Assembly (NCBI GenBank): GCA_015680905.1
Contig: JADFTS010000040.1
Coordinates: forward strand, 186,001 to 250,000
Direction: 5' to 3'
DNA: 64,000 nucleotides
Source: Coptis chinensis
Lineage: Eukaryota; Streptophyta; Magnoliopsida; Ranunculales; Ranunculaceae
This document shows positions 1-64,000 of this stretch, in pieces. The notes beneath the pieces were generated by a model. It did not search any database. It worked only from the letters and a program-made list of their open reading frames with translations, and was not told the DNA's origin. Made by a program: the position numbers and the translations under genes. How positions within the stretch are numbered: the stretch's first letter is position 1; each line of letters starts with the position of its first letter.

Positions 1-1169
1 GAATCAAGACCTGAGGCTGTTGCTAAGCTCCAAAAGGATTTTGACTGATCTTAATGTGAGTTTCTTTCATTTACTTCCAAGTTCCATTTAATGTACTTTA
101 GTTGATTTTTACTCAGAGCTTCTCTTTTGAAACCACATACTTGTATTCTGTGACCTTTCGGCCCATTCTTCTAAAATTTGGAAAGTCGAAGAATCTCCTT
201 ATTTATTACTAAAGATTCGGGATACATTTGGAAAGTTGTCTTGTCACTGTATTCCTCTGTTTTTTTATAATATTGTTAAGGTTTTCCTTGTCAAGTATCC
301 AAGAATATAAAGTTTTCATGTGTTGCAAATGAAAAGTTTAATGCATATGCATATGTTTTATCAGGACGATGAGAAGCATAGCTTGAACAATTTGATAAGG
401 TATGCAGTAATAGATTCAGAAGTGAAAGGTGGACTGAGATGGCCTCTGGGGAAGGAATCTTTGGGTGATAGATATACAGTTGTTGGGGTTTGGCATACCA
501 AAGCTAAAACTTTCAAAAGTTCATGTTTGAGGCTCAAGTTAAGACACGCTGATCGATTTGATTTTATGACTTCAATTGGTGAAGTTACCCAGGAAGCTAG
601 TCTGAGGATACCAGAATTAACCAGGCAATTAAAGGTGAGTTCTATTTTTTCTTTTTAAATTTGGTTAGGAATTTTGAACTGTAAATTGATTTTTTGAGAC
701 CATATAGACTTGTTCTCATCTTCAAGACCTTTGATTAAGACTGTTATCCTGCTCTAGGACAAGCAACTTACAGTTCTGAAGTTCAGAATGTCTTTTCAGC
801 ATTGTATTTTAATATATATGTATGTCTTACAATATCTTATGATCAAAGCATTTTGTTTTCTAGAATGTCTTACAAGGATGGTTGGATGACCTAGCTAGGT
901 CTATAATCTAAAGTCAGCATTTCCTAACAAATAAGTTCATCCTTGTAAGTTAGACCATTGATTGAAAAAGTTTGCTCGTCCGATTTGATGGTAAAAACAT
1001 ACAGTTAAGAGTGAGGAGTACAGTCGGCAGGGTAAGGAAGTCCGCTTCGTCTAGTTTTTGTAACTTATGTTTTTAATTTTTTTTTCAGGATGTGACTTCC
1101 GAGCTTAACCCTTTAACTGACATGCTGCGGGACACACTAAAATTGTTATGGGACCATTTCTTGAGCTAG
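1..1169 (+). CDS. 3' end of uncharacterised MAYIPPHKRH-family gene, copy 1 (partial)
   Basis: The window opens inside an exon. Three exons can be placed by comparison with the paralogue at 13405-16582: 1-55, 365-634 and 1089-1169 (TAG stop). The 270-bp exon reads without interruption from DDEKHSLNN through KGGLRWPLGKES to LTRQLK, and the last exon ends LRDTLKLLWDHFLS. Donors are GTGAG at 56 and GTGAGT at 635; acceptors end TTATCAG and TTTTCAG. All phases agree, so this copy looks intact as far as it is visible. I do not recognise a function. From memory the family may be the plant domain of unknown function DUF7903, which I could not check. The visible part has no membrane segment, signal or known motif. 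The upstream exons lie outside the window. Confidence 0.75.
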
Positions 1170-2258
1170 GAGACCTTGTTTACTGGAAGTAGATGCTGTA
1201 AATCAGTTTCTATTATTGTCAGTATATATCTGAAACTTAATTTGCAATGTAGCCCATCAGGATTCAGGGCCCCTTCACATTAGACATACCTTTGTATAAC
1301 TTGTTTTATGTAGTTATTTCATTTTGAATTTTCCAGTTATCTTGGTGTCTGTTACATAGGATTATAGGAATTTTTGCATTATTTGGAGGGCACTTGTGCA
1401 AGGCTATTTTACAGGTAAATTGAATATTACGTAGTTTTTGTGTTCATGGCACTCCACTTGGTGTGCAGTCTGAGTATTAGATCACAAGTTCAAAGTTTCA
1501 CCTAAAAAGGATGTTCTGAAAAATTTTCAATTTCCTTTTCTTATTGTCAATTTTAAGGACGAAAGTAACCATCGTTTAAAAGCATTCCCAATGCAAAGGT
1601 GATTATTATGCAAAGGTTAGTTGTGTTCTAAATTTAGAGAGATCAATCTCTCCTTATCATTTGCCATATAGTATTAGAATAAAAAGACATAAAGAATCAA
1701 AAACCCATTTCAGTTAGAGCCAACAAGATAAGGAAGAATCTCTTGAACCCAGCTTTATTTCTACTCCACCATCAAAGGTGAATATGCCAACACGGCAACA
1801 CATGAATTAGCATTCCACCATGATTGATAGCCTTTTTCAGATTTTTTTTCCTTGTTTTGTTCCAGCACCTCCATCAGTATATTCTATCCATTACTAATTA
1901 TGAATACACTATACAAAGATTTAAGCAACCATGTTCCATGTTAAAAGCTATTCAATAGCTTTTTTTGATAAAGTGGTGTAAATAATTCAAACCAAGATAT
2001 ATGAGAGAGATCAGGTGAGATTCCCCCCTTTCTCTGAAGCACCCGCACGTATTTGGCAAAGCATGGATTCAACACCTCGTGCTTAAATGTAACCAGATGT
2101 GTCTAGCTTACCACTAAGCTTATTATGCATACCTTGTCCGCCAACTCTTCAAGCCACATGCACACCAGCAACTAACAACTTAGATAGGTCAAAAAACAAA
2201 ATATTAAGGTGGCCATGAAGACAAAAAATTTGAAAAACATCATATGACATCAAAACTA
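1170..2258. other. Intergenic, no gene seen
   Basis: AT-rich 3' flank of the preceding gene. No open frame longer than background, no repeat with a second copy in the window, and no structured RNA recognised. Confidence 0.6.
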
Positions 2259-2945
2259 CTAAAGTACCCCTAACCGTTAAAATTTACTCAATTACCATTA
2301 ATTCATTTCGATAGTATTACAATTTTGGCAATAAAAATGTATATTTTATCAATGAAAATGAAAATAAACCACAATAAGGCGAGTTAGGGCCTAAGCCTCA
2401 AATTTGAAAGGCCCCATATTTCCTAATTTATCCACATATTTGTTTATTATTATCTAATTTTATAAAAAAAAAACCCAAAAAAAAAAAAAATATGATAGTC
2501 AATTTGTTTACAAATGAGTTTTCTATCCACGCACTAAATTTCGGAATGAATTAATGTGGAGTGTATACAATCCAATAGTCCACAGCACAAATGACATCTC
2601 GATATATTAATATGAATCCGGCTACAAGCTAATGCGTAGTAATTTCAGTTTTTGTAGGATTGTGCTCATTTAATCAAATTGTTTCATTATAAGAATAAAA
2701 ACAAGTGGAAATCCCACATTTAGTGAAAGAATAAATCCATTGGAAATAAATTGTCTTAATTAAAATAAATCTTTCTCTCTCATTTGTTCTATTTCACCAA
2801 TTTCAAGTTTAACCATTTGTCAATTTAACTTTTGAGTTCTAAACATTTAATCATCAATTCGTCATCTAATACTCACAGTTTTTGTGAAATTTGATTTTTT
2901 TTTTAATTTCAATATAAATCTATTATTTTATTTATTTATAGTTTT
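2259..2945 (+). repeat. Dispersed repeat, copy 1 (hAT-like, 3'-truncated)
   Basis: About 690 bp that recur, with small differences, at 12052-12770 in the same orientation. Both copies begin CTAAAGTACCCCTAACC and share the stretches around GGCGAGTTAGGG and ATGACATCTCGATATATTAA. The copy at 12 kb continues to an end reading GAGCCGTCCCTG; this copy stops about 170 bp short of that end and runs into a short tandem array. No coding capacity. Confidence 0.75.
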
Positions 2946-2983
2946 AAATCTATTTATAGAGGTCTCCCACCTCTTCAATATTG

Positions 2984-3100
2984 GGATGATAGAGTTCTAT
3001 ACTCATCTAATATTAGATATGATAGAGTCATATACTCATCTAATATCTGATAGGATAGAGTCCTATACTCATCTAATATCTAATAGGATAGAGATATATG
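2984..3100 (+). repeat. 33-bp tandem repeat, about 3.3 units
   Basis: The word TAGAG recurs at 2990, 3023, 3056 and 3089, each time followed by a variant of TATACTCATCTAATAT, giving a strict 33-bp period. Because 33 is divisible by three, it produces a spurious open frame with an 11-residue repeat (ESYTHLIS). I read this as a minisatellite, not a gene. Confidence 0.8.
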
Positions 3101-3795
3101 CCTCAGTGGTTTATCTTATCTAGGTGGGCGTCCTATCCAACCTTATTTCCAACATATTATATCCACAAAAAATTATGGTTGAATTCAAACATAATTTTTT
3201 GTGTTATGAAGCACTTACCATAAATATCATCTCCACAAGATTTAATTAACATGGATAAAAATTGTTGTTATATTTAAAAAGATATCTAACAATCTAGAAA
3301 TGTTAAGTTTTTGTAATCATTTTTTGCCAATGTTAGAGGTTTCCCCAAATGACTTGAAATTTTGTAGAAATGATCTTTATTGTAGGTATATTATATCTAA
3401 AAAAAATTATGGTTGAATTCATTTTCTAGGTGAAATTTTACTTACGTACTTATTTTAAGTTAACTTAAGTAGCTACTTTTTAGAGAAAGATTGTATATAT
3501 ATATATATTTTTGAGTTCAAGTTAGAAATCAACTCTTTTGAACATTTCTAACTCTACCAAAAGTTGAGTTCAAGTTAGAAATTTATGTGACCGTCCGTAA
3601 GACTTGACACATCCGATTGAATTTTTTGTAACCATGGGTAGGGAGGTAATATCTAGCAAAAATTTGATAAAGACAAGTTAAACTTTTGGAGATTTCATTC
3701 AATGTCATAAAATTATATTAGGGTTTTAAATAATTGTGTAAGTGAAATTGTGGGTGTTTTAGATTTGGTACTTATTTAAGGTCTTTTTAGGAACG

Positions 3796-3827
<32 letters not shown>

Positions 3828-4429
3828 ACTCGAGCAAAATTGTTCTTAGTTTAACTCTCCATAATTTCGAATGTGTTTGAAGAAAGAGAGAAGAAGTGGT
3901 TTGGTTTACTACTACTACTTTTTTTTGGCAACTGTTTAGTACTTCTTCTCTTCTCCGAGACTCCGAGAGGAAATGGGAAATTACATATTTTGAGTTTTTT
4001 ATTTTTGGAAAATTGGTGAAAATAAAGGGAATAAAATACAACTGGAAAAAGAGGAGACCTAGCAGAATCCTGAATGATGGTGATGTATGATTGATTGAAT
4101 AATCTACTTTTCTCTCAAAACTGTCATTTGAAGATAGCATCATAGGCATTCTTCGTGTATTGCGGTTATTCATATTTCTTGTCCTTTATTAATTTGATTT
4201 GTTATTGTTTCGGTATTCTTTAAACAAAAGTTTGTACCATCTGTATGTGGGAAGAAAAGGGCTCCACATCCTTGTATGTCCACAAATTATTACTAAGCAG
4301 CCTTCCCCTTCCTGGTTTTGTTGGGTAATGCAATACAATATCATTCTTTTTCAGTGGATATAAAATAATATCAAGTTTGCTGGTCTATCTATGAAAACTT
4401 TGACCTTAATATCTCATTTGATAGGATTT
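3101..4429. other. Intergenic with (AT)n microsatellite
   Basis: No gene seen. A pure AT dinucleotide run occupies about 3800-3827, and a shorter one lies near 3496-3510. The short antiparallel open frames over 3.8-4.2 kb have no recognisable motif or splice context. Confidence 0.55.
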
Positions 4430-5447
<1,018 letters not shown>

Positions 5448-8374
5448 TTTTCATATCCGCAATGCCTGTTGGTATATGTTGTTCCCCACTGATTTTATGT
5501 AGATGTTTTCTAGAAACGAGGAGTTTTTGTGTCAAGTTGAGAGAGTCTGAGATGATCATTCTTTTGTTTGAAGTTGTCCTACTGTTGTTGCTATGCTGTG
5601 CCTAGGAACTTTCAAAAGGCTTGTATTCTTCGGAAGCAGCAATAACAAGATATATCATGTTTTATAGTGCATTTTATTGTGGATAACAAGATTTGAATAG
5701 CAGACTAGACTATACTATACTCCAACATTGTATTGTCTCTGATTCACATCTATGATATACTGTCTTTTATCCATTGCAGCGGGTTGCTCTAATTTAGAAC
5801 AGGGGTTGTTCAATTGGACTATTTGTGTCCTGAGATTACTTTCAGCTTGTTTTGCAATGGCAATGTTAATAACTTAATATGCCACCGTACCTGGTCATAG
5901 CATTGGTTTTAGTCAACTATTGCGAGTAGCATACATGAAGCAGCGTACAGAAAAGAAGATTGTAAATTTGCTGGATCAATGAGGAAAGTATCTTTTCCAT
6001 CCATTACGAATTAGCGAATGTGGACAAAGTTGCTACACTCGCCCTTTTCTTGATTATTTATTCGGATCTTTAGGTTTTACATTACACACAATTAAATAAA
6101 ACCATCTCACTGACTTGAATTGTTTTATGTTTATAGGCAGGTCACCTCTAGCTGTTACGTAGTTAGTTAATTACAAATTGTTACACTGTTGCATAACATT
6201 TGTGATTTTCTTACAAAACAACTGTAGTTTGATTGATGTTTGTCAAATATGGTTATGTATCACTATGATGGTGAAGATCTGGATAAATGTGTTGCAGCTA
6301 ATGAAGATGATGATCGTTAGAACTTTCATGACTCATTCTTCTGAACATATGAAATATTGGCTTGAAGTTTTTCAAGCAGTCTACATGATTAATATACTTC
6401 CCTTCAGAATACTTCTGAATGTACTTGCTATCTTTCGTTGAAGCCATATACCAAACATAAACTAGAATTTAGGACAAACCCGTGTTTTCATAGGCCATGC
6501 AAAGGGTATCAGTATCAATGTCTGGACATACAAACAAGGAGAGTCTGCCGCTAGCCGCTAGTGGACCTAGGAAATTAAACATGTGCCACCATGCGAACCG
6601 TGAAAGCTAAACAAATGGAAATGGGATCTAACCACACATGTTCTCTGACTGTAGTCGGATACTCAAACTATATATTCCATGTCGTCCACAGTAACAATTC
6701 AACCACCCTCTCCTTTAAACAGATTGTTTATATGAACGACCTGATTATACTACCGAAATATCTAGCGGAATATCCAGATTCTGTTAGTTCGAAATCACGA
6801 ACTATGGCCAAGAGTTGTTTATGACTTGGGGAGTTCTAAAATGGCATAGTACTATAGGCGTATAGTACACATACATAACAAAAAGCGTTTGTTCCACTGC
6901 AAAAATGTTGTGTCATGCATATTGCTCCACATGTGTCGCTCACTGCCGCGCTCGCAGTGCATCTAAAAATTGTTTAGAGAAAGAAATGTCGATTACTGTT
7001 CAAGAATATGAAGATACAGCTGCTATTGCTGGTTTTGGATCGGGTAATTAATTAACTCGGGGTGGTACGTCTAAAAGATGCAAGAAGTTTGTTAATGCCT
7101 GGGATCTGTATTCCCTTCACCATATGTTGGCAGAACAAGTGCGTTGCCCTTCACTCATCCAACAAGGGTTGTCTCAACGTATCTCCTATCTTTTGGCCTA
7201 TATAATTTGCTCGACTTCCTCGTCGTTGCCACAGATAACTCTTGGTTTCTTATGTGGCATAGCCTTGTGGCATGACCCACGAGCTAAGGGATTGGGGATT
7301 CCAGAAAACAAAAAATGCCGTTACTTATTTCCGTTTTCACTTTCTTATTGAAACTGGTAAAAGAGATTAATAATTATGGCCAGACTTGGACAGGGGAGAG
7401 TGAACATCCGAACATCCACTCTTTTAATAGTCTGAAACAAAAGAACACGACCGTTTCTGTCAACTTGCGAAACAAACAGTTTCCATTGAATCCATTCCCA
7501 TCAAATAGGAAGTACCACTAGATGATAAAAGTATGGGAAAAAATGACTTGGGCTAGAACAAAATACGAATTACACCCAAGTACTGAAGACAGCTCCATAA
7601 AATACTCATGGGTCATCATTTTAAATCGCACAGTTTTAGGACTGGATTTAAAGCCCAACAGAATTGGAACCAGAGTTCTACCCATTTAAATGTATACTTA
7701 CTATTACAGCATATCTTGTGAATTAAAACCTGACAAAGTCACTTGTGTTCAACCCATTTAAATGCATACTTATTATTACAGCCATATCTTGTGAACTAAA
7801 ATCTGACAGAATCACTCACAAGTTCCGTACTTAGGCCGAATTTTCAGATCTCCGCTTTATAATACCATCCACATATGGTTGGATGATTTTTCCTATGGTT
7901 ACGAGGTTCAACACAGAAAACTGCATAAAAAGTATATTAAACAGAGTTAACTTGGTATTATCGGGAAAAAATAATAACTTGCTATTATTGAAAAAAAAAA
8001 GAGTTTACTTGCTCAGGAAGCACTTTTAGCATATCGCAAAAAAATTAGTATATTGTAGAAGTAACACAAAACAGCTGAGTAATTTCCAACTGTAGGCAAG
8101 GATTTCATTAGAGATAGTAAATTCAACGAAAATTAAGAAAGTCGGTATAAATTTATAATTTAAAAAAAAAAAAAAAAAAAAAAAAGGTTTAATATTGTTT
8201 ATAAATTTATAAATTAGACATAACTTTTTAAAAAAATGTGCGGATGATGTACCCATAAAACAAACAGCAAATAAAGATGTGAAACAAACGAAAAATTCAT
8301 CCAAGATAATTGTGATCTCAAATTCTAAGGCATATTTGTCTCCTTATAATGCCGAAATAGCAAAAAAATTAAAT
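5448..8374. other. Long gene-free stretch
   Basis: About 2.9 kb without a recognisable gene. It contains short open frames (for example 6178-6441 and 7124-7351) with no known motif and no coherent splice partners, and a poly-A run at about 8161-8185. A duplicated phrase around ACCCATTTAAATG recurs at about 7680 and 7754. I see no transposon ends. Confidence 0.5.
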
Positions 8375-10694
8375 TTAAGATCTAAACAACAGTAACATGG
8401 TGAACGACAAAGTCAAAAGAAATTGGTTGGTAGAAATGTCCCTTATTAAAATAAAGGATGACATAGAATCCTTACCCTCATTCTCGGTCTTAGTACTAAC
8501 CGAATAATCCGGAAGCAGTACCAGAACATCCTGCAATACTGCAGAGAAACAATCTACATACGTTAACAACGCTTTAACTTATAAAATATTTAATAAATCA
8601 TTCCTAAACCAGGAATACACTAACATTTAAGCTTATTTAAGGTTTCCATATCAATTTCAGCAGCAAATCCAAATGGCATCGCACACCAAACCATGTAGAT
8701 TTTCTCTTTTGCTTCATCTTCACTGATAAATGTCAAGAAAATAATTAACAGATTAAAAGGGAATAAATTAGTGGCTAAATAAATAAACGGACTGAAAACT
8801 CAGTGGAAACTAGGGTCCAGGGGGGGGTGATGATTTGTAAATATAACCCTAAATCAAATAAATTAAAACAATATATTGTTGTACATAGCCCAACAGTTTC
8901 TCCCACTTACCTTCCAATAACCTCGGCTAACAATCTAACACAATAACGAATACATTTACTGTAATTTGATAATACACATTCAGGTTGCTTTAGATGAACA
9001 AGCCAATGATCAGATTTGCACTCCATGTCAGGTTCAGGTTCAGACAGAAAGTGATAGCTGTAGAGATCATTATAAATGATACCATCCTGACAAAACGCAG
9101 TAAATTGAGCGACTGGTTGGACTGCAAGAGAGGAAACAAGTTCAAAATCAAAACTGATAATAGTTCCAAATTAAGAACACGAACTCGAGCAAAATACAAC
9201 AAACAAAATTAACAATAAACAATAAACGCAAAGCTGACTGACAAATGGAGGGGGGGGGATGCCCCTGTAACTCCCCACCAACCAACTGGGTTTGGGTCAC
9301 CGCAACATCAGAACAAGGGTGTGGGCAACCTAAACTCTGACCAAATCATGAGGCTCAAGGCCATGGATCCCACTAATGCCATTATAAGCTGGTAAGACGC
9401 CTAGCCCAAAGGGGTAAATGCTGCACAAACGTTTAGTCCAACGCATGTTTGGTTACGTATGAGACCTAGGTACACAAGTGATTTAATAGCTCCACTTAGT
9501 CCTTCACCGGTATGGTTATGTGCACTCCATTTGTTTTATTGTTCTTTTGGATCAATATAAAGCATTATATCGATATAATTATAAGAAATACAAAAGCACC
9601 ACCAGACTAACCTAGGCCAGTTACCAGGACCAATGTACGGTGAATGTATCACACCCCATTACACACAGCCCTAAATGAAACCATGCATACAAGACATACT
9701 AAAGAACCTCAAAGCCCATCACCAAGCTGCCCCCAGCATCATCCAGACCACCATCTTTCAACCACCAACAGCTCAACACCCTTCCTTCATATCCACCCTA
9801 TTTGTTTCTCCTTAAACATCACCATCAATCATGATCAACTCTCTCTCCCTCCCACTCCATGTGTTAAAGATTATTAGAAAATACACTTACGAAAAACGTT
9901 AGTTAGTCAGCACACTTAGTAAAATAGTAAAAGCTTACCACTGCCGTCCTTGATCCGAGCACTATAGTAGCAATCTTTCCTGATAAACTGAACTCCTCCG
10001 CATTCTATAGAGGAAAATATATACAATTAGCTTTAATTGTGAAGAAGCCATTACATACATGAGATATCGAAGTCAGCACCAACTAACCTTCAAGACATTT
10101 TTTGGTAGGCTTCATTGACCTCAGCGCCAAAACCATATGGCCACTCACACGAAACAAGGTAAATTTTCAGTCTTGCTTGTTCGCTGTTAAGAAACACAAA
10201 TAATATATAATAAGTTGGTTAAGTTAACATATTATGATGATAAAAGCAGGGTATAATAATAATAATAATAATTTTTATTACATGGGAATGCCAAGAGTTA
10301 AAGTTAATGTCCAAGCATAATAATCAAACAATTCTTGCTCTGACAAGGAGTCTAAATCAAAGCGTTTGACGCTCTCCACATAAACAAGCCAATGATTTTT
10401 ATCTCCAAGTTTAGGGGGAGCTTCTAGTGCCTCATCCATCAAAGATCCAAAATTTTTAACCTTTAGAGGATTCCAAACATAATCAGACTTGTTGAAGTGA
10501 TGGTGACCAGTGATTATGATATTATTTTTTTTAGTTTTATCAAGAGAAGAGTAAGGTGCAGCAGCAGAGTGACGAGCAAGAATGGAAGTGAGAAATGATG
10601 TTGTTGTTGATGTGGATGAAAAAACTGGACTTTTGGCGGAGAAAAGGGAGCTTCTTCGGACAGCTCTCATTGCAGCAGCCATTGCAGCAGCCAT
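8375..10694 (-). CDS. MORF-like organellar RNA-editing factor with two MORF modules (possibly decaying)
   Basis: MORF/RIP proteins bind PPR editing factors in mitochondria or plastids. Six minus-strand exons fit: 10694-10282, 10183-10088, 10004-9939, 9121-8911, 8722-8625 and 8538 to 8476 or 8375. Exon 1 starts MAAAMAAAMRAVRRSS, an Arg/Ser-rich, acid-free leader suited to mitochondrial import, and then enters module 1 (DKNHWLVYVE; EQARLKIYLVSCEWPYGFGAEV; CGGVQFIRKDCYY). Module 2 follows with the same layout (SDHWLVHLKQP; EDEAKEKIYMVWCAMPFGF; LQDVLVLLPDYSVS). Phases join across five junctions, including the exon 3-4 link between modules. Exon 2 has a run of six A where five would keep frame, so as written it stops at a TGA just after YQKMS; this is a real lesion or a sequence error. 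The C-terminus is unclear: exon 6 may splice at a GTAAG at 8475 or read on to TAA at 8375. Confidence 0.7.
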
Positions 10695-10696
10695 TG

Positions 10697-10758
10697 GTTA
10701 GGGTTACCGGTTATGGAGGCCTTCGGGAGACATATATTATATTTTTGACACTCACGTG
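10697..10758 (-). promoter_or_regulatory. Telo-box, TATA-like stretch and G-box upstream of the MORF-like gene
   Basis: Immediately 5' of the ATG on the minus strand lies AACCCTAACC (telo-box type, 10697-10706). Further upstream are an AT-rich TATAATATA-like stretch (about 10732-10742) and the palindrome CACGTG (10753-10758). Telo-boxes are common near the starts of plant genes for translation and organelle biogenesis, which suits an organellar factor. The assignment rests on position and sequence alone. Confidence 0.45.
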
Positions 10759-11534
10759 GAGAGCCACTGCTCTTTTTAATCCTTTCTCCATGTGCACCGA
10801 TTTCTCAGAGTTCATTATCAACTTCCACAAGAACAAAACAAATATTGGCTGGGAATCTTTCCATATAGCCAATAGTAAACAATTAAATTTTAATTTTTGA
10901 TCCATCACAACAACAAAGACTTTAATTCTAATAGTGGATGGACAAAATCAATTATTTGTAAATCCCACACACCATTCATTTGTTTTTTGAAGGTCTCCCA
11001 AAGGCAAGAAAAGGATTTTTGTTTATCAATGGCTCACAAAATCCCTCCAACCCCATAACTGAAACTTCAAGAACCAGAAACAGGTCTGTGTTTCTTTTTT
11101 AAGCTTATTCAATTGATGGGGTCTTTCTTTTCACGAGTTAAGGTTTTCCATCATATTGTGTCAGAGATTTTAATGAATGGTTTTGCTATTGACTCGATAG
11201 AAGAATGGTTACTCAATAGCAAACAAAAAAAATGAAACTAAAAGGGTATTTTGAAAATAAATTACTACTAAACTTTAGCCCTCCAAATTTTGGGTTTTAT
11301 CAAACTAGTAAAATCATCATTTTTTTCCTAGAACATATTGGTTTTTTCGTAATAAAAAACCTCATTTTTCAAAACTTTTTTTAAAACCTTTTTGTGTCTT
11401 TTTATGCTTTTTGCTTAGTGTTTATAATTAATCATTTGGATAATTGAGAATTATCAAAATCTTTTTTTAACTGACTATTTAAATCCGGTCAAAAATTAGA
11501 AGCAAGGAAATGGGAAGAAGAAGAAGATACCATA
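10759..11534. other. Intergenic, no gene seen
   Basis: AT-rich spacer between the MORF-like gene and the LINE fragment. No coding exon or repeat with a second copy found. Confidence 0.5.
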
Positions 11535-11816
11535 AATCCTTAGAGAGATGCTATCATCCTAGATAAAGCATCAGAGACTAGAATAAACAAATAAGGGGAG
11601 AGAGGATCTCCCTGTCTGAGGCCTCTACTAGGAGTAACAGACTCTAAAGGAGCACCATTAAGCAAAACTTTAAAAGAAACAGTAGATAAACATTGAGAGA
11701 TAAGCAATCTCCATTTTTCATTAAACCCTAATTTTTGAAAAATATTATCAATAAAGGACCATTCCACCCTATCATATGCTTTAGACATATCCATCTTCAA
11801 AGCAACAAAACCCTTT
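11535..11816 (-). mobile_element. LINE (non-LTR retrotransposon) reverse-transcriptase fragment
   Basis: A minus-strand open stretch reads GFVALKMDMSKAYDRVEW, later GLRQGDPLSPYLFILVSDAL. These are hallmarks of plant L1-type reverse transcriptase: the first Asp block (DMSKAYDRVEW) and the RQGDPLSPYLF block. Only about 95 residues survive. The YADD catalytic block, the endonuclease and a poly-A tail are absent, so this is a dead internal fragment. Confidence 0.93.
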
Positions 11817-12051
11817 TTTAGTTTTCATCTTTTTCATCGTGTTAAAAATCTCACAAGCCAAAACCTATATTATCTCCTACACTTCTACCTTTTATAAAAG
11901 TTCCTTGAAAAGAAGAAACAATTTTATTTATATGAGCCTTTCACCTAATAGCAAAGATCTTTGCTATAATCTTGTAACAAAAATTGCAAAGGCTAAACAA
12001 AAATTGCAAAGGCTAATGGAGTATCTAATACCATTAATTTACTGCCACCGA
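11817..12051. other. Short spacer between LINE fragment and hAT-like repeat
   Basis: No gene. Contains the direct duplication AACAAAAATTGCAAAGGCTA at about 11977-12015. Confidence 0.5.
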
Positions 12052-12942
12052 TCTAAAGTACCCCTAACCGTTAAAATTTACTCAATTACCATTAATTAAT
12101 TTCGATAGGATTACAATTTTGGCAATAAAAATGTATATTTGATCAATGAAAATGAAAATAAACCACAATAAGGCGAGTTAGGGTCTAAGCCTCAAATTTG
12201 AAAGACCTCATATTTCCTAATTTATCCATATATTTGTTTATTATTACCTAATTTTATAAAAAAAAACACCCAAAAAAAATATGATAGTCAATTTGTTTAC
12301 AAATGAGTTTTCTATCCACTCACTAAATTTGGGAATGAATTAATGTGGAGTGTATACAATCCAATAGTCCACAACACAAATGACATCTCGATATATTAAT
12401 ATGAATCCAATGGCTACAAGCTAGCGTGTAGTAATTTCAGTTTTTGTAGGATTGTGCTCATTTAATCAAATTGTTTCGTTATAAGAATAAAAACAAGTGG
12501 AAATTCCACCTTTAGTGAAAGAATCTCCACATTCTATGCATTTTCTTTTTCTCTCTCTTAATTAAACTGTCTTAATTAAAATAAATATTTCTCTCTTATT
12601 TGTTCTATTTTACCAATTTCAAGTTTAACCATTTGTCAATTTAATTTTTGAGTTCTAAACAGTTAATCATCAATTCGTCATCTAATACTCACAGTTTTTG
12701 TGAAATTTGATTTTTTTATAATTTCAATATAAATCTATTATTTTATTTATTTATAGTTTTTTGGTTACGTTCTTGTTGTTTTTTCAATTCGTTCGATTTG
12801 AGTCTATGATACGCTCTTAATTTATAATAAAATTGTAAATATATAGTGAATTTTTTTTGGTGATTATAGATGGCCTAGGAAATAAAAGCCTCGGAAATAA
12901 TGGCCTAGCCTAAGGCCACATTTTGGCTTGAGCCGTCCCTGA
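12052..12942 (+). mobile_element. hAT-like non-autonomous element, copy 2
   Basis: The first 720 bp match 2259-2945. This copy continues to an end reading TTGAGCCGTCCCTG at 12929-12942, whose reverse complement CAGGGACGGCTCAA resembles hAT terminal repeats and the end of the element at 21201-21700. I could not find the matching left terminal repeat, so the left boundary given is only where homology with copy 1 begins. No open frame of transposase size. Confidence 0.6.
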
Positions 12943-13404
12943 CAATAACAAACAATTGTGTCAGGAATTCACCTAAATGATGCGTGAAAATTACCGAATT
13001 ACTACCCTTAATTCGAAACATTACAATCCCGTTTTCTTAAATTTATGTTAATTAAAGACTTAATTAAATAGAAAAACCCTACAAATTTTGCAAGGGCATG
13101 TAGTTCTAGACTTCTAGTCTAGCCTAAAATTGTTTTAGGGAGAGCACACTGAGTTGGGTTCCAGACTTGGATTTTACAGTTGCTGAGCCACATCCGAATT
13201 GTCAAAGAAAAAAGTATCTGGCCCTGACGTTGTATTTGTCGGGAATTGTAATCGGTTTATGGGAATTTCAAAAGCTTGCAAGAACGCGCGTGACTGAGCA
13301 TTTAACAAGCAAAAAGTAAAATGCAGTAAAACGCTTCATGCATAAAACTACCAACTCAAAGTCTCAAAGTCTCAAACACAGGCACTCTGCTAGTCTGCTT
13401 AACA
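12943..13404. other. 5' flank of MAYIPPHKRH-family copy 2
   Basis: Non-coding stretch before the ATG at 13405. No confident TATA box. A short direct repeat AAAGTCTCAAAGTCTCAAA lies about 30 bp upstream of the ATG. Confidence 0.4.
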
Positions 13405-16400
13405 ATGGCCTACATCCCACCACACAAGAGACATTTGAAAAACACGCAGACTGTTTCACCAACGCCATACTTATTGGTCCCTTCAAAACAAAAGAAGGAT
13501 ATAGATGAAGTTAGACTGGAAAGCAGATCTCTTGCTGGCGCTAAAAATTTCATATCTAGTTGGTTGGTAGTTTCTTCCAATGAGTCAGATGATGATCATG
13601 ATGCCAAACTTTCTTCTACATTCCGGCTTGAGCAATTTTCTTGCGAATATATTGAGCTTCAAGATGGTCGGAAACCATTGATTTTAGTGTGTGATATTCA
13701 TCCACAAAAAGGTTATTTTCTTCTTCTTTTTTCACCTTCTTTTCTTACGTAGTTGGGCGTGTTTAATTCATTCTTTTCAGGTTATAGATGTTAATCTTAA
13801 TGTTTTTTTGAACTCTTGCGTGGAAAATATGAGTTATGCTTCAAGATTTTGGTACAAGCTAGGTCTATGAGGTTATGACCAGAACTGAATGAGCATTACT
13901 AAGAAACACCTTTTATAGCATCTAAGATCTATAGAATAGCACCGTTTTGCATGGTGATCTCAAATCAAGTCTATCAAATTTGTTGCTGATATGATCATGC
14001 TTGTTTTTATATGCAGATGTCATTGAGATGTCCAACAGCTTTGCGAAACCTCCATGGCTGTCTATAATGGAGAAGATACACCAGGAACTACTTGTTTCTT
14101 TTCAAATCGCAAGGAGAGAAATGTGTACTGATGGACCTGTGCTAAAAGTGCCTCAACTTTTGTTTAGATTTGGCAAAGTCCTCTTTCGTGATCGTGGGTG
14201 AGTTTCCCTTCAGTTTTTGGTTTCCTTTCAGTAATTAAAATGAAAATTTGAATGTGGGTGCTGTGGTCAACAAACTTCTCTCTGTTAGTAAACACGATAC
14301 CTTCTTTTAGGAATGTAATTAAGTTTGCATTCGTCTTGCAGCATTCAATCGCTCATATTAGAAAACACTACCAAGAGGTTAGATGTTGAGAAGGCTTTGA
14401 GTTGTGTAGACAGAGTATATAGTACAAATATTCCCGAGTCATTTGTGGAAGAAATTCTTAGTGGGATCATTCAAAAAATTGGAGTTGATTTGGCTAAGGA
14501 AAAAGAAAGCTACCATGTGAAGGTATTCAAGTTGCTCGGTAATGATGGCTTTCATATATGGATTTGATAACTTACTGGCTCTCTGAAATCATACGTACAT
14601 TCTTATAATTCGTACAGATTAGCAAGTATGGATGGACAGGAGTGCCAGCTGACTCACATATTGCATGCCAATGCACTGTAATTGACGCTGCTGGAAAGCT
14701 TGATCTCTGTAATAAGGCAAGTTTGATACTTTCTCAACAAATTAGTTATATGTTATCCATGCACTATAAAGTTCAATTTTGAGGTTATGCTTTGCGCTTT
14801 AATATTTTAAGATTACACATTTTGTACAAACGTAGCATTATGCATATTAACGAAAGTAGCTTTAAACATCAAACATGTCAAGATGTCTTTGCCGCATTCC
14901 CAAATGAAAAACTAAGTTTTTTCGTAGCTATGGCTTGAATCTGCTGTTATTCAAGCCATAATTTTTGTTTGGGATTTGTTGTAGGTCTTACTGAAGCAAT
15001 GAGTAAACATACTTAGATTTAAATGAGTCCATCGTCCAAGCACCAATGCAAGCTACTAGCCCAAGGAATATTGTCATCGTAAGGCAAAATGATCGGTACT
15101 ACTAAGCTTACTAAGTAGGACAAATAGTAGATAAAAATGGTGATATAGTAGATAAAAATGGTGATATTTAAGTTAAACTAATACTTTCATCTTTAGTTAC
15201 AAAAGGTTCCATGGTAGTCTGTACGTCAGTCGATATCATCATAAACAGGGAAACCAACAAAAAGAAATTTATTTATGTCGTTTCAAATTTCAATCACATA
15301 AAGGTAACTTTATCAAGGATCTCTTAAAATTTGTGTTGACATATATGAGTCTCTAATATATTAATAGAATTGACTCTTCATATAAATTTGAGTTTATGGA
15401 GAAATTGGCAATTTAACATGGTATATTAGAAGATGTCCCATCTTCTACGTGTGTATTTCAACATGTCGGAAAGTGTTGACATATATGAGTTTCTAATATA
15501 TTAATATAATTGACCCCTTCACATAAATTCGAGAAATTGACAATTTAACAACTTGAAACTTCAAAAGATTGTTGGACTTAATTGTAGAATTTTAAACCTT
15601 ACATTTACTTGTTTTTTTTGTGGGTCCCTTTTATCTCTAGATGCATTCTTCTGTTTATTTTACAAGAGCAAACTAGGTCAAGAATATTGCAGCATATTGA
15701 AAACACATGTTCTTGTGTATCTTGTAGTTTGAACTGGCCCGCAAGCGACATCTGGTGGTTGACATCTCTTGCCTTGATAAGAATCAAGACCTGAGGCTGA
15801 TGCTATTTTCGAAGAGGATCTTAAACTCTCTGGATGTGAGTTACTGGTTCCTTTAATACATCTGCAAATTCTAGGATTATACATTTGTTAATTTCTCTGC
15901 ATTGCACTTCTTTTGAATACTGGATCCTATGAGTTTTTTATGAACGTTAAACAAATGCTAGAATTCCAGTTTTCAATTGATTAAATTTAGTACAATGTTT
16001 ATATGTGTACAATTATCCATGTTTTCATTCGGTTATTCCTTCGATATTCTGTCCTTTTTTAAAAATTTTGAAATCTTTATTTTGATGCATTGAAGACTTT
16101 TTCCATTATATACTTAGAAAACTTGTAATGCCAAAACATTTTACTTTTATCAGGAAGAAGAGAAGCATATTTTGAATGATCTGTTACAGTCTGCAGTAAT
16201 AGATCCCAAAGTGAAGGGGAGGACTGGGATGGCCTCAGGGGACGGAGTCCGCAGATGATAGATTTTTTGTTATTGGTGTCTCACACACCAAGTCTAAAAT
16301 TTTCAAAAATTCATTTGTGAGGCTCATGATTAGACATGCGGAAAGATTTGATTACTTGGATGGAACTGGTGAAGTTGCTCAGGAAGCTAATCTGAGGTTT

Positions 16401-16582
16401 ACAGAATTAAACAGGAAATTAAGGGTGAGTTGGTGCATTAAGGTAGTTTTGAATTTTGTAATGTTGGTTTGTTTTTGATAGATTACCATTCATTTTTTCA
16501 GGATGAGACCTTGGAGCTTAACCCCATGACGAACATGGTTCGTGACGCTATGGAATTGGTATGGGATAAATTTTTATGCTGA
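13405..16582 (+). pseudogene. Uncharacterised MAYIPPHKRH-family gene, copy 2, frameshifted
   Basis: Seven exons: 13405-13711, 14017-14197, 14342-14522, 14618-14716, 15728-15835, 16154-16424 and 16502-16582. The start MAYIPPHKRHLKNT and the end VWDKFLC-stop are both present. Without damage the product would be 408 residues. Exon 6 is 271 bp where copy 1 has 270. The extra base in the G/A run near 16216-16222 shifts frame and gives TGA at 16256-16258, ending the protein at about 326 residues; downstream the old frame still reads FVIGVSHTKSKIF through ELNRKLR. Exon 4 ends with a GC donor (AATAAG|GCAAGT) in place of GT. The product has no signal peptide or membrane segment and I do not know its function. 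The family may be DUF7903 (from memory). A sequencing error at the run remains possible, in which case the gene is intact. Confidence 0.75.
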
Positions 16583-18230
16583 GAAAATTGTCTGGCTTGG
16601 AGGCAATGCTGTGTATCATTATGATGTTTCGTGTCTAATGTAGCCCATCGGGAATTCTAGAGGGAACATAACTTTGTTGATTAATACTGTGTTCTGATTA
16701 CGAGTTTTAGTATCACCCCCAGCCTTTTTATTTTACACTGAGAAATATTTTGCTGCTTTTGATCATGTACGGTAACTGCACTTGTAAGTTGTAACTCACT
16801 TTAGTCCCCTTCAGCCCATTGCAGGCTCTCTAGCCTGAAACAGTTACTACAAGGAATACTCCCATAAATAGAATCACGAGCCTAAAAATCAAATCTTCCT
16901 TATTCAATTTCCCTCACTGATTTTCTCCCAGCTACTTGTTTGATCAAGGTGTACGGGATCCACGGTCTAGGCTTTTTCTCTTTGAGATTGGGCCTTTCAA
17001 ATTATGTTGCCACGCAAAAAGGTTCCTACAAGACTACAATAGTATAACCATGAAATTTCCACCGGCTCATGCACATGCATTCAAATATACCATTATTACT
17101 ACAAAAACACGCCTAATGTACTAAACCATAGACAAAAGAAAATGTACGGTTTGACGTAAAAATACTTAATTAAGTATAAATGATATTATAAAGTACCTAC
17201 AAAATTATATATAAAATATACAATTTTAGGCACTTATCAATCAACAATAAACAATGTTAATCAATTTCTATTTTATTATATATATATTTTAATTTAAACT
17301 AACATATATTTATATAAAATAAAATTTTATTTATATTAAAAAAACATATTACGTTACATAGTCATAGAAAATAAAATGATTAACCACTCTTAATTTTTTC
17401 CATTACAGCACCCAACCACTCACAATTTTACACACACTAAACACTTCAATAGATTAAGACTTTTTCCTTCAAAGTTCGTGAACTTTTTCAGTTTTCTAAC
17501 ACCATCACAACCATTTGGGAATGGTAACTATACATAGGGGCAATACCTATACTAATTATCATACTCGCCACAACACGTGCATATTAACAAATTGTCTCTA
17601 TATATATATTCCATACCAAGACATATATCATATACATGCATTTCAAAAAATTTACTTTTTCACCATCTTCCTTACAATTTATATGTATGAGCATATAACC
17701 TTGACAATGTGGTGCTTTAGGACACCTTGCATTCAGATACTTGCATGATAACGTAAAGTGTTTTCTTGAGGTGCAAATTTGGCACCTCTCTTGATCAAGT
17801 ATATCAAAATAACATGATTGTTGAGTTGAATTGCCAACGTCGGTATGTTGGCTATTTTTTTTTGCATAATGAATAAGAAGTCATGGTAAAATAAAATGGT
17901 TGTGGAGTGGTGGGTGAGAATGAAATAATTTGTAAAATTCTCGACTTTCTACTCGATGGCGCGTGCGCGACAGTGGTACTGGCGCGCGTGGTGGGTCTAC
18001 AATCAATTTTGTGGTCGATATTTGCGACCACTTAGAGTTAGTCAAAATTTGCGTCTAGATTCTTCAAATTTCGTCTTCAAATTTGAAGAGTATATTACCA
18101 CCACCTAGAGATGCTCTTAGTGCGTAAAGTATTACTCACCACTGATATGGCTAGAAACAAACTAAATTGCTGCACAAATGTGTTCTTTACATAAATAAGA
18201 CAAGTTTACTAAATTGATTTGACAAGACTA
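16583..18230. other. 3' flank and AT-rich intergenic
   Basis: Homology to the copies at 24351 and 33345 continues past the stop to about 16718 (through GAGTTTTAGTATCACC) and then breaks. The rest is AT-rich. Around 17920-18120 lies a transposon-like piece, GC-rich at first, ending CCACCTAGAGATGCTCTTA. Very similar ends (CCACCTAGA.ATGCTCTAA) recur at about 19000, 28400 and 32350. No gene seen. Confidence 0.5.
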
Positions 18231-18231
18231 A

Positions 18232-19453
18232 TTGTTCTTCTGGCAACACCTGGTGAAATTTGTTTTCGTAGGAATGCATACAGTAGGGTTTGCTGCATAC
18301 TTGTTTGTACCGCTACAGCGTGTACAAGTGGACGAGCAGACATGTAGATCTAGGGTAGCAGTTTGTATTCTAGCCTTTTTGCTAGAGTACAGCGTGACAG
18401 ACTGTTCGCTTTGTGGGAGGGCGGTGCTACTACCGCTATATTCATTTGCGTTACAGAGATAATTTATTAAAATTTTGGTTTTATTTTCAAACTAGAATTT
18501 AACCCTTTCTTACTTTTAAATTCAAGACAGCAGTGAACATGCATAAATATAATAGACAATCAATTGAATCGATTACCCACCAACAAAATAAAGTATAACA
18601 TTGAAACGAAGTATAGTATTTACTCGGTCTGCCATGATGTAATTTTATTCATTCAAAATGGTTGTTAGATACTTGAAGTTAACAATATGAATATATATTT
18701 GTGAAACATACACAACTAGGTAAATAAAAAATAGATATTCAAAACTTACTTATATTCAAAATCAGAATATGGTGTATCTTGTGGATTTTTTTTATCTTTT
18801 TTTACTTTTTCAATTTGGCGCGACAGTGGGAATGTCACGTGTTTTTTATTTATTTATTATTATTATATATTTTTTACACTTGGGGCGACATTAGGAGTGT
18901 TGCGGGTGGTAGGTCCTACTCCAAATTTGCGACTATTATTTCCCTCCACCTAGAGTTGGTAAAAATTTGCGGATACTTGCCTCAAATATGCAGTTGATGC
19001 CTCCACCACCTAGAAATGCTCTAAATATTTATTAGTTTTCTATACACCAATAATAAACATTAAAAATGATTGATGCGGTCGAGGAAAAAAAAATGTATGT
19101 TAGAGGTGCAAAGTTTAGTTTCTAAGACTTTAGTTTAACGTTTGTATGCCACAAGTATTTAATTTTCAATACACCAATAATCAGTAAAAAAAAATGACTT
19201 CGATGCGGTTGAGGAAAAAAGTTAGTAGAATTTTTTTTAGAAGTTTAAAGATTAATTACTAAATATTTATTTAGACTTAGGCGTGATTTAAGATCTATTA
19301 TATTGTAGGCTATTATATAAATAAAAACAATATTTAGTAGAAAATACTTTGACGCGGTGGAGTAAAAAATGTTATATTCATATTTGGTGTAAACATTAGT
19401 TGTTAAATAATAATTTAATTAGGCTTAGGCGTGATTTAGGGCATATAGTGTAG
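18232..19453 (+). repeat. Accessory repeat family, copy 1 (hairpin segment plus start of ~150-bp array)
   Basis: Same-orientation homologue of 31640-33030 and 38400-40020, with its second half also at 28260-29540. It begins with a conserved stretch holding the hairpin TCTAGCCTTTTTGCTAGA (about 18365-18390). It then passes CCACCTAGAAATGCTCTAA and enters degenerate ~150-bp repeats marked by GATGCGGTCGAGGAAAA, AAGATTAGTTGTTAAA and GGCGTGATTTA. Short open frames here are not conserved between copies, so I treat it as non-coding. Confidence 0.75.
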
Positions 19454-19952
19454 GTAACGAGTATGCGAACTGTGCTACGCATCGGTGTTTTTTCAAATCT
19501 TTAAACATGTCGCTCTAACATCTCTCTGATAGTATGATTGTTTGAATTCTAGTTATAATCTAAAAAATAATATAAAAACATTAGGAGGGGTTGAATATAA
19601 TTTGAGTGACGTGAATGAGGTTTTCTAAATTATTTTAAATAATATGAAGCTAATTCTAATTTCAATAAAGTGTGAGAGTTTTTGGTAAATTGTTTAAAAA
19701 GGAGGAAGCTGATTAGAATAATTAAGGGAGGTGGTTCTAAAATCATAAAATAGAGAGATTACAAATATACAGTTTGGTTGAGAAATTTTCCTCCTAAAGA
19801 TCCGACTAAAGTGGGAGAGTTTTTGGTAAATTGTTTAAAAAGGAGGGAGCTGATTAGAATAATTAAGGGAGGTGGTTCTAAAATCATAAAATAGAGAGAT
19901 TACAAATACACAGTTCGGTTGAGAAATTTTCCTCCTAAAGATCCGGCTATCG
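19454..19952. mobile_element. 499-bp insertion with 10-bp target duplication
   Basis: The repeat array is interrupted here. The word TATAGTGTAG occurs at 19444-19453 and again at 19953-19962, and the sister arrays lack everything in between. I see no terminal inverted repeat and no poly-A. Most of the insert is a 141-bp direct duplication. The left end contains GTGCTACGCATCGG. A 9-10-bp duplication would suit a Mutator-like or retroposed origin; the class is unresolved. Confidence 0.6.
19670..19948 (+). repeat. 141-bp tandem direct repeat, two units
   Basis: The segment beginning GAGAGTTTTTGGTAAATTG and ending TTTTCCTCCTAAAGATCCG is present twice, at about 19670-19810 and 19811-19948, with only a few differences. 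It lies wholly inside the 499-bp insertion. Confidence 0.88.
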
Positions 19953-19975
19953 TATAGTGTAGAGATAAGTATTTA

Positions 19976-20927
19976 GGGGCTATTTGTTTTTTTGGGTTAA
20001 GTTATAAGAGGGTCTTATAAGACCATGTGTTATAAGAGGGTCTTATAAGATGGTCTTATAAAGTGGTTTGTTTTTAATTTTAAGTTCCTCTTATAAGCAC
20101 TTGTAAAAATAGAAAAAACAAATACATGACATCTTATAGATGGTTATTTGACAAATATAACCCTACTTTACATCACATTTAACTTGAATATATTAATTTG
20201 AAATAAACGTATAGTTTGATTTTCGGTTTCAAATCAATTTTGATAATTAGAATATCAATTTTAGGAAACTACCTTAATTGGCGGTGGTAGTGGTAGTGGT
20301 CTTAATAGCACGGTGGTGGTGGTAGTAGAGGTGATGATATTGGTTTTAATATCATGGTGATAGTGGTGGTAGTAAAAGTAGTGGATGTCTTAATAACACG
20401 GTGGTGGTGATAGTTTTAATAGTATGGTGGTGGTGGTAGTGGAAGTGATGATATTGGTCTTAATAGTACGGTGGTAATGGTGGTGGTGGTGGTTTTAATA
20501 AATCTCACCTTGAAGGTGGTGGTGATAGTCTTAATAGTTCAATGGTAGTGGTGGTGGAGGTAATGATGGTGGTGGTAGTGGTGGTGGTGATGGTGGTGGT
20601 GGTGGTGGTGGTAGTAATGGTGGTGGTTCTCTGTAATGGAGTTATTTGGAAAATAAAATAATGAAAATGGAAGAAGATATAAATGAGACTAGGGGGTATA
20701 TGGATTAATAAGACTTCCAAGAATGTTTGAGTCATTTTTCAAGTTATAATCTTATAGAATTGAAGTAGATCTAATTTTGGTACTTATAGAATCGAGCCTC
20801 TTATAAGACATTTACAAATGCCTCTTTAAGAGGCAAAACAAACCAAAAAACTGTCCAAAAAAACCTGCCACATCTTATAAGAGGTTATAAGACCAAGGTC
20901 TTATAAGAGGCAAAAACAAATAGCCCC
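19976..20927. mobile_element. Non-autonomous PIF/Harbinger-type element (952 bp)
   Basis: The ends are perfect inverted repeats of 16 bp: GGGGCTATTTGTTTTT at the left and its reverse complement at the right. The element is flanked by TTA on both sides (19973-19975 and 20928-20930). A 3-bp TTA/TAA duplication with G-rich ends is the signature of PIF/Harbinger and Tourist-like elements. The empty site AAGTATTTAGTTTCAA is present in the sister repeats, for example near 28888, 29290 and 39330. Subterminal TCTTATAAGAGG palindromes flank a GGT-rich core. No transposase open frame. Confidence 0.92.
20281..20636 (+). repeat. GGT-rich minisatellite in the Harbinger-type element
   Basis: About 350 bp of GGTGGTGGTAGT-type repeats interspersed with CTTAATAGCACGG or close variants every 50-60 bp. 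It gives a Thr-rich open frame on the minus strand, which I regard as a repeat artefact. Confidence 0.85.
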
Positions 20928-20940
20928 TTAGTTTCAACAC

Positions 20941-21125
20941 ACCTGTACATTTAGAAAAAAAGACTTCCATGGGAGTGGGAAAAAAAAAGTATTAGATTTC
21001 TATAAGAGGTGTAAAGATTAGTTACTAAAAGATATGTAGCCTGGGAGCCCTAAATATATAGCAATAAGTGGGGGCCTAGGCAGTGGCCTTTGGCTGCCTA
21101 CCCCTCAGAGTCGGCCGTGCAAATG
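20941..21125 (+). repeat. Remainder of interrupted ~150-bp repeat plus a truncated hAT-like end
   Basis: After the Harbinger-type element the ~150-bp repeat resumes (AGGTGTAAAGATTAGTTACT). It runs into a piece reading CCCCTCAGAGTCGGCCGTGC, which resembles the right end of the hAT-like elements nearby but lacks a partner end. Confidence 0.5.
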
Positions 21126-21200
21126 ATTTAGAAATGACACAATGAAATGCTCACATGGCCAAACCTTACGTCATCAGTATGATTATATAATATATTTGAC

Positions 21201-21700
21201 CAGGGCCCCCGAAGGCATGTGCTGATATAAAGCCCCTATATACAAGGCCCCCAAAAAATAATATTTGTAGAAAAAATGCCTATTTGGCAAATCACAAGCC
21301 CAAACCAATCAAAAGCCCAAAAATTTAAAATTTCACAAATCACAATAAACAACGGAAATATTCCCTCATATTTTCTTTTCCTCATTAATTATTTTCAAGA
21401 AAAAAATAGAAAATAAGATATATAATAAATTATCAAAAATTGAAAAAAAGAAAAACATATCTCTTCTCAACGACTAGATATCTCTCTCAACGACTAGATA
21501 CCTTATTAATTATTTGCCTAAATTAGTCAATTACTCAAATACAAAAAAAATGAATAAAAAAAAAAAAACCCATTTTGCAGCCAAAAATCCACGGTTGAAG
21601 GGAAATATTTCGATGATCCTTTGTGTCCATGGAAGAGTATTGGAAGAGGGCTACATTTCACTGTTTGCACAGGGCCATTGAAAACTCAGGGACGGCCCTG
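21201..21700. mobile_element. Non-autonomous hAT-type element (500 bp) with 8-bp target duplication
   Basis: The left end is CAGGGCCCCC, the right end GGACGGCCCTG; inverted, they share CAGGGCC. The 8-mer TATTTGAC sits directly on both sides (21193-21200 and 21701-21708). An 8-bp duplication and a CAGGG end are diagnostic of hAT elements. The interior is AT-rich with no transposase frame, so it would depend on an enzyme supplied elsewhere. Confidence 0.92.
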
Positions 21701-21708
21701 TATTTGAC

Positions 21709-22114
21709 TGCAAGAAGGCGCTTAGCTTTACACGTGGATAGATTGTTTCAATTTTAGGCAATTGACTTGAACAGCATGCATAATTTAGTTATGAACATTT
21801 CAAAAGGGCACGAAATTATTAACTTTGTGCTACATATTCGTAAGGCACCATCTCTGTTTTGCATAGGAACAAAGGATAATGTAACTTTTTCTCAAGTGAT
21901 TACTCTTAATCACCACCAAACATGTTTATTTTGGTGTCCATTTATTCACAGAAATTGTGGATTAACCACTCTAGGATCAATGGCTCAAAAAAGAGTACAA
22001 ATAGTACACCAAGAATATGCCACATATAATATTGAGAGTGAAATGTGATGATCATTGCATAATATAACAAATCACATCTTATACATTGGTAAAACTTATA
22101 AGACTATTGGATCT
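21709..22114. other. Spacer with one unassigned open frame
   Basis: A 93-codon frame at 21767-22048 has no recognised motif, and I do not call it a gene. The stretch is the 3' flank of the minus-strand Ole e 1-like gene. Confidence 0.4.
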
Positions 22115-22769
22115 TTAGATGTGAGCGGTAGGAAGAAGACCATATGACTTCAGAATTTGGGGGCAGATGGGTAGTGGTATTTTCGTAACGAATCCCAAAG
22201 GATTGGCGAAACGTGTATTGGATGTAATGCCATTGTTGTTGGTGACAAGAACGCGAGCACGGTCAAGACCAGCAACGACTTCGTTGCAGTCATCCCTTGG
22301 GCTGTTAACAAGGATTACTTCACAGATCTCGTCCTCATGATCTCCTTCTACCTCAAAATGGTAGGCACCACTGGCACCACATACACTTTCGATGGTCAAT
22401 GTGACATTCGCTGAGTTAACACGATCTCTGCATTCCAATTTCACATTGGCACCTACATCAACACATAAGACGTTCATAAGGTACAATATATTGAAACATG
22501 CACCTATTTGTTCTAGTGGCAATGCTAGATTGACATTTACACATTCCAACTCGCAAACGAACATAAAATCTGAACAACATGAACGGCATTCAATGTAAGA
22601 CATAGAATCAATAATTACCGTTGATTGATTCGCTGGCTGAGGTCTCGAACAAAGTGCGGCAGGTATCACAGTAGACCTTGCCGTGAACTTGTATTTTGTC
22701 ATGGCAGTAAGCAGCACCTAGGAAGGATAGGAAGCAAAGAGAGGCGATGAGGGCTACAAGCTTTGCCAT
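22115..22769 (-). CDS. Pollen Ole e 1-like secreted protein
   Basis: Two minus-strand exons, 22769-22619 and 22452-22115, joined in phase, give 162 residues. The start MAKLVALIASLCFLSFLGAAYC is a clear signal peptide of about 22 residues. The mature part begins with the family hallmark VHGKVYCDTCRTLFETSAS and continues through VKLECRD, DHEDEICEVIL, DDCNE, the signature LTIES/VTNNNGI region and RFANPLGF. Six cysteines outside the signal peptide match the Ole e 1 pattern of three disulphides. Members are small extracellular glycoproteins abundant in pollen or vegetative walls; some are allergens. There is one NVT sequon (in NSANVTLT). The gene appears intact and sits alone among repeats. Confidence 0.93.
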
Positions 22770-22810
22770 CTTAGAAGCCTACTCAATTCGCAATTCCATT
22801 GAATAGGGTG

Positions 22811-22826
22811 GATTTTATTTATATAT
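22811..22826 (-). promoter_or_regulatory. TATA box of the Ole e 1-like gene
   Basis: Reading the minus strand, TATATAAATAAAATCC lies about 45-58 bp upstream of the ATG at 22769. It is a good TATA consensus at a distance that leaves a short leader. Confidence 0.7.
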
Positions 22827-23104
22827 GAAGAGAAGGGGTGCCTCTGTTGTTGGTAAACCGTTTAATTTGTGAGGCAAGAAATTGGAATGACCTTTTCTTA
22901 GCTCTTTGTTCAGCTATTTACGGGGAATAACAAATTGAGTGGTTTTTTGCTCCCACACGTATCACCAGTTCCACCAAAAAAAAGGAGAAGTTAAAATTTT
23001 CAAAAATTTCAGTTTTACTGATTTGTCCATCTTAAAACAAAATAAAATACGGAAACGGGGCAATGGAATACAAAAAAGAATTGGAACAATATGTGTACAA
23101 ATGC
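22827..23104. other. Upstream region of the Ole e 1-like gene
   Basis: About 280 bp before homology with the MAYIPPHKRH-family begins. No further motif is called. Confidence 0.4.
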
Positions 23105-24350
23105 TATGAGCTTTTTATGAACTTAAACAAATGCTAGAATTATGAGTTATTAAATAGTACAGTTTTCAATTGATTAAATTTACTTAGTCAATGTCTAAAC
23201 CTATGTGTGTACAATTATCTCATGTTTTCATTCGGTCCTATGTCTTTGGAATATTCCTGACCCTGTCTTTTAAAAAATTTGAAATCTTTATTTTGATGCA
23301 TTGAAGGTTTTAAAAAATATACTTAGAAAACTAGTAATGCCAAAACATTTTACTTTTATCAGGAAGAAGAGAAGCATAGTTTGAATGATCTGTTAAAGTT
23401 TGCAGATAATAGATTTTTTGTTATTGGTGTCTCACACACCAAGTCTAAAATTTTCAAAAATTCATTTGTGAGGCTCATGATTAGACATGCAGAAATATTT
23501 GATTACTTGGGTGGAACTGGTGAAGTTGCTCAGGAAGCTAATCTGAGGCTTACAGAATTAAACAGGAAATTAAGGGTGAGTTGTGACTACTACTACTTAT
23601 TTATTCTACAGACTAAGAGAACTCTTGAGATTCTATAAAGATTTATACAATTGTACAAAGGAAAACAACTTTTATCTATAACAACCCCCTCCCCACCCTG
23701 CGTAAGGACACAAAAGCTGAAAAGGACCCAAAAATACTGAGTTGACCCGTATGTCTACATATGCAAGTCGGCTTTTGTTTGAGTGCATCAGTGCATGCAT
23801 ATGATGTATTGCAGCATTTGTTCACATAGGTTGCTGTCCAGCTTTGGCATTAATTCTTCAGGTTGGTTAGAATATTTTGAATCATTAGCATATCTATTTT
23901 GGTTTGAGGCCATTGTGAAGCCTTTACTACTTCAACATAGCCTCATCAGTAAGACCCTTGAATGGTGACTGCCCTCCCCATCTAACACAAGCGACTTCCA
24001 GGAAATTTCTGTATGAAACTCTGCGTTAGAACAGTGAGTGTCGAACATTAGTAAAACTTTCAATTTCTAAAGGATACCGAGGTTATGCAGCACCTCGTGT
24101 AGACCACATTGAAGTTTTTGAGTTCTGACCAACCGAGATTGCTCTTTAATATGATGGTGAAAAATGAACAGTAAATAGATAATAAAGAGCGGTTGGTGCA
24201 TTAAGGTAGTTTTGAATTTTGTAATGTTGGTAACATTTGTCTTTGATAGATTACCATTCATTTTTTCAGGATGGGACCTTGGAGCTTAACCCCATGACGA
24301 ATATGGTTCATGACACTATGGAATTAGTATGGGATAAATTTTTATGCTGA
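23105..24350 (+). pseudogene. MAYIPPHKRH-family 3' fragment, copy 3
   Basis: Homology to copy 2 begins in the intron before exon 6 (about 23105, equivalent to 15926). It includes exon 6 (23363-23575) and the last exon (24270-24350, ending VWDKFLC-stop). Exon 6 is 213 bp, 58 bp shorter than in copy 2. The missing part lies between two GCAG words and contains copy 2's frameshift, so the frame is open here (EEEKHSLNDLLKFADNRFF onward). The following intron carries an extra stretch of about 610 bp (about 23582-24192) compared with copy 2's 77-bp intron. The five upstream coding exons are absent, so this is a fragment. Confidence 0.88.
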
Positions 24351-24599
24351 GAAAATTGTCTGGCTTGGAGGCAATGTTGTGTATCATTCTGATGTTTCGT
24401 GTCTAATGTAGCCCATCAGGAATTCTAGAGTGAACATAACTTTGTTGATTAATACTGTGTTCTGATTACGAGTTTTAGTATCACCTAGTAGGGGATTCTA
24501 TATATCTGGAGTCCAAGGGCATTGTAAATCAGTGTAACTGTGGAAGTTTTTTTACCAACAGAGTAGTTCTCTGTGTAACCATACAAAAAGTAAGTTGTG

Positions 24600-25250
24600 A
24601 TGTCTCGTGTAGAATCTGCACCATAGATTGTCGTTGTTGTTGATGATGTTGTTATTATTACTATTGTTACTGTACTACATTACCATTTTTTATAAAGAAG
24701 GGTGCATGAGTGGACTCCAAATCAAAGTTCACACAATTATTAAACAAGTACCCAATAGCTCATTTGATTGTACTGAGTTGTATAGTAGAGAGGTCTTGGA
24801 CTTCAGTAAGTTAGGTGAAAAATGTTTTTTGATTGGAACCTTGGCTTTGAACTGTTTGAGAATGAATCGGCCTCTTACTGAGGAGCAATGAATCTAAGTG
24901 CCAACCAAGGTACCTTCTGTAGGAGGCTCAGCTGAAAATGGGAAGTTTTTCTTCCCTTGCACGTACTGAGAGAAGGAAAGTATGTTTTGTCTCAACATAT
25001 TGGCCTCACCATGTAGGTATACATTGCATGGAATAGTTAGTGACAAATGTGCTAAAGTGATACACTTTAACATGTTCCTTGACCACAACCCTCCATGTAT
25101 GAATTGCAATTTAAATTTGAAAGTTCACCTTGATGATGCATTTGATATGAGAGATCAAAAGTGCTTATTCATAGTAGCACCTCAGCTTTTTTATTGCTAT
25201 AACCTCACACCTTGTTATTATTTTCCCTGTTTATTCAAAGTTCTATAAAG
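24600..25250. other. Unassigned part of the duplicated block
   Basis: Open frames on both strands (24894-25109 minus, 24982-25248 plus) are preserved in the second unit (33877-34092, 33965-34180). I recognise no domain. Conservation here may reflect recent duplication alone, not selection. Confidence 0.35.
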
Positions 25251-25639
25251 CCTTTCAACCACCTTGTTTATTCAGGTACGTTCTTTTCTTTTTCTTTTAA
25301 TTTTGGGTTTTAACTTGCAACACAAGTAAAGAAACATTTTTGTTAGTGAAGATTAATAAGAGGTTAATTTGTTCTAAAGTGTTAAGATTTATCTATAACT
25401 GTTTCTCAGTTCGTGTTTCTGACAACGCCCATTGTTCATAGACTTTGTGTTTTTTGACGTAATTATCTATACTGTTGATGGCTGGGAATTTAGAACTGTT
25501 AGATTATTGAAGAAACAATCACTGAAATTAGAATAGCAATATAGTTATTATCTGAATTGAATTTGATTATGGAGTGAAGCATTGTTTAGAAATTAGAATA
25601 CACAATAGTGGTTGATGTGATTAATGTTTTTGACTTGGT

Positions 25640-27795
25640 GTTTAATCCCAGTTTGTTCTCCGTCTGTCCATGAGTTCCAATGCTGGAAAGGAGACCTCTG
25701 TCACAACAAGCACAAACCGCCAAGACACTGTACATCCTGTTTCTCTTAACAGATGCCTGACTATTTGTCATGTACCACCCCTTAACTGATTTTTGCCCAA
25801 GACTTCTTCAGAATCAAGAGCTGGTTAACAACACTGAAGTTTTCCATCCAGGACTGCCTGCCTCATTGCGACAAATATTCTGCACCAGTGGACGTTACGT
25901 CCCAGCATCTCTCGATAAATAGATAACATTCAGAGTCAACAATCTCCAGAAATGGATAGAATCAGGTTTCACAAGATCAGGAAAAGAGGTATGGAGTCAT
26001 AATTCTCATTCCTGTATCAAATGCTGATTATTCTCTTTTTCAGTTTTTCCTTTTCTTGTATTGACGTTAATGCATTTTTGGTAATATAATTACTCTCAGA
26101 CTGCAGAAATTTTCTGGCCTTGACGATATCATCCATGATTCCAGAGCTGCAGATGGTAAGACATGAGCCATGTTTTCGATTTTGAATCTTTCATGTATAG
26201 GTTACTTTTACCACTTTCAATCATATGATATTTGTTATCAGTAGTGAATACTGCGAGAAATTTCAGCATAGGGTCAAAGTAATTGCGCAGCCAAAAGACA
26301 AGCTTCCTGCCTCACATGCTGTTTCTGTGGCAGCAGAGGGTTTCATTTATCATGCTGAGGCTCCCCATTTTCATGCCTCAAATGCTAAGGACTTGGAGGG
26401 AGGACCTGGACTTGCATCACTTTCAACTGTTGATTGTTCAACAATTAGGTGCTGCACCTTTGGCCCCACTAACACTTCCTCTGAACTTGTCTCCCAACAG
26501 ACACTAAGCCACAGGGAGACTGGATGTTTTGTCTACGACAGGAACTTTCTGTTTGATGCTGAAAGCGTGGGAAGACAGGTAAAGTTCTGTTTCTTTTTCA
26601 CGTCTGCACCCCTTCCCCCTCTCCCTGGTGGCCTGGTCATTATCTTGGATACCATATCAAAAACTTTGTTCTCTTTCAGGAGCTGCCATTTCGTGGCTTG
26701 GAATCTCTTAATGTTAATCTTCAGACCACCACTACTGGTAAGTGAAAATGTCAATTCTGTGTTTTAATTTCTTTTATCACATTTCTTTGGTTCGAGGGTG
26801 CACTTCCTGGTGGAAACCGGCGGAAATAATAGTTTAGTACCAAAGCTCAGGGTAGGAAATAATGCTCATCACTCGTGCATTGATCCAGATACCAAAATGT
26901 GCTTCTTTTGCAGGGGATGCTCAATTGGATCATTGTGAATTGAACATGGATGATTATCTGCATCCTGTCGCTGCAGATCATGATTTTTCTGATTTGTTAA
27001 CCATGAACGTCTCTCATCCTGCAGTGCCTTATCGTCCATCTGATGTTCAACTGAGTGAAGATTTGACACACCATGTTGATGCTACTGGGTCAAATACTCA
27101 AATGTTTCCACACTTCAAGAAGTTGTAGAACCACTGGCTATGCCCACAATCTCTGGCAAGGTGGTACAGTGGTTTTTTTCTTTTTCTGTGCACGGTTGCA
27201 TATCTGCAGCAGTTGTGTGTTTGTACCTATGGCCAATTAGTCATTTGTTTTCTCAAATGCAACCATGTGGTTAGATCTTTATATGTCGTTCTGATTCTCC
27301 TGTTTTACTTGTTATTAGTTTATTAGAAGTATGTAAAGAAAAGTATGTGCGAGGAAAGTTAATTCAAAGAATGTAGAAGAATTTTAGAAGAATTTTCTCG
27401 AGAGAGCCTGGATAAAATAACTTCAGTAGCAGCTGATAAGGTATATGAATTTGGTAAATCATCAAGGTGGCTGAGAAAGAGGACAGGTGCTTCTTTACTT
27501 GTTGACGAGCCGGTTGGAAGGACTGGAGAAACTTATTGACGTGCTTCCTGAAACATCCCACTATTCTTTAGTGGATGAAGATGTCCAGAATGATGGTGAT
27601 GAGGAATATAGGGAAGAGACATCACATCATATAACATATAAGACAGCAGGAAAAGCTAAGGGAGCAGCTCAAAATGGGAAAACTGGTCAAAATGGAAATA
27701 TATATAGAGGACGTCTAGGGTGCGCAAGGTTTACTCGTGTGCAGGCTTCTAGGCCCTTGGACAGTACTTTGTGGAGCAATACACCAGTACCTTAG
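25640..27795 (+). pseudogene. Unidentified multi-exon gene remnant, unit 1
   Basis: Several stretches look like exons. About 25670-25860 reads NAGKETSVTTSTNRQDTVHPVS. About 26230-26578 reads AQPKDKLPASHAVSVAAEG to AESVGRQ, followed by 26681-26738 (ELPFRGLESLNVNLQ) and 26915-27128 (DAQLDHCELNMDDYLHPVA to FPHFKKL-stop); these three join in phase through GT-AG introns. A further acidic frame lies at 27487-27795 (LPETSHYSLVDEDVQNDGDE). The first segment has lost one base compared with unit 2 (CTTAACAG against CTTACACAG) and both units have a TAA after ESRAG, so I regard the whole as decayed. I do not recognise the family; there is no catalytic motif or membrane segment. Confidence 0.45.
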
Positions 27796-27924
27796 ATAAA
27801 AATAACAAAATTTAAATTGATCCAGGCAGATCAAGGGAGAAATCGAACAACTGGTTTACTATCAGGATATGATTGAAGAAGAGATCAGTGAATCATACTT
27901 ACAATTAGTATTCTAGGAGAAAAT

Positions 27925-28045
27925 TTCAATCCTTGTTTTTGAATTCTCAGAAGCACTTTCTCTAATGCACGCACTTATGAAGTTCAATCCTTGTTTTTGA
28001 ATTCTCAGAAGCACTTTCTCCAATGCACGCACTCATAAAAAATAA
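27925..28045 (+). repeat. ~62-bp tandem duplication
   Basis: The phrase TCCTTGTTTTTGAATTCTCA followed by CAATGCACGCACT or a close variant is present twice in a row, and again twice at 36980-37085 in the second unit. The local duplication therefore predates the large one. Confidence 0.8.
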
Positions 28046-28259
28046 TCTTGTTTAGTAATGCCTTTACATATTAAACAATAATCGAAACACATTCAGTCTA
28101 AGGAAGACAAACATTTCAAGAAAATAAAAAAGGTATTGTTATATACTGTTGCAGGCAGAAGACGGAGCCATGAATCTGAGTTTGGGGTGGCAACTGGTGT
28201 TGGGGGGCAAACATTTCTTACAGCATTTAAACTAATTCCACAAGTTCACTTTCTAATCA

Positions 28260-29540
28260 AAAGGTACTTTTTGGTAAGACATATGGTTTTAGAGTTGTAG
28301 ACATAAATATACCCACTCACCCACCTATTATTTGCTTCCACCTAGAGGGTAAAAATTTGCGAATACTTGCCTCAAATTTTGGCTTCAAACATGCAGTTGA
28401 TGCCTCCACCACCTAGAGATGCTCTAAATATTTATTAGTTTTCCATACACCAATAATAAACATTAAAATTGACTTTGATGCGGTCGAGGAAAAAAAAAGA
28501 TATATGTTAGAGGTGTAAAATTTAGTTTCTAAGAATTAGTTTAATGTGTGTTGGCCTATTGTATACCACAAGTATTTAATTTTCAATACGCCAATAATCT
28601 AGTAAAAAAAATTACTTCAATGCAGTTGAGGAAAAAAGAGTAGTAGAAATTTTTTTAGAGGTTTAAAAATTAATTACTAAATATTCATTTAGACTTAGGT
28701 GTGATTTAAGATCTCTTATATTGTAGGCCATCGTATAAATAAAAACAATATTTAGTAGAAAATACTTTGATGCGGTCGAGGAAAAAAATGTTATATTTAT
28801 ATTCGGTGTAAAGATTAGTTGTTCAATAATCATTTAATTAGGCATAGGCGTGATTTATGGCCTACTATAGATTATAAGTATTTAGTTTCAATACACCTAT
28901 ATATTTAGTAAAAAAGGCTTCGGAGAGGTCGGAAAAATAAAAATAAAAAAATTAGACTTCTATAAAATATAAAAGGTGTAAAGATTAGTTGTTAAAAGAT
29001 AATTTTGGTGTAGGAGTGACTTGCGGCCTATTGTAGGTCACGATATATTCAGTAAAAAAAACTTCAATGTGGGGCCGAAAAAAAAATGTTAGAGAATTAT
29101 GTTAGAGGTTTTAACTTGTAACATAAGTAATAATTAGTTTGCAATAACACAATATTTACTTATATTTAGTAGAAAATACTTTGATGCGGTCGAGGAAAAA
29201 AATGTTATATTTATATTTGGTGTAAAGATTAGTTGTTAAATAATCATTTAATTAGGCTTAGGCGTGATTTATGGCCTAATGTAGGTTATAAGTATTTAGT
29301 TTTAATAATACCCTATATATTTAATAAAAAAGACTTCGAAACGGTCAAACAAATAAAAATAAAAATAAAAATTAGACTTTTATAAATTATAAAAGGTGTA
29401 AAGATTAGTTGTCAAAAGATCATGAGTGACTTTCAAGCTATTATAGGTCACAATATATTCAGTAAAAAAAACTTCAATGTGGAGCCGAGAAAAAAATGTC
29501 AGAGAGTTATGTCAGAGGTTTTAACTTTTAACATAAGTAA
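28260..29540 (+). repeat. Accessory repeat array, copy 2 (about eight ~150-bp units)
   Basis: The motif CTTYGATGCGGTCGAGGAAA, or a decayed form, recurs at about 28469, 28615, 28766, 28918, 29059, 29179, 29332 and 29472, a spacing of 120-153 bp. Each unit continues with GGTGTAAAGATTAGTTGTTA, then GGCGTGATTTA.GGCCTA, then AAGTATTTAGTTTCAATACA. It starts after the same CCACCTAGAGATGCTCTAA end seen elsewhere. Non-coding. Confidence 0.85.
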
Positions 29541-29543
29541 TAA

Positions 29544-29693
29544 CATAAGAAAGTCAAGGAGCCGAAGCCCGAAGACAAACCAACAGGGCAAGGTTCCATT
29601 CAAAATAGATGCTTCAAATGTGGGAAGATATATTATGATAGTGGAACATACAGGAAGCACATGGACCAGCACAATCAGAGTTGCCTTTGCTAG
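29544..29693 (+). pseudogene. Orphan C2H2 zinc-finger fragment
   Basis: In one frame the DNA encodes a Lys/Pro-rich lead (KKVKEPKPEDKPTGQG), then CFKCGKIYYDSGTYRKHMDQ, one more His and a short tail ending in TAG. The spacing C-x2-C-x12-H-x3-H is canonical for a C2H2 finger, a DNA- or RNA-binding fold. No start codon, promoter or partner exons are visible. It lies directly after a repeat array in the segment unique to unit 1, so it is probably a captured or stranded exon. The family is not identified. Confidence 0.65.
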
Positions 29694-30434
29694 GTAAATT
29701 CATCAAACATCTCACATGCCTTTATGCTTAGATAAAAAATATTTAATTATACAACTATGGGGATTACTATTACTTTATTGAACTGTGTTGAATGATATTT
29801 TAATTCAGTTGTCTAGTCAAATAACATGAAATTCTTGATAAATGGATATCAAATAACATACTTTCTGTATCCTATGTAACCTATATCCAAATAACACGAA
29901 ATGGATATTAAATAACATACTTTCTTGATAAAAAAAAATCAAAATTGTAAAACATGAAATTCTTCCCAAACAAACAAGATGTTTCAACCAATTCAACCAC
30001 CAAATCCTTTCAAAAGTTGATATTAAACAGATACAACTCCAGTAGTCCAGTATACAAAATGATGCCTACCAAAAATCCTAGTTGTCTCCGTTGTCTTCTT
30101 GAAGTTTTGGCCTCGAGAAAAAAAAGATCAAAACCATATTTGAAACTTGTCCTTTCCTCTGCAACAAAAAAAAGAAAAAACAAATACCACTCAAATTCAA
30201 TCAATCATCACAGTAAAGTACCAATTTCTGACACAAAACACTAGAAACAATTTTTTAAAACGGAATTGCTAGTGGTGGTGAATTGGGGATCTGAGTCTTC
30301 AAGATAGTAGGCTATTTTTTTCTTATCTCTTTTGGTCTGTGTGGTGGTGTAGACACAAAGTATACCCACTCACCCACCTACAACTTAATTTACTACACAA
30401 GTAACGTCTCACCAAGAGACCAACGATGATAGAC

Positions 30435-30469
<35 letters not shown>

Positions 30470-30650
30470 CGCTATAGGCAAACGATGATAGACTAACACT
30501 TGCCCAAGTTATTTTATCAATTTCAATATTAAACTGTTTAGGTCTTTAGGAACTAATTATTTTTGGGATTTTTTTTTATGCCATATAATAACTGTTCTTC
30601 AAAAAATTTGTACCTGCTCACCCGTGTCAAGTAAACTAAGACATTTGCTT
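29694..30650. other. Unit-1-specific spacer with poly-T tract
   Basis: No gene seen. A T-run of about 39 bases occupies 30431-30469. The phrase TATACCCACTCACCCACCTA occurs at about 28306 and again at about 30361. Confidence 0.5.
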
Positions 30651-31560
30651 GTCCAAGGGATAGGATGACAAGATTAAACACCATTGGTACCCTCCCAAAA
30701 AAGCTTTCCAAATTAGAGGGATAAGGTGCCTGAAGGATGTCCAAGAGAAGATGTACCATCTCTGATACACTCTGCACATTATCCCCAACTAAACTCTTGT
30801 TAATAACCACAGCTCTTGGAAGGCCTGAGTAATACTATACCTACTAAGAAAATGCACCAACAAGTTGTACCAAAGAACGTGGCAAGCCTTTTTTTGACAA
30901 AGTAATTCTGCCAAGAACCCAACTAAGAATATAAATAAATAGCTAGAAGATAAAAATACTAACTAAGAAAGCCCAACTAATAATTTACAATGGAAAGATT
31001 CAAGTTTAATAACTCAAAATCTTACAAAATTAGATTTCAACAAATAACCAAAAAATCCAGCTTCAATCTTTATCAATCAGTGACAAATATCAATAAATCA
31101 TGTTTTGGAGCATTTCGTCTCAATTCAATTTTACAAGTTTGGAAAGAATCGGTTATCGCCGGAGAATTTGATGAATGGTGAAGGAAAAGACTTTGCAACT
31201 GATACGGATGGAAATGGAGTGAAAATAGAAGGGGACTGATTGCGATTTGGGAAAGCTATTGAGCAAACAGTCACAGTTTGACTTTGTCAAAAAAAATGTT
31301 TGTCACGTCCTTTTGGTAGAATTTGCAGGTGGGCATGTTTAGTAAGTTTTTTCTCATTTCATTTAACAAAATAGATGTCTTAAATTAGTATTGTTTTACT
31401 CTATATAAATTCATGTTTGGGCATAGGAAAAACAAACAAAAATAAAATATCAAAGTCTCAAACTTCTCTCAACAAATATTTTCCAACCCATCCCACACCA
31501 AATAAAAAAGCAATTAGTTAATTTATCTTTTTAACTAATTTTGGGTACTAACTAAGTGTG
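30651..31560 (+). repeat. Duplicated spacer block, unit 1 (partner 37252-38350)
   Basis: Begins CCAAGGGATAGGATGACAAG as at about 37259. The two match through GCAAGCCTTTTTTTGACAAAGT. After that the second unit carries about 370 extra bases (about 37508-37876) before homology resumes at CTGCCAAGAACCCAACTAAG. Minus-strand open frames here differ between units, so no gene is called. Confidence 0.8.
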
Positions 31561-31639
31561 TTTAATAGTTGAAGAAGCCATACGAACCAGCGAGATCACC
31601 GATCCGGGTGGTTGATCGCTTCCTCGAATCTTTGGGTTT

Positions 31640-33030
31640 GTTTGCTTACTGCTTTATACTGTAACTGCAAAGCCACAATTGGACGAAAGCGCATGTAGGT
31701 CTAGTCATAACAGTTTGTACTCTAGCCTTTTTGCTAGAGTACAGCGTGACAGACTGTTCACTTTGTGGGAGAGCGGTGCTACTACAGTTGTACGCATTTG
31801 TGTTACAGAGGTAATTTATTAAAATTTTGGTTTTATTTTCAAACTATATTTTAATTTTTGTTACTTTTAAATTCAAGACTCGTTCGACAGCAGAAAACAT
31901 GCATAAAAAGACAATCAATTGAATCAATCACCCACCAACACAATAAAGTATAACATTGAAACGAAGTATAGTATTTACTCAGTCTTAGAATATGCCATGA
32001 CGTAGTTTTATTCAACCAAAATGGTTGTTAGATACTTGAAGTTAACACTTTGAATATACATTTGCGAAACATACACAACTAGGTAAATAAAAAATATATA
32101 TTCAAAGTCAAAATATGGTGTATCTTGTAAATTTTTTTGTTTATTTTTACTTTTTCAATTTGGCGTGACAGTGGGAATGTCGTGTTTTTTTTTTTTTTTA
32201 TTATTATTATTATTTTACATTTGGAGTGATATTGGGAGTGTTATAGGGTGGTAGGTCCTACTCCAAATTTGAGACTATTATTTACTTCTACCTAGAGGGT
32301 AAAAATTTGTGAATACTTGCCTCAAACATGCAATTGATGCCTCCACTACCTAGAAATGCTCTAAATATTTATTAGTTTTCCATACACCAATAATAAACAT
32401 TAAAATTGACTTTGATGCGGTCGAGGAAAAAAAAAGATGTATGTTAGAGGTGTAAAATTTAGTTTCTAAGAATTAGTTTAATGTGTGTTGGCCTATTGTA
32501 TACCACAAGTATTTAATTTTCAATACACCAATAATCAGTAAAAAAATGACTTCAATGCGGTTGAGGAAAAAACAGTAGTAGAATTTTTTTTAGAGGTTTA
32601 AAAATTAATTACTAAATATTCATTTAGACTTAGGCGTGATTTAAGATCTCTTATATTGTAGGCCATCGTATAAATAAAAACAATATTTAGTAGAAAATAC
32701 TTTGATGCGGTCGAGGAAAAAAAATGTTATATTTATATTTGGTGTAAAGATTAGTTGTTAAATAATCATTACGTGATTTATGGCCTACTGTATTTAGTTT
32801 ATAAGTATTTAGTTTCAATACACCTATATATATTTAGTAAAAAAAAGACTTTTATAAAATATAAAAGGTGTAAAGATTAGTTGTTAAAAGATCATGAGTG
32901 ACTTTCGGGCTATTGTAGGTCACAATATATTCAGTAAAAAAAACTAGGCTGAGAAAAAAATGTTAGAGAGTTATGTTAGAGGTTTTAACTTTTAACACAA
33001 GTAATAATTAGAGGTGGACTTGGGCGTTTG
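31640..33030 (+). repeat. Accessory repeat family, copy 3
   Basis: Contains the hairpin segment (31717-31742, GTACTCTAGC, loop CTTTTT, then GCTAGAGTAC), the CTACCTAGAAATGCTCTAA end and about five ~150-bp repeat units. It ends in GGTGGACTTGGGCGTTTG directly at the start of duplication unit 2. The same end word occurs at about 40003-40020. Confidence 0.85.
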
Positions 33031-33263
33031 AGTGTCGAACATTAGTAAAACTTTCAATTTCTAAAGGATACCGAGGTTATGCAGCACCTCGTGTAGACCA
33101 CATTGAAGTTTCTGAGTTCTGACCAACCGAGATTGCTCTTTAATATGATGGTGAAAAATGAACAGTAAATAGATAGTAAAGAGTGGTTGGTGCATTAAGG
33201 TAGTTTTGAATTTTGTAATGTTGGTAACATTTGTCTTTGATAGATTACCATTCATTTTTTCAG

Positions 33264-33344
33264 GATGGGACCTTGGAGCTTAACCCCATGACGAATATGG
33301 TTCGTGACGCTATGGAATTAGTATGGGATAAATTTTTATGCTGA
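33264..33344 (+). pseudogene. MAYIPPHKRH-family last exon, copy 4
   Basis: An 81-bp exon reading DGTLELNPMTNMVRDAMELV and ending WDKFLC-stop, preceded by the family intron tail (CATTTTTTCAG). Only this last exon was carried into unit 2, because the duplication starts inside the preceding intron. Confidence 0.9.
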
Positions 33345-34689
33345 GAAAATTGTCTGGCTTGGAGGCAATGTTGTGTATCATTCTGATGTTTCGTGTCTAA
33401 TGTAGCCCATCAGGAATTCTAGAGTGAACATAACTTTGTTGATTAATACTGTGTTCTGATTACGAGTTTTAGTATCACCTAGTAGGGGATTCTATATATC
33501 TGGAGTCCAAGGGCATTGTAAATCAGTGTAACTGTGGAAGTTTTTTACTAACAGAGTAGTTCTCTGTGTAACCATACAAAAAGTAAGTTGTGATGTCTCG
33601 TGTATTAGAATCTGCACCATTGATTGTCGTTGTTGTTGATGATGTTGTTATTATTACTCTTGTTACTGTACTACATTACCATTTTTTATAAAGAAGGGGT
33701 GGACTCCAAATCAAAGTTCACACAATTATTAAACAAGTACCCAATAGCTCATTTGATTGTACTGAGTTGTAGAGAGGTCTTGGACTTCAGTAAGTTAGGT
33801 GAAAAATGTTTTTGATTGGAGCCTTGGCTTTGAACTGTTTGAGAATGAATCGGCCTCTTACTGAGGAGCAATGAATCTAAGTGCCAACCAAGGTACCTTC
33901 TGTAGGAGGCTCAGCTGAAAATGGGAAGTTTTTCTTCCCTTGCACGTACTGAGAGAAGGAAAGTATGTTTTGTCTCAACATATTGGCCTCACCATGTAGG
34001 TATACATTGCATGGAATAGTTAGTGACAAATGTGCTAAAGTGATACACTTTAACATGTTCCTTGACCACAACCCTCCATGTATGAATTGCAATTTAAATT
34101 TGAAAGTTCACCTTGATGATGCATTTGATATGAGAGATCAAAAGTGCTTATTCATAGTAGCACCTCAGCTTTTTTATTGATATAACCTCACACCTTGTTA
34201 TGATTTTCCCTGTTTATTCATAACAAGATTTTCCCTGTTTATTCAAAGTTCTATAAAGCCTTTCAACCACCTTGTTTATTCAGGTACGTTCTTTCCTTTT
34301 TCTTTTAATTTTGGGTTTTAACTTGCAACACAAGTAAAGAAACATTTTTGTTAGTGAAGATTAATAAGAGGTTAATTTGTTCTAAAGTGTTAAGATTTAT
34401 CTATAACTGTTTCTCAGTTCGTGTTTCTGACAACGCCCATTGCAAGTTCATAGACTTTGTGTTTTTTGACGTAATTATCTATACTGTTGATGGTTGGGAA
34501 TTTATAACTGTTAGATTATTGAAGAAACAATCACTGAAATTAGAATAGCTGTATAGTTATTATCTGAATTGAGCCGAGGTTTTGATTATGGTGTGAAGCA
34601 TTGTTTAGAAATTAGAATACACAATAGTGGTTGATGTGATTAATGTTTTTGACTTGGTGTTTAATCCCAGTTTGTCTCTCCGTCTGTCC

Positions 34690-36843
34690 GCAGAACACAA
34701 CACATGAAGCTTACCAATGCTGGAAAGGAGACCTCTGTCACAACAAGCACAAACCGCCAAGACACTGTACATCCTGTTTCTCTTACACAGATGCCTGACT
34801 ATTTGTCATGTACCACCCCTCTAACTGATTCTTTGCCCAAGACTTCTTCAGAATCAAGAGCTGGTTAACAGCACTGAAGTTTTCCATCCAGGACTGCCTG
34901 CCTCATTGCGACAAATATTCTGCACCAGTGGACGTTACGTCCCAGCATCTCTCGGATAAATAGATACTTTACATTCAGAGTCAACAATCTCCAGATCTCA
35001 TGGATACTTGCAATCAGGTTTCACAAGGTCAGGAAAAGAGGTATGGAGTCATAATTCTCATTCCTGTATCAAATGCTGATTATTCTCTTTTTAAGTTTTT
35101 CCTTTTCTTGTATTGACGTTAATGCATTTTTGGTAATATAATTACTCTCGGACTGCAGAAATTTTCTGGCCTTGACGATATCATCCATGATTCCAGAGCT
35201 GCAGATGGTAAGACATGAGCCATGTTTTCGATTTTGAATCTTTCATGTATAGGTACTTTCTAACTTTTTACCACTTTCAATCATATGATATTTGTTATCA
35301 GCAGTGAATACTGCAAGAAATTTCAGCATAGGGTCAAAGGAATTGCGCAGCCAAAAGACAAGCTTCCTGCCTCACATGCTGTTTCTGTGGCAGCAGAGGG
35401 TTCCATTTATCATGCTGAGGCTCCCCATTTTCATGCCTCAAATGCTAAGGACTTGGAGGGAGGTCCTGGACTTGCATCACTTTCAACTGTTGATTGTCCA
35501 ACAATTACCTTTGGCCCCACTAACACTTCCTCTGAACTTGTCTCCCAACAGACACTAAGTCACAGGGAGACTGGATGTTTTGTCTACGACGGGAAGTCGG
35601 GAACTTTCTGTTTGATGCTGAAAGCGTGGGAAGACAGGTAAAGTTCTGTTTCTTTTTCACTTCTACACCCCCTTCCCCCTCTCCTTGGTGGCCTGGTCAT
35701 TATCTTGGATAACATATCAAAAACTTTGTTCCCTTTCAGGAGCTGCCATTTCGTGGCTTGGAATCTCTTAATGTTAATCTTCAGACCACCACTGCTGGTA
35801 AGTGAAAATGTCAATTCTGTGTTATAATTTCTTTTATCACATTTCTTTGGTTCGAGGGTGCACTTCCTGGTGGAAACCGGCGGAAATAATAGTTTAGTAC
35901 CAAAGCTGAGGGTAGGAAATAATGCTCATCACTCGTGCATTGATCCAGATACCAAAATGTGCTTCTTTTGCAGGGGATGCTCAATTGGATCATTGTGAAT
36001 TGAACATGGATGATTATCTGCATCCTGTCGCTGCAGATCATGATTTTTCTGATTTGTTAACCATGAACGTCTCTCATACTGCAGTGCCTTATCGTCCATC
36101 TGATGTTCAACTGAGTGAAGATTTGACACACCATGTTGATGCTACTGGGTCAAATACTCAAATGTTTCCACACTTCAAGAAGTTGTAGAACCACTGGCTA
36201 TGCCCACAATCTCTGGCAAGGTGGTACAGTGGTTTTTTTCTTTTTCTGTGCACGGTTGCGTATCTGCAGCAGTTGTGTGTTTGTACCTATGGCCAATTAG
36301 TCATTTGTTTTCTCAAATGCAACCATGTGGTTAGATCTTTATATGTCGTTCTGATTCTCCTGTTTTACTTGTTATTAGTTTATTAGAAGTATGTAAAGAA
36401 AAGTATGTGCGAGGAAAGTTAATTCAAAGAATGTAGAAGAATTTTCTCGAGAGAGCCTGGATAAAAGAACTTCAGTAGCAGCTGATAAGGTATATGCATT
36501 TGGTAAATCATCAAGGTGGCTGAGAAAGAGGACAGGTGCTTCTTTACTTGTTGACGAGCCGGTTGGAAGGACTGGAGAAACTAATTGACGTGCTTCCTGA
36601 AACATCCCACTATTCTTTAGTGGATGAAGATGTCCAGAATGATGGTGATGAGGAATATGGGGAAGAGACATCACATCATATAACATATAAGACAGCAGGA
36701 AAAGCTAAGGGAGCAGTTCAAAATGGGAAAACTGGTCAAAATGGAAATATATATACAGGACGTCTAGGGTGCGCAAGGTGTACTCGTGCGCAGGCTTCTA
36801 GGCCCTCGGACAGTACTTTGTGGAGCAATACACCAGTACCTTA
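34690..36843 (+). pseudogene. Unidentified multi-exon gene remnant, unit 2
   Basis: Partner of 25640-27795. The first segment is longer here (MKLTNAGKETSV to LPKTSSESRAG) but ends at the same TAA. In the central exon (about 35290-35637) two differences from unit 1 are visible: loss of a 9-bp GGTGCTGCA-type word, which is in frame, and an 8-bp gain near 35592 (GGGAAGTC), which shifts the frame before the exon end and breaks the join to ELPFRGLESLN. The later exons (35740-35797; 35975-36188 ending FPHFKKL-stop) and the acidic tail frame (36536-36844) remain. Function unknown. Confidence 0.45.
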
Positions 36844-37251
36844 GATAAAAATAACAAAATTTAAATTGATCCAGGCAGATCAAGGGAGAAATCGAACAAC
36901 TGGTTTACTATCAGGATATGATTGAAGAAGAGATCAGTGAATCATACTTACAATTAGTATTCTATGAGAAAATTTAAATCCTTGTTTTTGAATTCTCATA
37001 AGCACTTTCTCTAATGCACGCACTTATGAAGTTCAATCCTTGTTTTTGAATTCTCAGAAGTACTTTCTCCAATGCACGCACTCATAAAAAATAATCTTGT
37101 TTAGTAATGCCTTTACATATTAAACAATAATTGAAACACATTCAGTCTCAAGGAAGACAAACATTTTAAGAAAATAAAAAAGGTGTTGTTATATACTGTT
37201 GCAGGCAAGAAGACGGAGCCATGAATCTGAGTTTGGGGTGGCAACTCGTGT

Positions 37252-38399
37252 GGGGGCTCCAAGGGATAGGATGACAAGATTAAACACCATTGGTACCTCC
37301 CAAGAAAGCTTTCCAAATTAGAGGGATCAAGGTGCCTGAAGGATGTCCAAGAGAAGATGTACCATCTCTGATACTCTCTGCACATTATCCCCAACAAATC
37401 TCTTGTTGATAACCACAGCTCTTGGAAGGGCTGAGTAATACTATACCTACTAAGAAAATGCACCAACAAGTTGTACCAAAGAACATGGCAAGCCTTTTTT
37501 TGACAAAGTCAAATTTACTTGGGTTGTAACCACCATCCCTTCTATTTTCCCTCCATGACTACCCCTCTCCAGCAAGAACTTAAGAACCTATTCACGACGG
37601 CAAGGCTTTGAAGAATTAAGTTTAGGTACCATTCCTTTTCTAACTCCCCATAATCATGGTCGGGGTTCTTCATTGTAAGATGATTGTTATTATGGTTACA
37701 TGAATTTTGAATATAGTTTATTTTGTCATATTTTGTAAGATGATTGTCATTGAATGTAATTTTGATAGCCTAGGTCACCACTAGTTTGTGCTGCGGCTGT
37801 TTGTTGTATTGGTGGCCGGCTTGTTGATTCAAGATAAACTTTAATTGGAGAACCACTGTTACTTGATCACAAAAGCAACTCTGCCAAGAACCCAACTAAG
37901 AATATAAATAAAGAGCTAGAAGATAAAAATACTAACTAAAAAAGCCCAACTCATAATTTACAATGGAAAGATTCAAGTTTAATAACTCAAAATCTTACAA
38001 AATCAGATTTCAACAAATAACCAAAAAGTCTAGTTTCAATCTTTATCAATCAGTCACAAATATCAATAAATCATGTTTGGAGCATGTCTTCTCAATTCAA
38101 TTTTACAAGTTCAGGAAGAATCGCTTATCGTAGGAGAATTTGATATATGGTGAAGGAAAAGAATTTGCAACGGATGGAGATGGAGGGAACTCATTTCATT
38201 TAACAAAATAGATGTCTCAAATTAGTATTGTTTTACTCTATATAAATTTATGTTTGGGCATAGGAACAACAAACAAAAAGAAAATGTCAAAGTCTCAAAC
38301 TTCTCCCAACAAATATTTTCCAACCCATCCCACACAAAATAAAAAAGTAGCGACATTGCTGATCGATCTGGTTCGTTGACTGTTTCCCCAGGCACTGCA
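37252..38399 (+). repeat. Duplicated spacer block, unit 2
   Basis: Partner of 30651-31560, with about 370 bp of additional sequence at about 37508-37876. A minus-strand frame at 37113-37469 is split into different frames in unit 1, which argues against a conserved gene. Confidence 0.75.
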
Positions 38400-40020
38400 G
38401 GGTTTGTTGCCTATTTGTTTGTACCGCTGTACAGGTGGACGAGCAGACAGGTAGGTCTAGTGGTAGCACTTTTACTCTAGCCTTTTTGCTAGAGTACAGC
38501 GTGACGGACTGTTCACTCTGTGGGAGGGCGGTGCTACTACAACTGTACGCATTTGTGTTACTAGAGATAATTTATTAAAATTTTGGTTTTATTTTCAAAC
38601 TAGATTTTAATCTTTGTTACTTTTAAATTCAAGACTCATTCGACAGCAGATAACATGCATAAAAAGACAATCAATTGAATAGATCACCAACCAACACAAT
38701 AAAGTATAACATTGAAACGAAGTATAGTATTTACTCAGTCTTGGAATCTGGCATGATGTAGTTTTATTCAATCAAAATGGTTGTTAGAAAAATATATATT
38801 CAAAGTTAGTTAACACTTTTTTTTTTTTTATATACATTTGCGAAACATACACAACTAGGTAAATAAAAAATATATATTCAAAGTTAGAATATGGTGTATC
38901 TTGTGGATTTTTTGTTTTTTTTTACTTTTTCAATTTGATGCGGTCGAGGAAAAAAAAGATGTATGTTAAAGGTGTAAAGTTTAGTTTCTAAGAATTAGTT
39001 TAATGTGTGCTGGCCTATTATATACCACAAGTATTTAATTTTCAATACACCAATAATTAGTAAAAAAATGAGTTCGATGCGGTTGAGGAAAAAACAGTAG
39101 TAGAATTTTTTTAGAGGTTTAAAGATTAATTACTAAATATTCATTTAGACTTAGGCGTGATTTAAGATCTCTTATATTGTAGGCCATCGTATAAATAAAA
39201 ACAATATTTAGTAGAAAATACTTTGATGCGGTTGAGGAAAAAAAATGTTATATTTATATTTGGTGTAAAGATTAGTTGTTAAATAATCATTATGTGATTT
39301 ATGGCCTACTATTTAGTTTATAAGTATTTAGTTTCAATACACCTATATATTTAGTAAAAAAAGGCTTCGAAGCGATCAGAAAAATAAAAATAAAAATTAG
39401 ACTTCTATAAAATATAAAAGGTGTAAAGATTAATTGTTAAAAGATCATTTTGATGTAGGAGTGACTTGCGGCCTCTTGTAGGTCACAATATATCTAGTAA
39501 AAAAAACTTCAATGCGGGACCGAGAAAAAAATGTTAGAGAATTATGTTAGAGGTTTTAACTTTTAACATAAGTAATAATTAGCTTGCAATAACACAATAT
39601 TTACTTATATTTAGTAGAAAATGCTTTGATGCGGTCGAGGAAAAAAATGTTATATTTATATTCGGTGTAAAGATTAGTTGTTAAATAATCATTTAATTAG
39701 GCTTAGGCGTGATTTATGACCTACTGTATTTAGTTTATAAGTATTTAGTTTCAATACACCTATATATTTAGTAAAAAAAAGGCTTCGAAGCAATCATAAA
39801 AATAAAAATAAAAATTAGACTTCTATAAAATATAAAAGGTGTAAAGATTAGTTGTTAAAAGATCATTTTGATATAAAAGTGTAGGTCACAATATATATTC
39901 AGTAAAAAAAAAACTTCAATGTAGGGCCGAGAAAAAAAAATGTTAGAGAGTTATGTTAGAGGTTTTAACACAATATTTATTTTAGTAAAAAAAAAAAAAA
40001 GAGGTGGACTTGGGCGTTTG
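38400..40020 (+). repeat. Accessory repeat family, copy 4
   Basis: Hairpin segment at 38472-38497, then directly the ~150-bp repeats (GATGCGGTCGAGG at about 38939, 39228 and 39631, with decayed forms between). The end is GGTGGACTTGGGCGTTTG. Compared with copy 3 it lacks the stretch between TTTTTACTTTTTCAATTTG and the first GATGCGG. It borders the promoter of the RING gene. Confidence 0.85.
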
Positions 40021-40671
40021 TGTTGTTGAACATTAACCTTGGGCTGGAATTTGGCGTTAAAAAATAGTCCAGCCCAACAAATCTGACCAAGTTTTAAAGA
40101 GAGGAGAGGGGGCGCTCTTAATTAGTTTTTTGGGCGCTTTTAAAAAAAACAGAGCATTACTCATTTTTCTTCTTTCTTTGAATTCCACACACTGTAATTG
40201 CCTGCGTCACCAACCCGAGTCTGAAAACGAGTCACCTTCTTTAAATACAACACCTCCTTTCCTTAAATACCCCTTTCTCACAACTCCTCCTTTCTTCTTC
40301 TTCTTCTTCTTCCATACATACAATCGCAATTACTTAAAGGTAATTTATTTATTTTACTCTATTTGTTTAAAATTTGCAAACTTTTTGTAGTTGTATAGTT
40401 TTTTATCTTGTTAATAATGATGGGCTATTGTTAAATTAGTGGTTTTTTTATTAGTTTTGTGCAAAGTTTATATTTTTATGCATTTATTGTGGTTTAGTTG
40501 TTTGTGATGATTCATTCATGCTACTCATTGTTTGTGGATATGGTTTTTTTTTCCCTTTTTGGCTAAATATTAACTTGTCTATGCAATTTTATCAGTGATA
40601 ATTTGTAACTTGTGATTTTGTTTTGGTTTTAGGGGTTTGGACTCTTAATTTGGGATAAATATTTGATAATT
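40021..40671 (+). promoter_or_regulatory. Promoter, 5' leader and probable leader intron of the RING gene
   Basis: A pyrimidine-rich stretch (CTCCTTTCTTCTTCTTCTTC at about 40283) suggests the transcript leader. A donor at about 40339 (AAAG|GTAATTT) and an acceptor at about 40631 (GGTTTTAG) would remove a 5'-UTR intron ahead of the ATG at 40672. TTTAAATA-like words at about 40240 and 40263 are possible TATA elements. All are inferred from sequence alone. Confidence 0.45.
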
Positions 40672-43431
40672 ATGACCACTCCTGAGGTGAGGCGTCCTCT
40701 AAAAGGGTATGTAAGGAACAATAGGAGGAGGAAGTTGCTAGATGTTGACCTCAATGTTCCTCCAGGTGAAGCTTTGGAAGAGAGGGCAGGAAATGCTGCA
40801 AATCCACAGCTGCTGCCGCCACAACCACAGAGAGGCGAGCAAGAATCAGGAGGCAGCTGTAGTTTTCCGGTTTTGCAAGAACCTGCTATGATAGATGTAG
40901 AGGCAATTGATGATGAAGTTGTCATATCCTCTCCTAGGCGTTTTGCTGAAGTATGATTTCTTACTATTTGTTTTTTGTTTGTGACACTGTGTTGATGTTA
41001 GCTTTAGATGCCTTGGTGGAACTGAATTCTTGATTTGATTACTTCAGGCAAAGAAGAAGGCTAGAAGGAACAATAATGTAGTTGTGCTTGAAGCTCCACG
41101 TGTGCACCCAGGAAATTCAGGTTTGTCATCTTTTGTTTCGAACTTACATGTTATCATATACGCTGTAGCGTGAAGGAAAGAATGTGCTGTTATAGAAATG
41201 CCTGTTGAAGAATAAGGTTAACTTGGTTTGATTACCATTCTTATATGCATGTCCTTCTCATGGATAGGTGTTTGTTGGAATTTACCCTATGAAATACTGT
41301 AGATGACTGCTAGCGGGCTACTCAAGTTGTGAGTTGCATACATATACAGTATACACAACAATCTAAATACATTGACACACACATATGTCCACATCCGTCA
41401 TGGTTGCAAAGTGTCTGACACGGCAAAGTACCGAATTAAGGAATATCACATACTATTTGTGTATGCATCGTGTCAACGTGGACACTTATCCGACACAGAT
41501 TATTTCTAAAATATGGCTAGGCCATGTAACATAGCATTTGAGTAAGTCTATCAAAATAGCAATATTCTTTTGTGTTTACAGTTAACTCCAAGCACCCAAA
41601 AGTAAAAAACGTATGCATCTCCTTACACCCAATATCTCATCTACTATCTTTGTCGATGTCCTTGATATTCTTTCAATTGCTCTTTCGTATATATTGAACC
41701 ATATCCATGTCGACATCCTTATAATCACTTTTGTTTAGGAATTGTATACTTTCTTCCTTCTTTCACTCTAAGTTTGCAATCAAGATGGAATCTTAAAGTC
41801 TATTATTAAATTATCACCAAGACCACTTTAATCCCAAGTTTGATAGTTTTGGAACTTCTGTATTTATATTATTTTCAGCAAAGCTTGGTTTGTGGATTTG
41901 TTCACTGACTTTCATTGATTATGAAGTTTGATAATGGATATAGAAATCTTAGAGGAAAACGAACTATATATTGTTTGGTTACCATTAATTTTAGTTAATT
42001 AGTAGAACTCCTCCCTTTTGCATTGGAGATTGGTGGAGCATGAGGTGGTGGTGGTATTGCTGGGATGGTAAATTAGATTGGGGAAAAACCATAAGGATTA
42101 AGAAGAAAAGAAAGATAGAGTTCATTTTAACCAATAGGATTGAGAAGAAAAGAAAATAAACAAAAGTATTAAGAGAACACGTTGGTGGGTGTGGGGTTCA
42201 ATTTAGGAGCAGTATTTTCAGAAATAATGAAATAAGTAATGTTATAAATGGGTCCGAATGTCCAATAAATAAAATGTGACCGGAAAAATAAATAGAAGGG
42301 CTTGTGGAGTTACACAATTCAAAGTTACAACTAGCAAGTTATCTGTTTTGTTTTCTAGTGCATAAGCATACATGCGACTCATTTCTTGAGTTGCCTGCTT
42401 GAATTCCTCAATATTTTACTGCCGATATATTACTGGATATAATCATTTAGGCTCTGTTTAAACTGTATAGAGTTGAACATGTGTTGTGTTGTTTGCCACG
42501 AGTGTGAACCCCTTTATATCCCCATTGTGTCTCAAACACAGCAAAAGAATGTGATGAAACTGACTTTGAAAATTGGTCTGTTTACTGCTTTTGTGTACCA
42601 TATAGTGTCTTTATGTTTATGTCAGATGCATTGTAATGTGTCTCACAATTAGATTGCGCCTTTCTTGCTTATTGGTCAAGTCAGACATCTTGCTTTGTGT
42701 TATGGTATGTTTTTATGTTATACACTTACAAGTGTGCCTAGTTGAGTTTATTACTTTTTCTGGTGTGTTATTTTTCTATTTTACTTGTTTTTATGCACTT
42801 GTGGGCTGCCTAACATATAGTTTCTTTCTTTGGAACTAAATAGAGGAAGAGATTACTAGGCTCTCTCTGAATAGCTATAACATGAGGAGAAGAGTTCCAC
42901 CAAACCAGACAATTATCGACTGTGAACAATACATCAATATAGAAAGCACTGTCACTGCAAAGGTAAATGGTATACAGTGTTTTGCATTTTGTATGTCCTA
43001 ACTCTTAAGTTTATGTTTACACTGACTTTCAGGCATGAAAATTGTCTAATAATTACTTTTGAGTCATCTTAGCACTATGCGTGCATGTCTGCATTCATGT
43101 CTATGTAACATCAACTTTTTTCACAAATTACTAAACGATATGATATGGAAGTTTGAAGATAAGCTGATGCGTATTAATACTGCATTGGCAGGAACAAACT
43201 GCAAAGAAGTCTCAGGAGCCTGTCCAGATCATCCCACCACCAAAAGAGCCTGTCTTCACTTGCCCAATTTGCACCAATACTTTGGTTGAGGAGATGACGA
43301 CAAAGTGTGGGCACATCTTCTGCAAGAAGTGCATCAAGGATTCTATATCTTTTCAGAACAAATGTCCTATTTGTAGGCGAAAACTCACTATGAAAGACAT
43401 CATCAGGGTCTACCTTCCCACCACCAGTTAA
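40672..43431 (+). CDS. RING-finger E3 ubiquitin ligase (RNF4/STUbL-like)
   Basis: Four exons, 40672-40950, 41048-41120, 42844-42962 and 43192-43431, all in phase, give 236 residues. The N-terminal half is basic then acidic (MTTPEVRRPLKGY, LLDVDLNVPPGE, MIDVEAIDDEVVISSPR). The hydrophobic-acidic IDVEAIDDEVVI is the kind of segment that could bind SUMO. The C-terminal C3HC4 RING begins FTCPICTNTLVEEMTTKCGH, continues IFCKKCI and closes KCPICRRK, followed by a conserved tail IIRVYLPTT. Plant homologues with this layout are small nuclear RING proteins resembling SUMO-targeted ligases of the RNF4/Slx8 type; they move ubiquitin from an E2 to a substrate. The RING is sure; SUMO targeting is inference from the acidic motifs. 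Confidence 0.93.
41366..41530. mobile_element. MITE-like element in intron 2 of the RING gene
   Basis: Ends read ATACATTGACACAC on the left and GGCCATGTAACAT on the right, imperfect inverted repeats of the kind seen more clearly at 59844-60010 and 60147-60287. The interior shares GTGTCTGACACGGCAAA with those copies. Confidence 0.5.
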
Positions 43432-44763
43432 TTCTAGGCTCTCCCAGAGTTACTCTTGTTATACCTTTAGAAAAAGAATGGAATCTTCTGATTTAGTAGA
43501 AGAAAAGCTTTATCATTTTCAGCATATCCGTTCTGTTCCCCCACATTTCTATTTGAACATGAATGCTCTCAAAGCTGAGATCTGGTTACAAGTTAATTGA
43601 TCTTTTGGATGTTTTTTGGTGCTCAAAGTATTGATTTCTTTATGTTTTGTTTTGTTTTGTACCATTGCGTCTTCTCATAGATGTACATGTTTACTTTGTT
43701 ATGAATGAACGGCTTTAAATGACTTGTGCTATGCAGAACTAGGCCTGCAGTTTTACCTTTTCTTAGGAATCGGGATATAGTAGCTTAGTAATCATTACAC
43801 AAACCTGGTTTAAGCTTACCCATAGCAGTTTTTTACATTACTAAACATGTGTCTGGGCATCCTAAGAAAAATGGTGGAGGTCGGAAAGGAAGTGTGAAAA
43901 CACCTTTACTAGACGCATCAGCCGAGTTTTGGTTTGTAAATTGAGATATAGAGGATTTCCTCAGGGACCACAGTCTGGTCTGCAATTAAATTGAATTTCA
44001 AAAGCAAGAAGTCAATATGTTAAACCAAGACAGACACAAGTGCAACAGAGGTGATACTTGGTCTTTTTAGCGACAGAACTGCAGAAGTAGAAGAACCAAG
44101 CTTTTGCTTTCATAGTGCGCCAGCAGTACCAGCCACCAGGGTTAAGTAAAGGAAAACAAAATAGCTGTAGAAAATTTATCGATACTGACTAACTGACATT
44201 ATTTTAAAAGTACCAATAAGTTGCAATCTGATTTGAGGATGCCTGACATGTCAATGAAAAGGGAAAGCTTCACATACTAGAATGAGATACAGCACGATTT
44301 AGAAGTCTGTAAAGTGGTTATGAGTTACGAGGGTTAAAACTTAAAAGTTGCATTTTTAATGAGAATGGCTACGGTTAGGAGAATGGCATGACACAATATA
44401 AAGGATAGGTATGCCACATTTTTCTTTTATCAAAGTGCGAATCCTTGGCAAATATGAAGAATATTGGCCTTGAACTCAAAAAGAAAATAACAGAAAACAT
44501 GAAACTGAAAGTCACATTTGACATGGTTTCTGGAATTTAAAAGCTCTCAAATCCACGGTGAACTAAAAGATCTGGTTTTATTATACAAGCAACGCTAAAG
44601 TTGATCACAACATACACACTGGTTATATTGAATACAAAGATCAAAATGGTGGAACTAACACATCACTCAATGGACCAGATCCCTAACTGCCTAAAGAAGA
44701 ACAAACGCTACCAGAGCCTGCCTTCAAAACAAAGAAGAATGGAAAAAATTGGAGAAGGTGACC
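43432..44763. other. Convergent 3' intergenic region between the RING gene and FATA
   Basis: The 3' untranslated regions of two genes that face each other. No further gene or repeat was recognised. Confidence 0.55.
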
Positions 44764-47700
44764 TTATCTTCTAGTTTTCCTTCTCCACTCGGTTCGACCA
44801 CGGTTTATTTCAAGCCCGCTGCCAGCTGATCTCAAGAAGTGTAAGAACTGGAAGCAGTCCTGCTCATCTGAACTTGTTAGGAATTTAGACCCATTGGTCC
44901 CTTGTAGATCTAAGTTCCCTCCTACACCCTCTATTTCTGGGCTAGCAAGGGAATCAACCATGTCATCTTGCTGGCATTCTCGTCTGTAATCCAGTGTAAT
45001 CTTTTCCAGCTGATGGGATTCAATAATTTCTTGAGGGATGCTCTGTCACGAATGGAACAATGTTTAGATCATAAAAAACGAAAGAGACAAATGAATGCGG
45101 GAGTTGAAAATAAATAGGACTTGCTCATGGATATAAAGTACGAAAGTAAGAATGTATTCCAGCTAACCTCGAGAACCCATCCAATGTAGGTGACATTGTT
45201 CACATGTTGGTTCATGTCCAGATCGCCTCTTCTAGGCTACAAATTCCAGGGTTAGAAAAGAGATTAGACAAGGGTTTCATCAGATTGTAGAAAACTACAA
45301 CGAAACAGACATATTATGCAACAAGGAGACAATCAAATCATTTACCGCAAGCCCCAGTTTAGAATACTGAGCAGGATCTTCAAGTTTAGAAATTTTCTTC
45401 AGGCTGCTATTATCCTCCTCTGGGAATGATAATCTGAATAGAAAAAGTAATTTAATGAGTACTCATTGACAACCTTAACTCATAAAATGGTTTTAAAAAC
45501 ATAAATACTAAATGTTGGTCCTTAATATTTTGAACTGGAGAAATGTGCTCAGTGGTATCATGGCGATTGTGGCTGGTATTAGAGTGGTTTAAGACCAGTG
45601 ATGGACAGTACTTAGGTGGGCCGTGAAGTGGTGTCAGTGGTTAAGCCAGATTGTTCCGTCGCTTAGTGATTCATACATGATATTGAAGTCATAAACTTTA
45701 ACGCTGATTCGATAAGTTTAAAGTTCTCCATCTGAGTCGTTGCTGCAATGTAAAGTAGCTGGTGGATAAACCATGATCATCTAACAAAAAGTATATGGTA
45801 AATTAACACTGCCATGTTGACCCAGTTCAACCAATTAACCGCTGGAAGTGTGTTAAAATGGGTGATGCAATTCACATCCCACTACCATTATCCATCAGAA
45901 AAAGGGACAACATCAAAATTTTACATGGAAAAGGACCAATAACATCCCTAGGGATTTTTTTCAAGGGTACTATGGAGTTACTGAGGGTGCATTTCAGTAT
46001 CATGAGTTCATGACGTTTTCTGTGTATTTACCACACCACGTCTCTTCACTAACACAAACAGACACACAAAACACATGCTCAATGATGGATTTAGTCAGAA
46101 CAGAGTCAAAACAGTAGTTGTCCTGTTATCCACCTCACTACTAATTTTAAAAAAAACTTGAAGTATAAAGTAAGACATGAGTCTATACTCAAAAACGGAC
46201 CATCTTACCGAGGTGTTCGTGGACAAAAGACCAGATATTCTTCCCGAACCTCATCACTAACTTTTTGAAGTCGTCTGGTGTCCTCATTCATCATCACCCA
46301 CTTGCTGCAGCCAAAAAAGTATGAAGTAATGTATAAAAGATTCTTAATAACATACAACCAGAAATAATTATTCTGAGTGCAGTCTGTTGATACTTTGCTT
46401 AATTCTAGTATTTGACGAAAGTATGAAACCAACAAGAAAAGATCAATAGTTGTACGAAGCCACAAAAGAAATACGACGGAGAAAGATATTTTATTTTCAA
46501 AAGGTGCATATCCTAAGACGAAAGATTCTTGGAATACATACATTATGTGAGAAGGGTAGGGGAAATAAAACATATTAGAAAAAAATACAAGAGAGAGACC
46601 AAAAGAAGAAACACCAAGCAAGGAAGGTCCCAAGACAACCACAAAGACAATCAAAGCCAGATCTAACTATTCAAATGGAGAGTCGACACGTGTGACGTGG
46701 CAGAAAGCTTGTTTTAGAGATTATCATTAGCCCTGTTCTTGATGTTATTTTGGATAAACACATCGCTAGTTATAGAACAGTTTTGTACAAGATTATATGT
46801 TTCTATATTCAAAATTGCACTTAAATTTTGGATATAGATTGAGTGGCAAAGATTACTAGATTAGGGTGGCTGGTGACGAAACAAATAAAAGTACCTTGTA
46901 GCTCTCCCAATAACAGTACCAGTAGAATAATCCTTGATAATCCAATCTCGTCGTGTCCCAATCCGTCCTTCACTTTGGCACCATGTCTCAATCTCAACCA
47001 CATCACCCCTATCAATTGCATTTAACACCATTGACATATCAATATCCCCAAACAGGTCTAACCAAGAGTGTAAATGAAACACAATCAACTCACCAAGCGG
47101 GGTATTTGTAGACTTCAATGTGCATGCGAGAAGTTACCCATATGAGGTGCAGTTTTCTCATTGTGAGGGTCGTCGCAAACCCATCTGTTGAAAACCCAAC
47201 ACTCTGAGCATGGTTGCATGCATTCTCCTACATTGAGTTGGTGCATCAAACAATAAGCATGAGTGTGTAATTAAAAATCGAAACACAAGAGGGGACAAAT
47301 CCTCTTGTAGCATTTGAGTAAAATACACTAGGAACCATCAAGAACTTCTCTTGGACAACCTCAAAGTGTATAGCATACACAAAAGAACCAAAACAGGCAA
47401 AACACATACATATGAATAAAAAACAATTCGTTTTTTATTGTAGTGTGAAAGTAAAACTCATAAGTTAAACTTAAATTGGAATCTTAACTGCATACTAAAA
47501 CTAAAACAAATATTCCAACTAAACAGAGAAGACCAACTAGATGGCAAACATACAAATTCAAATCTGGCAAAAGAAAATTATAAGAAGTGAACCCAATTAC
47601 ATCACCACAGTAGTCTTGTACTTTTGTTATAAAACTACGATATTTTTCTAAAACAACAGAAAGCAGCAAATATAAACCCAAACATACAAGTTAGAAAAAA

Positions 47701-48615
47701 AGAGTAAAATATTTGATAAGTTGTTATCTAGCTGCCTGTGAAACCAGCATCAATAAATGACAAACATGCAAATTTAAAACTCCTAAAAATTACAGAACAA
47801 ATAAAAAAAAAAAAATAAAAAAACCAATTTCTGAATTTTACAGAGATAAAAACAAAACCAGAACACAGATCTCAGAGTTCAGATTAGTTTCACATTTTTT
47901 TTTTCTAATAATAAATCTGACAAAAAACTGAGCTGAAACCAGTTGCAATACATGCAAGTAAGCAATTCTACATAAACTGGCCAAACTAAAAACAACCCAT
48001 TGTCCAATTCACTGTTATAAACAATCCCAACTTCCAGATTTCAAGCAAGTCCACTATTCCAATTGATCATAAAACCAGTAACAACAATACATTCATACAT
48101 GCAAAAAACCAGTAACAATACATTCAAACATGCAAATCAACACAAATTCTATAAATTAAAACCAGCCCATTGTTCAAATCAATGTTATAAACAAAACTGA
48201 AACAAGAAACAAAACAAAATTAATCTAAAAAGATTGAAACTTTAATTACCTGTAACAGATTAGCAATAGTTTCAACAGTAGCAGTCTTATTAATCCCAAC
48301 TTCATAACACCTGACAATAAAATTCTCTTTATAAGACAGCCCATCTTCTGTTAAACTACCTAACCTTAGTCTATCAGCTAAACTAACAGGCCCATTACTC
48401 AACCCTTTCACTTGTTTATCAGATACAACAAGATCTGTTGCTTGTACTCTTGAAGATGAACAAGTAGTTGAAAAAACACCATTACTACGAACAGAACAAG
48501 ATGGAAAACGAGTTAAAGAAGTGGTCTTTATTTTGAATGATGATAAGAAACGGTAATGAGTTAAATCTGTTGTTGCATTGCATGTTCCTTTCATCATCAA
48601 GAGATGTTTCTCCAT
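44764..48615 (-). CDS. FATA: Oleoyl-ACP thioesterase (FATA), plastid
   Basis: Hydrolyses 18:1-ACP in the plastid, ending fatty-acid synthesis and releasing oleate for export. Seven minus-strand exons (48615-48250, 47227-47094, 47008-46895, 46304-46209, 45433-45346, 45236-45168, 45042-44764) join in phase to 381 residues. A Ser/Thr-rich transit peptide covers about residues 1-60. The mature protein has SLADRLRLGSLTEDGLSYKE, NHAQSVGFSTDGFATT, MRKLHLIWVTSRMHIEVYK, EIETWCQSEGRIGTRRDW and SKWVMMNEDTRRLQKVSDEV. Catalytic Asn and His lie in DMNQHVNNVTYIGW, and Cys in YRRECQQDD, 35 residues after the His as in the family. ENACNHAQ replaces the usual EVGCNHAQ. The tail RTEWRRK is typical. I chose the ATG at 48615 because upstream in-frame codons are Lys-rich and include the poly-T run. 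Confidence 0.97.
46687..46701. promoter_or_regulatory. G-box/ABRE pair inside FATA intron 3
   Basis: CACGTG (46687-46692) is followed after one base by GACGTGGC (46694-46701), two bZIP-type ACGT elements back to back within an intron. Paired ACGT cores are typical of abscisic-acid-response modules. Whether this one acts on FATA is unknown. Confidence 0.4.
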
Positions 48616-50528
48616 TGCTTTCTCTTCCTCCACAGAAAAAAAGAACACTTTTTTTTTTTTTTTTTTGAGGAAGGAACTCAAAACTCAAAACTCTCCAAGT
48701 TAAAAAATTTCTGTTTCCTATTTTTTATATATGTTGTAGCTGTTGCATGTGGTTACGATACCACCGAGGTATTTGAACAAGTGTAAAATTGTAAAATTTC
48801 AATTTTCTATTTCGTCTTGAGATTTTGATTTTCTTGATATATATCAATCAAATTGGACTAGCCGACTAGGTGGCCCGTTTTATATATTCTTACGTATAAT
48901 ATGAATAATAAGGCGAACCTTTCAAACCTATGAATTAATAAGGTCCGTATTTTTTAAATGAAAAAAATATATTATAAAAGATATAATGCAAGAATGCAAT
49001 TTCAAAATTTTAAATAATATGGAAGGTTTTTTTGAAAAAAAAGATCCACTTAAATTATAACCTTCCATAAATTATAAAATAGAATATTGAAGAACTAAAA
49101 GTATTAGTAAGTAAATATAAATGAAAAATTGAGTTGTGTATGTGTAGTTAATAAGCAATGAGCAATTATATTCCTACATATATCCTTAATAATAAGGCGC
49201 GTTCAAACACAAATTATTACATTCTAAACTTGTAATGCAACAAAGTATATTCGTTTTTTTTTAATCCATTAAATAGAACCTTTCATAAAAGATGAATTGT
49301 ATGTTTGTTAGAAGTTTTTGGCTGAATTTTTAAACGTGTTATTATTCAAAAATTTATTATTACATTTTTTGTAATGCAACAAAGTATATTTTTTTTAGAG
49401 CTATGGTTGGGAAAATTTTTTGAATTTTTGGCTGAATTTTTAAACGTAATTTATTCAAAATATGGTTTTAATGCATGTTTGAAGGAATTGATGTTCTTTG
49501 TTGGACTTGAAGGGAGTTTAATTGATTGTCCATTCATGAGGGGGGATAGATTCTGTTGTAATATTCCTAGTTCATAGTTCATACTATATTAGTTTTGGTT
49601 TTCGTATAAAATTGGTTGTACCAAAGTTTGATTTCACTTTTACCTATTTTTCATCCATACATCCAGCTATTTATGGCTCCATGCATAGTCTAGGAATATT
49701 CTACAAAAATTAATACGTATGCCATTGCAAACTTACGCCCGACACAGGAAAAACCTGGACGTTTCTTCTTGTCACTTATTAGATGATGTTGTTGAAGTTG
49801 TTGTAACTCTGTAACAACCAAGGAGTTTTTTTAAAAAAATGAGTAGCAATTGCAGTACTAGTAGTTCAAATGAAATACCTAACCATAGAAAAACTATTTA
49901 TGAAATCTTATATGCTTCAGTGGATGATGATGATAGCATTTTTCCAAATTGTTCTTTTTCATATTTGACCTGATAAAAGGGATCTTATGTGTGACAATAT
50001 AAGTTCAGAGATTCTGTTTCAGTTTTTTATTACTGTTATTGTTAATCTTATTTCTTCTTGCAACAACTTCATTGACTCCCTATGGCTAAGTTGTTGAGAT
50101 TCCTGAATAATTGGAAGATGACCAAATTATCTCCAAGCTAGAACTAGCTGCATCTGCTATATATGAGCGTGTGTTAGATGCATCACATATATCAGTAATA
50201 TATATCAAAAAGCATGATCTCAAATATCACTACCATTTAGTTGCGTGGCATATAGAAAACTAATCCTACCTATATTAATATCCGTTTCTCCAAGATGTTC
50301 ATAGTGAGCCACATCAGCTAAAGTTTTTAAAATAGTCCCTCTATTTGAAAAATAATTACTTGCCTTTTTACCAAACTAACCCTGAATTTGGCCTACTCTC
50401 TAATTTAATATAAATTAAAATTGTCCTTTCATGTGTTATGCTAAAACAAAAAACAAAGCTACGCATTATTTCATTATTTCAAATGGGATAAAAAAAAACA
50501 AATTCTAAAAAACAATGGATTAGTTAAT

Positions 50529-50665
50529 TGATATGTATTAGTTATTGGATATGGATATAGATATAGATATGTATTAGTTAATAGATATGGATATGTATTA
50601 GTTAATGGATCATGATATGTATTACTTACTGGATATGGATATGTTAAACTTCTAAGTGGATATGG
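50529..50665 (+). repeat. Degenerate ~30-bp tandem repeat
   Basis: GATATGTATTAGTTAATGGA and variants recur four to five times, interleaved with GGATATGGATAT words. Non-coding. Confidence 0.75.
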
Positions 50666-50939
50666 ATATGTTAAATGGGTTTAAGAATAACAGCTTATGT
50701 TAAATATAGGCCTTTCGCATAAATATGGGTTTAAGAATTTAAGAATAACAGGCCCGGCCACAGGTCGGGCTGCATGGCTAGTTAAACTATATACTAAGAA
50801 CTTTGCATCTTGAACGAAGGAGAGAAAAGCTAATGTCATTCTAAAACTGAGTTATTAGAACTTTGTGAAAAATGCAGCTGCTATATGTACAGATGCTCAA
50901 ATCAGTAAGATATCTGATTTATTTCCCGAACACTTTCAA

Positions 50940-51150
50940 TCAATGTTTTGAAAATAAGCACCTCGAGGCATTCCTTGAGCGTACCTGTAACGCTCTAGAA
51001 GCCTTGAACAAAGCGTGTAAGCATCAGAAGCGTACGCTTCACTGTGTGAGGCGTGGTTGAAGCGTTGAGGCGTTGTTGATTGAAGACTTGAAGCATACCT
51101 CAGTATCAAGGGCGTAAGCCTCCATCGCAGAATTTTCAGACCATGTTTAG
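50940..51150. mobile_element. Possible MITE remnant rich in CTTGAGGCG/GCGTT words
   Basis: The left side reads GTTTTGAAAATAAGCACCTCG; the right side ends CGCAGAATTTTCAGACCATG. The interior repeats CTTGAAGCG and AGGCGT words. The ends are weakly inverted (TTTTGAAAA against AGAATTTTCAGA). The class is not certain. Confidence 0.35.
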
Positions 51151-51875
51151 TAGACATCAACTTTAAGTGATACTGATATACAAAGTTTCAGGCCTAACCA
51201 CTATTTTCATGACTAGCAAATGAATACACAGATGCTCAACTAACTCAACTCCGTCGTTGTCCAAAATAATGGAGGAATTGATGTGTTATATATCTTACTG
51301 ACGACACTCTCCAGTAGTTGATCGATGTAGTTCCGAAGATGACAATCAGAAAGTGTATTATATTCTCTAGAAAAAAAAAAAAAAAAAAAAAAGCTTTTAT
51401 CTAGTGCGTGTCTCCCTTGACCTTAAATATCAACTAATAATACATCTCAAACATTATTCAGTAAAACTTAATTAATTATCCCTTTAAAAGAAAATGAATT
51501 GATTAAACCAAATTTTCTAACACAGGTCAAAACTCCTTTGCAGATTAGAGCACCCTTTGATCTGCCCTGTCTGTTTACATTAGTATGTAACTATGTATAG
51601 TATCAGGGAAGAAACTGGCCATCAACAACCATGATATCAAAATTTTGAAAATCAAACTCATGACAGGCCATGTTTGATGCCACAAAAGGACTACAAGAGT
51701 ATCACTGAACTGAGCAAATCGCGCCATCCAAGTTTCTCAACGAACTTCTAGACAGGTAAAGGTAGCATCGAAATTCGGCCTTCCCTGACGCTGTCAAACA
51801 ATGCATGTGAAGACATTGTATGTGTGTTAAGTAATATTCTAACTCTGAAGGTTTGATGTAGGAATTTCAATGACA

Positions 51876-52793
51876 TTACTGAGGAACAATAAGTAGGAAA
51901 TTAGTAGCATACCCCTTGACATAGTAGTAACAAAAATCTGCCAAGATGAAACTCTGAACAGTTTCTGCAATGAGCGCAGTCACCATCCAAAGGTTCCCAT
52001 ATCCTGCGAAGTATAGAAAACTTCCACGAGTCTCAATTACCTGAATTTTACAATTAAGGACGTGTAAGTACGATATCCTAGAGACGACTGATGGTGAGTT
52101 ATAACGTACTTTAATTTGGCCCAGCAACAAGTCGACAACAATTACAATAACAAGAACAAAGGGATACATCTGCACTTCTGATGAGAGTCAATAATGTTAT
52201 TTAGATTGAGTAATTGAAAATGATATGTCATGGGAGGCTGCAGCAAGGTGCAAGTCGATATCCAAATATTTGAAAAATCCGATATTATCCGAAAATTTCA
52301 GATTATAATAAATTTTGAGTCCTATTATTGATGGACTCCATATTATATTGGGCAGACCTAAAAAAACAATTATTACAAGTGTGTCATTGGTCCCAAAAAG
52401 TCTAAAAAAAACAATTATTAATCATTGGTCCCAAAAACGATAACCGAAGTTTGAATTTAAGTCTCCAACGATATGGCATTGGATTTGGATTTCGTTGTCT
52501 CAACGACGATATACACACGTTTGGGACTTAAGTCAAACGATGTATGATATGCACATCGTTTTAAACATAATTTTTTATTTTTTCAAATCATAAATCACAA
52601 ACGCGCAGATTAGTTGGAGACTTAAGCCCAAACGGTGAGGCCAAAAATATCATTTTATATTTTTTTCAAACGGTGTGGAGATTTAGTCCAAATCGTGTGG
52701 AGATTCGTTGGGCTTGCACAATAAATCGACTTAGTCCAGTCGTTTAAAGTTTGGGGTTTTCGAATTCAACTTTTGGGACCAATGACACACTTG

Positions 52794-52884
<91 letters not shown>

Positions 52885-55800
52885 TAATTTTGGGACCAAT
52901 AAACACACTTTTAATAAATTTTTTTTTTTCTTGCCCAACACAATATGGAGTCCCTCAATAACAAATACCTAAATTTTTATGTCCAACTGGTCAATTCGGA
53001 TACGGATTTGGATACTGCTATATCCGCATCTGATAATATCCGATCCAATTAAAAAAATTAATAGTTATTATATATAATTCATTCATTCATTTTTTATTGT
53101 ATAAAATCATAAACTAATAATATAAAACTATATTAACAAAATAATAATAATAAATGACAACTATATATATACTAGTTTTTTAGTGGTAAATGAATTATTC
53201 AAAACAAATAAAATTTTAATTAATTTTAATTTTCAGATCGGATATTATATGATATCCAATTCGGATATCCGAAATTGGATTCGGATAATTTTTTTAATAT
53301 CCGTTAGATTCGGATTCAGATACATACATATCCGAATCCGAACCTATCTATTTGCACCCCTAGCTACAGCTAGCATTATGTGAAACACATTGGAAACCAA
53401 TTGACATATACCACATTAACCACAATATATGTCAACCTTAAAAAATGTTGATATATCTACTGGACTAATTCTAAGTTGCGCTCACTTTCGAATTTGGCCC
53501 AACAACAAGTCAACAACAATTACAATTACAAGAACAAATGGAGACATCTGCACTTCTGATGAGAGTCAATAATGTTATTTAGATTGAGTAATTGAAAATG
53601 AAATGTCATTTGAGGCTGCAATAAGGGGTGCAAGTGGATATCCAAATATTCGAAAAATTGGATATTATCCGAAAATTTTGGATTGGGATAAATTTTTATG
53701 TCCCGGATACGGATTTGGATACTGTTATATCTGCATTTGATAATATCCGATCCGATTTAAAAAATTAATAGTTATTATATATAATTTATTTATTTATTTT
53801 TTATTGTATAAAATATTATATAAAATCACAAACTAATAATATAAAACTATACTAACCAAATAATAATAATATAGTGGTAAAATGAATTATTCAAAACAAA
53901 TAAAATTTTAATTAATTTTAATTTTCATATTTCCGATAACCAATTTGGATATTCAAAATCAAAATTTGAATAAATTTTTTAATATCCGTCGGATTCGGAT
54001 TCGGATTGAGATGTCAGAATAAATTTTCGAAGTCGAATTCGGATACAGACATATCCGAATCTGAACCTATATATTTACACCCCTAACTGCAGCTAGCATT
54101 ATGTGAAACACATTGGAAACTCAATTGACATATACCACATTAACCACGATATATGTCAACCTTAAAAATGTTGATATATCTACTGGACTAATTCTAAGTT
54201 GCGCTCGCTTTCGAATTTTGGTGAATTTACTGAGATAAATTAAGTCAATGTGTCAATTTGCATCAGTATAATTTCCGACGCACAGACTTACCATGAAGAT
54301 CCAATATGCATAATTCAAGAACCTCGCCACGCCCAAAGCAAAAACATAAAGACCAGTAAATGGCTCAAACATCTGAAAACACAGCATGTATAACATCAGT
54401 ACTCCTTAGTATGACGACACTTGTTGCATACAAACGTAGTCCAATAATGGGATTCATACCTTCGCATTCTGCATTAGAATAAGTTGAGGCAGCACTGCAA
54501 TAGCTTCCAAGTACGCAGAAAATGCCCAAAGCACTGACGACAACCTAAAAGCTCTATAAGCTGGATGGATCAATATGGCAAGAACAGCAGCAGGAACTAC
54601 CTGAATAAGCGATTTACAATGTGCGTAGTCAGAAAATTAATGTAAATGCCCTGGTGAATTATTACTACTAATCATTGTACCATAGATTCCACTCTATGCA
54701 TGGATTAGCAAACCGACTTTAGAGATGAAGGCATGAAGCAATGACTTGGCTAAATTCTTCAATCTAACAAAATGGTGTAAGGAAACAAGATAAACAAAGG
54801 ACGACACTCACCCATTTACATATGAAACTGAATTTTATGAACAAGTGGAAATGCAATGCTATATTGCTATGGAACAAATTAAGTTTTTGGAGATTAACGA
54901 TAAAACACGACGTTACCAAATAATATAAGGCAAAGTTGTCGAGATCCTTGCTGTATGTTGACTTCAATTTAAACCGTATCATATATATAACCCAAGCTGT
55001 TGAGGCGAGTGTTGTAAAGTCGAGGATAATACTGATATCTGCATACACGGTGAGGCCGCAATACAACCTCACAGCTAGGAATAGGGCAGTTGCCTCTTGC
55101 GACTTGAGCGATAGACCTGAAAAAAAAAACGTATGTACGTCATTAGATGGAGAAATGGTTTTACGAGTAACCAAAAATTTAGAGGAACAATTTCTAATAA
55201 AATGTTTCAAGAAATGTACCAAAAGAATTACTAGTATATCTAATGTACAAGTATAGAGCATAATTTGCAATCTGATAATATCGCATGGCAAAATGAGTGT
55301 TCTTCTATCAACTAAGAGCATAGGGTTGCAAATTCGTGCAACAAAATTCTATGTGATTCCCACGATGTCAGCATTTACTTTTAATGTTTTAATGTTCTAA
55401 TGTTTTAATGTCTGTTGGGAACTAAATACGTCTAATGTTTTGCAATTTACAACTTTTTCTAAGAGTCTAAAAAAAGTCAAAATAATTTTTCGCATACCCA
55501 ATATTTGTAACGATATTGAATGTAGTACCGACATATAGATATTTGTATGACCCTAAAGTCCTAAACCCACAAACGTCAATCAAAGAAGGAAAACAATGTG
55601 ACAACACATTTATTTCTTATAGATATAACTGTAAATAATTTGTGCTAATGTTACTTTGATAATTTGTAAGGAACAGTGGCCCTGTATAACTGATAACTAC
55701 TCTAGATGAAGAAAAAAAAAAACGTAAACCATACATAAACCTTAAAAAGAAATGAGAAAAGAGAGATGGTAAGATTTATATGTGTACCAGAACAAGTCTT

Positions 55801-56013
55801 CTTTTTAAGGAGCTTATAACTCAAAATCATGATTCCAAGTGCATGACTTGCTTGAGATAAGACGAACAGATGGAAGTGATGATTCAGGGTAAACCATACT
55901 GCTACTAACAATAATATTGCCAATGAAACACCAAGAAAGATTTTTACTTTCAAAGATTGTTTTTCAATCCATCCAAACATGACGCTTGCAGTGGCATTCC
56001 TTCTTCTCCCCAT
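51876..56013 (-). CDS. ERD2/KDEL-receptor-like seven-helix membrane protein
   Basis: Belongs to the ER-lumen-protein-retaining-receptor family, in the plant ERD2-like branch with an N-terminal extension. Five minus-strand exons (56013-55788, 55116-54917, 54600-54460, 54372-54292, 52040-51876) join in phase to 270 residues. Sequence marks in order: MGRRRNATASVMFGWIEKQ, a first membrane helix (IFLGVSLAILLLVAVW), HALGIMILSYKLLKKKTCSG, then GLSLKSQEATALFLAVRLYC, the clearest family signature. These are followed by VIYMIRFKLKSTYSKDLDNF, YLEAIAVLPQL, ALGVARFLNYAYW and FILADFCYYYVKGY. True ERD2 cycles between Golgi and ER to retrieve K/HDEL proteins; the ERD2-like branch is Golgi-located and of less certain function. 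Intron 4 is 2.25 kb and swollen by a tandem duplication and a MITE. Confidence 0.95.
52110..52169 (-). other. Cryptic or alternative 60-bp exon in the ERD2-like gene
   Basis: Within intron 4 the minus strand has an acceptor GTGCAG, 20 open codons (MYPFVLVIVIVVDLLLGQIK) and a donor GTACGT. Both edges are in phase with exons 4 and 5, so inclusion would add a very hydrophobic 20-residue segment just after AYWIFM. Alignment to family members from memory needs no insertion here, so it is not counted in the main product. A tandem copy at about 53491-53554 encodes MSPFVLVIVIVVDLLLGQI but leads to a different phase. Confidence 0.4.
52317..52969. mobile_element. MITE (653 bp) with 8-bp target duplication in the ERD2-like intron
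   Basis: Flanked by TAAATTTT on both sides (52309-52316 and 52970-52977). Subterminal inverted repeats match over about 28 bp: TTATTGATGGACTCCATATT on the left and TTATTGAGGGACTCCATATT, reversed, on the right, both continuing to TTGGGCA. The tandem copy at about 53690 shows the empty site ATAAATTTTTATGTCC. The interior has GGGACCAATGACACAC in both orientations and a long TA microsatellite. No coding capacity. Confidence 0.88.
52796..52867. repeat. (TA)n microsatellite, about 36 units
   Basis: Uninterrupted TA dinucleotides, followed directly by a T-run at 52867-52885. It produces IYIYIY-type open frames on both strands that are not genes. Confidence 0.97.
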
Positions 56014-57367
56014 GATCTATCAATGAGAAGTGTTTCAAGTTTTTTCTTTTTTCTTTGATGTTTCAAAGTTTGAGAAGCTTAATTATATTAAAGTTAAAAA
56101 ATAAAAACTGAGACACGAATAACGCATGCAATCAGTGTAAATGTACTAATTTTGGAATGTTATATTTTTTACATTAAATTTTAAGATATCAAATTTGGAC
56201 ACGTGGATTTACAAAAGATTTTGTGAGATTTACCATCCTATATTGTGTTTGCTTGCCTAATTAATCTTCATAAAAATGATATTTATTGGCCCTCAACAAC
56301 CCAAGTACCAAATAAACAAAAAAAAATCAGATACCCGGCAAATATGTACCATACAGGATCCCTTTAATTTATATGATTGTGTTGCCAAAAATAAGAGTAA
56401 CAAGAACACATAACTAGTTACCAAAAAAACCACAAGAACATAGAACTCTAATTTTAGTCTTTTGTATTAAGTCTTCTTTCTCTCTCGTTCTATTCTCTCT
56501 CTCCCTTTTTCCCCTTTTCTTTTCTTTCTTATTCTTCCTTATATCCTTTCTAACCGTCTTCTCTTCTCTAACTGCTCTCATTTCCTCTAACTGCTCCCAT
56601 CTTCTCCACGATCTCCTTTCGTGTCCCATTTTCTTGCATTGTCCATCTGTCTCTCACATTATTGCGTCCTGGCTATGGTGCTCCAGCTCTTTTTTTTTCT
56701 TATTCAGCATCTCTTTTTGGGGCATTGACACTCCGTTGACCCTATGCCTTTCCGGATTCCGCGGTACTTCTCTGTTTGTTCGCAGACTGGATTTTGTGCT
56801 CATTCTCTTTTTTTTATTATGTCGGCTCGTCACCTGTCGTCTCGGTGGTCATGAATTAGGTCGATACAGATTATTTATTTGATTGTGATAACAAATATTG
56901 AATATGGGCCTTGTGTCATATGCCTTACGCTCAAATCAGCCAAGTGTCAAAAAAAAATTCACAATTGTTAATTATTTTCCTGACACTCAAATTACTTTCG
57001 TTTATAACCTGCACCACACTCTACCTCCGACAAATAACTCCACCCTCACCATCCAATCCCCACGTGTCCCTAAATCAACGGTTGATACCAATTTTAGTCT
57101 TACTAAAACTGGTCGACATTTAATGACGTGTTAAATATTTAAAAAAAAAAAAATAGATGAACTAAAAACAGAATCACACGCAACAAAAAAAAAAAAAAAA
57201 AAAATTACCAGAGAAAAAATTTAAAAAGAAAAAAAATCCATGTTATAATAGAGAGTGATACAAGATTTGGGGTTTGGTTTTTTTTCTCTGTTTAGGATCT
57301 GGTGATTTTTTTTTTTTTTTTTTTTTAACTTAATTTTTTTTAAAAGTTTTGAGGAAGAAGAAAAAAG
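56014..57367. promoter_or_regulatory. Divergent promoter region, ERD2-like gene and SECRET AGENT
   Basis: 1.35 kb between two genes transcribed away from each other. Contains a CT-rich tract (about 56460-56600, with TTCTTTCTCTCTCGTTC), probably part of one leader, and A- and T-runs (57186-57204, 57306-57326) just before the SECRET AGENT ATG. The words CCACGTGTCC (57059-57068) and GGACACGTGG (56197-56206, as TTTGGACACGTGGATT) both contain a G-box core ACGTG. No open gene seen. Confidence 0.5.
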
Positions 57368-60300
57368 ATGATGCTTTCGTTGCAAAACGATACTCGTTTT
57401 CAACAACAGCAACAGAAGAAGCAGAATCAACACTTGCAATTGCAATTATCGGGTGGATCAAATAATGGGCTATCGTTTGATATGTTGGGTCGTGATGATT
57501 CTTTTATATTGAATAATCGTGATTCTCAAACTTCTGATGCACGTTCTGATGCACGTGAAGGTATGAGTTAGTTTTGGTATAAAGATTGTTTTTTTAATTG
57601 AATTTGTAGTCAAAATAGCTTAAATTGCACCTTGATCATGTAGAAACAGTGAGAATTTTGATGTTGGGATGAGTTGGCTTCACTGAGAAATGTTTGCACA
57701 TGTTTTTTAGCATAGGTGTATGAGGAAATAAGGTTACTGTTGTATGAATTGCTTCAAATTTTTAGTAGTTGTGCAGAAAATAGCTTCAAAACGCATGTTT
57801 TTGAAACTTTGTAACACGGAGAATATGAAGGCGCGATAAAAATGTATCATACTATTGTCGCATTTATGATGTATTAATGGAAAATTTGTTGGCGCGACAA
57901 TTATTGGAAATTTACATACTTGTGTTTTTAGCATACACAAAATTGAATATAAGGCTACTTTTGTGATGTTTCTTGAGCAAATAGTTATTTTATAGCTTCC
58001 CAATTTATCCCTGTTGCGGAACGTCTTTGTTGGTACAGTTTGCTGAGGAATTAATTCATAATTACCAATTTTTGCTCTACTTGTTTGCTTGTAAGAGTTT
58101 CAATGTAAGTTTGAGCTGAAATCGGGATGGTTTTGAAGTAGAATAGGAATCTTCCGAGGTGTTCATAGGTGGTTCTTCTACCTCTGAGTCCCTTCTGAAA
58201 AGATGCAAATACAGTATAGGTTTTAGTTTCTAGATTCAGGTTCTGGAGAATGGGTTCCTCTAATTTCGTTTGTTTTTTTAGTTAAGACATTGTCCTCACT
58301 CTTGTGTTGTTTTTGGAGTCAAGTAGTGCACTTGTATCCTCTTCTTTAATATGCTTTATAATGTCAATGCCAACCCGGGTTTTTACAAAATATTTCATAT
58401 GCTGACCTGCCTAAAATACTGCAAATTCATTAAACTGTATCCCCATGCTTTAGAAAATGGGTGCATAGGTATATAGTTGACAATGTGAAAATATTTCCTG
58501 TTCTATTTCATTGTTTCCTTTTTTCATTCTCAACAAGTTTTACATGTATATATTTTCTATATGATAAATAAAGGCAAGAGACACTTGAGGAAAATGCATG
58601 GGTCCTCATCACATTTTAAGGTTCTTTCCTATGTACCCTTGTAAAAGTTTAGATGAAGTAGTAATGGTATGGACCTATAGATATCTAAGTGCATTCTGTC
58701 CTGTTAAATTCATATTAATGCCTTTTTGGCTGGGTCATAGAATCTTTCCTTTGCTTTCAATGTTCTAATAATATCTTTCGCTGATTGTTGTATGGTTCTT
58801 TTCATTGGTGTAGTTGATGAGGACATGCTGTTGGATCTTGCCCATCAGAAGTACCAGGAGGGGAACTACAAGCAAGCATTGGAGAACTGCAGTGCTGTTT
58901 ATGAAAGTAATCCCTGTCGCACTGATAATCTACTTCTTCTGGGTGCTACTTACTATCAGGTTTTACTTTTTTTTTCTTAATCCTGAAGATGTCCTGCTTA
59001 TGAATTTCATGATTGTCTATAAATCTGAATTGTGCAACTTATCCTGTATTGAAATTGTTTTGGCGTTGCCTTTGATTATGGAATTTTATGTTATATTGGT
59101 TGAGAATTTCAGTCTAATCAATTCCCATATTCATTTCCAGCTTCGTAATTTCGATATGTGCATTGCCAAGAATGAAGAAGCCCTCCACCTTAATCCACGT
59201 TTTGCTGAGTGCTATGGGAACATGGCTAATGCTTGGAAGGTAGATTCTACAGTGCTTTATATATTCATTGATGTTGTGGACTCGCTTTATTCATTTACCT
59301 ACATCTGTAAATTTCTGTTTGTTTTAAAGCCAGTCATTCTTTTTTCTTTTATCCGGATGCAGGAGAAAGGCAATCTTGATCTTGCAATTCAATTTTACTT
59401 GATCGCCATCGAGGTTTGTACATTCTTCTGGGCATGGTACTCCATTTTCACATTCTTGACTTGAAAGAACAAAAAAAAAAGAATCTTTCTAGGACATGAA
59501 AGCTCTTTGGAAAAACAAATTTGGCTACAACTTAAGTTGAATGGTTTTCCTGTTTATGATCTTGGTTGCAACATTATCTAGGATAGGTGATTTGTTGTTG
59601 ATGGTGCATGAGTACATCACAACATAAAATTGCCTGTTTAGGAGCAAGCTCTAGCTAGAGCATCAGCAACGAAATCGTTTCATATGGTTGCTACTAAAAT
59701 CTATAGTGACCTGATATCTTCTTGTAAGCATTTTCTTACTACAACTTGTGATAGTGTTACGGTTAAGAATTCTGTAGACCTGAAGGGAATCACATCTACC
59801 CCAACTTTCTTACAGCTCACATACTTAACTACTTTTAAACTATGTAACATGGACACACCATATTTCATAAATAATCCGTGTCGGATACGTATTCACGTGT
59901 CCGTGTCGGATACATATTGTATGTGATAAACCTCAATTTTTGAAATTTTGCAGTGTCAGACACCTCGTATCCGTGTCGGATACAGACACACCTATTCGTG
60001 TCAATGTAACTTAGCTTTTAAAGCAATAGCTAACATTTCAATTTTTCAATAGCTAACAATTTGTTACTACAACTTGAAATATTGTTATGGCTAAGAATTC
60101 AGGGGAACTGAAGAGAATCATACTCTTCCCCAACTTTCTTAACTAAGTTACATTGACACGGATACATGTATCATATCTGACACGGATATGAAGTGTCTGA
60201 CATGGCAAAATATCATAGATTGAGTTATGTCATATACAATATGTGTCCGGACACGGACTTTTTTAAGAGATGGTGTGCCTATGTAACAGATCTCAATGTA

Positions 60301-63300
60301 CTGTATAGAGGTTTAGAATGTACCTCCACTGTAAGAAATTTATGTGTACCATTTTGGATTCTAAAACTTCATTGTAGCTTGTGGATGATAAGACAGCTAC
60401 TAAGCCAAAAAACTAAAAAATAAAAATAAAAAATAAAAACAGATAAGACAGCCATCAGTATATGAAACCAAGTCACCAACCAGTCCTCTCGAGTCTCGAT
60501 GATGATTGTAAGAAATTAATTTGTCTAGAGAGTCCAACATCAACTCCTGTCCTTATACATTGTAGTGCTATATGGTTGAAGTTCCCCTTTGCATCATCTC
60601 TTTGATGATCCGCCCGATATAGCATGTCCACATCCTTTAAGGTCGCTCTACTTCACTGGAATCACTCCACTGTAGTATTACTGATATGTTTAAGAATGAT
60701 ACAATCTCCATGCCAGCTATATATAACTTGGGAAATTACGTTTGTGGAAATAAGCAAATAACTGATTGAGTTTTGACTGCACAATAGTGGAATCCGTATC
60801 AAGCAAGTGTTTAAAATCTTACGAACTCGTTGACCATTTCATCTTCTTTATTAGGTTCACTTGATCCTTGATCCTTGATTCTACTTTCCTTTGCAGGTCC
60901 GTCCCAGTTTCTGTGATGCTTGGTCAAATTTAGCTGGTGCATACATGCAAAAAGGAAGGTCTAATGAGGCAGTTCGGTGTTTTCGCCAAGCTCTTGCTTT
61001 AAATCCTCGATCGGTAATTCATATGTATCATTTTCTATAACATGATTTGTAGATTCTTGGAGATGCGAGTTACTCAGTTTTCGGGTAATTGTAACAGGTT
61101 GAAGCTCACACTAACCTTGGAAATCTGATGAAAGCTCAAGGCTTAATGCAAGATGTAAGTAGTAGAAATTAATTCTTATTCCAAAAGTTTACTGGTGTTT
61201 GCCTTCGCCATTTCCTTACTTTGATACCTTCATCAAGTTGTGTTCTTCTGTTTGAGTAATCACAACTTTTAGAATATTAGTCACAACTGAGGATATGTGT
61301 CATCTATTCGGTTCTTTTGAGTTCCTATTATTGTTGTTGTGTGTGCTGGGTATGGATTATTAAGGTGTCAGGTGTTGATTTATGGTTTAGAGATACAAAT
61401 GTATGGTTCTTTTTTTAATATAAATAAGGTTCTTTTGTTCTTGTTGCTTCCATATTATAGTAACTGAACACTGCCGCTTTGTTCAGGCTTACAATTGCTA
61501 TGTTGAGGCTCTCCATATCCAACCAAACTTTGCTACAGCCTGGTCAAATATTGCCTCTGTATTTATAGACGCAGGCGATCCAAACAGAGCCCTTCAATGT
61601 TATAAGGTATGTGATTCTTGATCCGATTCCCAACATATGATAAGATGCACTTCTGTTAAAGAAGCTTTACTGTTAGCTTTTTGCTTTACTTCATGTTCAG
61701 GTCGAATTTGTTTCTAAACTATTTACAGTCAGTCTTTAATTACAAACTGTATGTCATTGACTGTTCTAGAGTGCTTTGGCCCTATCTATATTCACTTTAC
61801 TGATTTCAGAAATTTTATGCATTGCATTTTCTGCAGGAAGCAGTTAGGCTCAAGCCAACACATGTTGATACCTATATTAAGATGGGAAATTTGTATAAGG
61901 TAAGTGATCGTGTATTGTGCCAATAATCAGTTAGCGGCAAATGCCAGGACTGGTGTCTGGAGAGAAACAAGTTTTTTTCTTTTACAATTTTCCAGGCCTT
62001 GGGAATGCCACAAGAGGCTATTGTGTGTTATCAGCGTGCTCTACAGCTGCGACCAAATTGTGCTGTGGCCTTTGGTGAGTTCTTTTACCAAATGATATGT
62101 GTACAGTCATTTGCTATGGTGCTCAAGCTGTTTGTTTGTTGTCTTTTCAGCTGATGGCATGGCATGATATTGAGTCTCAAAAAGGGCGTTTTAGTATGAC
62201 TGCTGATAGGCCAACCATAGGAATAGCCTCATAGAACTGCATATTTTTCTTACTCACTGAAAGATAATGGTTTTGAGACACTTATGCCTTAGTTACTAAG
62301 CCGTTGTGTATTTCGGTGTCAAACTTTGGTACACATGTCGGATACAGAGTTACAGACTTTGAAACACCTAAAGCTGTTAAATAATTTGTTTTATTTGTAT
62401 GTAATATCTATGAAATCTGTATATACTCGTATATATTCTCTTTATCTTTTTAATCCGGTTCAAGTTGACCCCAACTTACTGAGTCAAGAACAATACATGT
62501 ACGACTCCTGCCGTCATATTTTTTTTCTATTTAAATGTATGACTCCTGTTGTCATATAGTCAAGAACAATAAAAGAGTCATTTTGAACAAGATAACGTGT
62601 TAATGTTACATTCACTCTGCTAAATATGGTCCTTAAGTTGACTAAGAGGAATTTTTTTGAATAATCATAGTTAGCTTAGAAGGACCTATCAACAGTAAAG
62701 TGTCATCGAGATATCAACATTATGGTAATAATATATTTTTATTTTCATTTCAAACCATTTGTAAATCATTAAGGTTCCTTCCCAGTCACTCTCTAGTCTC
62801 TACAATGCGTAACCAATGACATTAGAAATGTTGAAGATAACCATTGTATTTGGTTGGGTATGACCTCGACCCTAGATAACATTTGTATGAGAAAACAATT
62901 GGTGCAATGTTTTGTCCTCCTGTCTTATGCTTTTCAAGAGCCCACAGAGCAGCTCTGTGTTCATTTGTTTGCTTCCACTCATGGTCTCTTGCATGTGTAT
63001 AACTTCTGTGTGTGAGCTCTTATTTATATGGTCCAGACAGTGCGGGGTCTCGATACCCCCCATAGGATCCTTGTCATCAAGGGTCAAGGGTCTACCTGTC
63101 CTTTGGTGCAAGCAATGGAGGAAGTCTAAGAATATTTTCGACTTCTTCATGTTCTTGTCAAAGATTGCATTTTGAGGGTCAAGCCCTTGAGGCAGCTTTT
63201 GTTTTCGTTTTCTCTTGATTTTTCTGTAATCATCCTGCATTGACTTTTTATCTATAATTAGTATGCATTGGTCATTCACCTCGTAGAATAAAATATTTGC

Positions 63301-63956
63301 TATCATGTGTTGCAGGCAACCTAGGAACTACATATTTTGAGCAGGGCCAGCTTGATTTGGCCATTCTCCATTACAAGCAAGCCATTGCATGTGATTCTAG
63401 ATTCTTGGAGGCATATAGCAATTTGGTTGGTTCTATTGTCTTTGTTGGTGTATCATGTTTTTTTTTTGGGGGGGGGGGAAGTTGGTATCATCTTCTGCTT
63501 TGTAACCTTTAATCTGTTTCCATTGGTAGGGTAATGCACTGAAAGATTCGGGTAGGGTTGAGGAAGCAATCCATTGCTATCGCGTAAGTTCAACACAGGT
63601 TTTACTAGAAGTTGTTTTGATATTGTCTTGTTTCTCCTGGACTTTGTTCTAATGCCATGTCATTGGTCTTGTTTAGTCTTTGCTGGGACTCCAACCTGAC
63701 CACCCACAGGCTCTCACAAATCTCGGAAACATATATATGGAATGGTATACTCTCACTACATCTTTTGCTGCAAGTCATATGAGCTATAGATGGTGTTCAA
63801 AAGTATCTCTTGATTCTGGTCAAAGGTTTTAGATTTATCTTTTCAAATTGCAGGAACATGCTGAGTAACGCTGCTACATGTTATAAGGCAACATTGTCTG
63901 TAACAACAGGACTGTCTGCTCCTTTTAGTAATTTAGCTATCATTTACAAACAACAG
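57368..63956 (+). CDS. SEC: SECRET AGENT-type O-GlcNAc transferase, TPR half (3' end beyond window)
   Basis: Transfers GlcNAc to Ser/Thr of nuclear and cytosolic proteins such as DELLA regulators. Thirteen exons are visible, all in phase: 57368-57560, 58814-58959, 59141-59239, 59363-59413, 60897-61013, 61098-61154, 61487-61606, 61837-61899, 61996-62074, 63316-63425, 63530-63583, 63677-63744 and 63854-63956. A Gln-rich lead (MMLSLQNDTRFQQQQQKKQN) precedes tandem 34-residue TPRs: NEEALHLNPRFAECYGNMAN, LRPNCAVAFGNLGTTYFEQG, DSRFLEAYSNLGNALKDSGR, and NLGNIYMEWN leading to TTGLSAPFSNLAIIYKQQ. These match SEC more closely than its relative SPINDLY (inference from memory). The last donor is at 63957. 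The remaining TPRs and the catalytic GT41 domain lie outside the window. The first exon is less conserved in the family, so the start is less sure. Confidence 0.93.
59844..60010. mobile_element. Small MITE in SEC intron 4, copy a
   Basis: Imperfect 13-bp terminal inverted repeats: GTAACATGGACAC on the left, GTGTCAATGTAAC on the right. The interior is built of GTGTCGGATAC words in direct and inverted order, so it can fold almost end to end. 167 bp, no coding capacity. Confidence 0.7.
60147..60287. mobile_element. Small MITE in SEC intron 4, copy b
   Basis: Left end GTTACATTGACACGG, right end GTGTGCCTATGTAAC, an imperfect inverted pair. It shares GTGTCTGACATGGCAAAATA with the element in the RING gene intron. 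141 bp. It lies about 140 bp downstream of copy a in the same intron. Confidence 0.7.
62075..63315. other. Large SEC intron 9
   Basis: 1.24 kb intron. A minus-strand frame at 62872-63306 has no motif I can name and no transposon ends. The phrase ATGTATGACTCCTG..GTCATAT occurs twice near 62500-62560. Confidence 0.45.
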
Positions 63957-64000
63957 GTACTGGCACATTTGAACGGTTTTTAATCTTTATGATAGAAAAT

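Follow-up and report, generated by a model that had tools for sequence, protein, structure and literature searches.

A single MORF domain per protein is a customary, rather than a defining, feature of the MORF family. MORF/DAL genes have been described with intron phases 2-1-1 and with exons of 98 bp and 66 bp (PMC5515838), whereas a paper on poplar gives phases 0, 1 and 2 instead (PMC6471648). The proteins dimerise and bind PPR editing factors (PMC5515838, PMC7132558), and the Inhibitor I9/subtilisin prodomain has been proposed as their origin (PMC5515838). Surveyed species have 6 to 11 MORF genes (PMC5515838), and 43 were reported from the polyploid Brassica napus (PMC11138011). The expectation of the original prediction for the locus studied here, one module per MORF protein, was incomplete, as two truncated modules occur in ORRM1 (PMC5515838, PMC7132558); the RIP-RIP part of ORRM1 is needed for contact with PPR proteins in yeast (PMC4402546). 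In the open-access literature we recognised no paper describing a gene with two full or with three MORF modules.

The gene described here lies on the minus strand of the window, by which we mean the whole 64,000-nucleotide stretch of Coptis chinensis DNA that was analysed, itself part of a 426-kb contig (C110). It resembles MORF/RIP/DAL genes in its PF21864 domain, its 2-1-1 phases, its transit-peptide-like N-terminus, the 98-bp second exon of module 2 and the 66-bp third exon of module 1. It differs from them in having two modules per gene instead of one, in an exon that combines the linker with the second HWLV stretch, in a short tail exon of another kind, and in the lengths of e2 (95 bp in the paralogs, 96 bp here) and e6 (63 bp). 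With ORRM1 it shares two tandem MORF-type modules behind an N-terminal targeting region. The ORRM1 repeats are truncated, and the modules of the window gene cover almost all of the domain. ORRM1 differs in carrying an RRM and in its linker, which is without an intron in this genome, and its two repeats cluster together, apart from the modules of the window gene. Two tandem MORF-type repeats are thus already known from ORRM1; for two nearly full modules, most likely of independent origin, and for a three-module relative no counterpart was recognised in the open-access literature. We are fairly confident that the window gene belongs, as a disabled member, to a two-MORF family seen in this single plant genome, that this family originated from an exon-triplet duplication separate from ORRM1, and that its intact members are probable MORF pairs.

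Gene structure, domain identity and the break in module 1

The window gene consists of seven exons (10694-7844) encoding a transit-peptide-like N-terminus, two MORF domains and a short tail. GT/AG ends were found at all six introns of the model, and the phases are 2-1-1 in module 1 and likewise in module 2, so that sequence, splice ends and phases bear out the predicted two tandem MORF modules of the same three-exon layout. Exon 1 (10694-10282) contains the ATG and the N-terminus, whose first 50 residues include no D or E, and then opens module 1 with its HWLV part; it ends in phase 2. Module 1 continues with exon 2 (KIYLVSCEWPYGFGAE; 10183-10088, 96 bp), which has a TGA inside its 3' end, and exon 3 (CGGVQFIRKDCYYSARIKDGS; 10004-9939, 66 bp). 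The linker intron between the modules (9938-9122, 817 bp), missing from the intronless relatives, is in phase 1 and therefore keeps the frame from module 1 into module 2, as had been claimed for it. Exon 4 (9121-8911) supplies the linker VQPVAQFTAF..YNDLYSYHFLSEP together with the HWLV part that opens module 2; it ends in phase 2 and is followed by exon 5 (KIYMVWCAMPFGFAAEID; 8722-8625, 98 bp) and exon 6 (LQDVLVLLPDYS; 8538-8476, 63 bp). The earlier extent of the gene, 8375..10694, covered these six exons correctly but missed the seventh (7920-7844), which encodes the C-terminal tail (VFCVEPRNHRKNHPTICGWYYKAEI) and the stop in a frame common to the paralogs.

Just downstream of the last exon, at 7675-7816, lies a tandem duplication of about 72 bp whose units are 88-92% alike, and upstream of the gene a fragment of an RVT_1 reverse transcriptase (45.5 bits) was detected on the minus strand (11543-11791). 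A scan for bacterial-type promoters found nothing; such promoters have no bearing on a plant gene.

A domain search of the joined translation, with an X at the frameshift, led to two MORF stretches and 120.7 bits (Pfam), as the original prediction had it. Scored separately against PF21864 (MORF_dom; cut-off 27 bits), module 1 reached 51.9 bits with the X and 39.6 bits when only the part before the stop was counted; module 2 reached 73.8 bits. Of the 93 profile positions, 2-87 and 2-85 are covered, respectively. These scores are above the cut-off, and the MORF identity of both modules is not due to chance. In a PDB sequence search module 1 matched MORF2, MORF1 and MORF9 (best 3.6e-9). Module 2 matched MORF2 and MORF9 (best 2e-14), and MORF1 only at 0.079, with unrelated chains at 0.03-0.05 ranking ahead of it; the nearest solved chain is MORF2 for each module. 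The likeness of module 2 to Inhibitor I9 is weak (13.5 bits, below the cut-off of 21.2), and no protease domain was found by Pfam in the translations scanned.

Exon 2 has 96 bp in the window gene and 95 bp in three paralogs, leading to the early TGA, and the frame as annotated stops after 168 residues, within this exon. As assembled, the gene can encode no more than the presequence and roughly two thirds of module 1 (Pfam 2-62 of 93), and owing to this one-base shift it gives at best a truncated product. A break of module 1 in exon 2 had been predicted and was found, but not the six-A run as its carrier: from by-eye comparison with the three paralogs, the extra base is best placed a few bases upstream of the run, with the sixth A as a substitution, and the place of the break therefore probably differs from the A-run. 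An assembly error, which would make the window gene a third intact copy, might be considered as the length is off by one base only and the other frames, the splice sites and the stop are in order. However, further differences from the paralogs occur at the same spot, indicating more than a plain homopolymer length change, and we regard such an error as unlikely in comparison to a genuinely disabled gene. Splicing around the stop was also considered and rejected: among skips of one to three of the exons e2-e6, only that of e2, e3 and e4 together keeps the frame open, and the 14 alternative pairs of e2 donor and e3 acceptor that do so on paper include none that is supported.

Intron-bearing and intronless relatives

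Searching the genome (935.6 Mb) gave at least 84 matches to the module-2 protein and at least 96 to PF21864, 150 candidates having been scored for each, and 20 genome stretches were retrieved for comparison. Two intron-bearing paralogs, C4a (L017; C4:22.03M) and C1a (L018; C1:23.80M), can be read through all seven exons without a premature stop, encode 338 and 367 aa, and contain two PF21864 stretches each (106.5 and 115.8 bits; Pfam). A third, C1b (L019), has kept module 1 and is missing e4 and half of e5. Three more loci consist of module 2 and e7 only, and all are broken: L020 has a stop in e4, in L021 e5 is disordered, and in L022 e4 is shifted.

Seven copies, two of them in L023 and one each in L024, L032, L033, L034 and L035, have module 1 followed by module 2 with no intervening intron, and five of the seven show frame breaks. 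When a spliced paralog protein was used as tblastn query, the e3-e4 junction was crossed by a single alignment in five copies (both of L023, L032, L033 and L035), and two adjacent pieces around the junction were obtained for L024 and L034. The two open copies, both on C3, aligned with 38% identity along 244 aa and with 34% along 305 aa. As the intronless copies carry both modules fused, the spliced message of their ancestor spanned both modules. The loss of introns, taken by itself, suggests that they are retrocopies; a poly(A) run of at least 10 within 1.5 kb downstream was present at none of the six places checked.

These data bear on whether the locus might be two adjacent single-module genes, the message of module 1 ending and that of module 2 starting anew. 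The loci L020-L022 indicate that module 2 can stand alone, though each of them is broken in e4 or e5. On the other hand, e4 opens in phase 1 with an acceptor, one frame runs through both modules in C4a and C1a, and the junction is crossed in the fused intronless copies, which together make two separate genes hardly credible and argue for one doubled gene.

One open frame in L023 (2157-4016, minus strand; G000 C3:9.006-9.008 Mb) is intronless, 619 aa long and contains three MORF modules (228.8 bits; Pfam), arranged as two tandem modules, a Ser/Asp/Glu-rich linker and the third module. The ORF beside it (L023:8453-9976, minus strand) encodes two modules and an acidic repeat tail. Among the matches listed (207 rows), 19 of 82 MORF-core loci have at least two cores within 3 kb, two of these having three; ORRM1 and the window gene each account for one of the 19. 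A piece of such a gene was also observed in a mobile element: six copies (L025-L030), 94-98% alike in their main blocks of up to 9 kb, include as much as roughly 430 bp of exon 1 from a two-module MORF gene resembling C1a, and the copy in L025 contains a tnp2-type transposase ORF (PF02992).

Origin of the tandem and relation to ORRM1

A midpoint-rooted tree was calculated from 31 modules, among them 8 module-1 rows, 10 module-2 rows and 9 canonical rows. The modules of L021, L022 and L035, the first modules of L032 and L033, and the near-duplicates L039, L042 and L051/L052 were left out. Some rows are composite, with third parts joined by hand at the expected junctions, and the third part of ORRM1 repeat 2 was taken from the intronless copy L050; an X stands at the frameshift of the window gene and in the rows C6r_m1 and ORRM1_r1, and the module-1 end of C4r was read in one frame though C4r is shifted. 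The locus L050 (G000 C6:7.301 Mb) is a partial intronless copy of ORRM1, in which the second repeat (119.1 bits) is followed by sequence resembling the start of an RRM.

In this tree the module-1 clade (support 95/81) and the module-2 clade (98/93) are joined with each other (97/95), the ORRM1 repeats pair with each other (99/98), and a grouping of the nine canonical single-module rows is unsupported (41/0). Of the constrained groupings, all chosen after the tree had been inspected, module 1 with ORRM1 repeat 1 gave p 0.019 and module 2 with repeat 2 gave p 0.007; one clade of the whole two-module family and ORRM1 (p 0.388) and one uniting the whole family, the MORF2-like row and the third modules (p 0.444) were not rejected. 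The genome's own ORRM1 (L037+L053) encodes two modules with no intron in the linker, and RRM exons lie downstream of them (69.1 bits). When its RRM was compared with the window, L017, L018 and L019, nothing convincing was detected (best E 1.8), and a downstream RRM in the window gene was rejected.

Two tandem MORF repeats in one protein are known from ORRM1, and an RRM-less ORRM1-like protein has been described from Picea (PMC5515838). One could thus imagine the window gene as a degenerate ORRM1 whose modules go back one-to-one to the truncated repeats and which has lost its RRM, and the p of 0.388 for a common clade leaves room for that. But the ORRM1 repeats group together and both one-to-one pairings fit poorly, and an ORRM1 with an intronless linker and RRM exons stands against a window gene with an 817-bp linker intron and no convincing RRM match, so that a descent of this kind appears quite improbable. 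The module-1 and module-2 clades join, with ORRM1 apart, and the tandem therefore looks like the product of an independent exon-triplet duplication. From the sequence comparisons, the most likely course is a duplication of its own, starting from some MORF relative and separate from ORRM1. The duplication of an exon triplet inside one gene, as suggested originally, is supported by the open paralogs, the fused intronless copies and the joined module clades.

According to this scheme, three MORF-encoding exons would have been duplicated inside one MORF gene and joined by a phase-1 intron, and the doubled gene would have been transcribed and spliced as a single unit. It would then have been copied many times, in intron-bearing and intronless form, with at least one copy gaining a third module. 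An intact member would be a covalently joined MORF pair, probably entering an organelle, and its two binding faces may bring together PPR editing factors, or other MORFs, within the editosome. Organelle targeting, PPR/MORF binding and a role in editing are thus putative properties of the two-module family. The window gene would have lost the pair function via the one-base shift in exon 2, with a truncated product left at best.

Constraint on the family and its possible role

Between C4a and C1a all six indels in e1-e6 are multiples of three, compared to 5 of 19 for the introns that could be aligned; the exon count excludes e7, which was taken to end at the stops. Exon indels of the window gene come in threes in 4 of 5 cases against C4a, 6 of 7 against C1a and 3 of 4 against C1b, the exception each time being e2. 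For C4a and C1b both exon indels are multiples of three, and for C1a and C1b four of six, the remaining two, 55 and 8, summing to 63. The chance of a stop-free frame was 0.005-0.017 after 143 random substitutions and 0.06-0.10 per lineage with 72. The dN/dS was 0.99 (0.68-1.55) for C4a-C1a, a value that does not point to purifying selection on these two paralogs, and 0.41 (0.26-0.68) for C3r1-C3r2, the intronless pair with open frames; three canonical MORF pairs gave 0.05, 0.09 (dS 1.58, saturated) and 0.41. Window gene and C4a are less identical in exons (88.6%) than in introns (95.6%), a contrast behind which exchange between copies or diversifying selection is possible. Taken together, these values may reflect relaxed constraint, diversifying selection or sequence exchange among the copies.

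The dN/dS near one, the exons differing more than the introns, the sister without e4 and half of e5, and the three loci without module 1, themselves broken, would all fit intron-bearing copies that are recent non-functional duplicates, including the two open ones, whose frames would then be leftovers. We consider this a possible but rather doubtful explanation, since the absence of any stop over 143 substitutions is improbable, exon indels come in threes while most intron indels do not, and the open intronless pair is constrained. A family with functional intact members, of which the window gene is a disabled one, remains our preferred reading.

Still more tentatively, this plant lineage may have evolved a multiplying and fast-changing family of multi-MORF proteins, with single-chain pairs and one open intronless triple. 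These would provide ready-made scaffolds for organelle RNA editing, or take part in a conflict between nucleus and organelle, their reading frames being preserved while amino acids change at about the synonymous rate. MORFs work by pairing and by gripping PPR proteins, and a natural single-chain MORF pair independent of ORRM1 would allow testing which pairings the editosome needs. The three-module intronless protein and the 19 multi-core loci would show that the MORF family can expand and recombine its domain.
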